The notes: a model not told the origin generated them from the letters alone. Numbered from the stretch's first letter, positions 1-64,000 are shown. The stretch is 64,000 bases of DNA from Pyrinomonadaceae bacterium (GCA_026129865.1 JAHCHG010000001.1:124001-188000), one strand, 5' to 3'. Program-made: numbers and translations.

Positions 1-12
1 GCGAAGTTTAAT

Positions 13-393
13 TTAACTTTCCGCGATACTTTTCATCTGGGCTATGAATTTATCCGGATCGATCGGCTTTTCAATATAGCCGTTTGCCCCCGCTTCGATC
101 GCTTTTTCGCGGTCGCCGCCCATTGCATATGAAGTAACCGCGATTATCACCGGTTCGGGAACAAATCCCGCGTTTCTCAATTTGCGGCAAATAGCATAGC
201 CGTCCATATCGGGAAGCTGAATATCGAGAAGAATTATGTCCGGAGAAAATTCTTCCGCTTTTTCAATACCAACTAATCCGCTGAACGCTTGCACGACAAT
301 ATAGTCGTTCTTTGTGAGGAGGTACGAAAGCATGTACATATTTTGTACATTGTCTTCGATGATCAGAATTTTACTTCTATTAGTTTCAACCAT
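13..393 (-). CDS. Single-domain response regulator (CheY-like receiver)
   Basis: This is a stand-alone receiver domain of about 126 residues with no output domain. The acidic pair (ED) lies just after the first beta strand. The phospho-acceptor aspartate is in IILLDIQLPDMDG, the conserved Thr in AVTSYAM and the Lys in the EKP motif. The ATG at 393 is preferred over an upstream TTG because it gives the usual receiver N terminus. It lies 50 bp downstream of the histidine kinase gene on the same strand, so the two probably form a phosphorelay pair. The partner is inferred from position. Without an effector domain it would act by protein-protein contact or as a phosphate shuttle. Confidence 0.9.
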   Translation of the reverse strand: MVETNRSKILIIEDNVQNMYMLSYLLTKNDYIVVQAFSGLVGIEKAEEFSPDIILLDIQLPDMDGYAICRKLRNAGFVPEPVIIAVTSYAMGGDREKAIEAGANGYIEKPIDPDKFIAQMKSIAES

Positions 394-443
394 TATAGAC
401 GATGCCCCCAAATATCCTAAAATGCGCAGCTATCCGGCGATCA

Positions 444-3400
444 TTAGCTTCCCGCAGATTCGCGTGGAAGAATCACCGTAAAAATACTGCCCTTTTTGTA
501 TTCCGATTCGACGGAGATCGTTCCGCCGAGAATTTTGATCAGCTTTTGTGAAATGGACAAACCCAAACCTGTGCCCTGATGATTACGAGTGAGTCCGGAA
601 TCTATTTGACTAAAAGGCACAAAAAGCTTCTTTATATCTTCATTTCTAATACCTATTCCCGTATCAATCACTTTCGTTATTATCACGTTTTCCGTCACTT
701 CGCAACGAACGGTTACTTTACCGGTTTCAGTAAATTTCACGGCATTATCGACCAGATTGATCAATACCTGTTCGATTCGGCGCTCGTCGCTGACGATCTT
801 CGGCATGTTCGGCGGAAGTTCATAGCTGAGAGCAATTCCCTTCGTTTCCGCCTGCGGTTTCATCAGCGCGATCGTGTTAAAAATGGATTTTCGTAAATCA
901 TATTCGGTTTTAACGACAGCCATTTCGCCCGCCTCGATCTTCGAAAGGTCAAGAATGTCGTTTATCAGCGAAAGCAAATGTCGACCGCTGTTCTTTACCA
1001 TCAAAAGCTGTTTCTTCTGTTCTTCCGTCAATGGTCCGGCGATCTCGTTGATGAGTATTCCGGTAAATCCGATGATCGAATTCAGAGGAGTCCGTAATTC
1101 ATGCGACATTGTTGCCAGGAATGCAGATTTTAAACGATCGGCTGATTTCGCCTTGATCGTTTCAATTTCCAGCGCGGCGGTTCGTTCTTCGACAAGCCGC
1201 TCAAGTTCTTCCCGATATAAAGCCAATTCTTCCTCAGCACGCTTTTGGTCGGTAATGTCCGCGATCGTTCCGATAAATCCGAACAATTCTTCATTATTCC
1301 TAAGCGGCACAGCCCGAACGCTGGAAAACGTGATCGATCCGTCCGGTTTTTTCCATCGAAAGCCGGACATAAAATGCCCGTCTGATTCGACCGTATGCTG
1401 CCATTGACGCCTGACGCGTTCGCGGTCTTCGGGCGCGACGGCGCTCGTCCAGCCGTAACCCATAGACTCGCCATATTTTAAACCTGTTATTTCAAGCAGC
1501 GGCTGATTTACATAAACAAATTCGCCGTTAAGATCTGCCTGGAAAATTCCGATCGGTGCATTTTCGGTCAGCGATCTGAACCGGTTCTCGCTTTCGATGA
1601 TCTCCTTATCGATCGCGAGCCGTTCCGAAACATCTCTGGCGATCGCAATAACATTTCCCTCGTCGTTCATGCGTGAACTGATGTCCATGACCAACGCACT
1701 TCCGTCTTTTCGTTTTATTCTCCGGCGCGTAAAGGTCGATTCACCATTCTTCAGGCGATCGTACGGAATCGGGAGTTCGGCAAGATCCTCCGTAAATAGG
1801 AGATCAGCGATTCCGAATTTGGAAAATTCTTCGATCGAATAGCCGGAATGCATTGCAGCGGCTTTATTAAAATCAAGAATAGCGCCGTCGAGATTGTGAA
1901 CAAGAATGCCGTCGGACGCCTGGTCGATCAGCGCGCGGTATTTCATTTCGCTTTCTTTTAACGCAGCGCGAATTCGCGTTTCTTCCGTAATATCCCGGAC
2001 GACGACAAGAACGTCGAAGTCCGAATTCTTTATATATCTTGCTTCGAACGAACGTGTCTGATCGGGATAATTTAATTCGTAGAAATGGTCGAGTACATCC
2101 CGATCATCTAAAGCAGCTTCGATGTTTTCGATGCATTCCAAAGCAAGATCTTCCGGCAGCACGTCTTTTATCGACTTTCCTATCAAAGATCCTCTTTCGA
2201 TCAGGGCTTTTCGTTCTGCCGGCTCATGGCTGTCGCGAAAAACTCCATTGCGGTCGACAACAAATATTAGGTCGGGCAAAGCGTTCAACAGCGCCTCGTT
2301 TCTCCTCTGTTCCTTTTCGATCTCCGCTTTTGCGCGAATTGATTCGGTGATGTCGTCGAAAAAGATCGAAACGCCGCTCTTGGCTGGAACAGCCTTTAGC
2401 AAATACCAATTGGATTCGGAACCCATTTGATCTTCAAAAACGACTTGATTTCCGGTTGCAGCCGCAAGATTGCAGTTTTCATAAAACGCAGTGCCGATAA
2501 GGTCCGGAAAAACCTTCCAGATATTCTTACCGATCAGTTTGCCGGACTTCCTTTCGAGCATTGCTTCGGCACGTTCGTTTACGTAGCGATAGCACCAATT
2601 CTCATCGAGCGATACGAATCCTTCTTTAATGACCTCGAGCGTGCTGACCAATTGGTTCGTGAGCTGTTGTTCCAGGTGCGTCGATTCGGTCTCAAGCGGA
2701 ATGTTCCGTCGGCGATACGTCAAAATCGAGAAAACATCCGCAGATTTTTCGGCTCCAACATCTGCCGGTTCTGCGTTAGGTCCGTAGCCGAAACGAAGAA
2801 AAAGATACAGAACGACTGAAAAAGCGAGCCCGGAAAATGTTTTTCCAATGAGCTGACTTACAAGAATATTGCCCAACCGCGGATTCCCGTAAAAACTTCC
2901 TAACGAGAATAAGATCGAATCAACCCATAAAACCGTCAAAAGCGAACTGACGATACCGCCGAAAAGTCCGAAGATCTTCGCCTTGGTTACGAAGAACTGA
3001 TACAAGATGACAAGCAGAAACGAATCGAGAACCAGCGTTATCGTACCAACAAGAAAGAGCCGGTAATTGATCCGGAAAAAATCGAGCGGAACGCCGACAG
3101 CCTGTGTAACTTCCCGCATCGCATCGATCTGCAATGCGGTAATTGCGCCGAGAATAGTTAATGTAATATTCGAAAGTACGATGCCGATGATCAATGTACG
3201 GGTTTGCGGAACGCCTTCTTTGATAAAGATCAAAAGGATGGCAAACAAGCTTGACGTAAAAAGAATTACCGAACCGGTCGAAACCGAATATTGATTGAAG
3301 ATCTTAAAATAGAGTGTTGTAGAAAGAACATGTTGAGTGTATTGGTTTGAACCGATGAATATGAATAGCGGGACCAGACTGATCTTCGATTTTAATCTGT

Positions 3401-3464
3401 ACAACCCGATGATCAAAAAGGCGACCAAAAGGATTTCCGTTAACAAAATGGTGTATAGAATCAT
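444..3464 (-). CDS. Membrane-bound multi-PAS sensor histidine kinase
   Basis: The N-terminal ~230 residues hold about seven hydrophobic segments and form a membrane sensor module whose family I do not recognise with certainty. Four PAS-type segments follow (roughly residues 265-375, 390-495, 505-615 and 630-740). Next come a coiled linker, a HisKA domain with the phospho-accepting His in SHELRTPLNSIIGF, and a HATPase_c domain with N box (NLVDNAVKFTETG), G1 (DTGIGI) and G2 (GTGLGL). The kinase core looks intact. The ATG at 3464 begins just before the first membrane helix; an upstream in-frame extension of 23 residues is unlikely to be translated. There is no C-terminal receiver; the separate receiver gene follows 50 bp downstream and is the likely phosphate acceptor. 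Confidence 0.92.
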   Translation of the reverse strand: MILYTILLTEILLVAFLIIGLYRLKSKISLVPLFIFIGSNQYTQHVLSTTLYFKIFNQYSVSTGSVILFTSSLFAILLIFIKEGVPQTRTLIIGIVLSNITLTILGAITALQIDAMREVTQAVGVPLDFFRINYRLFLVGTITLVLDSFLLVILYQFFVTKAKIFGLFGGIVSSLLTVLWVDSILFSLGSFYGNPRLGNILVSQLIGKTFSGLAFSVVLYLFLRFGYGPNAEPADVGAEKSADVFSILTYRRRNIPLETESTHLEQQLTNQLVSTLEVIKEGFVSLDENWCYRYVNERAEAMLERKSGKLIGKNIWKVFPDLIGTAFYENCNLAAATGNQVVFEDQMGSESNWYLLKAVPAKSGVSIFFDDITESIRAKAEIEKEQRRNEALLNALPDLIFVVDRNGVFRDSHEPAERKALIERGSLIGKSIKDVLPEDLALECIENIEAALDDRDVLDHFYELNYPDQTRSFEARYIKNSDFDVLVVVRDITEETRIRAALKESEMKYRALIDQASDGILVHNLDGAILDFNKAAAMHSGYSIEEFSKFGIADLLFTEDLAELPIPYDRLKNGESTFTRRRIKRKDGSALVMDISSRMNDEGNVIAIARDVSERLAIDKEIIESENRFRSLTENAPIGIFQADLNGEFVYVNQPLLEITGLKYGESMGYGWTSAVAPEDRERVRRQWQHTVESDGHFMSGFRWKKPDGSITFSSVRAVPLRNNEELFGFIGTIADITDQKRAEEELALYREELERLVEERTAALEIETIKAKSADRLKSAFLATMSHELRTPLNSIIGFTGILINEIAGPLTEEQKKQLLMVKNSGRHLLSLINDILDLSKIEAGEMAVVKTEYDLRKSIFNTIALMKPQAETKGIALSYELPPNMPKIVSDERRIEQVLINLVDNAVKFTETGKVTVRCEVTENVIITKVIDTGIGIRNEDIKKLFVPFSQIDSGLTRNHQGTGLGLSISQKLIKILGGTISVESEYKKGSIFTVILPRESAGS

Positions 3465-3725
3465 AAACCGAAGAAGAAAGAAACAGCCGCGCAGTGCTGC
3501 GTCCGCGCGAGTAAATCCACACGAAAGGCGCAATCATACTTACTTCATAACGCACAAATGTACAAACGATGCACCGCTTTTCTGCTTAATTATCGGGAAA
3601 AACAGTAGCTGAGAACCGTTTTGTGACCTATGCAAAACGATTTCAGCTTCAGTAATTTCAAAGTAAATTTCGGATGGAGTTGAATTTCCACTTTTCCGGA
3701 GGATTGATAATTAAACGGTTCGAAT

Positions 3726-4697
3726 TTAGCGGTCGTATTTCAAAATCGTTCCGGAAGCTCCGACCGCCCAACCGTATTTTTTGGACATAAACAGTCCGTA
3801 GAGAGATTTTGACGTCGGACTTTCCTGTTTGATCCAGGTTTTCCCTTTATCGGAACTGCGCAAAATTGTTCCGCCGTGTCCAACGATCCAGCCTTCCTTA
3901 TCACTCGCAAAATGAACCCGAAGAAAAGTAGACGTGAAATCGGTTTTGATCTGCTCCCACGTTTCACCGCCGTTTTCGGTTCGCAAGATCGTGCCTCCGC
4001 CGCCAACTGCGAAACCGTCTTTAGAGTCCCTAAAATCGACATTATAGAGAGCCTTTTGAACGCCCGTGATCTGCACCTGCCATGTCAACCCGCCGTCCCG
4101 GGTTGATAGAACCGCTCCCATGTCGCCGACGATCCAGCCGTCGGAACTGTTGACGAAATCAAGGTGGTAAAGTTCATCTTTGAACGGAACCGGGATTCTC
4201 TGCCAGGTTAAACCGCCGTCATCGGTACGCATCACCAGTGAATCTATAACTCGATCACTGTTGTTAAGTACCGACCCGACGATCACGCCTCGATTCTTGT
4301 CGGCGAAACGTACGCTCAAGAATTCAGGCGTTCCCTTCGAAAAATCGCGAGGTTGGTAAATGACCTCTTCGCGCCAGCTTTTTCCGCCGTCACGCGTAAT
4401 GAAGAGCTTTTTTCCCGTAACAAGATAGCCATCGTCGTCGTTCCGAAAATAGATCTCATTTATGTTGTCTTCGGTGTAGACGAACTGCCGCTGCCAATTC
4501 TTACCGCCGTCCACCGTGAACAGAAATCTTCCGTTGTCTCCCGCAACGTATCCGCGTTTCGAATCGGTAAAGAAAACCGTAATAAAATCGTCGGGATCGC
4601 CTGTTCGAACCAAATTCCAACCTTCCTGCGCGTTTACCGGCAGGATAAATCCCAAAAAGAACACCAAAACAAATAAACCTAATACTAATTTCTTCAT
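3726..4697 (-). CDS. YCF48-like beta-propeller protein, exported
   Basis: About 323 residues beginning with a clear signal peptide ending near PVNAQ. The mature part is a chain of BNR/YCF48-type repeats with the recurring TxDGGxTW / SxDKGKTW signature and the G-W-x-V-G strand (GWIVGDMG, GWIVGHGG, GWAVGASG). In plants and cyanobacteria YCF48 (HCF136) helps photosystem II assembly. Outside phototrophs such propellers are exported proteins of unknown role, so only the fold is claimed. The start is the ATG at 4697, which has GGAG six bases upstream; the TTG four codons earlier has no advantage. Confidence 0.85.
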   Translation of the reverse strand: MKKLVLGLFVLVFFLGFILPVNAQEGWNLVRTGDPDDFITVFFTDSKRGYVAGDNGRFLFTVDGGKNWQRQFVYTEDNINEIYFRNDDDGYLVTGKKLFITRDGGKSWREEVIYQPRDFSKGTPEFLSVRFADKNRGVIVGSVLNNSDRVIDSLVMRTDDGGLTWQRIPVPFKDELYHLDFVNSSDGWIVGDMGAVLSTRDGGLTWQVQITGVQKALYNVDFRDSKDGFAVGGGGTILRTENGGETWEQIKTDFTSTFLRVHFASDKEGWIVGHGGTILRSSDKGKTWIKQESPTSKSLYGLFMSKKYGWAVGASGTILKYDR

Positions 4698-4820
4698 CAA
4701 TTTCTCCAACGTCCCTCGTAGAAAAAGGTGAATTTACCAAATAAAATTATCATTATCTGGAAAAAAGTCACCTTTTTCGACGTGCTAGGATTGTATGCTT
4801 TGCGCCTAACCGGCGCAACC

Positions 4821-7091
4821 TTATGATTTTACGATCTTATACACTTTACCTTTCCAAACTACGATCACCTGCTCGCCTAGCGAGAAATACTTGGCGAGTT
4901 CGGGTTCCGCCGCGATCAGATCGAAATATTCCTGACTCGCAAACTCGATCCGTACGACCGGGAATTCCTGAGGCATATTGTAATCGGTGTCGATCCAGGT
5001 TCCGTTAATGTTGTTGAAATTTTTAGTTCCGACAAACTGGTTACTGATCGAACGATCGACAAATATCTGTTCACTCTTGTCTTCGGCATCCGCACGGTAA
5101 ACATTGACGTTCGACTGCATAGTATTCTGCTGCCGACTCATTTTCACAGCGTCGCGTCCGGATTCTTGCACGATCGCACCGGCAAATGCGGGTTTCCCCG
5201 GCGGGGTTACGGACTGTCCGTCGATCGAAAAAAGATTTTGAATACTTCCGTCGGTCGCAAGATATGACGTGTAAGGCGTAACCAAACCATATTTCGTTCC
5301 CAGTTCGACTATTTCGTCCTTTAATTCCTTGTTCTCGCCATTTGTGCGAATTTGCTCCAGCAGCCAGCCGACGCGGCGCGACGCCCATAATCGCGGAAGA
5401 AAATCGTTTTCCGAAGACCGTCTGGGAAAATCGAGGTTGTGATAATCGAAAGTCCTGGTTTCCTTTCCGCTTTTGCCGGAAAGCTTCAGCGTAACATTTT
5501 TGAGGTCATCTGCATTGGTATAGCGCCCTAGAACGACAAGCTGTGTTCCTTTGAAAACATCGGTCAGCTTACGCGGATACATCAGATCTACCGCTACCGC
5601 ACCGAAGTTAATTTCAAGATCGGTCAAAACCGGCGAATTTACCCGCGTGAAGAAATTGGAAACCTTTATTTCCAGATTTTCCTTGGGTTCGACATATTCC
5701 GCCAAACCCGCATTCGCCGTCGCGAGTTTATCTAAGAGCCTCGTATTAACGTCATAGCCGACGCCGAACGGAAAGATCCGCAGATTCTCCACCTTTATCT
5801 GTTTCGCGTTTTCGATGATCCGGTCAACGTCCGCCTCGCCCACCGTTGGAAGTCCGTCGGTCATAAATACAAGCATTTTAGGTCGATCGGATGCATCGAA
5901 CTGCTTCAAGCCGGCTCGCAGCGCATCGTTAATATTCGTACCACCTGTCGGTTTCAGTTTTTCTACGAATGCAATTCCTTTTGCCGTTCCCGATCTATCG
6001 GCTTTTATTAAGCCTTCTTCCATTAGATGCTCTTCGCCGGCAAAGTTTATGACATTAAAACGGTCGCCTTCATTTAACCCGCGAATTCCGAAGATCAGTG
6101 CTGCACGCGCTTTTTCGATCTTTCCGGCATCCGCCATCGAACCTGATGTATCGAGGACGAAAACAATATCTTTGTTAACGATCTCGCGGTCGGTGACAGA
6201 ATCGCGCGGCGACAGCATCATCAGAAAATATCCATCTTTTCCGGGCTCGCGGAAAGTGATCAGAGACATTCCGAAATCATTGTTCGAAATTCCATAAAAG
6301 AGCTGAAAATCGTTGTCGTTAGAATTAGTTTCAAACGAAATAATCGCTTTTTTCTCGCCGCTGTAGTCCGTTTCGATCGAATGCGAAGGCGAATAAATAT
6401 TTCGCAATGCAACAGTTCCCTGAATTTCGATCTTTCCCGAAACGGTTCCAAACTTCTGGTTCCGATCAGGAATCCTCGATGAACTGTTCATTTCGCGATA
6501 TGGTCCGCTGCGGTTCGCCCAGACATTTCGACCCGTTCCAAGCGGATAGCGGTACGCGACCGTTCCGGAATCTGCCTTGAGAATTTCGGTGTAGGTCAAT
6601 TCTAATTTTTTATCCGAGTTCGGGGGAATAGGAAAAATGGATGCCTGAAATAGGTCTTTTCCGGCATATTCGAGCAGTCCCGGATCTTTTTGGCGGCGGA
6701 CGATCTCGTCATAAATTCTCCGTGCTTCTTCACGCGACCTAACTTCGCCGACAAGTTTCTTGCCGTTCTCCCAGATCGCAAATTCAACTACCGACGCCGT
6801 TTCCGGAATGGGAAAAAAATATGTTCCTTCCAATGTGTAAGGTGTGTCGTTTCTGAATATCTGCTCGACATGCGTTGTCGAAACCTGATTTTCGATCTTT
6901 ACATCGATCTTGATAGATTTGACCGGCAGCGCATTTGGCAGCGGCTGCGGAAGCGGGCGCGGCGGTCGCGGCTGACACGGTCTAAAATCGCAAACGATGG
7001 GTATGACGACGCCCTGCGCACTTACCGCGCCGGCGGCGATCAGTATAGTGAACATTGAACAGACGAGGGCGAATATTCTTCTTGATCTCAT
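4821..7091 (-). CDS. VIT and von Willebrand factor A domain protein, exported
   Basis: A 756-residue exported protein. A signal peptide (cleavage near VSAQG) and a proline-rich stretch (RPPRPLPQPLP) precede a VIT (vault protein/inter-alpha-trypsin) domain at about residues 55-180 and a vWA domain with an intact metal-ion-dependent adhesion site, DTSGSM, near residue 314 and TDGLPTVG further on. This matches the 'trypsin inhibitor heavy chain-like' architecture widespread in Acidobacteriota and Proteobacteria. The function is probably metal-dependent protein binding at the cell surface or in the periplasm; the ligand is unknown. The ATG at 7091 follows GGAGAAATTT. The preceding propeller gene has a very similar start region, but the two genes are 120 bp apart and may be transcribed separately. 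Confidence 0.9.
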   Translation of the reverse strand: MRSRRIFALVCSMFTILIAAGAVSAQGVVIPIVCDFRPCQPRPPRPLPQPLPNALPVKSIKIDVKIENQVSTTHVEQIFRNDTPYTLEGTYFFPIPETASVVEFAIWENGKKLVGEVRSREEARRIYDEIVRRQKDPGLLEYAGKDLFQASIFPIPPNSDKKLELTYTEILKADSGTVAYRYPLGTGRNVWANRSGPYREMNSSSRIPDRNQKFGTVSGKIEIQGTVALRNIYSPSHSIETDYSGEKKAIISFETNSNDNDFQLFYGISNNDFGMSLITFREPGKDGYFLMMLSPRDSVTDREIVNKDIVFVLDTSGSMADAGKIEKARAALIFGIRGLNEGDRFNVINFAGEEHLMEEGLIKADRSGTAKGIAFVEKLKPTGGTNINDALRAGLKQFDASDRPKMLVFMTDGLPTVGEADVDRIIENAKQIKVENLRIFPFGVGYDVNTRLLDKLATANAGLAEYVEPKENLEIKVSNFFTRVNSPVLTDLEINFGAVAVDLMYPRKLTDVFKGTQLVVLGRYTNADDLKNVTLKLSGKSGKETRTFDYHNLDFPRRSSENDFLPRLWASRRVGWLLEQIRTNGENKELKDEIVELGTKYGLVTPYTSYLATDGSIQNLFSIDGQSVTPPGKPAFAGAIVQESGRDAVKMSRQQNTMQSNVNVYRADAEDKSEQIFVDRSISNQFVGTKNFNNINGTWIDTDYNMPQEFPVVRIEFASQEYFDLIAAEPELAKYFSLGEQVIVVWKGKVYKIVKS

Positions 7092-7203
7092 AAATTTCTC
7101 CAATTTTTGCGTATTTACTTCGTATGACGAACCTTAGAACGGATCCGGTTGCACCGTCTTGCAAAATAGATAGTTCCCGCTCGCTCAAAGCCCCGATCCT
7201 CAG

Positions 7204-7303
7204 GGCAGAAACGCGCGCGCAAGCAAGCGTGCGAACAGTGCGCGGTCAGCAGCGCCCGAAAATGCGAAGTGACGGCACGCTCCCTAGCGGTCGCGTTTCT
7301 GCC
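7204..7303. repeat. 100-bp palindromic repeat, copy 1
   Basis: The first of two 100-bp copies in the same orientation, 11 bp apart. The ends are inverted: GGCAGAAACGCG at the left and CGCGTTTCTGCC at the right. The complementarity continues imperfectly for about 30 bp per arm, so each copy can fold into one long hairpin. This is the layout of a REP/BIME-type or MITE-like element. No transposase is linked to it. Confidence 0.85.
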
Positions 7304-7314
7304 ATGTAATAAAG

Positions 7315-7414
7315 GGCAGAAACGCGCGCGCTAGCAAGCGTGCGAACAGTTCGCTGTCAGCAACTTCCGCGAAGGCGAGGCGACGGCACGCTCCCTAGCG
7401 GTCGCGTTTCTGCC
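7315..7414. repeat. 100-bp palindromic repeat, copy 2
   Basis: The second copy has the same length and the same 12-bp inverted ends as copy 1. The outer arms are nearly identical to copy 1, whereas the central 30-40 bp differ, which suggests that the hairpin arms are what is conserved. It lies between the VIT/vWA gene start and the promoter of the gene at 7510, in a divergent intergenic region. Confidence 0.85.
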
Positions 7415-7445
7415 AAAAGAGAGAATCGGCAAATCTTAAAAATAC

Positions 7446-7474
7446 TTACCGTTTTTCGTACTTTCTGCTATTCT
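7446..7474 (+). promoter_or_regulatory. Candidate sigma-70 promoter for the gene at 7510
   Basis: TTACCG (7446-7451) and TATTCT (7469-7474) are separated by exactly 17 bp and lie 36 bp before the ATG at 7510. GGGAGACTAGGAA provides a ribosome binding site. This is a pattern match only. Confidence 0.45.
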
Positions 7475-7509
7475 GTCCACAGAATTCTTACAATTCGGGA
7501 GACTAGGAA

Positions 7510-9291
7510 ATGAGCAAAAGTATCTGCTTCGGCGTCTTAATTTTTCTTTCTTCACAGATAGCGTTCGGTCAGGAAATTAATGTCAAAGTCCAAGCCTGCG
7601 ACGCGACGACCGCGCGGCAAATGGTCGAGCAGCAAGCGATAGAAAGCAGGTCGATCTCCGATCTTGAAAAGCGGATCAATATTCTGATTCGGGTCGCGGA
7701 ATTCCTTTGGGAAAAGGACAACGAATCAGCAAGAACCTATTTTTCAGATGCGTTTAAGCTTGCTGTCGATCGTTTCGCCGAAACGGGCGTTCGGAATATC
7801 TCTAAATCGCAGTTTCTATTAGAACGAGAGAAAGATTATAGATTCATTGTTGCGAACAAAGTGCTTCGGAAAGATCCTGAATGGGGCAAAAAGCTACTTG
7901 AACAGATCCTTAAATCCTGGGAAAACGACAAATCAGTCGCAGATCGCGCGCCGTATGAACGCGGCGAAGAAATTCGACAGAGTTTTAATCTGGCGATTTC
8001 CCTGATCGAATCAAATGAAGTCGCGGCTTTGTCGATATTAAACCGGCTTATCGGTTATCCTCTCGAATCTTACTGGAATCAAGCATTTTATCAGCTCCAT
8101 AAGAAAAATCCTGCTGCGGCAAATCAGCTTTTTTACGCGCTTGTTCAGAAACATTCGCAAGCACCGGTGTCCAAACTTCTTACTCTTTCAGGATTTCCGC
8201 TCGGTCGAAATCAACCATTGTCTCTTTTTGCGTATTATTCCGGACCGGTTTTTAGAGATAATTATGTAGCCGACGCGGCGCTTCAAAAATTTTATTTAAA
8301 AACTGTACTTTTGCGGATCAGCTCTTTATCTGCGGAAACTTTAGTCCCCGAACAATCGAACGCGATCAATGAAGCCGGTTTCGGAATTGCCGCGGTAAAC
8401 GCGTTTTCCGACGTGATTGTTCAGTCGCATCCGGATCTCCGGGCAGATCTGTCTCGCGCATCGGCGACGGCAAATTCGCTTCTCGACGCGACTACAAAGG
8501 AAAAGATCGATTCTTCAAAGAAATACCAGGAACGAATGGCGGGGTCGTTTGCAGACAAGATCGCTGCGCTGGAGGAAGCGGAGTCAAAAGGAACATTAAC
8601 GGATTTTCAGATCGTCCAATTGATCCTTGACGCAAAAACGGAAGAGAAATTAAACGCTCTGGAACCTTGGCTCGACAAGATCAAAGACGCGTCGGTAAAA
8701 GAAAAAAGTGTTAATTTCTTTTATTTCACCAGTTCCAAAGTTGCGCTTGATGAAAAACGCTTTACCGATGCGCGTAAGTTCGCCGATATGGTTCCTCAGA
8801 TCGAGCATCGAGCCGTTCTATACTTCAACGTTGCTGACGAAAAACTGAAAGGCGAATTGACCAAATTTGAAACGCTCGAACTTCTGACCGATGTTTTGAA
8901 AACTGCAGAAAAATCGCCGGATACAGTGGAAAAGGCACAAGTTCTTCTAGGCGTGGCGTTTATGTTTGAAAAGATCGACCGCTTTAACTCGATCGACGCA
9001 CTTTCAAAAGCGATAAGCACCGCTAACAAGCTGGAGAATCCGAATCTTTTTACTCAATACGTATCGCAGCATATCGTTGGAAAAGATTTTGGAGTTTTTT
9101 CAAGCTATCCAGTTCCCGGTTTTGATATAAACCGGACGTTCGACCAGATTAGTAAAGAAGATTTCGCCGGCGCTATATCGCAAGCACAAAGTTTTAGCGA
9201 TCGTTATTTACGTACACTTGCGATTCTGGCTTCGGTTACAAATTGCGAAAAACCAGTGAAGGAAAAGATGAAGGTAAAAACTACGCAATAA
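7510..9291 (+). CDS. Exported helical protein of unknown function
   Basis: A 593-residue protein with a signal peptide (cleavage near AFGQE). The remainder is almost entirely predicted amphipathic helix with repeated LxxA/xAxxxA spacing, suggesting a solenoid of helical hairpins akin to TPR arrays, although no canonical TPR can be assigned. I do not recognise a named family. Proteins of this general type are common in Blastocatellia genomes as exported hypotheticals. The ATG is preceded by GGGAGACTAGGAA. It has its own promoter candidate and ends 2 bp before the end of the opposing gene, so it is monocistronic. Confidence 0.8.
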   Translation: MSKSICFGVLIFLSSQIAFGQEINVKVQACDATTARQMVEQQAIESRSISDLEKRINILIRVAEFLWEKDNESARTYFSDAFKLAVDRFAETGVRNISKSQFLLEREKDYRFIVANKVLRKDPEWGKKLLEQILKSWENDKSVADRAPYERGEEIRQSFNLAISLIESNEVAALSILNRLIGYPLESYWNQAFYQLHKKNPAAANQLFYALVQKHSQAPVSKLLTLSGFPLGRNQPLSLFAYYSGPVFRDNYVADAALQKFYLKTVLLRISSLSAETLVPEQSNAINEAGFGIAAVNAFSDVIVQSHPDLRADLSRASATANSLLDATTKEKIDSSKKYQERMAGSFADKIAALEEAESKGTLTDFQIVQLILDAKTEEKLNALEPWLDKIKDASVKEKSVNFFYFTSSKVALDEKRFTDARKFADMVPQIEHRAVLYFNVADEKLKGELTKFETLELLTDVLKTAEKSPDTVEKAQVLLGVAFMFEKIDRFNSIDALSKAISTANKLENPNLFTQYVSQHIVGKDFGVFSSYPVPGFDINRTFDQISKEDFAGAISQAQSFSDRYLRTLAILASVTNCEKPVKEKMKVKTTQ

Positions 9292-9293
9292 GA

Positions 9294-9980
9294 TCATGGC
9301 TGATCGTTTTCGTCGCCCGCAAGAGCTTCGTCGATCTCTCTTTCAAGCTTAAATCGTAGCTTTTCAACCAGTTCATCGGCTTTATTAACACTTTGCTGCA
9401 GGTTCGTTTTCCGATTTGAAACTTCGACCAAAAGGCTTTCGAGGCTCGATTTTTCAGCCGCAAGGCTTTTTCGACGAATATCGCGCAGGTCTTCCGGTCG
9501 GAGCGAACCGGTAAGTGCGATCGACCGGTCGATAAATTCAGGTCGCATTTCCACATCGATCTGTCCGATCCGGGAATTTAACTGATTCTCACGCTCTATC
9601 ATATCGAAAAGCTGTTTTCGCAATGCTTCCGCACGTTGTTCGGACCTCGACAAAATATCCAAATTCAACAACAGCTGCCTTTGTTTTTTATCGTAGGCGG
9701 CGTCTTTCGTCGTTTCCAGCGAATTTAAACGCGTCCCGAGTTCCTTTATTCTTGCGTTCAGGGAATCGATCTTCGTTTCCAAAGCTCCCGTCAGCGGATT
9801 TCCCTGCGGCGCAAGAATGATCTCATTACCGGAATTCGGGTCGTCGGCAAGACTGATCACTTCAACTCCGCTTGTCGGCGGCGTCGGCGTCGAAGTCTGT
9901 GAACGAGCCGTGAAACTTGCTGCTAAAATCACTGCAATACCAAGTAAAAATAATGATTTAAGACTAATGTTTTTCGTCAT
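9294..9980 (-). CDS. Exported coiled-coil protein of unknown function
   Basis: 228 residues: an N-terminal signal sequence or anchor (LFLLGIAVILAASFTARSQ), a Thr/Pro-rich linker (STPTPPTSG), then two long heptad-rich segments (about residues 65-125 and 155-215) that should form coiled coils. No enzymatic motif is visible. Its start lies inside the end of the upstream gene (17-bp overlap), so the two are translationally linked. An envelope scaffold or tether is plausible but unproven. Confidence 0.75.
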   Translation of the reverse strand: MTKNISLKSLFLLGIAVILAASFTARSQTSTPTPPTSGVEVISLADDPNSGNEIILAPQGNPLTGALETKIDSLNARIKELGTRLNSLETTKDAAYDKKQRQLLLNLDILSRSEQRAEALRKQLFDMIERENQLNSRIGQIDVEMRPEFIDRSIALTGSLRPEDLRDIRRKSLAAEKSSLESLLVEVSNRKTNLQQSVNKADELVEKLRFKLEREIDEALAGDENDQP

Positions 9981-10266
9981 CTTTTTCCTTTATAGGGAGT
10001 TTTTTGGACGTCTCTGCGGGTTTATCCTTGATCAGATCGCCGGTAATAATCTCTAAAAGATTTTTTCCGGTGCCAATGATCGGTATCGCGTCCAATCCCG
10101 AATTTACAAGTCCTTTCGTAAGACCCTTTCTCTTTATGTCGTATCCGACAAATCCGATCACCATCGCCGTGCCGACACCGGGAATCGATTTCAGCAATCG
10201 CCGGGCAACGTTCCAACCGCCTGCTCTTACAAGCTTTCGAGTTACTTTTGTCTTTTTCTCCGCCAT
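9964..10266 (-). CDS. Small protein with glycine-rich hydrophobic segments, unknown function
   Basis: 100 residues, with a very basic N terminus (KKTKVTRKLVRAGG) and C terminus. Two short hydrophobic glycine-rich stretches (SIPGVGTAMVIGFVGYDI and LDAIPIIGTGKNLLEIITG) lie between. The repeated IPGVGTA / IPIIGTG pattern resembles the hydrophobic hairpins of pre-toxin segments and of small membrane-inserting proteins. I do not assign a family. The ATG is at 10266 behind AAGGAA. It overlaps the coiled-coil gene by 17 bp and forms a two-gene operon with it. Confidence 0.7.
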   Translation of the reverse strand: MAEKKTKVTRKLVRAGGWNVARRLLKSIPGVGTAMVIGFVGYDIKRKGLTKGLVNSGLDAIPIIGTGKNLLEIITGDLIKDKPAETSKKLPIKEKDDEKH

Positions 10267-10389
10267 TTCCTTTACTTAATTTTCCAATTATTATTGTGGC
10301 TGATTATACTTGCCTTATTACGATGACAAAAGCATACTTTGTATTTGCACGGCGCCTTCGGCGTAAAGTTTCATTCTTATCGATCTGTC

Positions 10390-11364
10390 ATGACCCTATC
10401 AATCAAAAACATCTCAAAAACCTACGAACATCGTTTAATACTTGACGATATAAGCTTCGAGGTCAATCGCGGTGAAATTTTTGGAATCTTCGGCGTAACA
10501 AGCTCCGGAAAATCGACTCTCATACGCGCGCTCGCGGGGGCAATTCGCAGCGACCAGGGCTCGATCTTTTTTGACGATCGCGACGTATCGTTAGAGGAAA
10601 ACAGCGAGCGTGGATTTTACTTTTCGAATTTAACGAACGGTTCGTTTTGGCGCAAGGTTTTCAAGACTGAAGAACCTTCCGAGCTTGCGGACGGTGAAGG
10701 ACAGGGACTGGCGCTCGACGAAGCAATTCGGAAGGCTGAAAGCGTTTTGCTTTTGGACAACCAGTTTTGCTTTATGGACCGCGAACAGCGCGAACAAAAG
10801 GTTTCCAGCCTAAAAAAGACCGTCCGCGAAAAAGGTCTCGCAGTCGTTTTCGCGACAAATGATTTTGAAGAAGTGTTTACCATTTGCGACCGCGTAGCGA
10901 TCCTTCACGAAGGGAGAATTTTGCAGATCGGAACACCGCGCGAGGTTTACGAACACCCGGTTTCGTTGACGGTCGCGGTGGTAACCGGACGAAACAATGT
11001 CATCCGCGCACGCAGAATGACTTCGAGCAAAGCGGACGCTCCGCATTACTCGACGGTCGACGGCGAACATATCTTATATACGAGCAAACCGGAAAAAAGC
11101 GATCTCGCCCCGATAAATCAAGACGCTTTTCTAACGATTCGTCCGGAATATATTTCCATTTCGTTCGGCGCTTCGTTTCCCGAAGACAATTTATTAAAAG
11201 CGAAGGTTTCCGAAATTTCTTATCTCGGTGCAACTACGCTGATCAAATTAGATGCAGACGGATTGCAGCTTTCCGCTTTGGTCCTGCGGCTTGTCGGATT
11301 AAATCTTGGCGACGAATGCATGGTCGGACTCCCGCCGGATCGAATTCATGTTATGAAGCAATAA
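10390..11364 (+). CDS. Degenerate ABC transporter ATP-binding protein with TOBE-like C terminus
   Basis: 324 residues, built like a CysA/PotA-type importer ATPase: nucleotide-binding domain (~1-195) and a C-terminal TOBE-like region (~200-324). The Walker A motif is intact (GVTSSGKST, residues 35-43). The catalytic half is not. The Walker B aspartate (D123) is followed by Asn instead of Glu (VLLLDNQ). The signature LSGGQ is replaced by LADGEGQ, and the switch His is Asn (FATNDFEE). The Walker A to B distance is about 80 residues instead of about 120, so part of the helical subdomain is missing. It can probably bind a nucleotide but should hydrolyse it poorly or not at all. No permease gene is adjacent. 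The ATG at 10390 is preferred because the upstream extension is not ABC-like. Confidence 0.75.
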   Translation: MTLSIKNISKTYEHRLILDDISFEVNRGEIFGIFGVTSSGKSTLIRALAGAIRSDQGSIFFDDRDVSLEENSERGFYFSNLTNGSFWRKVFKTEEPSELADGEGQGLALDEAIRKAESVLLLDNQFCFMDREQREQKVSSLKKTVREKGLAVVFATNDFEEVFTICDRVAILHEGRILQIGTPREVYEHPVSLTVAVVTGRNNVIRARRMTSSKADAPHYSTVDGEHILYTSKPEKSDLAPINQDAFLTIRPEYISISFGASFPEDNLLKAKVSEISYLGATTLIKLDADGLQLSALVLRLVGLNLGDECMVGLPPDRIHVMKQ

Positions 11365-11367
11365 AAA

Positions 11368-11397
11368 AACGCCGCCACATTGAAAGTTGGCGGCGTT
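11368..11397. terminator. Bidirectional intrinsic terminator
   Basis: A perfect 10-bp stem, AACGCCGCCA (11368-11377) with TGGCGGCGTT (11388-11397), has an A run on its left (11363-11369) and a short T run on its right. It lies between two convergent genes and can serve both. Confidence 0.8.
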
Positions 11398-11419
11398 TCC
11401 AATTTGTCGAATGATAAAA

Positions 11420-12979
11420 CTAATTCGATAAATTTGAGGAGAGATTAGTCGGCAGATTCGGAACCAACGTAACCAGAATTCTCCGGTTTTTCGCGCGGTT
11501 CGAATTTGTCGAATTCGGTGCAACCGGTAAACTCGCCCCGAACCCTTTCGCTTCGATCCGGTCTTGCGACGCACCGAACGCCACCAAACGATCGGCGATA
11601 GCCTGCGCGCGTTCCTGCGTTAGAGTTTGAAGAGTTTCCGGGGAACCGCTGTTATCCGTGTGCGATTCAACGATCACCTTATAATCAGTGCTGTTCGAGA
11701 GAACTTCGACAAGCGATGCAAGCTTCGGTTCCGTCGCCTCGCTAAAACTGCTGACACGCGGTCCGGACCAGTAATTTTCCGGGAGCGTCAAAACTATTCC
11801 GCGTTCATTTTTCGCAACCGACCCGAAACGGCTTAGCGAATCCATCAAGACAGATTCGTTCGCCTGCAGACGCGCCATCCGGTTTGCCGCTTCCTGCTGT
11901 CTCTGCAGTGCGAGATTTTCGCCTTCGATCTTTGCCAATTTCAATTTTGCCTGTTCCGACTCTGTTCGAAGACGAGCGTTCTCTTCTCTTAATACTCTTA
12001 TCTGCTCCAAATTATTCTGTGCGTCGCGTTCCGCGAGTTCGCGGCTGCGCGTTTCGCGCGCAAGTTCCTGACGAAGTTCGTCGATCTGATTTTGTGCGTC
12101 GACAAATTTCATTTCCTGGTCGCGAATTTCGGCGTCGGCGCGTGTTTTTTCGTTGCGCTTTTCGCGGGCTTCCTTTCGCACGGCGGCGGTCGACTCCGCT
12201 TTTACGGCTGCGCTGATCGCGCGCCGCGCCGTAATATCAACCGCTTCGTCCGGGCGTTTCGCTTCCCATTCGCTGACAGCCTGCGTCAAAAGATCTTCAG
12301 CTTCCTTCAATTCGTCGGTCGCATCGCGCTGAGCGCCGGCGAATTTCGCAAGCGCGACCGCCTGCCGTGCCTGAAGGATCGTCGAAGGCGTTTTCGAGTA
12401 ATCAACTTCGGCAATTTCCGGAGTTCGCGCATCGCTGAAATAATCGCTCGAATTTCCAAAATATTGAACCGCTGCCGTAGTTGCCAGAGTTCTTCCGCTT
12501 TTTGCGTACGGGTTTAAGTTTTCAAGCATAACCGCCCGACTCGGTCGGCGAACCAGAAAATGCGGTTCGGCTGTAATTATCAGCGCAAACGTCTGCAATG
12601 GTGTTGTTACCGAAATTTTTGAGTCAAATTCAAAAAAACCGCGGCGTTTGATCTCGCCGAGATTATCGATCTGCCCTGTCGGTGATATCGCCCAGAGAAC
12701 ATAGGTCGCGTAGCCCGCGCCAAGTTCAAAAGGTCTCGGCATTTTTGAGATGGAAAGATCGATCTCCGTACCATTTTTCTTCGTTCGTTTGACCTTTGCC
12801 TCGCCTTTCATTCGCGGAAAACGCGTCGTACCGCGAAACTGGAGATAAACAAGTTCGTCTTCCGGATATGTAACGGCTGTCGTTTGACGCGAAACGTCGA
12901 CCTGGGCAAATAGCGAAACGGAAACCAGCGAAATAATAGATAAAAGCAGGACAATTCTAAACGTCTTCAAGTTTTTCAT
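11420..12979 (-). CDS. OmpA-family outer membrane/periplasmic protein with central coiled coil
   Basis: 519 residues. A signal peptide (cleavage near SLFAQ) is followed by a beta-rich N-terminal region (~25-160) and a long alanine/glutamate-rich coiled coil (~210-385). The C-terminal OmpA peptidoglycan-binding domain (~400-510) carries the family signature: HTDNSGSPE, then LTQERAQAIADRL, GFGASLPVAPN and NRAKNRRI. The Asp and Arg that bind diaminopimelate are present. The protein probably links the envelope to peptidoglycan. The ATG at 12979 is used because GGAGAG lies just upstream and the signal peptide begins there. Confidence 0.9.
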   Translation of the reverse strand: MKNLKTFRIVLLLSIISLVSVSLFAQVDVSRQTTAVTYPEDELVYLQFRGTTRFPRMKGEAKVKRTKKNGTEIDLSISKMPRPFELGAGYATYVLWAISPTGQIDNLGEIKRRGFFEFDSKISVTTPLQTFALIITAEPHFLVRRPSRAVMLENLNPYAKSGRTLATTAAVQYFGNSSDYFSDARTPEIAEVDYSKTPSTILQARQAVALAKFAGAQRDATDELKEAEDLLTQAVSEWEAKRPDEAVDITARRAISAAVKAESTAAVRKEAREKRNEKTRADAEIRDQEMKFVDAQNQIDELRQELARETRSRELAERDAQNNLEQIRVLREENARLRTESEQAKLKLAKIEGENLALQRQQEAANRMARLQANESVLMDSLSRFGSVAKNERGIVLTLPENYWSGPRVSSFSEATEPKLASLVEVLSNSTDYKVIVESHTDNSGSPETLQTLTQERAQAIADRLVAFGASQDRIEAKGFGASLPVAPNSTNSNRAKNRRILVTLVPNLPTNLSSNLSN

Positions 12980-13083
12980 AATTCTCTCCGAAATCAATTT
13001 TTATAAAAACTATTCTAGGACAAGATGCTTATCGAAGGTAGGGCGTTGCAAATGTTACCGAAGAAAACAGTTTATTGACAAGT

Positions 13084-13113
13084 TTGGACAATCTGAAATT
13101 AACTAAGTATATT
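13084..13113 (+). promoter_or_regulatory. Candidate promoter of the msbA-like/yicC/gmk/rpoZ operon
   Basis: TTGGAC (13084-13089) and TATATT (13108-13113) are 18 bp apart, with the ATG 17 bp further. A consensus TTGACA at 13075-13080 could be an alternative -35. The short leader agrees with the absence of a strong Shine-Dalgarno sequence. Confidence 0.35.
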
Positions 13114-13129
13114 CAGTTATTCTACCGCG

Positions 13130-14935
13130 ATGAAAGATCTGAAAAGGCTCTTAAGCTATCTAAGACCACATTTGCCAATTTTTATCGTTGCCTGTATTGC
13201 GATGGTTTTCGTCGCGTTGTTTGAAACGGCAACATTTTCGCTCTTGGTGCCGATATTTGACCAGGCTTTCAATTCGAATGCCGGCGCGGCACAGACGATG
13301 TTCGCGCTGCAGGAATTGATTCCAAATGACACCTGGCTCAAGTTTTGGGCAGCGACTTCGGGATTGCTGCTTTTTTTCACGATCGGAAGCGGGATCTCTG
13401 AATATTTTTCCTCCTATTTGATGGCGAAGATCGGGCAATCGGCGATTCTTCAGCTTCGCCAGGAGCTTTACGATCATCTTTTGAAGCAATCTGCTTCCTT
13501 CTTCCATGAACACCGCACGACCTTCCTCGTTTCGCGCTTGATCAATAGTGCTGCCGCGATCGAACAGGCGGTCGCCGCAAATCTTCGCGACGTATTGCGT
13601 GAAAGCCTCAATTTGATAGCTTTTATGGGCGCGGCGTTTTATTTTAACTGGCGGCTGATGCTCGGCGCATTGATCGTCGCGCCGGTAATTGCGGGATTGA
13701 CTTCAAAATTCAGTAAATCGCTGCGCAAACTTTCCGAGGAAACTTATGAAGGCAATAAACTATTGACCGACACTGCGCAGGAAACGCTTTCAAATTACGC
13801 AATTATTAAAGCCTATCGCGGTGAAGCGCGTGAACAGGCACGCTTTGCGCGCGTTGCCGGAATGATCGCGCGCGCGAATCTTCGATCCGGCAGGATCGCA
13901 GCGACATCGCCTCCGGTCATTACCATGATCGGCGTAGTTGCCCTGATCACACTTCTCTTTTTCGGGCTTCGCGAAATAAATACCGGCAATATGGAAGCCG
14001 CGCAGTTTTTCGCGTTCCTCGCATTTCTCTTCAAAAGTTATGATCCGATGCGAAAACTTTCGCGGCAGCATAACGAGATCTCAAAAGCTTTTGCCGCCGC
14101 TCGCGATGTTTGGGACGTTCTCGACATAAACGATCAGCTTCCGGAAAAGCCGGATTCAGTCAAACTCGCACCGTTGAAAGACAGGATAGAAATTAAAGAT
14201 GTTTCGTTTCGTTACAAAAGCGATAAAAAGCTCATTCTAAAGAACATCGATCTTGAAATTCCAAAAGGTTCAATGGTCGCGCTTGTCGGTGAAAGCGGCG
14301 GCGGAAAATCGAGCTTGATAAAACTTGTGCAGCGTCTTTACGACGTTTCCGAAGGTGAGATCCTTTGGGACGGTGTCGACCTTCGCGACGCCGATCTTGC
14401 AAGCCTGCATAAACAGACCGCGTTGGTTACGCAAGAGACGGTTTTGTTCAACGACACGATCAATTACAATATTTCCTACGGAAAACCGGACGCAACCGCC
14501 GAAGAGATAGCTGAAGCTGCGCGGATCGCCTTTGCCGACGGTTTCATTCGCGAACTGCCGCAGGGGTATGACACTTTGGTCGGCGAACGCGGGACGTTCC
14601 TGTCCGGCGGACAGCGGCAGCGGATCGCAATTGCGCGCGCCGTGCTTCTGGACGCGCCGGTCTTGATCCTTGACGAGGCGACCTCGGCGCTTGATACGGA
14701 ATCCGAACTTCTTGTGCAAAAGGCGCTTAACTATTTAATGGAAAACCGGACATCCATTGTTATCGCACATCGCCTGTCAACGATCCGCCGGGCTGATAAG
14801 ATCGTCGTTATGCGTAAAGGAAAGATCGTCGAAACCGGAACTCATCAGGAACTTCTGGCGATGGAAGGTGCTTACAAAAAGCTGTTTGAGCTTCAATTTT
14901 CGGAAGAACAATTTTTAGAAAAAACAAATTTATGA
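13130..14935 (+). CDS. MsbA-type ABC exporter (lipid A/phospholipid flippase-like)
   Basis: 601 residues in the half-transporter layout: a six-helix transmembrane domain (~1-310) then an ATPase domain (~350-590). All ATPase motifs are intact: Walker A GESGGGKSS (387-395), Q loop, signature LSGGQRQR (491-498), Walker B VLILDE ending at the catalytic Glu 516, and H-loop IAHRLS (His 547). The length and motif set fit MsbA, which flips lipid A core across the inner membrane. The substrate is inferred and could be another lipid. Its last four bases overlap the start of yicC (ATGA), which implies coupled translation. Confidence 0.88.
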   Translation: MKDLKRLLSYLRPHLPIFIVACIAMVFVALFETATFSLLVPIFDQAFNSNAGAAQTMFALQELIPNDTWLKFWAATSGLLLFFTIGSGISEYFSSYLMAKIGQSAILQLRQELYDHLLKQSASFFHEHRTTFLVSRLINSAAAIEQAVAANLRDVLRESLNLIAFMGAAFYFNWRLMLGALIVAPVIAGLTSKFSKSLRKLSEETYEGNKLLTDTAQETLSNYAIIKAYRGEAREQARFARVAGMIARANLRSGRIAATSPPVITMIGVVALITLLFFGLREINTGNMEAAQFFAFLAFLFKSYDPMRKLSRQHNEISKAFAAARDVWDVLDINDQLPEKPDSVKLAPLKDRIEIKDVSFRYKSDKKLILKNIDLEIPKGSMVALVGESGGGKSSLIKLVQRLYDVSEGEILWDGVDLRDADLASLHKQTALVTQETVLFNDTINYNISYGKPDATAEEIAEAARIAFADGFIRELPQGYDTLVGERGTFLSGGQRQRIAIARAVLLDAPVLILDEATSALDTESELLVQKALNYLMENRTSIVIAHRLSTIRRADKIVVMRKGKIVETGTHQELLAMEGAYKKLFELQFSEEQFLEKTNL

Positions 14936-15810
14936 GATCAATGACCGGATTCGGACGCGGCGGCGCTTCGATAGAAAATTTCTCCGCAACCGTCGATATA
15001 AAAACGGTGAATAATCGTTTTTTGGATGTTAACCTGCGTTTGCCCGGAGAGCTGCAGCCGTTTGAAGCAGATCTGAAAAAGATCGTAACGGATAGTCTCA
15101 GCCGCGGTCGCGTCGATATCAACTTAAATTATGAACGAACCGACGAGATCGCGTTCGAACTCAACCGCCCGCTGATTTCAGGCTATATTTCGGCGCTTAA
15201 GGAATTGAAATCGCAGTTCGATCTTTCCGGCGAACCGGATCTGAACTATATTGCGCGGATTCCCAACGCTTTTCAGACCGCAAAAGGCGATATCGGTGAA
15301 GATATGTCAAAAGTGATCTTCGAAGCGTTCGAGTCGGCACTTGCAGAACTTCAAAAGATGCGCGAAACCGAAGGCGCGTCGCTGCGGGCAGAATTGAACG
15401 ACCGTTTGGCGCTGATCGCAGATAAAATTCCGGTGATCGAAGCCGAAAGCGAATCCGTTGTTGAAGAATATCGCGATCGTCTTACGAAAAAGGTCAACGA
15501 ATTACTGGAAAAAAGCGGCTCACAGATCGAGATCGATCAGGGGCGGCTCGCGCAGGAAGTTGCATATCTAGCGACACGGAGCGACATTTCCGAAGAGATC
15601 GCACGCCTGAAAAGCCATATCGACCAGTTTCGGTCGATCATGGACGAAGCCAACGACGTCGGTAAACGTCTCGATTTTTTAACCCAGGAGTTTAATCGCG
15701 AAGCTAATACGATCGCATCTAAAACCCAGAATTTGAAGGTAAAAGAAGCGTCTCTTTCGATCAAAGCGGAGATCGAAAAGATTCGCGAACAGGTTCAAAA
15801 TGTCGAGTAA
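14932..15810 (+). CDS. yicC: YicC family protein (putative endoribonuclease)
   Basis: 292 residues, the full length of the YicC/YloC family. It starts with the family hallmark MTGFGRG and ends with the conserved region LDFLTQEFNREANTIASK. YicC homologues have been shown to be endoribonucleases that act on small RNAs in E. coli. The start overlaps the exporter stop by 4 bp. Its place directly before gmk and rpoZ is conserved in many bacteria, which strengthens the call. Confidence 0.95.
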   Translation: MRSMTGFGRGGASIENFSATVDIKTVNNRFLDVNLRLPGELQPFEADLKKIVTDSLSRGRVDINLNYERTDEIAFELNRPLISGYISALKELKSQFDLSGEPDLNYIARIPNAFQTAKGDIGEDMSKVIFEAFESALAELQKMRETEGASLRAELNDRLALIADKIPVIEAESESVVEEYRDRLTKKVNELLEKSGSQIEIDQGRLAQEVAYLATRSDISEEIARLKSHIDQFRSIMDEANDVGKRLDFLTQEFNREANTIASKTQNLKVKEASLSIKAEIEKIREQVQNVE

Positions 15811-15838
15811 GGTCTAACATCCGAACACGGCTCGTTTT

Positions 15839-16450
15839 ATGAAAGGAAATCTAATCATAATCAGTTCGCCGTCAGGCGGAGGTAAAGGAACTTTGATCAG
15901 AGAGATCCTTCGGACTGTTCCTGACATCGGGTATTCCGTTTCGTACACAACCCGGAAAATGCGGGACGGCGAGGTGGACGGGAAAGATTATATCTTCGTG
16001 TCGGAAGAAAAATTCCGCGAATTGATCGAAAATGGCGAATTCCTGGAATACGCCACCGTTCACGGAAACTTTTACGGCACTTCTGTCGCGCAGGTTCAGA
16101 AGGAAATAGCCGGCGAACGCGATATTATTTTGGAGATCGATGTTCAAGGCGCGAGCGCTGTTTTGAAAAATCTTCCCGAGGCGGTGAGCATTTTCATTTT
16201 GCCGCCTTCGTTTGAAAGACTTCGCGAACGATTGATAAAAAGAGCGACCGAAGATCTTGACGATCTTGCGCTTCGGCTGCGAAATTCTTTCGACGAGGTA
16301 AAGCGATTCGACGAATTCAAGTACGCGGTTATTAACGACGATCTGGAAACTGCTGCGAACCAGCTTGCGACCATTATTATTGCCGAAAGACTTAACCACA
16401 CTCGACAAATGACCGCGATCCAATGTATTTTAGATAGTTTCGATGACTGA
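15839..16450 (+). CDS. gmk: Guanylate kinase
   Basis: 203 residues. This enzyme phosphorylates GMP to GDP with ATP. The P-loop is SPSGGGKGTL near the N terminus. The GMP-binding segment is SYTTRKMRDGEVDGKDYIF, and the Glu-Asp containing strand is ILEIDVQGA. Length and order match bacterial Gmk. It lies 28 bp after yicC in the same operon as rpoZ, the usual arrangement linking guanine nucleotide supply and transcription. Confidence 0.97.
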   Translation: MKGNLIIISSPSGGGKGTLIREILRTVPDIGYSVSYTTRKMRDGEVDGKDYIFVSEEKFRELIENGEFLEYATVHGNFYGTSVAQVQKEIAGERDIILEIDVQGASAVLKNLPEAVSIFILPPSFERLRERLIKRATEDLDDLALRLRNSFDEVKRFDEFKYAVINDDLETAANQLATIIIAERLNHTRQMTAIQCILDSFDD

Positions 16451-16480
16451 TTAACTTAAACTATCGGAGTCACAGATAAT

Positions 16481-16723
16481 ATGGCAGAAAAAATTGAAAA
16501 TGCAGAAGAGATCAATTTAGAGGAAACCTTTGAATCGCAGGAGATCGATTCAAAATACCGCAAGATCATACTTGCCGCACAGCGGAGCAAACAGCTTCAG
16601 CGCGGTGCGACGCCGCGCATTGATATGGATTTGAAGAGGCACAAACCAACCCGCATTGCTATGAAAGAACTGGAAGCTGGCTTGATAAATTTCAGAACGA
16701 CCAGAGAAATGCCAGCCCATTAG
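16481..16723 (+). CDS. rpoZ: RNA polymerase omega subunit
   Basis: 80 residues. The core segment SKYRKIILAAQRSKQLQRG matches the omega family motif in which the beta-prime contact lies, followed by RIAMKELEAGLINF. The N-terminal acidic extension is short. The position 30 bp after gmk supports the call. Omega stabilises beta-prime folding, and in Proteobacteria it forms part of the ppGpp site. Confidence 0.92.
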   Translation: MAEKIENAEEINLEETFESQEIDSKYRKIILAAQRSKQLQRGATPRIDMDLKRHKPTRIAMKELEAGLINFRTTREMPAH

Positions 16724-16745
16724 GGAAAATTGGCTCCAGATCTAT

Positions 16746-16785
16746 AAGTTGCCGGGCTCAGCGTATTGGGCGCGGCAACTTTTTT
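16746..16785. terminator. Intrinsic terminator after rpoZ
   Basis: AAGTTGCCG (16746-16754) pairs with CGGCAACTT (16773-16781), followed by a run of T. It ends the exporter-yicC-gmk-rpoZ operon and slightly overlaps the 3' end of the convergent gene. Confidence 0.8.
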
Positions 16786-17233
16786 ATTTCTGCTGTTTCT
16801 GCCGTGCCTTCCATTGGACAAAACTTTCCGCGGTTTCGCGTGCCTCTATCTCGTACGGGATCTGCAGATAAGCCACCTGCCGTGCCGCTAAACCGTAGTT
16901 TCCCTGCCGGCGCAGATTTCGATAATAACTGGTCAAATATTTGTAAAAAAATCTTATAGCTCCGTCGCGCTTGTATTGAACCGAATGCGTTATCTCATGA
17001 GCCGCAAGATTTTCGGACAGTTTTTTTTCACCATTGATCCCGCTGTTGATAAGATCGGGAAGAATAAAAATTCTTCTGCCGAACGTGATTCCGTGAACTT
17101 TTAAGAAAGCGGTCAACATCCTGGTAAATCCGCCGCTGTAGATCTCGATCGGCGGCAGGCGGAACAAAGGGTCGGAAAAATGCTCACGGAAAAATTCTTC
17201 AAGTTTTGTACGGGAATCGGGCGCTAGTCTCAT
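16784..17233 (-). CDS. Small putative zinc metalloprotease (DUF4157-like)
   Basis: 149 residues with a HEITH motif at about residues 79-83, in the context LAAHEITHSVQYKRDG. This is the form found in DUF4157-type zincins (H-E-x-x-H-x-x-Q). A strand of the form GRRIFILPD precedes it, also as in that family. The fold and zinc binding are inferred from the motif; the substrate is unknown. No signal peptide is visible, so it is probably cytoplasmic. It stands alone between two terminators. The stop codon lies within the convergent terminator region. Confidence 0.7.
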   Translation of the reverse strand: MRLAPDSRTKLEEFFREHFSDPLFRLPPIEIYSGGFTRMLTAFLKVHGITFGRRIFILPDLINSGINGEKKLSENLAAHEITHSVQYKRDGAIRFFYKYLTSYYRNLRRQGNYGLAARQVAYLQIPYEIEARETAESFVQWKARQKQQK

Positions 17234-17273
17234 TGCTTTCTCTTTCCGGTTCGATTTCAGGTTCGATCAAACA

Positions 17274-17306
17274 AAAAAATACGGACGATCGAAAACCGGT
17301 CGTCCG
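17274..17306 (-). terminator. Intrinsic terminator of the csbD-like gene
   Basis: The arms CGGACGA (17282-17288) and TCGTCCG (17300-17306) are followed, on the minus strand, by a T run (complement of 17274-17280). Confidence 0.75.
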
Positions 17307-17332
17307 CACTTAAACTGTAGCAATCTTTACCA

Positions 17333-17545
17333 TCAGCTGTTTATCTTATCACCGGCAGCCTTAAAGGCTTCGCCAACCTTTCGTTTAGCTTTTCCCCAAG
17401 ACTCCTGTGCCTCGCCTTCGGCATGCTGAACTTCGCCTTCGGCTTCTAACTCCTCGTCGTCGGTCAATTCGCCGGCTTTGTCCTTTACAGTACCTTTGAG
17501 TTGTTCCCATTTTCCTTCGAATTCGTCTTTGTTCGGTGTACCCAT
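17333..17545 (-). CDS. CsbD-family stress-response protein
   Basis: About 70 residues, beginning MGTPNKDEFEGKWEQLKG, the standard CsbD opening, followed by GTVKDKAGELTDDEELEAEG. The protein is acidic, alanine-rich and low in hydrophobics, as the family is. CsbD is a sigma-B-controlled general stress protein in Bacillus; its biochemical function is unknown. The ATG at 17545 is chosen because the family N terminus starts there. It has its own terminator, so it is monocistronic. Confidence 0.9.
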   Translation of the reverse strand: MGTPNKDEFEGKWEQLKGTVKDKAGELTDDEELEAEGEVQHAEGEAQESWGKAKRKVGEAFKAAGDKINS

Positions 17546-17686
17546 AATTTTCGTCGTCCGCAACCGCAAATATCATCGCGGTCAAACTTTACCTCCTTTA
17601 GATTTGTATGAATTAACTACAATTAACATACTTAATTTCATAAGGAGCAAGTTACGTTCCGTTTTGGCACCGGCAATGAACAAATT

Positions 17687-19399
17687 TTACATACCCTTGT
17701 AATTCGGACCGCCGCCGCCTTCGGGCGTGACCCAGTTAATTATCTGATACGGATCCGCAATATCGCAGGTTTTACAATGGACACAATTTGAAAAATTAAC
17801 TTTTATCTCGCGCCGACCGGTCTTTTCGCTATGTTCCATTTCATAAACGGCAGCCGGACAAAAACGCTGACACGGATTTCCGAATTCTTCTGCACAGCGG
17901 GTTGCGCAGATATCCGTGTCGAGAATATGAAGATGCGAGGGTTGGTCCTCGTCATGCGCGACGGCGGCGAAAAAAACGCTTGTAGGTTTATCGAACGTCA
18001 ATTGTTTATCGAATTTTAGATCGGGGTAACGCTGCGCCAGATCATCGCCGTGGTAATCGAATTCAGAAAGTTTTTTATAACGTTTGTGTCCCGCTTCGTG
18101 ATGAAGTTTATCTAAAAATCCCCAGCCGGCACCGCCGGACAGAAACTGAAATCCGCTGTTAAGCAGAGCCGACCAGCGACCTTTTTGAAATGCCGCATGA
18201 AAATTTCTTACGGCGTGAAGCTCGTCATAGATCCAACTAGATTCAAACTTCTCGTGAAAATGTTTTAACGTATACGACGAAAAATCCTGATGATCAAAAG
18301 CGCTTACAATGGTTTCGGCTGCAAGCATTCCGCTTTTCATTGCCGTATGGATACCTTTGATCCGCTGCCCGTTTAAAAACGAAGCGCAGTCGCCGACAAG
18401 CAGCAGTCCGTCCGCATAAATCTGCGGCATCGTATGATAGCCCCCGGCGTTGATAGTTTTGGCGCCGTATTTGATCATCTTTCCGCCTTTCAGAACTTCT
18501 TCGACCGCCGGATGAGTCTTAAATTTTTGAAATTCAGCGTGCGGATCGATCATCGGATCGATATAATCAAGTCCGGTTACGTAACCGATGCTGACAATGT
18601 TGCCCTTCATCCCATAGATCCATCCGCCGCCGTATGTTTTTGCGTCCGACGGGAACCCGAGCGTGTGGATGACCATTCCCTCTTCGATATTACCGGCTGG
18701 AACTTCCCATAATTCCTTGACGCCAAGACTGAAAACCTGCGGTTCCGCATTTTCGTCAAGCCCGAGACGTTTCATCGCCTGTTTTGCCAGCGACCCTCGC
18801 GAACCTTCGCCGAGCACTGTTACTTTCGCGAGAAGATCGACACCCGGTTCAAAATTAGCTTTCGGCTTTCCGTCTTTGTCGATTCCTTTATCGCCGGTCC
18901 GAACTCCGATCACCCGGTCTTCGTCGTCGTAAAGCAATTCCGAGCCCGGAAACTCCGGGAAAATATTTATCTCCGCTTCCTCGCATTTTTCAGCCAGCCA
19001 TTCACACATTTTGCTCAGGGAAATTATGTATTTCCCTTTATTTACCAGCGGCGGCGGTGTTATCGGAGCTTTGATCCTGCTATCTTCGGTTAAAAACCAG
19101 AATGCGTCGTCGGTGACAACCGAGTCGACCGGGCAGCCCTGTTCAAGAAAATCAGGCATCAATTCGCGAATGGCGATCGGATCCATCACCGCGCCCGAAA
19201 GAATATGTGCTCCGACCGCCGGACCTTTTTCGATAATCCCGATCTCGAGATCGTCGATCACATTACCGGATCTTATCCCTTTGCTGACAAGCTCGTTATG
19301 TTCCTTGATCTCATATTTTAAATGCAGCGCCGCCGCGAGATTTGCAGGTCCCGCACCGACAAATATCACGTCCATCTCAAGCTGTTCGCGTTCGATCAT
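17687..19399 (-). CDS. Electron transfer flavoprotein-ubiquinone oxidoreductase
   Basis: 570 residues, the usual length. The N-terminal FAD dinucleotide-binding motif is VDVIFVGAGPANLAAALHL-like (VGAGPANLA). The C-terminal ferredoxin-like part contains CATRC, CQRFCPAAVYE and NCVHCKTCDIADP, which supply the four cysteines of the [4Fe-4S] cluster. The final GGGGPNY is typical. The enzyme passes electrons from ETF (fed by acyl-CoA and amino-acid dehydrogenases) into the quinone pool at the inner membrane. The ETF subunits are not in this window. This is a single-gene unit. Confidence 0.96.
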   Translation of the reverse strand: MIEREQLEMDVIFVGAGPANLAAALHLKYEIKEHNELVSKGIRSGNVIDDLEIGIIEKGPAVGAHILSGAVMDPIAIRELMPDFLEQGCPVDSVVTDDAFWFLTEDSRIKAPITPPPLVNKGKYIISLSKMCEWLAEKCEEAEINIFPEFPGSELLYDDEDRVIGVRTGDKGIDKDGKPKANFEPGVDLLAKVTVLGEGSRGSLAKQAMKRLGLDENAEPQVFSLGVKELWEVPAGNIEEGMVIHTLGFPSDAKTYGGGWIYGMKGNIVSIGYVTGLDYIDPMIDPHAEFQKFKTHPAVEEVLKGGKMIKYGAKTINAGGYHTMPQIYADGLLLVGDCASFLNGQRIKGIHTAMKSGMLAAETIVSAFDHQDFSSYTLKHFHEKFESSWIYDELHAVRNFHAAFQKGRWSALLNSGFQFLSGGAGWGFLDKLHHEAGHKRYKKLSEFDYHGDDLAQRYPDLKFDKQLTFDKPTSVFFAAVAHDEDQPSHLHILDTDICATRCAEEFGNPCQRFCPAAVYEMEHSEKTGRREIKVNFSNCVHCKTCDIADPYQIINWVTPEGGGGPNYKGM

Positions 19400-19528
19400 A
19401 ATATTCTCCCGTTAATACGTTGGTATAAAAATGAATGGTCATTCAGCAACTAAACTATAGCAAAAGCTGTCGAAATCAGCCAAACTAGCCGATTTGATCA
19501 AACTGCGGTTTCGGCGGTCCATTACGGC

Positions 19529-19563
19529 AAAAAGCCGACCTTTACTTGAAAGATCGGCTTTTT
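19529..19563 (-). terminator. Intrinsic terminator downstream of the gene at 19608
   Basis: AAAAAGCCGA (19529-19538) pairs with TCGGCTTTTT (19554-19563). The poly-T of the minus strand follows the stem directly. Confidence 0.8.
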
Positions 19564-19607
19564 GAATTACAGAGCGTTTCCCGGAGTGTTTAACCCGGTA
19601 GAAACGC

Positions 19608-21734
19608 TTAGTACAAAGGTTTCGAAGTCGCTGTGAAATCGAAATCGGTGATTGCACCGTTGACGGACACCTGGCGCGGATCGAACGTCCATTTACCGGA
19701 CGAAACCGTAACCGTGTACGAACTTCCGATCGGAATTCCATCGATATGGTAATTGCCGAAAGTTCCGGTGATCGAGAATCTGGAGAAGTTGTTCGGTCCG
19801 GTGATCTTAACCAAAGCCCGCGTTATTGCGTTTCCGTTTCCATCCTGAATACGACCGGAAATCGAAACCGCGTTTACGACCGACGGTTCCGGTGCCATCA
19901 CCTGAACTGTGATCGGCGCTCCTGTCTTAAGGAATCCCATAGTTGCATTTGTGATCCGCGGGGGACGATTTGAATCGAAGCGGAAGTTGTACATAGTTCC
20001 CCATCGAATCGCGTTCGCATTCGGATTCTGCGCAAAGGTTTCCGTGCTCCAGGTCATTGAACTCGCCGTTTGATCCTGAGCCCATGGCGTGTTGCTGAAG
20101 CCGGTGCTTCCGACGGTTCCGTCATTGGTCCATCCGGGATGCTGCGGCGGCGCGTGGAAGCCAACATTGCTTAGCGTTACGCCGGTTCCGGTCGGCACCG
20201 AGAACGATTGAACAGCGCGGTCTAAATTCTGGTTATAGATCGCATATTCGTAGTGCCAAACTCCGGGCGATGTTTCCGTTACCTTGTAACCGATATATCC
20301 GATACCGTCGACGCCGGGATCGGGTCTAAATTCGCTGATGGTGGCACCCGTCCAAGCGTTAATTGCAGATTTCTGCCGAACAGTTCCACCGACAGGCGAA
20401 AAGCTGAACGGACTTCCTGTTCCGTTCACATTGTACCGGCGATACGAAACGTTGTTATACATATTGCATTGCGTCGGATTTGACTGACACCATGCATATT
20501 CGTGCGGCGTTATATATTGAGCCTCCGCATAATAGGTCGCTCCTGCATTTTGCGCAGTGCTGAGATCGCTGATCTCCGTCAGGATACGGTGCGAAGGTCC
20601 AACATGAGTATGTCCGGAATGATTGTTGTTCGGTGTACCCGAATCATTCCTTGGGAAAAAGCCGGTAAACGGATTGATCCACGCTCGCGATCCGAGATTC
20701 GGACCGGAATTCAAACTTGCCGAATACGGGTCGGAACAGCCTGAACCGAGCCGCGAACCGCCGGTTCCGTTACATCCGAGCTGGCAAAGATTCTGCGTCA
20801 AAGCTGTAAATGCATGCTTAACCTGTGATTGTCCAACTTGCTCAAAGCGCTCCTCGTTGTTCGCTCCGCCGCTCATTCTATATAGATTTTGCGGAATAAC
20901 GGGATGATCGTTCGAAGGATTTGCGATCCAGTTCAGATCGATAGTTCCAAAATTGCAGGAATCCGTTCCCAACGCCAAACCTACCTGCGTTCCCGAACTG
21001 CTGCCGAACTGCGCAAGTCCGGTAACATCGCCGACGATCACATCCGGTCCCGGAACAGTTCCCGCATTGGGATCTCCCATTGCAGGTAAAGTTTGTGATT
21101 CCGTTTCACCGTTTACGATCTGTGTAACTTCGATCGGACGCATAGTGGCATCGATCGAGATGGTGCCGACGACTTCGCGAGTGTCCGCAGCACGTCCGAG
21201 TTCGGTTGCGAATTCACGGGACAAAAGCAGCCGACCGCCTTTGATACCAAGCGTTCTGCCGTCGGGAGCGTATTCGAACTCGTGTCCTTCGATATTGAAA
21301 AAATTAAATCCGCTTTTCGCATCGCGAACCGAAAATTCGAATGAATCGCCGAGCATTGAATTTTCCACAGTCAACTGACCATACGAAGTATTAAGTCGTC
21401 CGGGCAGTGCAGCGGCAGATCTCGGAACAAGTTCCATTGCGCTCGGCAAAGGTCCGCGAAACTCATTGTTAAAAACAACCACCGTAAAGAATGAATTGTC
21501 TTTTACATCGAAACTCAACGTGCTGTTTCCCGATCCTTTGATACGCGAGTTCGACCGCGTCAGCTTGGTTAGATCAATATCCATCGAGACCGTGCCGTTC
21601 GCTACGATCATTTTTTCCAGGGTTCCGGTATCAGCCTGTGCCGGTTCCGGCTTAGTTTCCGTCGTCGAATAATCCGGCAGAACGGCAACGAGCACGAGAA
21701 GCGGAAGCAAAACTGCAAAAATAGTCTTTAGCAT
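19608..21734 (-). CDS. Large exported protein with C-terminal carboxypeptidase-regulatory-like domain
   Basis: 708 residues: signal sequence (TIFAVLLPLLVLVAVLP), an N-terminal beta-rich region, a central asparagine/glycine-rich region (~270-600) and a C-terminal Ig-like domain of the carboxypeptidase-regulatory/CNA-B type (SISGRIQDGNGNAITRALV ... TVTVSSGKWTFDPRQV). The C-terminal domain occurs on many exported acidobacterial proteins, usually as a surface or sorting module. No catalytic motif is visible in the central part, and I do not recognise its family. Confidence 0.8.
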   Translation of the reverse strand: MLKTIFAVLLPLLVLVAVLPDYSTTETKPEPAQADTGTLEKMIVANGTVSMDIDLTKLTRSNSRIKGSGNSTLSFDVKDNSFFTVVVFNNEFRGPLPSAMELVPRSAAALPGRLNTSYGQLTVENSMLGDSFEFSVRDAKSGFNFFNIEGHEFEYAPDGRTLGIKGGRLLLSREFATELGRAADTREVVGTISIDATMRPIEVTQIVNGETESQTLPAMGDPNAGTVPGPDVIVGDVTGLAQFGSSSGTQVGLALGTDSCNFGTIDLNWIANPSNDHPVIPQNLYRMSGGANNEERFEQVGQSQVKHAFTALTQNLCQLGCNGTGGSRLGSGCSDPYSASLNSGPNLGSRAWINPFTGFFPRNDSGTPNNNHSGHTHVGPSHRILTEISDLSTAQNAGATYYAEAQYITPHEYAWCQSNPTQCNMYNNVSYRRYNVNGTGSPFSFSPVGGTVRQKSAINAWTGATISEFRPDPGVDGIGYIGYKVTETSPGVWHYEYAIYNQNLDRAVQSFSVPTGTGVTLSNVGFHAPPQHPGWTNDGTVGSTGFSNTPWAQDQTASSMTWSTETFAQNPNANAIRWGTMYNFRFDSNRPPRITNATMGFLKTGAPITVQVMAPEPSVVNAVSISGRIQDGNGNAITRALVKITGPNNFSRFSITGTFGNYHIDGIPIGSSYTVTVSSGKWTFDPRQVSVNGAITDFDFTATSKPLY

Positions 21735-21902
21735 AATTCAGGTTACATCCTCTGTGGTTGTTTAAGTGGTAAACTTCTGGTTTGCGTTTGGGCAACAAAG
21801 ATTTAGCCTTTTTTATACACTTATCGAAGCTTAAAAAGCAAGTCTATTTTGTTTTATCCCAGGTTTTTAGCATTATTTATTAAAGAAGCTTAAAATTAAT
21901 TT

Positions 21903-23774
21903 ATGAAAAAAGGCTGCGAAGGAAAAGACATCTCAACAAAAAAACGAAAAGACCTTCCCGTTTTGGGCAATGCACCGCCGAACGAAGGCGGAATTCGCGA
22001 TTCTCGAACGGCGAAATGGCGCGCAGGCGTGCTCATAACGTTGAATTTGCTGATGATCATTCACATCGTTCAATGGGCTATGACGGGAAGCACGGTGTCA
22101 CCGATCGAACCTTCGGAATCGATGTACACCCTGCAGGACGGTGCGGTCAACGCCGGATTCATATTCTTTACAGCGGCGATCATCGCCACTTTGATATTCG
22201 GCAGATTTGTTTGCGGATGGGCTTGTCATATCGTTGCACTTCAGGATCTTTGCGGGTGGTTTTTGAAAAAGATCGGTCTTACCCCAAAACCGTTTCGTTC
22301 GCGCCTTTTGATATTTGTCCCGTTGATAGTCGCGCTTTATATGTTCGTTTATCCGACGGTCGCCAGATTTTTCTTAAAACCCGCGGCGGAACCGATTTTT
22401 CCGCAGTTTACGAATCATATAATCACAACCGATTTTTGGGCGACCTTTCCGCCTGCTTATGTCGCGATTCCCTTTTTATTTATTTGCGGATTCATGACCG
22501 TTTATTTCCTCGGTCAGAAAGGTTTCTGCACTTATGCCTGTCCGTACGGCGGATTTTTCGCCGTTGCAGATAAGGTCGCTCCGGGGAAAATTCGCGTTAC
22601 CGACGCGTGCAATCAATGCGGGCACTGCACCGCCGTCTGCACTTCAAACGTTTTGGTTCATGCCGAGGTGAAAGAATACGGAATGGTCGTCGATCAGGGC
22701 TGCATGAAATGCATGGACTGCGTCAGCGTCTGCCCGAACGACGCGCTTTATTTCGGATTCGGCAAACCGGCGGTCGGAACGAAACAGACGATCAAGAAAA
22801 ATTATTCGCTCACGCTTGCGGAAGACATCGGCGCGGCGGTCGTTTTCGCCGCTGCCTTTTTTGCAGTCTGGGACGCGTATCAACTTGTTCCGATGCTGAT
22901 GGCGCTCGGTGTTGCGTCCGTTTCGACATTTTTAGCCGTAAAGACTTGGAAAACGCTTCGTTCGAAAGATGCCGCGTTTTATAAATATAAACTGAGATCA
23001 GCCGGGCGAATTCAGAATGCAGGCTGGGCGTTTTTGGCGTTTTCCGTCGCATGGATCGGGCTCAATTTTCACAGCGGATTTGTCAGATATTATGAAGCCG
23101 GCGGAAATGCCGCGTATGAAAGAGTTTTGATCCCGGACGAACTCGCGCTTGCCGAAGCCGATCCGAAACGCTGGATCACGCCGGAAATGCAAACCGAGAT
23201 CGACCGCGGCATCGATCGGTACGAACGCGCTTTCGATTTCGCCCTTTTTACAAATGTCCACGCGCTTCCGAAATACGCCTGGCTCGAGTATCTCTCGGGC
23301 GACTCGACGCGCGCGGTCGAACTGCTCGAGCGGGCGGCAAAAAATCAATCCGGACAGCAGCGCGCGCTCAGTCTTTATTACCGCGGAGCGATCCTAAACC
23401 GGATAGATCGTCCGAAGGAAGCCCTGACCGATCTCGAAACCGCTGCCGCGGAGGCGCCCGATCTGGTTCTCGCCCACGAGGAAAAAGGCGAGGCTTTCTG
23501 GCGGCTCGGTCGCAAGCTCGAAGCCGTCGGCGCATGGCGCGACGCGCTTAAACTAAATCCCGCGATGCCGCTCGCAAACAATTTCCTTTCCGGCGCCGCG
23601 GAAAATATGGACCAGCAGGAAACAGCCCGGCTATACAAAACCGTCGCGGACAAATACACGCCAAACGATCCGTATTTTCACTGGGTTTTGGCAAAACGTC
23701 TTGAAAATCTGGGAATGAAACAGCTAGCGGATGCGCATTTCGAAAAATCTTCGAATCTGGCGCCGACGAAATAA
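21903..23774 (+). CDS. Polyferredoxin membrane protein (NapH/CcoG-like) fused to TPR domain
   Basis: 623 residues. About four N-terminal helices with the CGWACHI motif (C104, C108), then CTYACPYG (C209, C213) and two ferredoxin clusters (C236-C239-C242-C246 and C267-C270-C273-C277). Two more helices follow, and the C-terminal ~180 residues are TPR-like (for example ALSLYYRGAILNRIDRPKEA). The membrane/ferredoxin half resembles NapH, NosR C-terminal and CcoG proteins, which pass electrons from quinol or assist metal-enzyme assembly. The TPR half faces a partner I cannot name. The start ATG has no strong SD. The stop is 1 bp before an insertion-sequence remnant, so its original downstream DNA has been lost. 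Confidence 0.85.
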   Translation: MKKGCEGKDISTKKRKDLPVLGNAPPNEGGIRDSRTAKWRAGVLITLNLLMIIHIVQWAMTGSTVSPIEPSESMYTLQDGAVNAGFIFFTAAIIATLIFGRFVCGWACHIVALQDLCGWFLKKIGLTPKPFRSRLLIFVPLIVALYMFVYPTVARFFLKPAAEPIFPQFTNHIITTDFWATFPPAYVAIPFLFICGFMTVYFLGQKGFCTYACPYGGFFAVADKVAPGKIRVTDACNQCGHCTAVCTSNVLVHAEVKEYGMVVDQGCMKCMDCVSVCPNDALYFGFGKPAVGTKQTIKKNYSLTLAEDIGAAVVFAAAFFAVWDAYQLVPMLMALGVASVSTFLAVKTWKTLRSKDAAFYKYKLRSAGRIQNAGWAFLAFSVAWIGLNFHSGFVRYYEAGGNAAYERVLIPDELALAEADPKRWITPEMQTEIDRGIDRYERAFDFALFTNVHALPKYAWLEYLSGDSTRAVELLERAAKNQSGQQRALSLYYRGAILNRIDRPKEALTDLETAAAEAPDLVLAHEEKGEAFWRLGRKLEAVGAWRDALKLNPAMPLANNFLSGAAENMDQQETARLYKTVADKYTPNDPYFHWVLAKRLENLGMKQLADAHFEKSSNLAPTK

Positions 23775-23775
23775 G

Positions 23776-24121
23776 CTCGAAAAGATCAGCCCGTTTTGCT
23801 GCAATCCAAAAAATTCAATCTTACCGATTGGCAGCACCTTTTAGGAATCATCGCCGCCGGTTACGCCAAACAGCTGGGAGAAAAACAGAGAACTGCAAAA
23901 ATCTAACCGGGCTCAACCGCCCCGAAAACAAACGGGCTCAACTGCCCGCAAAACAATCCATCAAATCACTTCAGGGTGAGGCTAAATCTAAACCAACCTT
24001 CCGCCCTTAAACTAAATCTCCGCCCAAAATCCTACATCAAAACCACCAATTCCCAAATCTACCCGAAAATAATTCAACCTTTTTTCCACTTCCCGCACCT
24101 TTTCACTTTACCTTTCTATCA
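23776..24121 (+). mobile_element. 3' remnant of an IS110-family element (second copy)
   Basis: This 346-bp segment aligns base for base with 32136-32482 of the intact element. It contains the last ~130 bp of the transposase gene, with frameshifting differences, and the whole right non-coding end, including CGGGCTCAACTGCCCG and the terminal CTTTCTATCA. The left 1.55 kb is missing and the remnant abuts the stop codon of the polyferredoxin gene, so a deletion joined them. Its right end abuts an Rhs reading frame at 24122. Confidence 0.92.
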
Positions 24122-24694
24122 ATAGTTGTAATTTGCCGTCGCGGTTGAAGCCAGACGGTTGAATTGTCCGGTTTGATATGTATAGCTTGTTGAAAGATGA
24201 GAACTCGTTCGATTGCCGACCGTATCGTAATTATAATTTTCATTCTGATTATTCGATGCCGTGACGGTTTTCAAACGGTCAATCGAATCGTAACCGAAAC
24301 TTCTGGTGTTGGTCGGCTCGACTATCTGATTGATCTGCGAAGCCGGATTATAAGCGTATTGCCGATCAAACAGCGTGGCGGTCATGGAAACATCTTTCAA
24401 TCGTTTCAACCGGCTCATCCCGTCATATTCGTAAGTCGTCGTGATATTGTTCGGAAGTGTTTTCGAGATCAAACGGTCGGCATTGTCATAACCGAAGTTT
24501 ATCTGTGTGCTGTCGTTTGAATCAACGATATTCGTCAATCTATCGGCATCGTCAAAGTTGTAAACCGCATACATCGCGCCGTCGAATTTCAGACGTTTCT
24601 GATTTACGGTCGAGGTCAGTTCGTATTCGTAAGCGAGAATATGACTGAAAACGTCGGTCGTCGAAGTTATCCGGTTATCATAAATAGAATTCAT
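24119..24694 (-). pseudogene. Rhs core fragment cut by the IS110 remnant
   Basis: 191 codons of YD-repeat sequence (for example YEYDGMSRLKRLKDV). It parallels 29561-30133 of the main Rhs gene closely at DNA level. It runs into the IS remnant right after a tyrosine codon, and the TGA supplied by the IS ends it. The ATG at 24694 overlaps the stop of the membrane-anchored gene upstream by 4 bp, which looks like a recombination product rather than a true start: homology to the main Rhs gene begins only a few codons later. The fragment lacks the export region, the core end and a toxin tip. Confidence 0.85.
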
Positions 24695-25101
24695 TCATAA
24701 ATTTTCTTTCTCGGAAATGAATCAATAAATCGTATTAAGTCTTCAACTGTAACAATTTGCTTTTCCCAGTAGTCAGTATTTTTAGGAATCTCATAACTAT
24801 TGGCTTCTGCTATTTCAATAATTGAATCATCAAGGTCTTCATCAGCAATACCGTATATTACAACCAGGTTATCCAAAGGTCTTACAGGAAAGTCGTTAAA
24901 GCTCATCCAATTTTGTAAATATTGATATACATCTAAAGCCAGCAGTTCTGAAATACCTTGTTTCACAAAGTGTTTTATAAAATCCTCTTTTTTATCCTCC
25001 TTACGGTTTCTGCGAATTATATAATCCTTAATCCAAAGAAGAATCGTTCCAAGAACAAACACTCCTAAAAAGATTAAAACCAAATAAATAAAAACCCGCA
25101 T
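24691..25101 (-). CDS. Putative membrane-anchored immunity protein (cassette 4)
   Basis: 136 residues with one N-terminal membrane helix (VFIYLVLIFLGVFVLGTILLW), a basic stop-transfer region and an acidic soluble domain. That domain is faintly like the acyl-carrier-type DUF1493 proteins (LDDSIIEIAEANSYEIP ... TVEDLIRFIDSFP). The ATG is preceded by GGAGAAATCA. It directly follows an orphan Rhs tip that itself carries hydrophobic segments, so I infer that it is the cognate immunity protein and acts at the inner membrane. This is inferred from position; no named immunity family is claimed. Confidence 0.6.
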   Translation of the reverse strand: MRVFIYLVLIFLGVFVLGTILLWIKDYIIRRNRKEDKKEDFIKHFVKQGISELLALDVYQYLQNWMSFNDFPVRPLDNLVVIYGIADEDLDDSIIEIAEANSYEIPKNTDYWEKQIVTVEDLIRFIDSFPRKKIYE

Positions 25102-25122
25102 TGATTTCTCCTAAACTAAAAT

Positions 25123-25800
25123 TTATTTGCGACATTCTTCGTTGTAACACTGGTTCGTGCAAGATCGTATTAAAAAAAAGTCGCCAATCATCATTCCTGC
25201 TCCGAGAATTGGTATCCATCGCCCAACTACTCTTCCGAATGTGTTTGACCCTCTAAAAGGTTGTTGGGATGTTGGAGCCCATACTCGCCGAGGTAGTTTT
25301 TGTGGAAATTTTTCTGATAACCACTTTGAGATTGGCGATGTTCCGGGAGATTCACCGGGTCTAACTGCGGATTTTGGAATAAGAGGTTGCCCAAATACGA
25401 AACCAGTAAAACCAGCTGCTTCACCAATTCCATAGGAAAGTAAGCATTTTGAAAGACAGGAGTTCCACTTACCGACATATTCTCTTGTTGCCGGGTCTTG
25501 GTGATATTGCAAACGATCAATCATACCTTCTTCTGTTTCCCCAAACGGATCAATTTTGTTAGCTGGATTATTTCCCACATAAGCGAACAAATTTACATCA
25601 CCGCCCGCAAATCCAATCGGGTCTTCGGATGTAAATCTGCCGATCTGCGCGTCATAAAATCTCGCCCGGTAATAATGCAGTCCTGTAAAGTTGTCGTATT
25701 CCCGACCTGTAAACTGATAACGAGTCGAAAGATTATTTACAGCATTGCCGAAACTGTCATAAGCGGTTTGCTCAAGAATCGCACCGCTTGCATCGGTCAA
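25123..25800 (-). CDS. Orphan Rhs toxin tip (cassette 4)
   Basis: 225 codons without an ATG; the only in-frame starter is a TTG. The first ~70 residues are the end of an Rhs core (RYQFTGREYDNFTGLHYYRA ... NLFAYVGNNP), followed by the DPFG boundary. 110 bp of this (25601-25710) are identical to 29031-29140 in the main Rhs gene. The tip (~155 residues) is unlike any toxin I can name. It has two hydrophobic stretches (GEAAGFTGFVFGQPLI and RWIPILGAGMMIGDFFLI) and cysteines near both ends, so action on membranes is possible. It is probably silent until recombined onto a complete Rhs core. Confidence 0.7.
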   Translation of the reverse strand: MTDASGAILEQTAYDSFGNAVNNLSTRYQFTGREYDNFTGLHYYRARFYDAQIGRFTSEDPIGFAGGDVNLFAYVGNNPANKIDPFGETEEGMIDRLQYHQDPATREYVGKWNSCLSKCLLSYGIGEAAGFTGFVFGQPLIPKSAVRPGESPGTSPISKWLSEKFPQKLPRRVWAPTSQQPFRGSNTFGRVVGRWIPILGAGMMIGDFFLIRSCTNQCYNEECRK

Positions 25801-25887
25801 GGCATTTGTCGAGCCAAGAAGATATAAAAGGAAATGAACTTTTCCTCAACAGTTTTTAAATACTCAGTTTATCAATAACTTAGATTG

Positions 25888-26127
25888 CTACCCATCCGTT
25901 AATATAATTTTTAGGTGGTGAGCAAGCAAATTATTTTCTTTTTCTTTATTTTCGGACAGGTCTCCAAGTCCCCAACTTTCTGACATCAAATGAATATGCT
26001 CCGTTTTGCCATCTTTTATTAAAGAAAGTCTGGCAATCAAGTCGTTAAGTCCTTCTCTGTCGAGATAAATTTCTACTTCCTCGCTAAAGTCACCGTTTTC
26101 TAATAACCCAATTTCAACCCTCAGCAT
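25888..26127 (-). CDS. Putative immunity protein (Imm32-like, cassette 3)
   Basis: 79 residues starting at the ATG at 26127, which has GAGGAA at good spacing. A TTG further upstream in frame lacks support. The pattern LRVEIGLLENGDFSEEVEIYL, LNDLIARL and HLMSESWGLGDLSE resembles Imm32-type immunity proteins. The family name is tentative. It lies 29 bp after the orphan tip of cassette 3 and is the presumed antidote. The low GC relative to the housekeeping genes suggests that the cassettes came from elsewhere. Confidence 0.6.
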   Translation of the reverse strand: MLRVEIGLLENGDFSEEVEIYLDREGLNDLIARLSLIKDGKTEHIHLMSESWGLGDLSENKEKENNLLAHHLKIILTDG

Positions 26128-26156
26128 ACTATTTCCTCTATCTTGTATATTCAATT

Positions 26157-26570
26157 TTACAAGCTAAAATCTCTGGCTTTCCGATTTTTTCGTATTCCTC
26201 TAGGACGATGGACTCCAACATGAGGACCTTTTGGTGGCGGATGCTTTGCATCTATATGATACCCACGTCCTGATCTCGGATTCATATAAGTTCCTCGACC
26301 ATTAAGAGGATCAGGTCCTTTCGGAATATAGCCTTTACCCAAGAACATGTCTTCAATTTGTTGCGGAGTTTTTCCTTTGAATGGATTAAACGGACGACCA
26401 CCCGGAACTCTACCGGCAGTTCCGCCTAAAATAATGCCTGCAATGCCCGCCGACCTGCCGATATCCATTCCAATAGCCGCCGCTTTTCCATAAGCGTTGT
26501 CTTCGCAATAGAGCGCGTAACCTAAAGGATTTCCGGCAGTGAATGAGTCCAAAAACCTGTGTAACGTCAA
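26157..26570 (-). CDS. Orphan Rhs toxin tip (cassette 3)
   Basis: 137 codons with only a TTG at the head. The first part (LGYALYCEDNAYGKAAAIG, then GRSAGIAGIILGGTAGRV) is a pre-toxin segment shared with cassette 2 (121 bp aligned, 26406-26526 with 27223-27343). The tip proper is about 75 residues, highly basic, with PRSGRGYHIDAKHPPPKGPH and VGVHRPRGI. This His-rich, Arg-rich pattern is typical of small nuclease-type polymorphic toxins, but I do not assign a family number. No Rhs core is attached, so it cannot be delivered as it stands. Confidence 0.65.
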   Translation of the reverse strand: MTLHRFLDSFTAGNPLGYALYCEDNAYGKAAAIGMDIGRSAGIAGIILGGTAGRVPGGRPFNPFKGKTPQQIEDMFLGKGYIPKGPDPLNGRGTYMNPRSGRGYHIDAKHPPPKGPHVGVHRPRGIRKNRKARDFSL

Positions 26571-26576
26571 AGGGAA

Positions 26577-26882
26577 TTATTTGTCATATTTCTTAATGAT
26601 ATTTTTGCAGGCAGTAACAACATCATCTTTGTAGAATGATTCACACTCCTCCATTTCTTTATCATACTTAACTAAACTTTCATCAGATAAATTTAATCTG
26701 CGCTCTCCAATTGGCAAATGATCAGTTTCAGAATCAATAACCCAGAATATCTTCAGATTCTCTTCATTCTCTAACTCTGTTTCGTATTGTAATTTGACCA
26801 ATTTTCTTGACGCTTCAATAATTCCAATGTCATTTGATAACAAAGATTTAGCTACCAAAACGATTTCATCAATCTTTTTCAT
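26577..26882 (-). CDS. Putative immunity protein (cassette 2)
   Basis: 101 residues from the ATG at 26882, 1 bp after the stop of the orphan tip of cassette 2. It is an acidic, helical, soluble protein (KKIDEIVLVAKSLLSND ... ESFYKDDVVTACKNI). I recognise no family. Its position and tight spacing make it the likely antidote to the tip just upstream. Confidence 0.6.
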   Translation of the reverse strand: MKKIDEIVLVAKSLLSNDIGIIEASRKLVKLQYETELENEENLKIFWVIDSETDHLPIGERRLNLSDESLVKYDKEMEECESFYKDDVVTACKNIIKKYDK

Positions 26883-26883
26883 T

Positions 26884-27747
26884 CTATCTATCAAGTCTAG
26901 GAAATTTGGTTTTAAATTCTACCCTCTGTCCGGTTTTAGCATTTTGCACCCAGTGAGTTTCAAATTGTTGCATTCCTCCAACTTCCGAGGATGTATAGCT
27001 TGAGCTTCTCATTTTGTACCAATCACTTACCTGTCCCCCATATTGATTAGCCACTCTCGAAGCATCTCTAAAAGGTGTTCCTGTTCCATGTCCTGCCATC
27101 GGCTGTCCGGCTTCCCCCATCTGTTGTCGACTGGCTAAATCTTTTTTGAGATTAACACCATTAGAGGGATTACGTGGACTTGATGGACTTGACTTAACGG
27201 CTCCCGAATTTGGTTTTGCGCCAACTCTACCGGCAGTTCCGCCCAAAATCACGCCGGCGATTCCCGCTGACCTGCCTACATCCATTGCGATAGCCGCCGC
27301 TTTTCCATAAGCGTTGTCTTCGCAATAGAGCGCGTAGCCTAAGCCATTTCTGGCTCTGAAGAGATCGGAGAATCCAGCAGCCAAGTCCGCCGCCGTATCG
27401 ACACTGCCGTTCCACACCCAATGTTGCGGATCGCTCTTCCACCAATCGCGGGCATAATCAATTTTTTCATCACTCCAATCGGCAAAACTGCTTCCCCAAC
27501 CGCCGGAAAGTCCCATCGGGTCGGTAAAACTTTGCGGATTATTCCATACATAGCCGTAAAGATTAATATCGCCGCCGGCAAATCCACTTCGGTCTTCGGA
27601 AATGAATCTGACTACTTTTCCGTGATACCAAGGAGCTCGGTAATAAAGCAGTCCGATCAACTTGTCTTTTTCATTGCCGGGGTATTGGAATCGAGTTAAA
27701 AGGCTTCGATTTTCGGTTCTTGGAAACGACTTGGCAACGTTTAGCAA
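26884..27747 (-). CDS. Orphan Rhs toxin tip with degenerate core end (cassette 2)
   Basis: 287 codons headed by a TTG. Residues ~15-75 are a diverged Rhs core end (TRFQYPGNEKDKLIGLLYYR, FISEDRSGFAGGDINLYGYV, DPMGL boundary). A pre-toxin region shared with cassette 3 follows, then a ~110-residue tip (MAGHGTGTPFRDASRVANQY ... HWVQNAKTGQRVEFKTKFP). The tip has conserved-looking His, Arg and Lys and ends in GQRVEFKTKF, a pattern I associate with Rhs/CdiA nuclease-type tips without being able to name the family. The open frame extends about 45 codons further upstream without a start codon. Confidence 0.65.
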   Translation of the reverse strand: MLNVAKSFPRTENRSLLTRFQYPGNEKDKLIGLLYYRAPWYHGKVVRFISEDRSGFAGGDINLYGYVWNNPQSFTDPMGLSGGWGSSFADWSDEKIDYARDWWKSDPQHWVWNGSVDTAADLAAGFSDLFRARNGLGYALYCEDNAYGKAAAIAMDVGRSAGIAGVILGGTAGRVGAKPNSGAVKSSPSSPRNPSNGVNLKKDLASRQQMGEAGQPMAGHGTGTPFRDASRVANQYGGQVSDWYKMRSSSYTSSEVGGMQQFETHWVQNAKTGQRVEFKTKFPRLDR

Positions 27748-27884
27748 ATTATTCGAATTTTCATCAACAATATTTAAGTAAAAATCATCGATTTGTTCGC
27801 AATAGTTGCTAAACCTTGAGATTTTAATTTCTTGAAGGATTTGAAGAATATAAGATTCTTCGTAACAATTTTCCGTCCGCTTAC

Positions 27885-28355
27885 CTAATTTTTATTTAAT
27901 AGTTTCGATAATTTAGTTTCAACTCCTAGATATCCACACAGTGCATCCTCCTCCAGATGTGCCACATCGTAATTTACAGGCTCTTCAGCAATCAATTCCG
28001 ACGGATCGTCATCGTTATAAATAATCAGCAGATTGCGATTAGTGAATTCTTCCTGTCGTCCAAACACAGGCGTTTTCCAGATTTCACGATTCCAATCAGG
28101 CAGTTCTCCGATTATCTCCCATTCACCGTTGATCAGTCCGAGATCGCCGATTTTCAGGATTCGGATTGCATCCCTTGGTGAATAATCTTGCATCCTCGAC
28201 AGATCGGGAATTGACAAATATCGGTCGCCAAAAAAATAGGCGATGACGATTCTCCCTTTCGGAGCCATTCTGGCAACAACACCGACGGCGAATCCGTCCG
28301 GTTTTAACGGCACAGCGAACCAGCTGCCTTCTTTATAGTTTAGCTTTTTTCTCAT
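27885..28355 (-). CDS. Imm26-like immunity protein (cassette 1)
   Basis: 156 residues from the ATG at 28355. The N-terminal pattern LNYKEGSWFAVPLKPDGFAV ... GRIVIAYFFGDRY matches Imm26-type immunity proteins (a beta-rich 'G-x-x-F-x-x-P-L' opening and 'AYFFG' strand). The C terminus is acidic, as expected for an antidote to a basic nuclease. It starts 48 bp after the stop of the GIY-YIG-like Rhs tip and should neutralise that toxin. It still has an intact start and reading frame although the toxin gene is split, so it may also protect against incoming toxin. Confidence 0.7.
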   Translation of the reverse strand: MRKKLNYKEGSWFAVPLKPDGFAVGVVARMAPKGRIVIAYFFGDRYLSIPDLSRMQDYSPRDAIRILKIGDLGLINGEWEIIGELPDWNREIWKTPVFGRQEEFTNRNLLIIYNDDDPSELIAEEPVNYDVAHLEEDALCGYLGVETKLSKLLNKN

Positions 28356-28402
28356 TGTTAAAATTCCGCTTTTGGAATCGGATCGCTCAAATCCTAGAAA
28401 AA

Positions 28403-30583
28403 TCAATTCAATTTACTTAAGAAATCATATGCCGCATTCAAGTACTTTCGACGATTGGGGTTCTTTTCGGAAATCCCTCTTCTAAAATTAAAAGGCGCAT
28501 TAGAATACTTATTGTATAAAAGTTCCTCAAGCCCTCGTTGCTCGGCATAATCATCAGTTCTGTATTTAGGTCTAAAATCAAACTTTCCAAGTTCTGGATC
28601 CCGCGCATGTTCCGCCATTCGCCGTTCCAAGTCGTTAGTTCTGCCACCTCGCATAACCTTACCCGTGTTCGAATCAACTAAAACATAAACTCCTCCTCGT
28701 GGGAGGAACTTTTCAGCTCTTTTTCCAACCTTCGCTGCGCCGGCAGCCGCTCCAAAGAATGGTGCCATTGATGCCGCACTCAAAGCGGCATCGCAATAAT
28801 TTCCTCTGCCTACACTCACTAATCCATCAACCGCATCAGCCGGTTCGCCAAGAATAGGCACCATCCCTATCCCGGCGAGTATCATTTGGAGGTCATCCAT
28901 CATTTCCACGAAACCGCGCCTGCTCGGTTTCGGGCTTTTGAGCCTTTCCATCATTGCGTATTCATCCAACCCAAACGGATCCGAGAAATTCAATGAATTA
29001 TTCCCCACATAAGCAAACAAATTGACATAACCGCCCGCAAATCCAATCGGGTCTTCGGATGTAAATCTGCCGATCTGCGCGTCATAAAATCTCGCCCGGT
29101 AATAATGCAGTCCTGTAAAGTTGTCGTATTCCCGACCTGTGAACTGATATCGAGTCGAAAGATTCGTTGTGGCAGTACCGAATGAATCGTATGCGGTTTG
29201 TTCGGTGAGATTTCCTGATGAATCGGCTAATCCGTTCGTGCTTCCCAAATGATCGGCAAGAAAATACTTCGCCGTGCCATTTAACGAAATCTTCAATTTG
29301 TCGTCTATTCCAAGCCCGTTTTGATATTTGGTTAAGACTCCGTTGTTGTCGTCAACCAGAACGTCTTGCCCGTCATAGATGAACTTGGTGTTTTCCTTTC
29401 CGCCTCTGAAATATCTCTGCACTCGTCTGCCGAGCGCGTCATATTTGTAACGAACCGTTTCTTTTCTCGTCGAAGCCGATGTCAAACGGTTCTCGTAATC
29501 CCAAGTGAATCGCCAGAAGTTTTTACCCTCGGATTTAGTTACCAGATTGCCGTTCGCATCATAGTTGTAATTTGCCGTTGCCGTTGAAGCGAGCCGATTG
29601 AACTGTCCGGTTTGATATGCGTAGCTTGCGCTTTTGTGTGATGATGTTCGATTGCCGACATTATCAAACACATAATTTTCATTCGGCTGATTCGTGTTTG
29701 AATAAGTCGCCGAAGTCAAACGATCAATATTGTCATAACCGAAATTTCTCGTCTGCGAAGGTTCGGTAATCTGTGAAATTTGATTTGCCGGATTGTAAGC
29801 GTATTGCCGATCAAAAAGCGTGGCGGTCGAAGAAACGTCTTTGAGTCGCTTTAACCTCGACATTCCATCATATTCGTAAGTCGTTGTAACGCCGTTCGGT
29901 AAAACTTTAGAAGTCAATCTGTCGGCATTATCATAACCGAAATTTATCTGCGAGCTGTCGTTTGAATCAACGATATTCGCCAGCCGGTCGGCATCGTCAA
30001 AGTTATAAACCGCATACATCGCGCCGTCGAATTTCAGCCGTTGTTGGTTGACGCTCGGTGTGTGTTCATATTCATAATTTATCAAATGTCCGAAAACATC
30101 GGTCGTCGAAGTTATCCGGTGGCGGTTATCATAATCGAGCGAAACCGTTCCCGCTTCGTTCGCCGCCGTTTTCAAACGCGAGATGTCGTCGTAGGTATAA
30201 ACCGCTTCCAGATTCGGTGTTGTTGACGAAACTTCGCCGTAGATAATTTTTTTCAAACGGTTCAGATTATCGTATTCATAGTTCGTGATGCGCCCCGCGT
30301 AATCGGTGCGTTTCGTGCGGTTGCCGACCGCATCGTATTCGTAACTCATCACCGCTCCGGCGCGGGTCTGCGTTAATTGTCTGCCGAGCGCGTCATAGCT
30401 GAAATTGTAAACCTGATTGAGCGCGTCCTTGACCTCGATTGTCTGAAAACGCTGATTATATTTGACGGTCGTCGTTTCCAGTTCGGCATTCGTTACGGTG
30501 TTTGTCCGGTTCGCGTCGTCGTAGGCGTAAACCGTTTCACGATTTGCCGAATCAATAAATTTCTTTAGTCTGCCGACCGTATC
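28403..30583 (-). pseudogene. 3' half of the Rhs gene, ending in a GIY-YIG-like toxin tip
   Basis: These 726 codons continue the Rhs gene that starts at 35203; the IS110 element separates the halves at 30584. The region contains many YD repeats (YEYDAVGNR, YKYDALGRR and others), then the conserved core end (RYQFTGREYDNFTGLHYYRA, SEDPIGFAGG, NLFAYVGNN) and the DPFGL boundary. The ~190-residue tip has a pre-toxin part and a final domain GGVYVLVDSNTGKVMRGG, TNDLERRMAEH, then a Glu in AEQRGLEELLYNKY. These are the spacing and residues of a GIY-YIG-type nuclease. The half has no evident start of its own and lacks the export signal. Confidence 0.85.
28998..29205. repeat. Rhs core-end repeat shared with orphan cassette 4
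   Basis: This 208-bp segment matches 25568-25775 (offset 3430). 110 bp in the middle (29031-29140 and 25601-25710) are identical by eye. Such stretches allow homologous exchange of toxin tips. Confidence 0.9.
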
Positions 30584-30619
30584 GTAAATGGTATGAAAGG
30601 TAAAAGGGTTGAGCAGACC

Positions 30620-30860
30620 TCCCATGAATCGTTATGATTCTGTTTAGAATTAGGTTCGGGTTTGCCTGCTCAGCCTTGGTTCGCAACAATCAGTGAGCCT
30701 GCTTGAGGGGGCGGTTCGGTTATACGTATAGGCGTTTGGAGCCTGCTGTCGTAAATGAACCACCTTTTTCGCACGCACCATTTTGAGCTATCAAGCTCGG
30801 ATCAATAGTTGTTGCTCGCTTTGCGCGAATTTAATTCATTCAAAAATACGTTTTTAAGGA
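30620..30860 (+). ncRNA. Candidate bridge RNA region of the IS110 element
   Basis: IS110-family recombinases are known to use a structured 'bridge' (seeker) RNA encoded in a non-coding end of the element. This left end is long enough and has several small hairpins (GAATC-GTTAT-GATTC at 30625-30639; GAGCT-ATCA-AGCTC at 30785-30798). ATCAATAGTTGT at 30801-30812 is identical to the right junction of the second copy (24118-24129). The exact RNA ends are unknown. In IS1111-type relatives the RNA lies at the other end, so the right non-coding region is the alternative. Confidence 0.35.
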
Positions 30861-30869
30861 GATTTTCAG

Positions 30870-32267
30870 ATGAATCAAACGTCTCTAAAATTACCAGATT
30901 TTGCTGATCACGACAATCTTTTTTATGGTCTCGATCTGGCGAAAAAAGATTCGCAGCTGGCGGTTTTGGCTGCCGACGGCACTCAGCTCGCGAATTTTCG
31001 TTTTCCTTCCCGGCGTGAAAACTTTCTTTATCTTGCAAAAAGCTTAAAAAGCTCCGACACGATCGCGCTCGAGGTTTCGACCTCGGCAAACGCCGTGATG
31101 AGTGTTTTCAAACTCAATTCAGCGGCTCGATCTCTGCTTTCGAATCCGTTGCAGACCAAAGTGATCTCGCAAACGCGCTGCAAGACCGACAAGGTCGACG
31201 CCCGTGTTTTGGCTGATCTCGCCCGTGTCGATTATCTCCCGACCGTCTGGTTTCCCGATCAGGACACGCTTCGCCTGCGTCATCTTTTCACCGACCGCGA
31301 ACTGCTTGTCAAACATCGGACGCAGTTTAAGAATCAGATCCATTCCATTTTGCATCGCTCTCTGATCAAATATGAAACCGCTTCTTTGTTTACCAAACAA
31401 GGGCTTGATTGGCTGAATAACCTTCTGCTTTCCAATGAGTTAGATTCATTTGAAAAAGACCGCGCCGGTTTTCTTCTCGCCGAGATCAAACGTCAGGATA
31501 TTTTGATCGAAGACCTCGACGCGACCATCGCGGCGTTTATCCAATCCAATGCGGGATTCGCCCATCAGCTCAATCTGCTGCTTTCGATCCCCGGTATTTC
31601 CCTGGCTTCCGGCGGCGCGATACTTGCCGCCATCGGCGACGTTTCAAGATTTTCTTCAAAGAAAAAACTCGCTTCCTATTTCGGTCTGACGCCGCGGGTC
31701 AAACAATCCGGCGACAAACTCCATCTCGGCAGAATCTCAAAACAAGGCAACTCTTACGGCAGATTTATGGCGGTCGAAGCCGCCGAACATCTTCGCAAAG
31801 TCCCCGTTTATGCACGCCTTTTTCAAAAAATCAAAAAGAAAAAGAATCACAACGTCGCCAAGGTCGCCATCGCCCGCAAACTCATCGAACTCGTCTGGAT
31901 ACTTTTGACCAGAAACGAAGAGTTTATCTATTCGCGCCCGAAACGCTGCGATGATAAACGCTCTCTCGTCAAACAACTTGCAAAACGCAAAGCCAATCTC
32001 AAACTCGATAAAAAACCGACCAACCGCATTCTTTACGGCACAAACCTGCGCGGAACAATGATCCGCAATGAGATCCAAAAACGCGCCAACAACGAAGCCG
32101 CCCGCATCGCCGATCTGCTCGAACTCGGCAAAAAACTCGAAAAGATCAGCCCGTCCGGCTTTAATCCCAAAAAACCCAACTTCACCGATTGGCAGCGCCT
32201 TTTAGAGATCATCGCCGAAAATTACGCCAAACAGCTGGGAGAAAAACAGAGAGCCGCAAAAATCTAA
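30870..32267 (+). CDS. IS110-family transposase (DEDD recombinase)
   Basis: 465 residues. The N-terminal RuvC-like DEDD domain begins with FYGLDLAKKDSQLAVL, then IALEVSTSANAV and the typical CKTDKVDARVLADLARVDY. The C-terminal Tnp/Transposase_20 domain has LSIPGISLASGGAILAAIGD, ASYFGLTPRVKQSGDK and GRISKQGNSYGR. A basic C-terminal extension of ~130 residues follows. AAGGAG precedes the ATG. The frame is intact, so the element may be active. It catalyses RNA-guided, serine-dependent strand exchange through a circular intermediate. Confidence 0.95.
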   Translation: MNQTSLKLPDFADHDNLFYGLDLAKKDSQLAVLAADGTQLANFRFPSRRENFLYLAKSLKSSDTIALEVSTSANAVMSVFKLNSAARSLLSNPLQTKVISQTRCKTDKVDARVLADLARVDYLPTVWFPDQDTLRLRHLFTDRELLVKHRTQFKNQIHSILHRSLIKYETASLFTKQGLDWLNNLLLSNELDSFEKDRAGFLLAEIKRQDILIEDLDATIAAFIQSNAGFAHQLNLLLSIPGISLASGGAILAAIGDVSRFSSKKKLASYFGLTPRVKQSGDKLHLGRISKQGNSYGRFMAVEAAEHLRKVPVYARLFQKIKKKKNHNVAKVAIARKLIELVWILLTRNEEFIYSRPKRCDDKRSLVKQLAKRKANLKLDKKPTNRILYGTNLRGTMIRNEIQKRANNEAARIADLLELGKKLEKISPSGFNPKKPNFTDWQRLLEIIAENYAKQLGEKQRAAKI

Positions 32268-32479
32268 CCGGGCTCAACCGCCCCGAAAACAAACGGGCTC
32301 AACTGCCCGCAAAACAATCCATCAAATCACTTCAGGGTGAGGCTAAATCTAAAAACAACCTCCGCCCTAAAACTAAATCTCCGCCCAAAATCCTACATCA
32401 AAACCACCAATTCCCAAATCTACTCGAAAATAATTCAACCTTTTTTCCACTTCCCGCACCTTTTCACTTTACCTTTCTA

Positions 32480-35203
32480 TCAATATTCATATTTTTCAAC
32501 GAGCCGCGCCGCGCCGATTTCGGCAGGCGGATACTGAACTTCCTTGAGCCGGTCGAAATTGTCGGGAATGTAATTGGTCTGATTGCCGAGCGCATCCTTT
32601 TGCCAGATCAGATTCGACATCAGATCGTAACCGAATTCTCTTGAATGACTGAGCGGATCGGTGATCTTTTTCAAACGATACGCCGAATCGAATTCATAAA
32701 CGGTAATTTTCCCGCGCTCGTCCGTCATGCTTTCGAGCAGTCGGCGAATGTCGTATTTGTATGTGATCTTATCCGCGTTCGGATAAACAAGCTCGATTTT
32801 TCTCTGCGTGTCGTCGAAATAATTGTAGGTCGTTATATGATTGAGAGCGTTTGTAACGGTCTTCGTTCTGCCGCGAGCGTCGTATGTAAAATTCGTCTTT
32901 TTGCCGTTGGCATCTTCGATTTCCTGCAACAGTCCCGAACTCGCAAACCATTTGAATTTGGTAATTTTGTCCCGCGCATCCTTGATCGAATCGGGCAAGC
33001 CCTTATTATTCGTCGCCGGATATTCGACGGTCGTTATATTATCGAGCGCGTCTTTTGTTGTCAGCAGATTCCCGTTAGCATCGTATGTATTCGTCCAAAT
33101 CCCGTTCATCCGGTCTTTGTAAGTCAAAACCTGTCCGAACGAATTGTATGTAAAAGTAGAAGTTCCCCAAACGTCGGTCATCGTCAACGGATTTCCGTTT
33201 GCATCATATGTATAAATGGTCTGCCGTCCGAGCGCGTCGGTCTTTTTCGTCAAATTTAACTGGTTATCATATTCATACGTCGTTATTTCCGAGCCGCTTC
33301 CGCAATTACAGTTCCCTTCTGTCTTCGTCAAGACATTGCGACCTTTTGACTTATCGAAGAAATATTTGGTTACCCTGCCGAGCCCGTCCGTTACGGTTGT
33401 ATATGAAGGATTGGAATAGTCGAGAGTATATTTTTCCGTGCCGCCGTGTTTTTCAGACGTATATGCGCGTCCGCTGGGGTCGTATTGATGAGTTTCCAAT
33501 ATATTGTCCAGCGCGTCGCGCACGGTTCTTAGAAATGTGTTCGAACCGACGTTTGCATATTCATATCGTTTTTTCGATCCATCGCTGAACGACACCTCAT
33601 TCAAAAGGGTAGTCCCCGAAAAGTAAGAATAGCTCGCAATGTTTCCCAGCGCATCGCTGATCTGATAAACGAGCCCTCCAATAGAAATAATCGAAATCGT
33701 TCTCCCGAACGGATCGATTACGCTTTCTAGTACCCCATTGGCATTGTAGCTTATCGATGTTCTATTGCCGTTTCGATCTTCGAGCCATATTAACTTCCCG
33801 TTTGACCCGAATTGTCGTACACTGCCGTCTTTGTTAGTTAATAGGAACGTGTTATTAGATCCCTTAGATATCCAACCATGGAAATCACCAGTTACAGACT
33901 TAAATGATTGCGCCGTGTTCGTTCTGCCGAAATAAAGGGCTCGCCCGTCCGAACTCTGATATCTCAAAGAGAATTGATTAATCTCTTGAATTTGTTCGTC
34001 AAACAAGCTCGACCATCCAAACCCGAAGACGCCCGCAGTTTGATTTGCACTGTTGTACGTTCGCGAGAAATTTATCGATGCGGCGAGCCCGGGAAGACGA
34101 TAGTCAACCTCGTTGATAAACATATTCCCGTTTGAAACGTTAATTGGTTCGCCTACCGAAAGACCGCACGATGGATTACCGAAATTCTGATCCGAAAAAG
34201 CGCCAAAGCTCACGACATTTGAGGAGCGCTGTCGATTCACTCGGTTCGCAGTAACATAGAAATAGCTGATCTGGTTAAACGGCGAAATCCAGGGATCCTC
34301 ATAAGAAACTATCTCGGTCTGCGCACCAGGTTGACCCACATTATTCCAGGCATTCCACGTGTTATGAGCCGTACTAAACGTAAAAACCGTGTAACCCATC
34401 GCTCCCTCAACTCTATTCCACGAGAGCTGCAATTTATTGTTTGGGCTGATTGAGGCGGAAAGCGTCGGCTCACCAATATCTCTGGTGGTAGCGGAAACCG
34501 TTGGAGAACTTTTACACCGAGACCCATCGCAAACCTTCAGGTAAAATTGATAAGTTGCAAATGTGGACATAGGGGCGTTATATCCCCAGTATTTCGTTTC
34601 AAAACTCACTTGCTGACCGGGAGCCGTACTGTATTGAATCGGTAGCCAGGTACTGCCGCCGTCAGCCGAGCCGTAAACTGTATGAAGTATACTGGCGCCA
34701 GCAACACCTACCCACGATTGATGTATCTTTTCGTATTCAGTTCCGGTTGAGACCGAGAGAGAAGGCGTATCGAAATCGCGGGTAGTTACCGAAATTGAGT
34801 TCGAATTTGTTGGCACTCCGCAAATTGCTGTTGAAACATAAAAAGTATAGGTATGAAAAGTTTGAAGTGGCGAATTGTAGCCCCATACTCCAACTGTCAA
34901 GTTGACTTGTTGCCCTTCGCTGACAGAATACTGCACAACGCCCCAGGTTGCGCCACCATCAGGAGAACCGTGAACGGTATATATTCCGTTAGAGCCGGAA
35001 ACTCCAGTCCAGCTCTGCGTAACTTCACGAAACCCGGGTCCTGAAACAACGGTCAGCTGTGGCGGTCCGCCCGGATTGCACTGTTGTGCATTCACGTCGT
35101 AATTGCCGAAAATAAGAATAGAAAGTAGAAAAACAAGGAAAACTGAACTTTTAAACCGGTCGCTCGGAATAGGAATGCGACAAAGCAAAGAAACTTGTCT
35201 CAT
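32480..35203 (-). pseudogene. 5' half of the Rhs gene: exported, FN3-like repeats, DUF6531 and YD repeats
   Basis: 907 codons of an Rhs protein that would be about 1633 residues if joined to 28403-30583. It has a signal peptide (cleavage near NVNAQQ or DVNAQQ) and three fibronectin-III-like repeats (~45-340) with the phrase SPDGGATW / SADGGSTW. A DUF6531-type segment (NPSCGLSVGEPINVSNGNMF) follows, then YD repeats. The frame ends at a TGA contributed by the IS right end. The signal peptide suggests Sec export and surface display rather than loading on a type VI spike; no VgrG, Hcp, PAAR or EagR gene is nearby. No good Shine-Dalgarno sequence is seen at the ATG. Confidence 0.88.
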
Positions 35204-35614
35204 AAATTTGAGGTATTAGGTGGGGAGAATCTCACGTCCGCCTAATTCTTGTCTAGAATAATCAATTAGCACTCTTATCTCTTCGAGTTCGGATAGTTAT
35301 CGAAATGCGTTGTAATTTAGCGTTCAGGCATAAAAAGATTTGTGGAGCCGTAGATGCCCAAAAACGGCGAATTTTTTACTCGAGCTGGGTCATTCAAAAG
35401 CGAGTAAATAATCTTTTAAGTACCCACCAAAATAATTGCCGGAAGAGCGTGTCTAACTAGCACTCCAACTATTTCAAATTGACTTGAGATGAATAGTAAG
35501 GTTTTCCCAGATTTCCTGTCAAATTAATTTGCCGATTAACTTGTCTTGAGTGATTATTATTTTGTTCGCGACGTTCGCATTTACTTAAAATGCCGGGCTA
35601 ATCTCGATCCAATC
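35204..35614. other. Intergenic region upstream of the Rhs gene
   Basis: About 410 bp of AT-rich sequence with no convincing reading frame. It should contain the Rhs promoter, but I cannot point to a clear -35/-10 pair. No repeats or RNA gene were recognised. Confidence 0.5.
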
Positions 35615-35644
35615 AAAAACGGGAAGATTAGAGAGATCTTCCCG
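35615..35644 (-). terminator. Intrinsic terminator of sucC
   Basis: CGGGAAGAT (35620-35628) pairs with ATCTTCCCG (35636-35644). On the minus strand the stem is followed by TTTTT (complement of 35615-35619). It lies 29 bp after the sucC stop. Confidence 0.85.
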
Positions 35645-35672
35645 ATATTAATATTTGGTGAATTTTCGAAAT

Positions 35673-36839
35673 CTAAGCGCCCGCAGCGGCGGCGACTACT
35701 TTTTCGGCGGCGTCGTTCATGCCTTGAGCGGTTTGAATGTTGATGCCGGATTCGGCTAGGACTTTTCTTCCTTCTTCAACATTTGTGCCTTCTAAACGGG
35801 CGACGATCGGGATCGAAACGCCGAGGTTTTTCGCGGCTTCGACGACGCCGCGGGCGACCATGTCGCAACGGACGATGCCGCCGAAGATATTGATCAAGAC
35901 GGCTTTTACGTTCTCGTCGGCAAGCAGAATGCGGAAGGCGTTTTGAACACGTTCCTGCGAAGCGCCGCCGCCGACATCGAGGAAGTTTGCCGGTTCGCCG
36001 CCGGACAGTTTGATAATGTCCATCGTCGCCATCGCGAGTCCCGCGCCGTTGACCATGCAGCCGATGTTGCCGTCGAGCTTGATATAGGAAAGATCGAATT
36101 TCGAAGCCTCGATCTCGAGCGGTTCTTCTTCGTTCAGATCGCGAAGTTCGGCGTAATCCTTGTGCCGAAACATCGCATTGTCGTCGAAATTGACCTTGGC
36201 GTCGAGCGCTATCAAACGATTGTCTTTTGTCTTAAGAAATGGATTGATCTCGAGGATCGTCGCGTCCATCTTTTGATAGGCGTCATATAGCGAGATCATA
36301 AATTTCGCCGCCTGATTTATCAGCTCCGGCGGCAGACCCAAACCGAATGCGAGATTTCGCGCCTGAAAGGGCTGCAGCCCGAGTCCGGGTTCGATCGTTT
36401 CTTTGAGGATCTTTTCCGGCGTCGCCGCGGCGACCTCTTCGATCTCGGTTCCGCCTTCGCTCGATGCCATGAAAACGTCTTTTCCGGACGCGCGGTCAAG
36501 CGTTATTCCGAGATAAAACTCCTGATCGATCGGCAATCCTTCTTCGATAAGCAGCGTTCTAACTTCCCTGCCTTCCGGACCGGTCTGGTGCGTTACCAGA
36601 TTCATTCCAAGGATCTCTTCGGCAAGTTGCCGCGCTTCTCCGGGCGATTTTGCAAGCTTTACGCCGCCGCCTTTGCCGCGCCCGCCGGCGTGAATCTGCG
36701 CTTTAACGACGACAACGTCCGTGCCGAGTTCGCGGGCAGCTTTTTCCGCTTCATCCGGCGATGTCGCGACGATTCCATTCGGCACAGGAACGCCGAATTT
36801 TTTCAATAGATCTTTACCCTGATATTCGTGAATTTTCAT
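35673..36839 (-). CDS. sucC: Succinyl-CoA synthetase (ADP/GDP-forming) beta subunit
   Basis: 388 residues, the same length as the E. coli protein. The ATP-grasp domain starts with [20 protein letters not shown] and includes [20 protein letters not shown]; the CoA-ligase domain contains [13 protein letters not shown] and [15 protein letters not shown]. It forms succinate, CoA and NTP in the TCA cycle with the alpha subunit. The alpha gene sucD usually follows sucC but is absent here: a terminator comes directly after the stop, and the gene upstream is unrelated. Confidence 0.97.
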
Positions 36840-36905
36840 AGATTTTTGTTAACGTTTTGGATAGAAAAAAGATACGAAAAGTTTAGCCCAGCAGTCCAGA
36901 AAAAA

Positions 36906-36935
36906 CAAAGGCGGCTTTTTTGCGAGCCGCCTTTG
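36906..36935 (-). terminator. Intrinsic terminator downstream of the lipoprotein gene
   Basis: CAAAGGCGGC (36906-36915) and GCCGCCTTTG (36926-36935) form a perfect 10-bp stem. The minus strand continues with a T-rich run. Confidence 0.85.
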
Positions 36936-36955
36936 ATCTGTTCGCGCAATGAACT

Positions 36956-37528
36956 TTACTGTTTGCCGAGCATTACACGGATGCGTGAAAGCTTCCACTC
37001 TTTACCTTCGGGAATATATTTCAGCTCGAACTGCGTTTGCGGGGTGATGTTATAGGAACCAGCAAGAGTCAGCATATTGAAACCCTGTTCCTTTTCAATT
37101 TTCGGTTCGGGAGAAAACTCCGCGTCTTTCGCTGCTAATGCCGAAATATCAACCTTTTTCTCGATAAATTCTGAAAATGCTTCTTCAAAAGTTTTTGCAT
37201 CGATCTCTTTTTTCCATGTGTCCGAGATCGAATCGTAAAAATTCGAAAAATCGCCTTTTTGAATTGCAGCGTTAAATTCCAGCAGCGTTGATTTCGCCAT
37301 TTGCTGTGCTTCTTCGTTCGAAGGCACCTCAGCTTTCGAAGCGTCCGCGCGTTTTATTTCGTTCGCCGGATCGGGCGTTGCATCCGGAGCCGCCGTGTTT
37401 GTCAATGGCACCGCATTGTTCGTATCTTCCGTGCTGCTTCGAAAATTATTGCATCCGACCACGACAACGATCATCAGCGAGATAACGCCGATCATGGAAA
37501 CGAGATTTTTATTAAAATTCAGATTCAT
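36956..37528 (-). CDS. Putative lipoprotein with NTF2/DUF4864-like domain
   Basis: 190 residues. A hydrophobic N terminus ending in a lipobox-like VVVVGC (Cys 26) suggests lipid anchoring. A Thr/Asn/Pro-rich linker follows, then a ~115-residue domain (AKSTLLEFNAAIQKGDFSNFYDSIS ... FELKYIPEGKEWKLSRIRV) with the alpha-helix-then-curved-sheet pattern of NTF2-like or DUF4864-type proteins. The function is unknown. It starts 2 bp after the stop of the metallopeptidase-like lipoprotein, so the two are co-transcribed. Confidence 0.75.
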   Translation of the reverse strand: MNLNFNKNLVSMIGVISLMIVVVVGCNNFRSSTEDTNNAVPLTNTAAPDATPDPANEIKRADASKAEVPSNEEAQQMAKSTLLEFNAAIQKGDFSNFYDSISDTWKKEIDAKTFEEAFSEFIEKKVDISALAAKDAEFSPEPKIEKEQGFNMLTLAGSYNITPQTQFELKYIPEGKEWKLSRIRVMLGKQ

Positions 37529-37530
37529 AT

Positions 37531-38397
37531 TTAATTTTTTCGCCAGGGCTCTAAAATTTTAACCCAGCTGTCAACCGTCCTTTGATATTCCGAAGGACAG
37601 CGAACCGCCCGCGCTTTGGGGAGAAATCCATTATCGACAATGTCGGAATATTTATTGGTGTCCGAACCGTAAAGCATGCAAAGTGCGTTATAAAATCGCT
37701 GTTCCTGCAAGAGATGTTCGTCCGCCATACTTGTGGCATCCGGCGCATTGCCGCGCGATTCGATGCGGAATGCTTCTGCAGCGGAAAGCACCGCATTTAC
37801 GCCTTCCTGACCGAGTTCCTCGAGATTTATGTAAGAAGAACAACGATCCGCCGCATCTTCCTCGTTGGCAGTAACGGGAAGCTTTAAAGTGTCGATCAAA
37901 GCGTGTCCTATCTCGTGTAAAAATACGAACTGAACGGCTTCCGACATTTTCTGCGAAGCCAGCTTGTCGCTGTCGCCGTTTGATTTGAAGACTTTGTAAA
38001 AATGCTCCATTAGCTCGTAGCACATCGTTACGGACGAATCGTTCGGATCGTAATATGCATTGATCTGATCGCAGTCTTTTGTTCGCAGATAGATGTCGTT
38101 CGGTAAACTCAGCGCGGCATTTAATTTATATGCCGCCTTTTCCAGCGTTTTACTTTCCTTGATATCGGCATCGATCGATTCATAGCGCGGATTCTGAACT
38201 TTTGAATGTTCGACGATAAAATCGCCGCGATCCTTTTCCATGGTTTTTGAATCATCTGCCGGCGGCGTTTCGGCGGTGGTAATTTCGTTGGAAATATTGG
38301 TTTCGGTCGTGCCGGATCGGTCGGTGTTGCAGACACACGCGGTAATGATAAACAAGATTGCGATGATCCCGACTGCGTTGATTAGATTTCGGTTCAT
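37531..38397 (-). CDS. DUF4344-like putative metallopeptidase lipoprotein
   Basis: 288 residues with a lipobox (FIITAC, Cys 21). The zincin motif HEIGH is at residues 161-165 (FVFLHEIGHALIDTLKLPV), followed by EEDAADRCSSY, which probably gives the third zinc ligand. This matches DUF4344 proteins, annotated as putative metallopeptidases. Conserved cysteines (KDCDQIN, TMCYEL, LCML) could form disulfides in the periplasm. The substrate is unknown. It is the first gene of a two-gene operon with the small lipoprotein downstream. Confidence 0.8.
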   Translation of the reverse strand: MNRNLINAVGIIAILFIITACVCNTDRSGTTETNISNEITTAETPPADDSKTMEKDRGDFIVEHSKVQNPRYESIDADIKESKTLEKAAYKLNAALSLPNDIYLRTKDCDQINAYYDPNDSSVTMCYELMEHFYKVFKSNGDSDKLASQKMSEAVQFVFLHEIGHALIDTLKLPVTANEEDAADRCSSYINLEELGQEGVNAVLSAAEAFRIESRGNAPDATSMADEHLLQEQRFYNALCMLYGSDTNKYSDIVDNGFLPKARAVRCPSEYQRTVDSWVKILEPWRKN

Positions 38398-38502
38398 ATT
38401 TTCAGGGGTAAACGCTTTGAATTTTTATGGATTACACACCCTTTACGGCGTTCTTGTCAAATTTTGCCGGAAATTAGCTGTTCGAACTCTGCTTACGGGC
38501 AA

Positions 38503-38531
38503 AAAATTCCCCTCCCAAAGATCGGGAGGGG
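38503..38531 (-). terminator. Intrinsic terminator of pepA
   Basis: CCCCTCCC (38509-38516) with GGGAGGGG (38524-38531), followed on the minus strand by AATTTTTT. Confidence 0.8.
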
Positions 38532-38605
38532 CGTTTTGCGAAACGGATCGGCTGAATAAATATTCGACTGATCAATCTGTCAATCGGACAAACGAATTTC
38601 ATCAG

Positions 38606-40102
38606 CTATTGCGACCTTTCAACAAGCTTGACGAGCGTGCGGACAGCGACGCCGGTCGGACCTTTTGAATGATGCGGTGTCGATTCATCCGCCCACGCGG
38701 TTCCGGCAATGTCGAGGTGCGCCCATTTGGCTTTGTCGATGAATTCCTGAATGAAAACCGCACCGATGATCGTTCCGGCTTTTCGCGAAGGTCCGATATT
38801 TTTGACATCGGCGATATCGGATTTGATTCCCTTGCTGTAATCCTTTCCGACGGGAAGCTGCCAGAAATTTTCGCCGGCTTCTTTTCCGCATTCGATGATC
38901 TCGTCGACCAAACCCTGATCGTTGCCCATAATGCCGGTATTGATGTCGCCGAGCGCAATAATTACCGCGCCGGTCAGCGTTGCCATGTCGACGATTCGCG
39001 TCGCACCCTGTTTTTCAGCGTAGTGAACCGCATCGGCAAGAACCAGACGACCTTCCGCATCCGTATTTAGGATCTCAACAGTTTTGCCGTTCATTGCCGT
39101 TACGATATCGCTCGGGCGTGTAGCTTTTCCGCCGGGCATATTTTCGACCGCAGCGACGATCCCGATGACTGGAACCGACGGTTTTAAATTAGCGATCGCC
39201 ATCATTGTCCCGATTACGGTCGCGCCGCCCGTCATATCGTATTTCATGCTTTCCATTCCGGAAGCAGGTTTGATCGAAATTCCGCCGGTATCGAACGTAA
39301 TTCCCTTGCCGACAAGCGCGAGAAGTTCGCCCTTCTTCCCTGTGCTTTTCTTCGGTTCGTAGCGAAGTACGATCAATTTCGCCGGCTCAGCCGAACCGTG
39401 AGAAACGCTTAAAAGCGAGCCCATGCCCATCTTTTCCATCTTCGCTTCGTCGAGGATCTCGCATTTCAATCCGGTTTCTTTCGCCATTTTTTTGGCGCGG
39501 TTCGCCATTTCCGTCGGCGTTAAAATGTTCGGCGGCTCGTTCGCTAGATCGCGCGTCATATTCATTCCGTCGCCGATAGCCTGTCCGCGATCCAATCCTT
39601 TTTTCAGATCGGCGGCTTTTGCACCCTCGACACAGACGGTGAAACTGTTAATTTCTTTTGCGTTCTTATCTTTTCGATATTTATCCAGGTCGAATTTGCT
39701 GGTTACAACGCCCTGCATCGCATTTTGTGCAATTTCGACAGCATCGCCTTCGCAGCGCGGTAAAAACGCGAAACTTTTTACGTTACGTTTTCGCAAATAA
39801 CGCGCGGCAGCTCCGGAAAGCGGCGAGACGTCTTTTGCAGCATAATCTGCCTTATCGCCCGCACCGATCAATAAAAGACGGCTTGCCTTTACCTTCCCTT
39901 TCGCTTCGATAACAAAATACGCAATGTCGCCCGACTCGCCCTTAAACTCTTCCGATTTAATAATCGAAGAGATCGATCCGCCCGTAAGCGAATCCAATTC
40001 CTTAATGACGCCCGACGATGCCTTTTCATCCTTAAAAACCGCTACGGCTAACGCTTCCGCATTTGCCTCGGTAAAATTGCTTGTAATTGCTTGAGATTTC
40101 AT
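38606..40102 (-). CDS. pepA: Leucyl aminopeptidase (M17)
   Basis: 498 residues. The C-terminal catalytic domain has the metal and substrate residues of family M17: LVGKGITFDTGGISIKPASG, KYDMTGGA, and the signature NTDAEGRLVLADA, followed by IVDMATLTGA. The N-terminal domain (~1-165) is the usual non-catalytic macro-like domain. It releases N-terminal residues from peptides in the cytoplasm as a hexamer with two metal ions. In E. coli the same protein also binds DNA (Xer recombination); nothing here speaks to that. smpB starts upstream on the same strand. Confidence 0.96.
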   Translation of the reverse strand: MKSQAITSNFTEANAEALAVAVFKDEKASSGVIKELDSLTGGSISSIIKSEEFKGESGDIAYFVIEAKGKVKASRLLLIGAGDKADYAAKDVSPLSGAAARYLRKRNVKSFAFLPRCEGDAVEIAQNAMQGVVTSKFDLDKYRKDKNAKEINSFTVCVEGAKAADLKKGLDRGQAIGDGMNMTRDLANEPPNILTPTEMANRAKKMAKETGLKCEILDEAKMEKMGMGSLLSVSHGSAEPAKLIVLRYEPKKSTGKKGELLALVGKGITFDTGGISIKPASGMESMKYDMTGGATVIGTMMAIANLKPSVPVIGIVAAVENMPGGKATRPSDIVTAMNGKTVEILNTDAEGRLVLADAVHYAEKQGATRIVDMATLTGAVIIALGDINTGIMGNDQGLVDEIIECGKEAGENFWQLPVGKDYSKGIKSDIADVKNIGPSRKAGTIIGAVFIQEFIDKAKWAHLDIAGTAWADESTPHHSKGPTGVAVRTLVKLVERSQ

Positions 40103-40132
40103 CCGTGCTCCTGTTTGTAATTAATAAAATTG

Positions 40133-40594
40133 CTATCTAAAATTTTCCTTGATCTGCGCGCGTGTTTCCTTTTCAACGGTTCGCCCTTTTAATGTTTCGC
40201 GCTTGTCGTATAATTTTTTACCTTTCGCTACTCCGATCTCAAACTTGATCCTTCCGTTTTTCCAATAGATACGGGTAACCACCAGCGTCATTCCCTTCTG
40301 CATTGTTTCCTTCTGCAGTTTGTCGATCTCGCGTCTGTGAAGCAAAAGTTTTCGTGAACGGAGCGGATCGTGATTTTCGCGATTGCCGTGCGAATATGGC
40401 GAAATATGCGCGTTAGCGAGCCAAACCTCGTTATCTTTGATCGTCACATACGATTCTTTCAGCTGGATCCTTCCAGCCATTACGCTTTTGACTTCGGTTC
40501 CCTGCAGCGCGATCCCGGCTTCGTATTTGTCGGAGATATGATACTCAAAAAAAGCAGATCTATTTGTCAATATTTCCTTGCCGTCATCGGACAT
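40133..40594 (-). CDS. smpB: SsrA-binding protein SmpB
   Basis: 153 residues from the ATG at 40594. Core motifs: YEAGIALQGTEVKSVMAGRI, YVTIKDNEVWLANAHISPYSHGN, HDPLRSRKLLLHRREIDKL and the basic C-terminal tail (GVAKGKKLYDKRETLKGR). It binds tmRNA and brings it to stalled ribosomes. The C-terminal tail occupies the empty mRNA channel. No tmRNA gene was recognised in the window. The extra 11 residues encoded upstream are not family-like. Confidence 0.96.
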   Translation of the reverse strand: MSDDGKEILTNRSAFFEYHISDKYEAGIALQGTEVKSVMAGRIQLKESYVTIKDNEVWLANAHISPYSHGNRENHDPLRSRKLLLHRREIDKLQKETMQKGMTLVVTRIYWKNGRIKFEIGVAKGKKLYDKRETLKGRTVEKETRAQIKENFR

Positions 40595-40691
40595 ATCTAA
40601 ACATTTTGCATTGCTAAACGTGAACAAGCAAGTTTAGAGACGTTAATCTATTTGACAAGTCAGACTTTGCTCCTTAAATTTAAAAAGATCT

Positions 40692-40762
40692 TGGGAGATC
40701 GTCTAATGGTAGGACTCTAGTTTCTGGATCTAGCTATCGGGGTTCGAATCCCTGTCTCCCAG
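40692..40762 (+). tRNA. tRNA-Gln (anticodon CTG)
   Basis: The acceptor stem TGGGAGA pairs with TCTCCCA, and the weak first T-A pair is typical of tRNA-Gln. The anticodon loop TTCTGGA gives CTG. The T arm is CGGGGTTCGAATCCCTG, and the discriminator is G. CCA is not encoded. The last pair of the anticodon stem is a T-T mismatch. Confidence 0.9.
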
Positions 40763-40928
40763 TTCTTTATTAAGTTCAAAAGTGAAAAGGTGAAAGAGTT
40801 TTCTTATTTCCGTGAAACGATTTTCCTGACAAGATGTCAATGATCTGTCGTTGAACCTATCAAGAATTACAAAGCTTTTTCACCTTTTTGCTTTTTAAAC
40901 TATTTCACTTTTTAAGTTTCGCGAATTT

Positions 40929-41339
40929 ATGCAGGAATGGTTTGAAACCGAGATTCGAGTTCGGTACGCCGAAACCGATCAAATGGGAATAGTTCACCAT
41001 TCCAATTATTTGATCTGGTTCGAATTTGCCCGGAGCGAATATTGCCGCTCAAAGGGCTTTTCTTATTTGGATATGGAGCGCGACGAGTCTCTTCTGGTCG
41101 TCGCAGAAGCATACTGCCGATTTAAATCGCCGGCGTTTTACGAAGATCTTTTAACGCTAAGAGTAAAAATCGCGAAAATTAAGAGCCGGAGCATCCAGTT
41201 TATCTACGAACTTTACCGCGCTTCCGACCGAACGATGATCGCCCACGGCGAAACGCTTCACGTTGTAACGGACGCCAACAAAAAAGTTAAGATCCTTCCC
41301 GAACATTACAAAAAACTGCTGCTCGGCGACTCGGCTTAA
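40929..41339 (+). CDS. Acyl-CoA thioesterase, YbgC/4-hydroxybenzoyl-CoA type
   Basis: 136 residues, the length of a single hot-dog domain. The active-site loop is VRYAETDQMGIVHHSNYLIW, with the Asp (D-Q-M-G) used by YbgC/4HBT enzymes, followed by FEFARSEYCRSKG. The enzyme hydrolyses acyl-CoA thioesters. In Proteobacteria YbgC belongs to the tol-pal operon, but here it stands alone between two tRNA genes, so the substrate is open. Confidence 0.9.
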   Translation: MQEWFETEIRVRYAETDQMGIVHHSNYLIWFEFARSEYCRSKGFSYLDMERDESLLVVAEAYCRFKSPAFYEDLLTLRVKIAKIKSRSIQFIYELYRASDRTMIAHGETLHVVTDANKKVKILPEHYKKLLLGDSA

Positions 41340-41488
41340 TGATGCCCTATTGCAGAATTTCATTGATACTTGCGTTTGCGCGCGAAAAGGTCGACGAACT
41401 CGCTGCTCCGCCGTCATCTGCCTACTTGACATACACAAAAACGTTTCGTTATTTTAAGAGTTCGCTTTAATTTCAAGCGGATGGATTT

Positions 41489-41563
<75 letters not shown>

Positions 41564-41654
41564 TTTTTATTCAAATTCTGCGGTAATTCCAGTTGCCCGA
41601 ATTGAAACAATTTTTTGATAAGATGCTTTCGAAGAACTTTGCAGGGTTTATAAC

Positions 41655-41772
41655 TACTACGACGCGCTAATCGCAGCGCGTTTCGCACAGAGTAACGCCT
41701 TCAGGCGTTGGTTTTTGCAAGGCAAAGTCGCTCTTATCAGATCAAATCTAGTTTAGTAGTAGGAAGTTGTTA
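41655..41772. repeat. Palindrome-rich intergenic element upstream of thrS
   Basis: It contains two short hairpins, CGCGC...GCGCG (about 41671-41689) and AACGCCTTCAGGCGTT, inside outer arms CTACTAC and GTAGTAG. It looks like a REP-type repeat, with no second copy in this window. The rest of 41564-41886 holds no gene that I can support, and I see no T-box motif. Confidence 0.4.
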
Positions 41773-41886
41773 ATAGTTAATCGTAAACGATTTAGTTGAT
41801 CCCGGATTTGAAAGCGGCTTTTGCAAAGAGTCATTTTCGAACTATTCTTTCAATTAACAAATTTACCTTTAGCAATTAACAAAAAT

Positions 41887-43866
41887 ATGAGCGAAATAAA
41901 CGTTAAAGTCGGAGAATACCAAAAAAGTATTCCTGCGCCCGTTTCTGTCGAAGACGCAATAAAAGCCGTCGATCGAAACGCGGCGAAGAAGGCGCTTGCC
42001 GCAAAGGTCAACGGCGAAGAGGTCGATCTGAATCGTCAGCTCGACGCGACCGATGAACTTTTGAGCATTGAACCGATCATGCCGGAAACGCGCGATGGGT
42101 TGGAATTACTGCGTCATTCGACCGCTCATCTGCTTGCTGCTGCAGTTTTGGAATTATTCCCCGGAACAAAACTCGGCGTCGGACCTGCGCTGATGGAAGA
42201 TCCGCGTTACGGATTTTATTACGATGTTATCGCACCGCGAATCTTGACGATCGACGATCTTGCGGCGATCGAAAAAAAGATGCGCGAGATGGCGAAGCGA
42301 AACAAACCGTACCGCCGCGAAGAAGTTGAGAAAGCTCGAATTCTGGAAATTTTCAAAGAACGCAGCGAACCTTTGAAATGCGAACTGATCGATGAAAAGG
42401 TTTCCGACACGGCAAGCATTTATTACATTGACGATTCGGCGTTTATTGATTTTTGTTTAGGTCCGCACGTCGCGCACACCGGAAAAATAAAGGCGTTTAA
42501 GTTACTTGCGTTGAGCGGCGCGTACTGGAAAGGCGACGCGACACGCGATCAAATGCAGAGAATTTACGGAACTGCATTTTTTACGCAGGAAGAACTGGAT
42601 GCGTGGCTCAAACAGCGCGAAGAAGCCGAAAAACGCGATCATCGCCGCTTAGGAAAAGAATTGGATTTATTTTCGATTCAGGACGAATACGGACAGGGAT
42701 TTATTTTCTGGCATCCGAAAGGCGGCGCGATCCGCACGGAGATGGAAAATTATCTGCGCGAAGAATTGATAAAACGCGATTACGGAATGGTTTTCACGCC
42801 GCATATTGCGAAACGCGAACTTTGGCAGACTTCGGGACACGAACAAAATTACGCTGATTCGCTGTTTGAACCGATGGGAATGCCGGAAAAATTCGGTGAA
42901 GATACGGAATTTCGGCTGAAACCGATGAACTGCCCGTTTCACATCGGAATTTATAAATCGCATCCGCGTTCGTATCGTGAACTTCCGCTTCGTTACGCCG
43001 AACTCGGAACTGTCTATCGCGCAGAACTTTCGGGAACTTTGCACGGACTTTTGAGAGTTCGCGGATTTACGCAGGATGACGCGCATATTTTCTGCACTCC
43101 GGATCAAATCACTGACGAAATCGGCAATTGCGTAGATTTTGCTTACGATGTTTATAAAACTTTCGGTTTTGAGAAATTCAAAGTCGAACTTTCCGTTCGC
43201 GGCGGTGCGGAAAATAAAGGTTATCTCGGTTCTGATGAAGATTGGGAAAAAGCCGAAGTCGCTTTGATTGCCGCTTTGAAAAAACGCGGAATCGAATATG
43301 AAAGAATCGAAGGCGAAGCGGCATTTTACGGACCGAAAATTGACATAAAAGTCGAAGATTCAATCGGTCGTCTGTGGCAGTTATCAACTGTTCAATTCGA
43401 TTTTAATTTGCCGAAACGCTTTGAAATGGAATATATCGGCGAAGATGGACAAAAACATCAGCCGGTAATGGTGCATCGCGCACTTTACGGTTCGGTCGAG
43501 AGATTTTTCGGTGTTTTGGTCGAACATTTTGCCGGAGCATTTCCGTTTTGGCTGGCGCCGGTTCAGGTAACGGTTCTTCCGATCACGGACAGGATCAACG
43601 AATATGCGGAGAAAGTTGCTAAAGAGTTGAAAAATGCAGGCTTTCGCGTTGAATCAAATCTTAAAAGTGATAAAATCGGGGCGAAGATCAGAGAAGCGCA
43701 GCTCCAGAAAATTCCGTTTATGCTCGTTTTGGGCGATAAGGAACTTGAAGAGCAAAACATCGCGGTTCGCGAAAAAGTAAAAGGCGATCTCGGGTCGATG
43801 TCGCTGGAAGAATTCAAAAAAATGGCGCAGCGTTTGAAAGAATCGCGTGCCTTGGAAAATGTATAG
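41887..43866 (+). CDS. thrS: Threonyl-tRNA synthetase
   Basis: 659 residues from the ATG at 41887 (MSEINVKVGEYQKSIPAPVS). Domains in order are TGS (~1-65), the editing/SAD domain (~70-230) with HSTAHLLAAAV and the zinc His/Cys motif, the class II catalytic core with motif 2 (FRLKPMNCPFHIGIYKS ... LRVRGFTQDDAHIF) and motif 3 near VHRALYGSVERFFGVLVE, and the anticodon-binding domain (~560-650). All expected parts are present. It is the first gene of the thrS-infC-rpmI-rplT cluster. Confidence 0.97.
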   Translation: MSEINVKVGEYQKSIPAPVSVEDAIKAVDRNAAKKALAAKVNGEEVDLNRQLDATDELLSIEPIMPETRDGLELLRHSTAHLLAAAVLELFPGTKLGVGPALMEDPRYGFYYDVIAPRILTIDDLAAIEKKMREMAKRNKPYRREEVEKARILEIFKERSEPLKCELIDEKVSDTASIYYIDDSAFIDFCLGPHVAHTGKIKAFKLLALSGAYWKGDATRDQMQRIYGTAFFTQEELDAWLKQREEAEKRDHRRLGKELDLFSIQDEYGQGFIFWHPKGGAIRTEMENYLREELIKRDYGMVFTPHIAKRELWQTSGHEQNYADSLFEPMGMPEKFGEDTEFRLKPMNCPFHIGIYKSHPRSYRELPLRYAELGTVYRAELSGTLHGLLRVRGFTQDDAHIFCTPDQITDEIGNCVDFAYDVYKTFGFEKFKVELSVRGGAENKGYLGSDEDWEKAEVALIAALKKRGIEYERIEGEAAFYGPKIDIKVEDSIGRLWQLSTVQFDFNLPKRFEMEYIGEDGQKHQPVMVHRALYGSVERFFGVLVEHFAGAFPFWLAPVQVTVLPITDRINEYAEKVAKELKNAGFRVESNLKSDKIGAKIREAQLQKIPFMLVLGDKELEEQNIAVREKVKGDLGSMSLEEFKKMAQRLKESRALENV

Positions 43867-43941
43867 ATCAACGATCAGGCGCGGAACAGTTTCAAATTCC
43901 GAACCTGAAACTTTGAACAAATAGATGTCGGAGGTGGCAGT

Positions 43942-44499
43942 ATAGCTAGATATAAAGGAAACAGGAGCCCTCGCTTTAGGGGACCGCAGCATCGTACAAA
44001 TGAACGGATCAGGATTCCCGCAGTTCGCGTAATTGGCGAAGACGGGGAACAAATTGGAGTGATGGACACGCGCGACGCTGTTCAAAAAGCGCGTGAAATG
44101 GGATTGGATCTTGTTGAGATCGCTCCAAACGCAAAACCGCCTGTTTGCCGGATTATCGATTACGGAAAGTTTCTTTACGAAGAAAAGAAAAAAGCAGCGG
44201 AAGCGAAGAAAAAACAGGTTACACAGCAGGTTAAAGAGATCAAATTTCGCCCGGCGACCGATGATCACGATTACGGATATCGAATGGAACGGGCTCGCGG
44301 ATGGATCGAAGACGGCGACAAAGTTCGCGCAACTATCGCGTTTCGCGGTCGCGAAATGTCGCACAGAGATCTCGGAGCCGATCTGCTTGCAAAACTTAGA
44401 GACGATCTGGCTGATATCGCCGACGTAGAAGTTACACCAAAGATGGAAGGCTATCAGATGTTCATCATTCTGGTACCGAAGAAAAAGGGATCGAGTTAG
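43942..44499 (+). CDS. infC: Translation initiation factor IF-3, apparent AUA start
   Basis: 185 residues when read from the ATA codon at 43942, which has GGAGGT six bases upstream. The first ATG lies 40 codons inside, after the family's conserved N-terminal segment NERIRIPAVRVIGEDGEQIG, so it cannot be the true start. In this frame there is no ATG or GTG before that segment. The C domain (EIKFRPATDDHDYGYRMERA, AFRGREMSH, VPKKKG) is complete. infC uses rare AUU starts in E. coli and other bacteria, where IF-3 discriminates against them and represses itself; AUA here implies the same control. A small hairpin (AGTTTCA/TGAAACT, 43888-43912) precedes it. Confidence 0.9.
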   Translation: MARYKGNRSPRFRGPQHRTNERIRIPAVRVIGEDGEQIGVMDTRDAVQKAREMGLDLVEIAPNAKPPVCRIIDYGKFLYEEKKKAAEAKKKQVTQQVKEIKFRPATDDHDYGYRMERARGWIEDGDKVRATIAFRGREMSHRDLGADLLAKLRDDLADIADVEVTPKMEGYQMFIILVPKKKGSS

Positions 44500-44654
44500 T
44501 GAGTAATTGATAATGGATAGTTGATAGTGATTTGGTTCGAGATGAACAAATAACGATTGACGCAAAGTGAATGACTGTTTTTGAATTTCGATTCGCTGCT
44601 TTGTATCACTGAAATACGACTTACTATTAACGATTAACGAATATAGGAGTAAAT

Positions 44655-44858
44655 ATGCCGAAACTTAAAACACATAAGGGCGCGCAAAAACGGTTTAGGA
44701 TGACCGCAACCGGAAAGATCAAACGCGGAAAATCGCACGCGCGCCATATTTTGACCAAAAAAACGTCGAAAAGAAAACGTAAATTGGATCAGGACACATA
44801 CGTATCGGAAGGGGATCAGAAGCGTGTCGAACGCATGCTGCCTTACGGAAGAGACTAA
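44655..44858 (+). CDS. rpmI: Ribosomal protein L35
   Basis: 67 residues. [20 protein letters not shown], then [13 protein letters not shown] and KSSKRKR-like KTSKRKRKL match L35. It is a basic protein of the large subunit. AGGAG precedes the ATG. It lies between infC and rplT, as in most bacteria. The intergenic stretches on both sides are unusually repeat-rich. Confidence 0.96.
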
Positions 44859-44859
44859 T

Positions 44860-44947
44860 CGATTTGCGATTTGCGATAGCCGATTTGCGATTTGCGATTT
44901 TAAGAAAGTAAGAAGCTTCAAACAATCGCAGATCGCAAATTGCAAAT
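44860..44947. repeat. GATTTGC-type short tandem/inverted repeats between rpmI and rplT
   Basis: Several direct units of GATTTGC(GAT) on the left are followed by the inverted sequence (ATCGCA, GATCGCAAATTGCAAATC) on the right. The two sides can pair into a long imperfect hairpin in the mRNA between two ribosomal protein genes. Confidence 0.7.
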
Positions 44948-44969
44948 CAAAAATAACAGGAGTGAAATA

Positions 44970-45341
44970 ATGCCAAGAGTAAAACGTGGTAATAAGCGTT
45001 TACATAAACGTAAAAAATTGTTGTCCTTAGCGAAAGGTTATCGCGGGACAAAATCAAAACTTTATCGTTCCGCGAAAGAGTCCGTTGAGCGCGGTCTGAA
45101 TTTCGCATACACTGGAAGAAAGCTGAAAAAGCGCAGTTTTAGAAGGCTTTGGATCGTTCGTATCAACGCGGCTTGCCGTTTGAACGATATTAAATATTCG
45201 CAGTTCATGCACGGTTTGAAACTCGCCGAGATCGAATTGGACCGCAAGGTTCTCGCCGACATCGCCGTAAAACACCCGGAAACATTCGCAACGCTCGCCG
45301 GACAGGCGAAGGACGCGATTGGAAAACAGGTGACTGCATAG
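44970..45341 (+). CDS. rplT: Ribosomal protein L20
   Basis: 123 residues from the ATG at 44970 ([20 protein letters not shown]), which has AGGAG upstream. The core [27 protein letters not shown]-like [20 protein letters not shown] and [12 protein letters not shown] are typical. It is required early in 50S assembly. In E. coli L20 represses its own operon by binding mRNA upstream of rpmI; I cannot identify that site here. Confidence 0.97.
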
Positions 45342-45359
45342 GATGAATGTTCGCGATTT

Positions 45360-45749
45360 ATGAAGAAATCGGCGCAGATAATTTCTTTACTGTTTTTGGC
45401 GGTAAATGTTGTAAGCGCCTGTGAGTATTCACGGGACCAAGAGGAGTTTCAGACCGGCGCTGCTGGAATATTAGTTCCGCTTTTTGCGGCGTCGTACGGT
45501 CTCATTTTCCCAATCGTAATTTTCTATTTTTTGGGAGATCGGTCGGGAACTTGGATTCTCATAACCGGATTAACAAGTCTTGTTTTATTAATTCCATTGC
45601 TTGTAGTCGCCTTTTATTTGGACGGATGTGGAATATTATTAACATCAATTTTAGTCGTAGGTGAATTTTTATTGATGTTTATACTTTCTACTTTTCAATT
45701 GGTTTCGTGGTTTTCGCAGAGATCAAAATTCAGGACTTCGCTTCCTTGA
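45360..45749 (+). CDS. Small membrane protein of unknown function
   Basis: 129 residues with an N-terminal signal or anchor segment and about three further hydrophobic helices (LVPLFAASYGLIFPIVIFYF, WILITGLTSLVLLIPLLVVA, ILVVGEFLLMFILSTFQLV). Lower GC than the adjacent ribosomal genes suggests a later insertion. No family is recognised. It starts 18 bp after the rplT stop and has no strong Shine-Dalgarno sequence, so expression may depend on read-through. Confidence 0.55.
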   Translation: MKKSAQIISLLFLAVNVVSACEYSRDQEEFQTGAAGILVPLFAASYGLIFPIVIFYFLGDRSGTWILITGLTSLVLLIPLLVVAFYLDGCGILLTSILVVGEFLLMFILSTFQLVSWFSQRSKFRTSLP

Positions 45750-46030
45750 AATCCGTCAGATTAAAAATGACTGGTTGGAGAAATCATCAAGGCGTTCGGG
45801 ACAGGTTTCGGACGCTTTGCTGATTTTGGGAACCTGATAAAATAATGCCTGAAAATATCAGACCCTTCGAAACCAATTTTATCGAGTAATCTATTGATCA
45901 TCTTCGGTTGCGATTTCGCACGGCATATTCCGATTTTATTGAAGTATTTGTTATATATAAGATAGATACGAAATAAGGTTATTTTTGGTAATGAGTATTG
46001 ATCCCGATAGAAGTAAATGTGGAAAAACTT

Positions 46031-47128
46031 ATGATTGAACAAATAGCCAAACTTGAAAAAATACGGGAAGCGTTCAATCAGGAATTTGAACGCTTTCTTG
46101 ATTTCGACGCGAATAGAACCTTTTTTTCCCTTACCGACGCTGAACTTCTTAAAAAAGAGTTGAGCGATTTTAGGATCAAAAAAACCGGTAAGAAATCGGA
46201 AATTGCAGGGTTGAACCGCTTTATCGGACAAGTGGAGCAGGAACATCGTGCAGAATTCGGCAAGATGATTCAGTCTTTAAGTTCTGATGTGTTGCACGCG
46301 ATCGATTCAGTTGAAAAAAAGCTTGATGAATTTATCCTTAACTCTAAGATCGAGCGCGAACGACTAGATGTAACTCTTCCCGGTCGCCGTCCCCGCGTCG
46401 GGCATCTGCATCCGATCACGCTTTTGCGGCAAAAGATCGAAGACATTTTTGTAAGTTTAGGCTATGCCATCGAAGACGACCGCGAGATCGAAACGGATTA
46501 TTACAATTTCGACGCGCTGAACATTCCTGAAGGTCATCCGGCGCGTGAATCGCAGGACACATTCTATACGACCGACGGTTTCGCGCTTCGTTCGCAGACT
46601 TCGACGGTGCAGATCCGCGCAATGGAACGTCGCGGCGCACCGCTGCGGATAATCGCGCCCGGCAGAGTTTTCCGCCGCGACACGCCCGATATGACGCATA
46701 CGCCGATGTTTCACCAGATCGAAGGTTTATGTGTCGATAAAGGTATTACAATGGCGCATTTGAAGGGAACGGTTCACGAATGGCTGCGCAGACTTTTTGG
46801 AAAAGACACCGAAATCCGTCTTCGTCCGTCGTACTTCCCTTTCACCGAACCGAGCGCGGAATTTGATTTCTCCTGCTTCAAATGCGGCGGAACAGGAATT
46901 TTCGAAAATGACAGATGCCGTCCATGCAAAGGTTCAGGCTGGATCGAACTCGGCGGTTCGGGAATGGTGCATCCAAACGTCCTACGCGCCTGCAATGTTG
47001 ACCCGACCGTCTATTCCGGCTTTGCATTCGGTTTCGGCTTGGAAAGAATGTGTTCGCTGATGTATTCCCTCGATGATATCAGGCTGATGTTCGAGAACGA
47101 TGTCAGATTTCTGGACCAGTTTAGATAA
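46031..47128 (+). CDS. pheS: Phenylalanyl-tRNA synthetase alpha subunit
   Basis: 365 residues from the ATG at 46031, which gives the usual helical N terminus ([19 protein letters not shown]). The class II motifs are present: [47 protein letters not shown] and [14 protein letters not shown]. An insert with [10 protein letters not shown] and [11 protein letters not shown] looks like a Cys4 zinc knuckle, which also occurs in other bacterial PheS proteins. The partner pheT is not adjacent; three unrelated genes (about 3 kb) lie between them. Confidence 0.96.
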
Positions 47129-47184
47129 TTCTCGTTAAAGCAACTTTTTTTGTTTCTGCACGGAAATTGGAACGGAGTAAGTCT

Positions 47185-48426
47185 ATGAGAAAGCTGTGTT
47201 TGCTGTGTCTTTTTTTATTTGTTTTTCCCGTTTATGTCTTCGCACAAGATAGTGGTCAAAAAGAAGAAATTCTTTCTGCTCGAAAACGAGAAAAAGAAAA
47301 GATAAAAAACCGAGAATTTTGTGCCAATTTAACTTTCAAGCAAAGCACCAGAGATAACCGATGTTTTGAATTTTATCCAACTAGAATAATTGATTGGGGA
47401 AAAGGATTTTCAAATGGCTTGGCGAAAATCACGGTTGACGGAAAAGCCGGATTTATTAACACAAAAGGCGAAATTGTTATCAAACCGCGCTTGAAAGATG
47501 CCGGATATTTTTCAGATAATCTCGCACCTTTTGAAAGTGAGAATGGTAAATGGGGATTTATCAATTCAAAAGGTGAAATGACTATAAAACCGCAATTTGA
47601 TTGGGCATTAAGTTTCAAGGAAGGTTATGCACTCGTCCAAGTCGGCAATTTGTGGGGCTTTATTGACCAAACCGGAAAAATCGTTATTGAACCGAAATTC
47701 AAGGAAGCCTCAGGTTTTTCGGAAGGGTTGGCAAGAGTTGCAATTTTCGATACGGACTACGTTTGGGAAAATACCAACATTCCGAACGCGAAAAGCTATT
47801 GGGGATTTATTGATAAACAAGGAAATTGGGCGATTCAACCGACATTAAATTATATTTATAAAGATTTTAATGGTGGAATGGCACTTATCTCAATCAAATC
47901 CATTGGTAATAATTATGATGAAAGGTATTTTGTTGATAAACAAGGTAACAAAGTTTGGAAATTAACCTCAAGCATAATTTATGGATTCAGTGATGATGCT
48001 TTGGTTGTAAAAGTCGGAGAAGATAAACAGAAACACGATACTTACAGTTTTGTTGACCGAAATGGAAAACGAGTGACCGACAAAAGTTTTTCCTATCTTT
48101 CAGGATTTTCCGAAGGATTATCAGCCGCCAGAGTTACATGGGAAGGAAAATTCGGATTTATTAATAAAAAAGGCGATTTCGTCATTGAGCCGAAATTCGA
48201 TTGGGCAAAATCATTTTCTGAAGGCTTGGCAGGTGTGGAAGAAAGAGGCGAAGGTTACGGTTTTATTGACAAATCTGGAAATTGGGTAATTAAACCTCAG
48301 TTTTATTGGATTTGGGAATTTCAAGAAGGTTTTGCCTTAGTTGCGCCAAAAGGAAATCGAGAAACTCAAGAAAAAACGGGTTACATTGACCGAAACGGAA
48401 ATTATATTTGGAAACCGACAAAATAG
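47185..48426 (+). CDS. Exported WG-repeat protein
   Basis: 413 residues from the ATG at 47185 with GGAG upstream. A signal peptide (cleavage near VFAQD) is followed by about eight WG repeats of the form 'W-G-F-I-(N/D)-x-x-G-x-x-(V/M)-I-x-P-x-F' (KWGFINSKGEMTIKPQFDWA, LWGFIDQTGKIVIEPKF, KFGFINKKGDFVIEPKF). WG (KWG) repeats form beta structures of unknown function, often on surface or exported proteins. Its base composition is AT-rich relative to pheS and pheT, which suggests that it came in with the insert. Confidence 0.85.
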   Translation: MRKLCLLCLFLFVFPVYVFAQDSGQKEEILSARKREKEKIKNREFCANLTFKQSTRDNRCFEFYPTRIIDWGKGFSNGLAKITVDGKAGFINTKGEIVIKPRLKDAGYFSDNLAPFESENGKWGFINSKGEMTIKPQFDWALSFKEGYALVQVGNLWGFIDQTGKIVIEPKFKEASGFSEGLARVAIFDTDYVWENTNIPNAKSYWGFIDKQGNWAIQPTLNYIYKDFNGGMALISIKSIGNNYDERYFVDKQGNKVWKLTSSIIYGFSDDALVVKVGEDKQKHDTYSFVDRNGKRVTDKSFSYLSGFSEGLSAARVTWEGKFGFINKKGDFVIEPKFDWAKSFSEGLAGVEERGEGYGFIDKSGNWVIKPQFYWIWEFQEGFALVAPKGNRETQEKTGYIDRNGNYIWKPTK

Positions 48427-48684
48427 ATGGGTTGGGCGACTCCTTACATAACAGAATTGAAAAACGGCGAAACAGTTTCATTTCTTCCACTTGGGCATTC
48501 GATGAAAGGAAAATGCGAATCGGGACAACTTTGCACGGTCGAGCCGATTGCGGATTTTTCAAGTTTGCAGAAAGGCGACATCGGTTTGTGTAAGGTAAAC
48601 GGCAATGAATATCTGCATTTCATGAAAGCGATTCTAGGGAATCGATTTCAAATCGGCAACAATAGCGGATGGATAAACTGTTGA
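48427..48684 (+). CDS. Small S24/S26-like (LexA-type) peptidase-like protein
   Basis: 85 residues, starting right after the stop of the WG-repeat gene. HSMKGKCESGQLCTVEPI resembles the catalytic Ser-Met turn of S24 peptidases (Ser 25). KGDIGLCKVNGNEYLHFMKAI resembles the strand with the catalytic Lys (Lys 67), and GNRFQIGNN the C-terminal strand. The protein is shorter than LexA and has no DNA-binding domain. The function is unknown and the peptidase assignment rests on motif likeness. Confidence 0.6.
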   Translation: MGWATPYITELKNGETVSFLPLGHSMKGKCESGQLCTVEPIADFSSLQKGDIGLCKVNGNEYLHFMKAILGNRFQIGNNSGWINC

Positions 48685-48744
48685 GTTGGAGAAAATTTGA
48701 GTTTTGACAGACTTTTGATGGTTGAAGATTGATTTTCCAAAAGT

Positions 48745-50187
48745 ATGAAAATACTCGTAACAGGCGCGACAGGTTATATCGGCGGACGGCTGATTCCGCA
48801 ACTTCTTGAAAAAGGTTACGGAGTGCGAGCGTTTGTTCGCGACCCGAAACGCTTGCGCTTGAAGAAATGGTTTAAGGATATTGAAATAGCGGAAGGCGAC
48901 TTGAACGACCGAGAATCGATCGAAACAGCAGTAAACGGCGTCGATGCCGTATATTTCCTGGTTCACGCAATGTACGAAGGCGATGATTTCGCCGAACGCG
49001 AAACTCGCTATGCCGAAAATTTTGCTGCGGCGGCAAAAGGTCTTGAAAAGGTGGTTTACCTCGGCGGATTGCTGCCGGACGGCGAGACGACTTCGGAACA
49101 TCTGGAAAGCCGCGCGAATGTCGGCGAGATTTTGCGGCGAAACGGTAACGCGACAGAATTTCGTGCAGGACCGATCATCGGCAGCGGATCGGCTTCGTTC
49201 GAGATGGTTCGTTATTTGACAGAGCGGATCCCGGTTATGGTCGTTCCGCGATGGGTGAAAAACCCCGTTCAGCCGATCGCCGTCGCAAATGTGATCGATT
49301 ATCTCGTTTCCGCGCTAGAAAAACCGGCGCTCGAGGTGGTTGAGATCGGCGCCAATCGACTTCCCTTTCGAGGGATGATGGAGATCTTTGCCGATGTGCG
49401 CGGGTTGAAACGGATAATTATTCCGGTTCCGGTTTTGACGCCGCTGCTTTCGGGTTTATGGGTCGGATTGGTTACCCCGATTCCAAATTCGCTTGCCGTA
49501 CCGCTGGTTAAGGGAATCATTCATCCGGTTTTAGGGAACACGAGTAAAGCTGCCGAACATTTTCCTGAGATCAAACCGATTCCCTATCATGAAGCTGTTC
49601 GCCGCGCGCTTGCAAAGATCGACCAAAAAGCGACCGAAACGCGTTGGACAAACTCGCTGGGAAAAAGCGAAGCGTATAAACTGACCGACGACGAAGGATT
49701 GATCAAAGAAGTTCGCACGGTTTTGACCGATGCCAAACCGTCAAGCGTGTTTAAGAGCTTCACAAGCATCGGCGGCGACAACGGATGGCTCGCATGGAAT
49801 TGGGCTTGGAAAATTCGCGGCTTGATCGATTCGATCGTCGGAGGTCCTGGACTTTCACGCGGTCGACGGCACCCGACCGAGGTTGAAATCGGAGAAGTCC
49901 TCGATTTTTGGCGTGTTGAAGCCATCGAACCGAACAGGTCAATTCTACTTCGAGCCGAGATGAAAGTGCCCGGTAAAGCATGGCTGCGATTTGAAGCGCT
50001 CGAAAAGGATGGACGGACCGAACTTGTACAAACGGCGATGTTTGCGCCGAAGGGATTGATCGGATTTTTGTATTGGTATGCATCATATCCGGCTCATTTT
50101 TTTATTTTCGAAAAAATGGCGAAACGAATAGCTTTCGGCGCCGAAGCGCTTGAGAAGAGCCCGCTTAAATTACCGGAAACGGTTTGA
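48745..50187 (+). CDS. NAD(P)-binding SDR-type protein with DUF2867 C terminus
   Basis: 480 residues. The N-terminal Rossmann fold (~1-250) opens with MKILVTGATGYIGGRLIPQL, the GxTGxxG motif of atypical SDRs. The C-terminal ~150 residues (WAWKIRGLIDSIVGGPGLSR ... VLDFWRVEAIEPNRSILLRA) match DUF2867. This fusion is known in many bacteria as a conserved protein of unknown substrate (YbjT-like). It lies 22 bp before pheT and may be co-transcribed with it. Confidence 0.88.
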   Translation: MKILVTGATGYIGGRLIPQLLEKGYGVRAFVRDPKRLRLKKWFKDIEIAEGDLNDRESIETAVNGVDAVYFLVHAMYEGDDFAERETRYAENFAAAAKGLEKVVYLGGLLPDGETTSEHLESRANVGEILRRNGNATEFRAGPIIGSGSASFEMVRYLTERIPVMVVPRWVKNPVQPIAVANVIDYLVSALEKPALEVVEIGANRLPFRGMMEIFADVRGLKRIIIPVPVLTPLLSGLWVGLVTPIPNSLAVPLVKGIIHPVLGNTSKAAEHFPEIKPIPYHEAVRRALAKIDQKATETRWTNSLGKSEAYKLTDDEGLIKEVRTVLTDAKPSSVFKSFTSIGGDNGWLAWNWAWKIRGLIDSIVGGPGLSRGRRHPTEVEIGEVLDFWRVEAIEPNRSILLRAEMKVPGKAWLRFEALEKDGRTELVQTAMFAPKGLIGFLYWYASYPAHFFIFEKMAKRIAFGAEALEKSPLKLPETV

Positions 50188-50209
50188 GTTTCGCGTTTGA
50201 TAATTATTT

Positions 50210-52282
50210 ATGTTGATTAGTTACAATTGGTTACAGGAACTTGAAAATAACGGACTGTCGCCCGCTGAGCTTGCTGAAAAGCTAACTTCTGCAGGCTTGA
50301 CGGTTGAAGGTATCGACGAAAGAACCGATGATTTTATCTTCGACATCGATCTAACTTCTAATCGCCCGGATTGTCTTTCGCATCTCGGTGTGTCGCGCGA
50401 AGTGCGCGCGGCGGCTGCATCCGATCTCATTGTTGAACCGCATCCGCAAGAATTTCGCGAAAGCGCAAACTCCAGCCTCGTAAAGATAGAAGCTGCCGAT
50501 CTCTGTCATCGATTTACTTCACGGATAATCAAAAACGTAAAGATCGGTCCGTCGCCGGATTGGCTGAAAAACCGCCTGGAATCGCTTGGAGAGCGTTCGA
50601 TCAACAACGTTGCGGACATCACAAATTATGTAATGCTCGAACTCGGTCAACCGATGCATGCGTTCGATCTCAGTAAATTGGCGCAAAACCGTATAGTCGT
50701 GCGTCGCGCGAAAACCGGAGAAACGATCAAAACTCTCGATGAAGTTGAAAGGAAGCTTGATGATTCGATGCTGGCGATTTGCGATGCGGAAAAACCCGTC
50801 GCTGTCGCCGGAATCATGGGCGGTTTCGATTCTTCGATCAGCGAAGCTACAACAGACGTTTTGCTGGAAGTCGCATATTTTGACAGAGCATCGATCAGAG
50901 CGACTTCGCGGACCTTAAATTTAGCAACCGAAGCCAGCTACCGATTTGAACGCGGCGTCGATATTGAAAATTTGAAACGCGCCTCAGATCGCGCGACCGG
51001 GTTGATAATCGAACTTGCCGGCGGCGATGCTGCGGAATTTGTCGATGTTTATCCCCGCCGGTTTGAAGCGAAACTCATTCGGTCAAATGATCTAAGTTCG
51101 AGCGTAAAACGCTTAACCGGTCTCGATGTATCGGACAAAGAGATCGAACGAATTTTGACCGCTCTGGGAATAGAATCACGATCTGACGAAGGCGAACGCG
51201 TCTATATCGCGCCGAGTTGGCGGCATGATATCGAGATAGAAGAAGATCTTGTTGAAGAAGTTGCAAGAATCGTCGGCTACGATAAGATCGAGGATCGAAT
51301 TCCGCCTGCAACATCATCCGGAAGCTATCAGCCTTGGGAACTGAGAAAAAAGTCTTTAAGGCAAACGCTTGCAAATCATGGCTTTGACGAAGCGATCTCG
51401 TATAGTTTTATCGATACGAAACACGATGAAGTGTTCGATCTGATACCCGGTCTGGTCGACGATTCGATCACCGACAAATTTATTTCACTTCGAGATTCGA
51501 TAATCGAAGGTTCGACTCGAATGCGTCCGACACTGCTTCCCGGATTGGTCGACGCGGTACGCGTTAATTTTAATCAGCAAAATCGGGACTTGAAGCTGTT
51601 CGAAATCGGAAAGGTGTTCGCCGCTTCCCGCTCAGAAACCGGACTGCCGACGGAACGCGAACTTCTCGCGATCGCGATGACGGGTAGCGAAATGCTGGCT
51701 GAAAAGGCGTTTGCTGTTCGTCCGCTTGATTTTTACGATCTGAAAGGTGCGGTTGAGATCGCGTTAGATGCGATAAACATTGGACCTTTGGAGTTTCAAG
51801 CGGCGGACTGCAAACATCTTGAAAAGGGGAAATCGGCATCGGTCGCGTTGGATGGACGCGTCGTCGGGTATCTCGGGTTCCTTAATTCGGAGATCGCAGC
51901 ACGTTACAAGTTCAAACAACCCGTAATGGTCGCGGAACTCGATCTTCAGACTTTACTTGAAGCTTCAGAAACGCAGGTGTTCTACCAGCCGCTTCCAAAG
52001 TTCCCGGCGATCGTTCGCGATGTTTCGCTGCTTATAAATCGAAAAGTAAGTTTCTTCGATATTAAAACCGCTATTCGGTCAAAGAATTTCGAACTTTTGA
52101 AAAAGATCGAATATGTCGATGTTTACGAAGGCAAGGGCGTTGCTGACGACGAAAGATCGCTGACCGTCAGGCTCATTTACCGGAGCAGTGAGCGGACTTT
52201 GCTTGAGGAAGAAGTTGAGACGGTGCATCAAAAAGTTCTTACACATCTAGGCGAAACCTGTAATGCGCGGCTGCGTTTTTGA
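50210..52282 (+). CDS. pheT: Phenylalanyl-tRNA synthetase beta subunit
   Basis: 690 residues. This is a short-form PheT without the inserted tRNA-binding (EMAP-like) domain after the first ~40 residues: the sequence goes directly from [20 protein letters not shown] to the B1/B3 domain ([20 protein letters not shown]). B3/B4 editing motifs ([23 protein letters not shown]) are present, and the C-terminal FDX-ACB domain ([20 protein letters not shown]) is intact. It pairs with PheS as an alpha2-beta2 enzyme. Confidence 0.96.
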
Positions 52283-52372
52283 GCATTTATTAAGAAATCA
52301 CTTGAAGTTTTTCCGAAAAATCAACATAATGCTTTCGGAAGTCACACCAAGCAACACAAATTGGAGATATTA

Positions 52373-52654
52373 ATGGGCGGATTATCTGGAATGGAAAGGT
52401 TCTCGCACCTCGAGGACAAGATCTATCTGACGATAGAGTTTGCTAAAAAAGTGCGCGAGGAAAAGGAAAGACTCGACAATGAAATGAGCACTCTTCGCAT
52501 GGAAGTCAGTCAACTCGCCGAGGAAAAAAACCGTCTTGAAGAAAAGGTTCAGGATCTCATGTCCGAACGTGATGCTATGCAGCTTAAGGTCGAAGCCATG
52601 CTCGACGCGATAACGGTTGTAGTTCCAGATGTTGCAGAAGCCGTTCAAAGGTAA
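52373..52654 (+). CDS. ZapB-like coiled-coil cell division protein
   Basis: 93 residues from the ATG at 52373 behind TTGGAG. Almost the whole protein is one coiled coil (FAKKVREEKERLDNEMSTL ... LAEEKNRLEEKVQDLMSE). Its place directly before zapA is the basis for calling it ZapB-like; it could equally be a generic coiled-coil partner of ZapA. It is expected to act at the Z ring. Confidence 0.75.
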   Translation: MGGLSGMERFSHLEDKIYLTIEFAKKVREEKERLDNEMSTLRMEVSQLAEEKNRLEEKVQDLMSERDAMQLKVEAMLDAITVVVPDVAEAVQR

Positions 52655-52660
52655 AAACTT

Positions 52661-53014
52661 ATGATAGGAAGCAAGGAAAAGATAGATTCCGTGGCGCAAT
52701 CTATCCGTGTTGAAATTTATAACCAGACGTACAACATTCGGTCGGACGGCGATAATGATTACATTATGCATCTCGCCGAATACGTCGACCGCAAAATGCG
52801 TGAGATCTCGTCCGGGACGCTGACCGTTGATTCATTAAAAGTCGCAATTCTTGCGGCGCTTCATATTGCCGATGAGTTTCACCAGCTTCAGAATCAGCAG
52901 GAACTAATTGACTCGCAACTGGCAGCGCGAAGTGCGGAATGTGCGGAAATGCTCGATCGGGTCTTAAAGCATAAAGAAGCACCGGCACCTCAAGAACTTG
53001 AAGTGGAACAATAA
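52661..53014 (+). CDS. zapA: Cell division protein ZapA
   Basis: 117 residues. The N-terminal IRVEIYNQTYNIRSDGDNDY and HLAEYVDRKMREIS are the ZapA family signature, and the C-terminal half is a coiled coil (VAILAALHIADEFHQLQNQQ). ZapA tetramers cross-link FtsZ filaments. It starts 6 bp after the coiled-coil gene, so the two are co-translated, and 6S RNA follows, as in many bacteria. Confidence 0.92.
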   Translation: MIGSKEKIDSVAQSIRVEIYNQTYNIRSDGDNDYIMHLAEYVDRKMREISSGTLTVDSLKVAILAALHIADEFHQLQNQQELIDSQLAARSAECAEMLDRVLKHKEAPAPQELEVEQ

Positions 53015-53118
53015 CTTAGCCCTTTTCGCCCCCTTTTTCCCCCTTTTCTGTAAGACTTCATAAATCCTTTGGCTATTCATTTCGCTGTGTTACAATTCGT
53101 TTCAGGCGAAAGAATTTT

Positions 53119-53320
53119 TCTGCGAAGCTCGTGACCGAGCGAAACAATAATTGAGCCAACATTTGAAGAACGGGAGACTGATGCCGGTCATTTCGGTGCA
53201 ATCTTTCATAGTTAAAGATCTGCCATAGAATCCGGCTTTGATGCTCTTTAACCGGAGCAAAAGGTCACCCACCTGTACATTACAGGTTCAATTCAAACGT
53301 GAGGCACGGCTTACGCGGTT
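53119..53320 (+). ncRNA. ssrS: 6S RNA
   Basis: About 200 nt between zapA and ymdB. A closing stem pairs GCG-AGCT-GTG at 53122-53133 with CACGGCT-CGC near 53305-53317. The 3' half has the conserved string CACCCACCTG, ...CAGGTTCAA, and then GTGAGGCACGGC, as in bacterial 6S RNA. The central part can form the open bubble that mimics a promoter. 6S RNA binds and sequesters sigma-70 RNA polymerase in stationary phase. Exact ends are approximate. The location next to zapA is the classic one. Confidence 0.8.
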
Positions 53321-53398
53321 TTCTTTTGCCATCTATTTTCATTCAATCCCGGGACGAAAGTTGAGGAAATTCGGCTTTTAACGCGGGATTTTTACATT

Positions 53399-54187
53399 AT
53401 GAACGTTTTAATGCTCGGCGACGTCGTCGCAAGACCCGGACGCACCGCGGTTCTCGCACATATCTCTCGTCTTCGGAAGGAATATTCCATCGATATCGCA
53501 ACAATGAACGCGGAAAATGTTGCCGGCGGCTTTTCCATCACGCCGCCGATAGCAGAAGAACTTTTCGCTGCGGGAATCGACGTTATGACCTCAGGAAATC
53601 ATATTTTCGACAAAGCAGAAGTGATTCCTTATATCGCGGAAACTCCTGCGCTTTTGCGACCGGCAAACTACCCAGCCGGAACACCGGGCAGCGGCACTTT
53701 TGTCGGAGAAATTAACGGATATAAGATCGCCGTATTGAATCTTCTCGGGCGCGTTTTTATGGCACCAAACGTCGATGATCCGTTCGCGGCGGCAGAGCGG
53801 GAAATTTCGCAGATTCCGGAAGAGGTGAAGATTCGTCTTGTCGACATGCACTGCGAGGCAACGTCGGAAAAAACTGCGATGGGCTGCTTTTTGGACGGAA
53901 GAGTTTCCGCCGTTGTCGGAACTCATACACATATACAAACAGCTGACGAAAGAATAATGCCGGACGGAACAGCGTTCCTGACCGACCTGGGAATGACGGG
54001 CAGTTATTCCGGCGTAATTGGAATGGATAAGTTCGACGTGATCGATCGATTTAGAAAGTTTCCGACGAAACGATCCGGACATTCGAAAGGAGACGTGTGG
54101 ATCTGCGGCGCGGTTATAAAGATCGATGAAAGATCCGGAAAGGCGAAGTCGATCGAACGGCTGCGAATAGAGATCGATCGATCATAA
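53399..54187 (+). CDS. ymdB: YmdB family metallophosphoesterase (TIGR00282 type)
   Basis: 262 residues. The two-metal phosphoesterase motifs are GDVVARPGR, MNAENVAGGF, SGNHIFDK, DMHCEATSEK and VVGTHTHIQTADE, in the order seen in Bacillus YmdB, a 2',3'-cyclic nucleotide phosphodiesterase that affects biofilm and sporulation decisions. The ATG is chosen at 53399 because MNVLMLGDVV is the family start. It ends by overlapping the 3' end of the convergent gene by 6 bp. Confidence 0.93.
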   Translation: MNVLMLGDVVARPGRTAVLAHISRLRKEYSIDIATMNAENVAGGFSITPPIAEELFAAGIDVMTSGNHIFDKAEVIPYIAETPALLRPANYPAGTPGSGTFVGEINGYKIAVLNLLGRVFMAPNVDDPFAAAEREISQIPEEVKIRLVDMHCEATSEKTAMGCFLDGRVSAVVGTHTHIQTADERIMPDGTAFLTDLGMTGSYSGVIGMDKFDVIDRFRKFPTKRSGHSKGDVWICGAVIKIDERSGKAKSIERLRIEIDRS

Positions 54188-54976
54188 CTCCGAAATCTCA
54201 TCCTTTTCTTCCAGTTCGGCTTCGAGTTCCTTCCGGATTTCTTCCTTCATCCTGGCGGATTCCAGCGCCAGCGGCAGATCAGCCGAACGCGCTGTCAGCT
54301 TTTTCAACGCCAGTTCCGAATGTGCAAGGTCAGTACCGCGTCGTGCGGCGGCTTCTATCATTTGCAGTCGTGTTTGCGCTTCAACGTTCATTTCTTCCGC
54401 TTCGGAATGGATCTGCTGAAGCTTTTCAACGTCTCGGCTCGTTTCATCGATCAGTTCCTTTGAATTTGCAGACTTCAAATATTTCAACTTATTTTGCCGC
54501 CTACGCGCAAACAGAAGCTCACGCTGCGCCGCTTTCTTTATCCGCGTCGCAGTCAAACGCGCCGCTAAACTATCCCGGTAAGCATCGCCTAGCAAAAGAT
54601 CGCGCTTTTCCACTTCCTTAAGAGATTTTTTCTCAGATGAAGTGAGTTCGTTGCGAAACCAGTCGATCTCTTCTGCTTTTATGCCGTCAACAGCGATTCG
54701 TTCGCGCACATTCGCAAGCCATTTTGAACGATAATAAAGCAATCCTCCGGAAGCGGCGATTCCGACGACAAAGCCGACTATCAATGTGATAAAGCTTAAA
54801 AAAAAGAAAACTGCGGCTGCCGGCGGAGTCGTTCCGAAAACGAATCCGAGCAGGAAAAGAACCGCTGCCGGAACGCCTGCGGCGACAAACGGCGCTGCAG
54901 CCGCGCCGTATCGGAGCGACTTCTCCTTTACCAGATCCTTCCGCTCAACTTCGTATCTAGTCTCTAATTCGTTCAT
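54182..54976 (-). CDS. Membrane-anchored coiled-coil protein of unknown function
   Basis: 264 residues: a short charged N terminus, two hydrophobic segments (FVAAGVPAAVLFLLGFVFG and VFFFLSFITLIVGFVVGIA) around a Pro/Ala turn, and then ~170 residues of charged helix likely to form a coiled coil (NELTSSEKKSLKEVEKRD ... EELEAELEEKDEISEL). No catalytic motif. I do not recognise a family. The end is convergent with ymdB. Confidence 0.7.
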   Translation of the reverse strand: MNELETRYEVERKDLVKEKSLRYGAAAAPFVAAGVPAAVLFLLGFVFGTTPPAAAVFFFLSFITLIVGFVVGIAASGGLLYYRSKWLANVRERIAVDGIKAEEIDWFRNELTSSEKKSLKEVEKRDLLLGDAYRDSLAARLTATRIKKAAQRELLFARRRQNKLKYLKSANSKELIDETSRDVEKLQQIHSEAEEMNVEAQTRLQMIEAAARRGTDLAHSELALKKLTARSADLPLALESARMKEEIRKELEAELEEKDEISEL

Positions 54977-55112
54977 CTTATTCGATTTACTCTACAAACT
55001 CTGTCAACTTAATTCAATTGGCTTGCATCGTAAAATTTCAGAAATACGAAAATATAATGTAATATCTTGGCAGAATTGAATTTTTATTGCTCAAACTCAG
55101 TTAACGAAGCTT

Positions 55113-56081
55113 ATGTCTAAAAAGTTTTTTGGATCAATTCTTTCGGCGTTTGCGCTGATCTGTTTATCTGTTTCGCCGACTCTATCTCAGTCGAAAGATA
55201 AAAAGAAGCAGGTCGACGACGAAGGCGTGCGCCCGATGACGATCCCGGTTTCTATTCTGACAAAGGCGGAATTAAAAGATAAACGCGCCGAAGAATTCGT
55301 CGAAGCGGGTGAGATCGTCGTAACGGAAGACGATGATAAGCAGGTGATTCTCTCGATTCGGAGCGTCAGCAACACGCCGCTGTCGCTCGCTGTTTTGATT
55401 CAGGACAATCTTTCTTCGGGTGCGAATCTTCAGCTGAACAGCATCAAAAAGTTCATTCGAAATTTGCCAGGCGGTTCTCGCGTAATGGTTGCATATTTGC
55501 GTGCCGGAACAACTCAGGTCAGACAGCGGTTTACTGACGATCTTGATGAAGCGGCTGATTCGATCAGGATAATCGCGGGCACTTCATCCGCAGCTCCGCG
55601 AAGCCCGTATGACGGAGTTTATGACACGATAAAGAAGTTTGATGCGCTCCCGACCGGTCGCCGAGCGATCTTGTTGATTTCGGATGGGTTTGACGCATCG
55701 AGCGGTTTTGGCTCGCTTCCGTCAAACGACAGCCTGGATCTCGACCGTGCAATTTTGCGCGCGCAGCGCAACGGCGTTGCGATCTACTCATTCTATGCTT
55801 CCGGAACTGTGACCGAAGGCGGCGATCCACAGATCGTTTTGAGTGCACAGAGCTTATTAAACCGCCTTTCGAACGACACCGGCGGTCGGGCATTTTTCCA
55901 GGGAACCTTCACGCCGATCAGTTTCGACCCGTTCTTTACCGAACTCAACCTTCTGCTAAACCGCCAGTTTGCATTGACTTACCTTTCCACACATATGGAA
56001 AAAGGCTATCATCGTGTAAAGGTAACGAGTACGAATCCGGAAATAAAGATCGAACATCCGAAAGGATATTATTACCGGTAA
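55113..56081 (+). CDS. VWFA-related exported protein
   Basis: 322 residues with a signal peptide (cleavage near TLSQS). The remainder is a von Willebrand A fold of the acidobacterial 'VWFA-related' type, with TEDDDKQVILSIRSVSNTPL, LAVLIQDNLSSG at the MIDAS position, GRRAILLISDGFDASS and a C-terminal YHRVKVTSTNPEIKIEHP. The MIDAS triad is not canonical DxSxS: it reads DNLSSG, so metal binding may be altered. A role in surface or periplasmic protein interaction is likely. No partner gene is obvious. Confidence 0.85.
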   Translation: MSKKFFGSILSAFALICLSVSPTLSQSKDKKKQVDDEGVRPMTIPVSILTKAELKDKRAEEFVEAGEIVVTEDDDKQVILSIRSVSNTPLSLAVLIQDNLSSGANLQLNSIKKFIRNLPGGSRVMVAYLRAGTTQVRQRFTDDLDEAADSIRIIAGTSSAAPRSPYDGVYDTIKKFDALPTGRRAILLISDGFDASSGFGSLPSNDSLDLDRAILRAQRNGVAIYSFYASGTVTEGGDPQIVLSAQSLLNRLSNDTGGRAFFQGTFTPISFDPFFTELNLLLNRQFALTYLSTHMEKGYHRVKVTSTNPEIKIEHPKGYYYR

Positions 56082-56083
56082 AG

Positions 56084-56590
56084 CTAATTGATCTTTAGAT
56101 TGCAGACTGGACACACACGAACATCTTCTTTGATCAAAAGTCCGATCCAGAAAAGAGGGAAAACGAAAACGAGAAGTGCTGCGAAGACGACCCAGCCGGC
56201 ATTTGAGATTTTGCGCTCGATCTTCGGAAGCAGCTGGCTCGAACATCGCGGACATCGATAACCGTACGCGAGATTTCCCTGTTGATAATGCGCGAGCGGC
56301 TGCTGTCTCGCAGTTTGGTTGGTCACCGCATCCATGTTTGCCAGCGGCTGAACCATATTGATCTGTTCGGTTGGACGGGCGTTATTTTCCTTTACCTGAA
56401 ATTCGTCGGTTTTCCAAACATGAGGACGCGGCGGCGCATATTCAAAATTTTCACGAACGGGCTTTGGCTGGGGAAAAGGCTGCGGTGCATTAAAACCGGT
56501 TTGTGAGTGCATTTCGATCCTTGATCCGCAGAACCGGCAAAAATTACTTTCCTGCGAATTTGCCTGTCCACATTTATTGCAATGCTTCAT
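56084..56590 (-). CDS. Zinc-ribbon membrane protein (LITAF-like C terminus)
   Basis: 168 residues from the ATG at 56590. An N-terminal zinc ribbon (CNKCG ... CRFCG) is followed by a Pro/Gln/Asn-rich linker and a C-terminal pair of CxxC knuckles (CPRC and CPVC) flanking one hydrophobic segment (WVVFAALLVFVFPLFWIGLL). That arrangement resembles LITAF-like domains, which sit on the membrane surface with a hydrophobic insertion. The function is unknown. Confidence 0.75.
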   Translation of the reverse strand: MKHCNKCGQANSQESNFCRFCGSRIEMHSQTGFNAPQPFPQPKPVRENFEYAPPRPHVWKTDEFQVKENNARPTEQINMVQPLANMDAVTNQTARQQPLAHYQQGNLAYGYRCPRCSSQLLPKIERKISNAGWVVFAALLVFVFPLFWIGLLIKEDVRVCPVCNLKIN

Positions 56591-56673
56591 TTCTGTTACC
56601 GCTATCGTTTGGTGTAAAACTTTCACACCATTATAAACGCATCATTACATAAAAAGTTCGTTTCTACAAAAAT

Positions 56674-57645
56674 CTAGTCGAACTGAACTCGCTCTCCGGA
56701 ATCGATCGCCCGATACACGGATTCAACAAGTTCCACAGACTTATAACCGTCAAATGCGGTTACCGGCGACGCGTTTCCGTCCAATATCGAGTCGATAAAT
56801 GCGGCATCTTCCTGCACATAACCCCAGCGTTCCTCTTTTTCCACCATATGAAACGAATGAGTTTCAAAGTTTGGATCGATCCCCTGCGAATCCAAAATGC
56901 GTTCCATTTCTTCGGTCATTATTGTCCGGTGATGGCAAAACGCCTCGATGCGTTCGAACGGAAAATGCCAGCTTGCGTCAGATGACGACGCGAAAGTGCA
57001 GTGAAATCCGTTGTGAAACTTGAAAATTATCGAAAATTCGTCGAGTTCCGGATATTCGTGCTGCGAACCGTATGCGGCAAGTTCAGCGATCTCGCCGAAC
57101 TGAAATCTCATCATGTCAAAAAGGTGGATCGTCGTCTCATACAAAAATCCACCGGTAATATTTGTGTCGCCCGTCCAGGTCGGATTCAAGAGCTCGCCGC
57201 GGTTCATTTTTATATGCGCGGAATGAACTTTATCGGAACTCAAAAGCTCTTTTAGTTTCACATAAGCCGGCGCGAAACGCCGATTATGTCCGACCTGAAA
57301 TACCTTTCCCGATCGTTCCGCCACGTCGAGCAAGCCTTTTGCTTCGTCGATCCCGATCGCAAAAGGTTTTTCGCAAAAGACGTGTTTTCCTGCAGAAACC
57401 GCCGCCGCAGCGATATCAGGATGCGTTTTGTTCGGTGTGCATACTAAAACCGCATCGCAATTTTCGAAAAGTTCTTCGCGCGAGATGCAGACCCGACCGC
57501 CGACCGATCGTGCGGTTTTTTCGGCACGCTCGCCGACTATATCGAACAACGCCGAAACGTCAGCACGCTCGTCTTTGGCGAAAATCCGTGCGTGGACATT
57601 GCCGATATAACCGGTTCCAACTATTCCAATTCGTACTTTGCTCAT
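56674..57645 (-). CDS. Gfo/Idh/MocA-family oxidoreductase
   Basis: 323 residues. The N-terminal Rossmann fold has RIGIVGTGYIGNVHARIF and the family's VFCEKPFAIGIDEA, where the Lys of EKP is catalytic. The C-terminal alpha/beta domain includes GGFLYETTIHLFDMMRF with the conserved His. These enzymes oxidise or reduce sugars and polyols with NAD(P). The next gene in the operon, 8 bp upstream, is a TIM-barrel sugar isomerase, which supports a role in a small sugar or inositol-type pathway. Confidence 0.92.
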   Translation of the reverse strand: MSKVRIGIVGTGYIGNVHARIFAKDERADVSALFDIVGERAEKTARSVGGRVCISREELFENCDAVLVCTPNKTHPDIAAAAVSAGKHVFCEKPFAIGIDEAKGLLDVAERSGKVFQVGHNRRFAPAYVKLKELLSSDKVHSAHIKMNRGELLNPTWTGDTNITGGFLYETTIHLFDMMRFQFGEIAELAAYGSQHEYPELDEFSIIFKFHNGFHCTFASSSDASWHFPFERIEAFCHHRTIMTEEMERILDSQGIDPNFETHSFHMVEKEERWGYVQEDAAFIDSILDGNASPVTAFDGYKSVELVESVYRAIDSGERVQFD

Positions 57646-57653
57646 TAAATTAT

Positions 57654-58499
57654 TTACCAGCTTCCGCCGGCTGCAGAATTTTCTAATCCAAGAACGTCGA
57701 TCGTTGCCCGACGCGCCTTAATTGCTACCTCAAAAGGATCTTGATTCCAATATTCGGGACGAAAGATCTCGATCGAAACCATCCGATCGTAACCGATCTC
57801 GTCAAATTTCGCCTTGATCTCCCGAATCGGCAGAATTCCCTCGCCCGGATAAAGACGGTGCGCATCCGTCAGCGATTCTTTTGGAAGATCTTCCGCGTCG
57901 TTTATGTGAAAGATGAAAAGCTTTTTCGGATCGAGGTTCGAGATCGCTTCGAAACTCGAATTTCCCGCATAAAAGTGAAAAGTATCGATGACAAGTCCGA
58001 TGTTTTCGCGTTCAACTTCATTAACGATCTCGGCACAAAAATCGAGCGTTTGAACCGAACAGTCCGTTTGTCCCAAAAATTCGAATGCGAGCGCCGCCGC
58101 GTTTCTTTCTGCTATGCTGCCGAGTTCATTTAAAACCCGGACCGATTCCGCCTTTATTTCTTCCTGAGTCATTCCGGACGGAAGTTTACCGGGAACGACC
58201 ACGACATAAGGACAGCCGATCTGCCCGGCGATCGACGTAAGCTCTTCGCATTCAGCTTTTATCGATTCGTAATCTTCCGCATTGCGAAAAGTGATGTGTT
58301 CTATCGAATTGATCGAATATGGCTCGATGTTACTTTCTGAAAGCAGGAGTTTTAGATCGTCGACCGTCGCGGTTTTCAAAAACTCTCTCAATTTTGATGC
58401 CCAGATCTCGATCAGATCGTATCCGGCGTTTGCCGCCGCCTTGATATCGGTCGGCAGATCTGCGTGCATTGTTGTTGCACCGTTTAACGCTATTTTCAT
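57654..58499 (-). CDS. Sugar phosphate isomerase/epimerase-type TIM barrel (AP endonuclease 2 family)
   Basis: 281 residues. Xylose-isomerase-like TIM barrel with metal-ligand-type residues in the expected strands: VIDTFHFYAG, IFHINDAEDLP and VSIEIFRPEYW. Relatives include IolE/IolH and hydroxypyruvate isomerase, so the substrate is not fixed. It lies 8 bp upstream of the Gfo/Idh/MocA gene and forms a two-gene operon with it. Confidence 0.88.
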   Translation of the reverse strand: MKIALNGATTMHADLPTDIKAAANAGYDLIEIWASKLREFLKTATVDDLKLLLSESNIEPYSINSIEHITFRNAEDYESIKAECEELTSIAGQIGCPYVVVVPGKLPSGMTQEEIKAESVRVLNELGSIAERNAAALAFEFLGQTDCSVQTLDFCAEIVNEVERENIGLVIDTFHFYAGNSSFEAISNLDPKKLFIFHINDAEDLPKESLTDAHRLYPGEGILPIREIKAKFDEIGYDRMVSIEIFRPEYWNQDPFEVAIKARRATIDVLGLENSAAGGSW

Positions 58500-58574
58500 T
58501 TAAATCTCCGCGGCATACTGCCGTCAAAATAGTTTGAAACGTTCAAATTGTATCATCGTAATAAGACAAAAATA

Positions 58575-58605
58575 AAAAGCGCCGGACGGTTAGATCGGCG
58601 CTTTT
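58575..58605. terminator. Intrinsic-terminator-like hairpin in a 350-bp gene-free region
   Basis: AAAAGCGCCG (58575-58584) with CGGCGCTTTT (58596-58605), with A/T runs on both sides. It lies upstream of the 57654-58499 gene start rather than behind a gene, so it may be the relic of a lost gene's end. The rest of 58500-58811 holds only short inverted repeats (GGTCATC/GATGACC near 58728-58765). Confidence 0.55.
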
Positions 58606-58811
58606 CACTGTTTGGAATTTGATTGCCTCAAAATTAAAGCGAAATTTTTTTATTTTTTTCTGTAACGTATTCGAGCTTTAAGTCATATATCAATGAAGCC
58701 TCATCCATAACAGGCAAAAATGGGGTCATCGGTCAATTTTCGTCGGTTGCATTGATGACCGTTGGTCACGAAAAAATCCCCTCAAAATCCACCGCACTTT
58801 CACCCCGCAAT

Positions 58812-58850
58812 AATAAGGGTGCAATCTCAAATCGAGATTGCGCCTTTATT
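58812..58850 (-). terminator. Intrinsic terminator of the M1 peptidase/DUF6702 operon
   Basis: Long near-perfect arms AATAAGG-TGCAATCTC (about 58812-58828) and GAGATTGC-CCTTTATT (58834-58850), followed on the minus strand by TTATTATT. It starts directly after the stop of the gene at 58851. Confidence 0.8.
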
Positions 58851-59375
58851 TTAATCCTCGACACGAAATTCGAGTTTCTTAAATTTGTCGCCGTTTATGA
58901 AAAAAAGGTCCGATCGTTTTTCTCCGATCGTTAACGTTACGAGATTTTTTTGAGTCGGAAAAAGGTCGAATAAGATCGAATTTTTCAACTTGAAATCTGT
59001 TGACGCACCGTCATAAGGAAACTCCACATATACATAAACGACATCGACCTTGGTTTCTTTTCCGACCCAAACCAGATCTCCGATCGAACCATTTTCGTTT
59101 GAAAGTTCGAAATTTTCACCGACGTATTTTAAAAGTGCCTTGTCATATTCGGCTTCGTTTTCCTTCGAACCTGCCGAAAGCGTTTTCATTAACGGAACTA
59201 CGTCGTGAGTAAAAAGCTGGATCGTGATCTCGAAAAGCTTTTCATTGGAATTGTAATCGATTCGCGTCAAGCTTGAATGATAGGTATGAAACGCGCTCCC
59301 TTTTTCCGCCGATCCGAAGATCAAAAAAAGCAGAAATAAACCGGTCAAAGCGCGTTTTCCGTTGCTGACTTTCAT
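58851..59375 (-). CDS. DUF6702-like exported protein
   Basis: 174 residues with a signal peptide (FLLFLIFGSAEKGSA, cleavage before FHTYH). The mature protein matches the DUF6702 pattern: HTYHSSLTRIDYNSNEKLFE, ITIQLFTHDVV and a C-terminal LVTLTIGEKRSDLFFINGDK. The family has no known function, but in many genomes it accompanies an M1 peptidase as here. The ATG overlaps the peptidase stop by 4 bp, so translation is coupled. Confidence 0.8.
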   Translation of the reverse strand: MKVSNGKRALTGLFLLFLIFGSAEKGSAFHTYHSSLTRIDYNSNEKLFEITIQLFTHDVVPLMKTLSAGSKENEAEYDKALLKYVGENFELSNENGSIGDLVWVGKETKVDVVYVYVEFPYDGASTDFKLKNSILFDLFPTQKNLVTLTIGEKRSDLFFINGDKFKKLEFRVED

Positions 59376-61954
59376 GGAATTTTTGATCCGCTGAACGAAG
59401 TTGTGCCCTGCGGAGCCGTTACGTTTCCGGTCATTGAGCTTCCGCTTAATTGACCGACAAAACTTAACTCAATCGGCGACGTTGTTTTGATCGTCAAAAT
59501 TCCGTTCTTAAACGTACCTGAAGCGATCGGCATAGAACCTTGCGCCGATTCGATCGTACCGGAAACATTTTCGCCGGTCTGCGTTAATTTTAAAGTAAAT
59601 GGGATCGTCTGACCGCCCGCGTCGATGCCGATGTTCCATGTTCCCGTCAATGCGACAGGCGGCTGCGAAACCGAGTTTTCAACCGGTTGAAAATTTCCGC
59701 GCTGACCCGATTTGAACACCTGGAAACGCGTCGGCACGGCTCTTCGCGGGAAGAAGTTGTTCGACATATCGACGTCCGCTAGTTCAAGATTTGGGTCGAG
59801 AGTTATCGATTTTGCTTCCTTTTTAGTAATGATCAATTTTGAAACATTAAAATTATCGTAACGCCAGATCTCCGCCGGAACGCGAATTTCTTCGCTTGTT
59901 CCGTCCATAAATTCGACTTTAAAGATCAGCGGCATTACTAATCCGCCGGCATTTTTCACATCGACCACATAAAAGTAGTAGCCGCCGGAAATTATCGACT
60001 TTTCGACATCGTCCAAACTAGAAAGAAAAGCCTGATAATTTTTCCGCTCAATATCCGTGACTTTGTATTGATCGAAATCATTATAAAAATCTCGAAGACT
60101 CGGATATTGCTCAATTCGTTTCGGAAGCGGCTCGTTGCGCTGCATCGAAAGTGTTTTCGGCGCGCTGTTCGCCGCGCGGCGCTGAATTTCCTTTTCAACG
60201 TCAGGATCCTGAGTGTTTATTTGATAAAGCCGGACATTTTCGATCGAAAGATCGACATGATCGGTCGTGTAGAACCATCCGCGCCAAAACCAATCAAGGT
60301 CGATCGCGCTGGCGTCTTCCATTGTCCGGAAAAAATCTGCCGGTGTCGGGCGCTTGAATTTCCATCGCTGTGCGTACGTTCTAAACGCAAAATCGAATAG
60401 TTCGCGCCCCATTACTGTCTCGCGAAGAATGTTCAGCGCCGTTGCAGGTTTTGCATAAGCGTTCGCACCGAACTGCAAAAGCGAATCGGACTGCGTCATT
60501 ATCGGGACCTGATTTTCGCTAGCCATATAATCGACGATATTTTTCGGCTCGCCGCGCCGCGAAGGGTAACGGTCTTCCCATTCCGATTCTGCCAGATATT
60601 GGAGAAACGTATTTATCCCTTCGTCCATCCATGTCCATTGGCGTTCGTCCGAATTAACGATCATCGGGAAATAATTATGTCCGACTTCGTGAATAATGAC
60701 CGAGATCAACCCGTATTTCGTTCCCGCAGAATAAGTTCCGTCGGCATTTGGGCGCGGACCGTTAAAACAGATCATCGGATATTCCATTCCGCCGACCGGT
60801 CCGTTTACCGAGATCGCAACCGGATAGGGATAGGTAAACGAATAACGCGAGTAAACATTAAGCGTATGAATGATCGCGTGCGTCGAGTATTTTTCCCACA
60901 GCGGATTTCCCTCGTTCGGGTAATAAGACATCGCCGTTACCTTATTGCCTTCAACGTTATGTCCCTGCGCGTCCCAGATGAACTTCCGCGATGAAGCAAA
61001 TGCAAAATCGCGTACATTGTCCGCCTTGAAAACCCAGGTTTTTGTTCCCGTCGGCGTACTCGATTCGTTCGCCTTTGCCTCGTCGGCAGTAATTATTTTG
61101 ATCGGTTCTTTCGCAGTTTCCGCCTGTTTCAAACGATCTATCTGCGCTTTGCTCAACACATTTGCGGGATTTTGAAGAACACCTGTAGCGGCAACCACAT
61201 GATCGTTGGGTGCGGTTATTCTCACCAGATAATTTCCAAATTCGAGCGTAAATTCACCGGCGCCCAAAAACTGCTTATGCTGCCAGCCGTAAACGTCGTA
61301 GTACGCCGCCATCCGCGGAAACCAATGGGCGATCTCGTAGATGTAATTTTTATCGCGCGGAAAATATTCATAGCCGCCGCGACCGCCGAAAATTCGCTGA
61401 TTATTGATCGTAAAATTCCATCCGACATTAAAAACAAATTGAGTTCCCGGAGCGAGCGGCGTCGGAAGATCGATGCGCATCATCGTGTCAACGATCGTAA
61501 ATTTCAACGCGTTGTTTTTCGAATCCGAAACGTTTGTTATGTTCACTTTGCCGTCAAACTGGCGTGCGGCAAGCTGCTCAAGTTGGCTCAAAGCGACTCT
61601 CTGGTCGAATGAAGGCGCGGTTTGAGTCTTTTGCGAGCCGGAATCCTTCGCAAAAATGTTCTGATCGATCTGCAGCCAGAGATAACTTAAAGTGTCCGGC
61701 GATTGATTGTAATAAGTGATCGTCTCTTTTCCGGTCAGCCGCTGATTTTTGTCGTCGAGTTCGACATCGATAACATAATCCGCGCGCTGCTGCCAGTATT
61801 TATGTCCCGGAGCGCCGCTCGCGGTGCGGTATTCGTTCGGCGTTGGCAGATTTTCTTCCAGCTGCTTAAACTTATCGCTCGGGTTTTTCTTCGATTGACC
61901 AAACGCCGCGGCTGAGAACATCAGCACGATTAAAAAGACGAAACATTTTTTCAT
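59372..61954 (-). CDS. M1-family aminopeptidase-like metallopeptidase, exported
   Basis: 860 residues from the ATG at 61954. Signal peptide (cleavage near AAFGQS). The N-terminal beta domain is followed by the M1 catalytic domain with GGMEYP (substrate N-terminus recognition) and the zinc site HEVGHNYFPMIVNSDERQWTWMDE, which gives HExxH plus Glu. The region after ~780 is a small beta domain (TGTWNIGIDAGGQTIPFTLK ...) that looks lipocalin-like and is absent from classic M1 enzymes. It is probably a periplasmic or surface peptidase. The next gene, DUF6702-like, overlaps it by 4 bp. Confidence 0.92.
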   Translation of the reverse strand: MKKCFVFLIVLMFSAAAFGQSKKNPSDKFKQLEENLPTPNEYRTASGAPGHKYWQQRADYVIDVELDDKNQRLTGKETITYYNQSPDTLSYLWLQIDQNIFAKDSGSQKTQTAPSFDQRVALSQLEQLAARQFDGKVNITNVSDSKNNALKFTIVDTMMRIDLPTPLAPGTQFVFNVGWNFTINNQRIFGGRGGYEYFPRDKNYIYEIAHWFPRMAAYYDVYGWQHKQFLGAGEFTLEFGNYLVRITAPNDHVVAATGVLQNPANVLSKAQIDRLKQAETAKEPIKIITADEAKANESSTPTGTKTWVFKADNVRDFAFASSRKFIWDAQGHNVEGNKVTAMSYYPNEGNPLWEKYSTHAIIHTLNVYSRYSFTYPYPVAISVNGPVGGMEYPMICFNGPRPNADGTYSAGTKYGLISVIIHEVGHNYFPMIVNSDERQWTWMDEGINTFLQYLAESEWEDRYPSRRGEPKNIVDYMASENQVPIMTQSDSLLQFGANAYAKPATALNILRETVMGRELFDFAFRTYAQRWKFKRPTPADFFRTMEDASAIDLDWFWRGWFYTTDHVDLSIENVRLYQINTQDPDVEKEIQRRAANSAPKTLSMQRNEPLPKRIEQYPSLRDFYNDFDQYKVTDIERKNYQAFLSSLDDVEKSIISGGYYFYVVDVKNAGGLVMPLIFKVEFMDGTSEEIRVPAEIWRYDNFNVSKLIITKKEAKSITLDPNLELADVDMSNNFFPRRAVPTRFQVFKSGQRGNFQPVENSVSQPPVALTGTWNIGIDAGGQTIPFTLKLTQTGENVSGTIESAQGSMPIASGTFKNGILTIKTTSPIELSFVGQLSGSSMTGNVTAPQGTTSFSGSKIP

Positions 61955-62433
61955 TTGATTAGATCCTCTCCTATTCTGAACAAACATCGTTACGAAAACG
62001 GCTTATACGCAATTTTGTCACAAAAAGTTTTAGTCCGCGACGGCATAAACAAAAAAGTGCCGAAGTTCTTTCAATGGCGTCTTTTATGAGTTTCCGACGG
62101 TAAATCCGATCGGCTTACGTTATATCGCCGCCAACTGTGCTCTTTGCGAATATCGACTCGCGCTCAGCCTATCAACGATCGACGCACAAATGAAATGCCG
62201 CACGAGCCGGAATATTAAATCGAACCGACGCTTTCTATGTAAATTAGTTTAGAAAATTATTCGGCGTTAATTTCGCCCCGGATAGAGAAGTTTCCTTCAA
62301 TAAAAATAGATACTATAATCGTCAGTGAAGAATTTTTTGAACCGGACAAAGCGAAATTAATTCCGCAACCCTTCGCGTTTCCGACGCGTCCAAAAACTGA
62401 CCGATGACACGGGATCTAATAACTCAAATAATT
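61955..62433. other. Divergent intergenic region
   Basis: About 480 bp between the M1 peptidase and the lytic transglycosylase gene. A perfect -10 hexamer TATAAT lies at 62314-62319 on the plus strand with a poor -35. I see no reading frame, repeat or RNA that I can support. Confidence 0.5.
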
Positions 62434-63822
62434 ATGAAAATCTTTTTTATTGCAGCCGTTTTTATTTTGTTTAGCTATACTTCCGGACCTGCACAGTCTT
62501 ACAACGACTCTGCCCTCGACAATGTAATTGGCGAAGACAGCGCATCGCGCGATTCGCAAAAGTCGCTCGCGACCCTGCCCGTTGGAACGCATATTTACCG
62601 CGCCGACGTTTATATGGCGAACCGACATTTTCCCGAAGCTCGTGAACATTGGCAAAAAATTCTCTCAAATTATCCGAACGATCCCAGCGTTCCGAAAACG
62701 CTTTTCGGAATGGGGCGATCATATATGTGGGAGCGAAATTATGAACAGGCAGTTTTCTGGTTCGACAGATTATTTCGAGAATTTACGAACACACCGGATG
62801 GTCGAAACGGATTGAATTACAAAGGTGCGAGCTATGTACGCTGGGGCAAAAGCGCCGAAGCCGCCGAGGTTTACAAGCAATACACCGTGATGTTTCCGTA
62901 TGGCGAAAAAGCGGATTCCGCATATCTGAACATCATTGATGCCCTGCGCGAAATTAAAAAATATGACGAAGCGAACGAATGGGTTGCGAAAACAGCCGAA
63001 CGATTCAAAGGAACACCGGTAGAAATAAATGCTCACCATGCAAAGCTGCGAATGGAGATCTCGCGCGAAAACTGGAAATCTGCGATCGAAACCGCCGATA
63101 AGCTACTCGAACTCGGCGATTTTCGCGATTCGATGGCGTGGACCGACGAGGTTAAATATTTGAAAGCATATTCGCTCGAGCGGTCCGGAAAAACCGCCGA
63201 AGCAAAAATTGCCTATCTGGCGATTCCGGACAGCGCAACGTCTTATTACGGCGGTTTAGCGACTGAAAGACTCCAAAAACTTGGCATGACCGCGGCGGCG
63301 AAAGAGCGTTCTTCGTCGATCGGTTCAAATCTTTCGTCAAAATATCCCGTGCTTTTCCGGAACGAACTTTTGAAAGTGTCGCGTGCACGCGATCTCGATC
63401 CGCGATTTTTGCTTGCGATAATGATGCAGGAAAGTGCGTTCAAACCCCGTGCGAAATCGCCGGCGGCAGCCCGCGGACTTTTACAGCTCGTTTACGATAC
63501 GGCGATAAAATATAATAAACAGGCGGGCTTCCCGAACCTTGAACCCGACGATCTTTACGACCCCGCGACCAATATTTCGATCGGAAGCGTTTATATTTCA
63601 GAGCTTAAAAATGAATTCGGCGGTCTTTATGAAGCGATCGCAACCAGCTATAACGGCGGCGAGGACAACGCGGCGCGCTGGCTGTCGAGAACTAATCCGA
63701 AGGATCCCGGTGTATTTGCTTCCGAAGTAGGATTCAAGGAAACGAAGAATTATGTTTTCAAAGTAATGAGCAACTACCGCGTTTATCGCGAGCTTTATAA
63801 TGAAAACCTCGTGAAGAAATAA
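62434..63822 (+). CDS. TPR-containing lytic transglycosylase (Slt-like)
   Basis: 462 residues from the ATG at 62434, chosen because the signal peptide (MKIFFIAAVFILFSYTSG) begins there. The N-terminal ~290 residues are TPR/Sel1-like helical repeats (YRADVYMANRHFPEAREHWQ, FGMGRSYMWERNYEQAVFWF). The C-terminal catalytic SLT domain has the acid Glu in MQESAFKPRAKSPAAARGLL, then GLLQLVYDTA and the AIATSYNGGEDNAARWL motif. It cleaves peptidoglycan glycan strands to 1,6-anhydro ends in the periplasm. Confidence 0.93.
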   Translation: MKIFFIAAVFILFSYTSGPAQSYNDSALDNVIGEDSASRDSQKSLATLPVGTHIYRADVYMANRHFPEAREHWQKILSNYPNDPSVPKTLFGMGRSYMWERNYEQAVFWFDRLFREFTNTPDGRNGLNYKGASYVRWGKSAEAAEVYKQYTVMFPYGEKADSAYLNIIDALREIKKYDEANEWVAKTAERFKGTPVEINAHHAKLRMEISRENWKSAIETADKLLELGDFRDSMAWTDEVKYLKAYSLERSGKTAEAKIAYLAIPDSATSYYGGLATERLQKLGMTAAAKERSSSIGSNLSSKYPVLFRNELLKVSRARDLDPRFLLAIMMQESAFKPRAKSPAAARGLLQLVYDTAIKYNKQAGFPNLEPDDLYDPATNISIGSVYISELKNEFGGLYEAIATSYNGGEDNAARWLSRTNPKDPGVFASEVGFKETKNYVFKVMSNYRVYRELYNENLVKK

Positions 63823-63855
63823 ATAACGACCGCGCGGCGGGAAGTAGATCTTTCG

Positions 63856-64000
63856 TTACTCTTCCCAATCGCCGATGCCTTCGCGTTCTACGTGGTAACC
63901 GACTTCTTCGAGATGATTAAAGACTTCGATTCCGTGATCGTCGTCGCGAACTTCTAAAAGCATTTCAATTCCGACCCGACCAAGCGGTGCGAGCCACATT
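63856..64000 (-). CDS. C-terminal end of a gene cut by the window edge (possibly an ACT-type regulatory domain)
   Basis: The final 48 codons of a minus-strand gene, ending in a TAA at 63856-63858. The sequence LGRVGIEMLLEVRDDDHGIE and VFNHLEEVGYHVEREGIG has the beta-alpha-beta look of an ACT domain, for example at the end of a threonine dehydratase. This is only a likeness. Internal ATG codons exist, but the gene probably begins beyond 64000. Confidence 0.5.
   Translation of the reverse strand, partial: MWLAPLGRVGIEMLLEVRDDDHGIEVFNHLEEVGYHVEREGIGDWEE

What the first reader, a model, noticed from the sequence alone, without database searches (positions are those of the whole stretch)
30584..32482. 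IS110 element inserted at a YD-repeat codon string; a second copy hit the paralogous site
Removing 30584-32482 restores one Rhs frame exactly (codons for YEY joined to DTVGRL). The second copy's right end (24121/24122) enters a YxY tyrosine codon in the same way. Both insertions lie between TAT and GAT of the Y-D repeat signature, on the same strand. The uninterrupted equivalent of the second site survives at 29560/29561 in the main Rhs gene, which gives a natural empty-site control. An RNA-guided recombinase that recognises the YD consensus would always find targets in any Rhs gene, so this looks like a lineage adapted to Rhs genes.
Basis: partly seen in the sequence, partly recalled or inferred. 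Interest (0 to 1): 0.75.

Follow-up and report, generated by a model that had tools for sequence, protein, structure and literature searches.

The report
RNA-guided IS targeting Rhs YD codons
A bacterial jumping gene carries a small guide RNA that matches the tyrosine-x-tyrosine-aspartate codons repeated through giant Rhs genes, and relatives in five bacterial phyla sit at exactly those codons, so a mobile element appears to have made a repeated protein motif its landing site.

Summary
An intact IS110-family element (1,899 bp, 465-aa DEDD recombinase) interrupts an Rhs gene at a TA core inside the Tyr codon of Y-E-Y-D. A 350-bp 3' remnant of a second copy lies at Y-N-Y in a paralogue.

Relatives from Acidobacteriota, Myxococcota (Sorangium), Planctomycetota, Chloroflexota and Spirochaetota were collected. 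At 27 of 27 resolved left ends the core adjoins TAYGAY on the opposite strand, and 26 of these lie in Rhs-like genes. Clan members with other guides are never at TAYGAY.

Upstream of the recombinase gene is a conserved two-loop RNA with covarying helices, a predicted bridge RNA/seekRNA. Its target loop reads TAYNNNTA and GUCGUA, together Y-x-Y-D. Guide and target covary across the clan (44 pairs, 0 of 5,000 permutations). Guide G sits at both third codon positions, and all four TAYGAY spellings are hit, as G-T wobble would allow.

Refinements: the target is a codon string, not Rhs genes as such (two hits lie in an ECF sigma gene and an ATPase gene). Guide order and subterminal repeats are IS1111-like although the RNA lies upstream. 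This is a new variant of a known kind; nothing has been tested at the bench.

The parts
30587..32485 (+). IS110-family element with one copy of the TA core (1,899 bp)
   Evidence: Left-end alignment over 27 relatives; right end set by the subterminal repeat, the donor-guide match and Sorangium copy-to-copy comparison
30585..30586 (.). left TA core; adjoins rc(TACGAT) = YD of the Rhs gene
32484..32485 (.). right TA core; followed by rc(TATGAA) = Y-E of Y-E-Y
30595..30604 (+). left subterminal inverted repeat GAAAGGTAAA
   Evidence: sequence
32468..32477 (-). right subterminal inverted repeat (TTTACCTTTC on the + strand)
   Evidence: sequence
30702..30816 (+). predicted bridge RNA / seekRNA: two stem-loops, each with an internal loop
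   Evidence: covariance model built from 15 relatives; E = 2e-18 in this genome (training member)
30721..30728 (+). 5' side of target loop, TATACGTA: predicted right-target guide (Y-x-Y)
30748..30753 (+). 3' side of target loop, GTCGTA: predicted left-target guide (anti-Y-D)
30777..30783 (+). 5' side of donor loop, ACCATTT, complementary to left end AAATGGT
   Evidence: sequence
30801..30807 (+). 3' side of donor loop, ATCAATA, same as right end ATCAA[TA]
   Evidence: sequence
30870..32267 (+). IS110 recombinase, 465 aa, with a C-terminal extension of about 110 aa beyond the IS621-like part
   Evidence: Pfam DEDD_Tnp_IS110 and Transposase_20; NF033542 214.9 bits, cutoff 140; fold matches IS621, E = 9e-17
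28403..30584 (-). Rhs gene, C-terminal part; intact YD sites inside it
   Evidence: Pfam RHS_repeat
32486..35203 (-). Rhs gene, N-terminal part
   Evidence: Pfam RHS_repeat and DUF6531
23770..24124 (+). 3' remnant of a second copy, with its right core at 24123-24124
   Evidence: (92% identity)
24125..24694 (-). paralogous Rhs fragment to the right of the remnant (Y-N-Y at the junction)
   Evidence: Pfam RHS_repeat
29558..29569 (-). intact paralogous target site TACAACTATGAT

Best explanation
This is a bridge-RNA-guided insertion sequence whose target guides spell the Y-x-Y-D codon string of Rhs/YD repeats. Shown by sequence: an intact recombinase gene of the IS110 family; a TA core; subterminal inverted repeats; a conserved two-loop RNA encoded upstream of the gene; and invariant insertion at TAYGAY across the branch. 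Inferred: the RNA is made and bound by the recombinase; its 3' target guide (GUCGUA) pairs with the Y-D codons and its 5' target guide (UAYNNNUA or UUYNNNUA) with the complement of the preceding Y/F-x-Y; the donor loop pairs with the joined element ends; and the circular element recombines into the TA of the Tyr codon, always antisense to the Rhs gene. The G at both third-codon positions of the guide would let one RNA read TAC/TAT and GAC/GAT by G-T wobble, so every Rhs gene offers many landing sites.
For: 27 of 27 resolved left ends abut TAYGAY, 26 in Rhs-like coding context, one orientation, all four synonymous spellings (Rhs identity checked by profiles on a subset). Right flanks are Y/F-x-Y at 17 of the 21 resolved right ends. 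The RNA has 98% of cells paired, 9 pairs changed on both sides and a clear drop when slid, and was found in the left end of essentially every clan member tested. Left guide against target: 44 distinct pairs, mean 4.45 of 5 against 2.89 +/- 0.16, 0 of 5,000 permutations. Right guide: 4.94 of 6 against 4.24 +/- 0.19, P = 0.0002, 17 flanks. The two lineages whose guide spells F-x-Y sit at F-x-Y, and the two with AUCGUA sit at GAT. Guide G faces target G 58, A 20, C 3, T 0 times.
Against: No RNA, circle or transposition has been observed. In the window the x codon does not match (guide ACG, target GAA), so its right-guide match is 4 of 6 plus core. In four Blastocatellia relatives (L020, L021, L022, L159) the right flank does not fit Y-x-Y, so only half the target is supported there. 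Several copies are related (Sorangium) or share flanks (L025/L040, L149/L157), so 27 is about 25 distinct sites. The Rhs label is not one clean clade on the tree (6 changes). Right ends were placed partly with help from the donor-guide match. Donor-guide matches were read by eye and are imperfect in some lineages.
Confidence: 0.87

Rival explanations
1. The site is chosen by protein-DNA contacts of this recombinase branch, and the RNA resemblance is incidental.
For: The TA core and flank are near constant within the branch, which protein contacts could also give.
Against: Guide and target change together across the clan, at fixed RNA positions, for unrelated targets such as CTTTTTTA, CGTGGTA, GTTGTTA and ACTGATA. 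IS621 and IS1111 relatives are shown to be RNA-guided (PMC11208160, PMC11187229).
Confidence: 0.05
2. The Rhs association is a by-product: the element reads a short TAYGAY-type sequence, and Rhs genes merely hold most such sites in these genomes. There is no adaptation to Rhs genes as hosts.
For: Two members with the same guide sit at TAYGAY in an ECF sigma gene (L022/L008) and an ATPase-like gene (L049). Rhs genes are dense in the motif (12 against 1.9 expected in the window).
Against: Guides extend to Y/F-x-Y, matching the Rhs repeat over 14 nt in most lineages, and 26 of 28 known hits are in Rhs-like genes. This is a matter of emphasis rather than mechanism.
Confidence: 0.3
3. The copies in Rhs genes spread by homologous recombination between Rhs repeats, not by repeated transposition.
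For: Rhs loci recombine. Left-truncated copies with duplicated Rhs flanks exist (L035, L010; window 23770-24124).
Against: Near-identical elements (99.8%) sit at different Rhs sites with unrelated flanks and identical ends in one genome (L030/L043). Elements of 40-50% protein identity in different phyla share the same junction codon.
Confidence: 0.04

Closest known systems
IS621 / IS110 group with bridge RNA (PMC11208160, PMC11208158)
   Same: Fold and DEDD/serine recombinase, RNA encoded upstream of the gene, target loop then donor loop, dinucleotide core, scarless insertion
   Different: Core TA rather than CT; guide order is the other way round (5' side of the target loop pairs with the right-target top strand); clear 10-bp subterminal inverted repeats; C-terminal extension; targets coding repeats instead of REP elements
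IS1111 group with seekRNA (ISEc11, ISKpn4, ISPa11; PMC11187229)
   Same: Order of target matches (top-strand match 5' of bottom-strand match) and subterminal inverted repeats
   Different: Non-coding RNA region is upstream, not downstream, of the gene (the paper notes a few such exceptions); target is the Rhs YD repeat
ISEc21 (PMC11187229)
   Same: Precedent for targeting conserved protein-coding codons: those around the second catalytic D of IS3-family transposases
   Different: Different target gene, opposite guide order; no multi-phylum branch or codon-wobble pattern described in the text read

Membership tests
IS110 family (DEDD recombinase) | DEDD_Tnp_IS110 plus Transposase_20 domains | tested here: met
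   Pfam E = 3.8e-21 and 4.6e-20; NF033542 214.9 bits, cutoff 140
IS110 family (DEDD recombinase) | RuvC-like DEDD acidic residues and Tnp-domain serine aligned with IS621 | tested here: met
   D22, E68, D107, D110 and the QSG serine align with or are near invariant; Foldseek to 8wt9 E = 8.9e-17
IS110 family (DEDD recombinase) | Non-coding RNA with separate target and donor loops | tested here: met
   Predicted from covariation only
IS110 family (DEDD recombinase) | RNA expressed and bound; circular intermediate | not testable with these tools
   needs bench work
IS110 group (IS621-like) | RNA region upstream of the gene | tested here: met
   30702-30816 precedes the gene at 30870
IS110 group (IS621-like) | 5' side of target loop pairs with the left-target bottom strand | tested here: not met
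   It is the 3' side that covaries with the left target
IS1111 group | Subterminal inverted repeats of about 7-17 bp | tested here: met
   10 bp in the window; TATGAACGTG-type in Sorangium
IS1111 group | Top-strand match lies 5' of bottom-strand match | tested here: met
IS1111 group | RNA region downstream of the gene | tested here: not met
   the conserved RNA is upstream
IS1111 group | Recombinase clusters with IS1111 references | not tested
   no reference IS1111 or IS110 proteins were placed in the tree

The most novel reading that the evidence does not exclude
The guide RNA has evolved to read a protein motif, not one DNA sequence. G at both third-codon positions makes one RNA recognise all synonymous Y-D spellings. 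The element is further fitted to life inside Rhs genes by keeping its left end open, antisense, in the Rhs frame (and, in Sorangium copies, the whole element), so that an interrupted Rhs gene can still be read.
Probability: 0.3. Interest if true: 0.8.

Novelty: new variant of a known kind. Interest (0 to 1): 0.62.

Why it matters
It shows what sets the target of an RNA-guided transposon lineage over long times: a repeated, conserved codon string that every Rhs-bearing genome supplies many times over. The wobble pattern predicts how bridge RNAs tolerate synonymous sites, which bears on their programming and off-targets. The IS1111-like guide order in an upstream RNA helps explain how the two IS110 groups are related. 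It also adds a mobile-element force acting on Rhs polymorphic-toxin genes.

Tried and rejected
A single-protein scan of genome contigs found nothing; an alignment query was needed. My first right end for L009/L020 (AACAA[TA]CTTATG) was dropped after the subterminal repeat and donor guide pointed to CATGAA[TA]TCAAG. A first tree placed L029, L045, L047 and L061 wrongly because they had been translated in the wrong frame; repeated. An antisense bridge RNA was considered: folding alone did not decide (window minus strand z = -3.2, plus strand -1.6), but three invariant G-U pairs and a GC/GU pair only work on the plus strand. L034 seemed to hold a circle junction, but the contig has a run of N there. 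Selection for full read-through of the recombinase antisense frame was not supported: the in-phase cases fit codon bias plus chance. Literature: no paper in the held library ties IS110 or IS1111 to Rhs YD repeats; a preprint or subscription paper could exist.

Full report
What is there. The window (an Acidobacteriota genome by its relatives, G000) carries an IS110-family element at 30587-32485, inside an Rhs gene read on the minus strand. The 465-aa product matches Pfam DEDD_Tnp_IS110 and Transposase_20 and NCBIfam NF033542 above cutoff; its predicted fold matches the IS621 and ISCro4 bridge recombinases (E = 9e-17), with an extra C-terminal stretch of about 110 residues at lower confidence. 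The Rhs halves on both sides are RHS_repeat proteins. The genome has this one full copy and one 350-bp 3' remnant at 23770-24124.

Exact borders. Aligning the left ends of relatives shows a shared TA followed by NNNGGTATGA, and comparison of near-identical Sorangium copies at different sites shows the right end as ...TTCATAGG[TA]. By the same logic the window cores are 30585-30586 and 32484-32485. The insertion point is therefore the TA within a Tyr codon. I read the frame of each flank separately and did not rebuild the uninterrupted gene, since Rhs genes can encode effectors.

Relatives. A whole-genome search of 195 relatives, an alignment-based scan of 84,980 species genomes, a phylum sample and covariance-model searches gave 27 insertions of this branch with a readable left end. 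In all 27 the core directly adjoins TAYGAY on the strand opposite to the recombinase gene: TACGAC, TACGAT, TATGAC and TATGAT all occur. Twenty-six read as YD followed by Rhs-like sequence; profile searches on a subset gave RHS_repeat, TEN_YD-shell or Rhs_assc_core, others were judged from their YD repeats. The exception, L022 (= L008), lies in an ECF sigma gene (Sig-70_X6, E = 3e-50). A further member with the same guide, L049, lies at TACGAC in an ATPase-like gene. Some sites are duplicates (L025/L040, L149/L157), leaving about 25 distinct sites. Hosts are Acidobacteriota, Sorangium (Myxococcota), Planctomycetota, Chloroflexota and a spirochaete. Clan members with other guides sit at other sites, a large set at GTTNGTA within what reads as '(T)N(A/P)IE(A/S)LN', the motif I know from IS256-type transposases (from memory, not tested); none of those is at TAYGAY.

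Right side. Where the right end is resolved the preceding codons are Y-x-Y or F-x-Y in 17 of 21. The four exceptions (L020, L021, L022, L159) are all Blastocatellia relatives of the window element; there the right flank is not a matching Rhs half. Deletion or rearrangement next to the element, or relaxed right-side recognition, could explain it; I cannot tell which.

The RNA. Upstream of every recombinase gene in the branch lies a conserved stretch of about 110 nt that folds into two stem-loops with internal loops. On 15 sequences, 98% of cells are paired, 9 of 21 pairs have changes on both sides, no shuffle reaches the observed covariation, and sliding partners by one column drops pairing to about 40%. 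A model built from these found the RNA in the left end of essentially every clan member tested, down to E = 1e-8. Invariant G-U pairs fix the strand as that of the recombinase gene.

Guides. The 5' side of the first loop reads TAYNNNTA or TTYNNNTA in all 15 branch members, that is Y/F-x-Y, and the 3' side reads GTCGTA (ATCGTA or GTTGTA in a few, GTCGTG in L022), the complement of Y-D. Across the clan the 3' side follows the left target: 44 distinct guide-target pairs score 4.45 of 5 against 2.89 +/- 0.16 when permuted, with none of 5,000 permutations as high. The 5' side follows the right target: 4.94 of 6 against 4.24 +/- 0.19, P = 0.0002, on the 17 Rhs right flanks. L028 and L029, whose guides spell F-x-Y, sit at F-x-Y; L026 and L151, with ATCGTA, sit at GAT. 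In the second loop, the 3' side (ATCAATA) equals the right end of the element and the 5' side (ACCATTT) is complementary to the left end; in other lineages these matches range from perfect to partial (by eye).

Wobble. Where the guide has G, targets have G 58, A 20, C 3 and T 0 times; A on that strand means guide G facing T. At the two third-codon positions of the Rhs branch every target is compatible (22 of 22 at each position). One guide can thus read all synonymous Y-D codons. Conservation of the Rhs protein also limits variation to these positions, so this shows compatibility, not selection for G.

Place among known systems. IS110-group RNAs lie upstream with the bottom-strand match first, IS1111-group RNAs downstream with the top-strand match first (PMC11187229; PMC11208160). 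This clan has the RNA upstream, but the IS1111 order and a 10-bp subterminal inverted repeat (GAAAGGTAAA). That paper notes a few IS1111 members with an upstream region. ISEc21 is a precedent for aiming at conserved codons. Neither paper, nor the cryo-EM paper, mentions Rhs or wobble.

Phylogeny. On a tree of 78 recombinases the Rhs label needs 6 changes (shuffled mean 16.4): one supported clade of window relatives and one mixed clade. Old ancestry with losses, or more than one origin, are both open. The tree is quick and has long branches.

Verdict. The element is best described as a bridge-RNA-guided insertion sequence reading the Y-x-Y-D codon string, a new target class and an unusual anatomical mix within a known family.

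Noticed in passing
Left ends of the Rhs-branch elements (loci): Antisense stop codons in the left end are scarce in the Rhs frame (19 against 33 and 30 in the other frames, about 38 expected), while clan members with other targets show no frame bias (64, 69, 72). Several Sorangium copies and L034 have no stop across essentially the whole element in the Rhs frame, and most Sorangium lengths are multiples of 3.
   Followed up: partly
L020, L021, L022, L159: Left flank is at YD codons but the right flank is not a matching Rhs half, hinting at deletion or rearrangement beside the element or relaxed right-side recognition.
   Followed up: partly
window 23770-24124; L035 about 3598-3616 and 5443; L010: Copies truncated at the left end with the right end intact recur in Rhs loci, in L035 and L010 with Rhs sequence repeated on both sides.
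   Followed up: partly
L051, L059, L061, L066, L069, L073 and others: A sister set of IS110 elements, mainly in Alphaproteobacteria and Actinomycetota, sits at GTTNGTA in a conserved TN(A/P)IE(A/S)LN coding motif, apparently a transposase gene: a second case of codon-motif targeting.
   Followed up: partly
L049:931-1287 and L022 left flank: Elements with the same GTCGTA guide inserted at TAYGAY in non-Rhs genes (XrtA/PEP-CTERM-type ATPase; ECF sigma factor).
   Followed up: yes
L025:1185-2201: The Rhs protein beyond the insertion ends in a Pfam ribonuclease domain (E = 6e-17), a likely polymorphic-toxin tip.
   Followed up: no
L034:593-1837: A group II intron reverse transcriptase ORF runs into the short Rhs fragment next to the element.
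   Followed up: no
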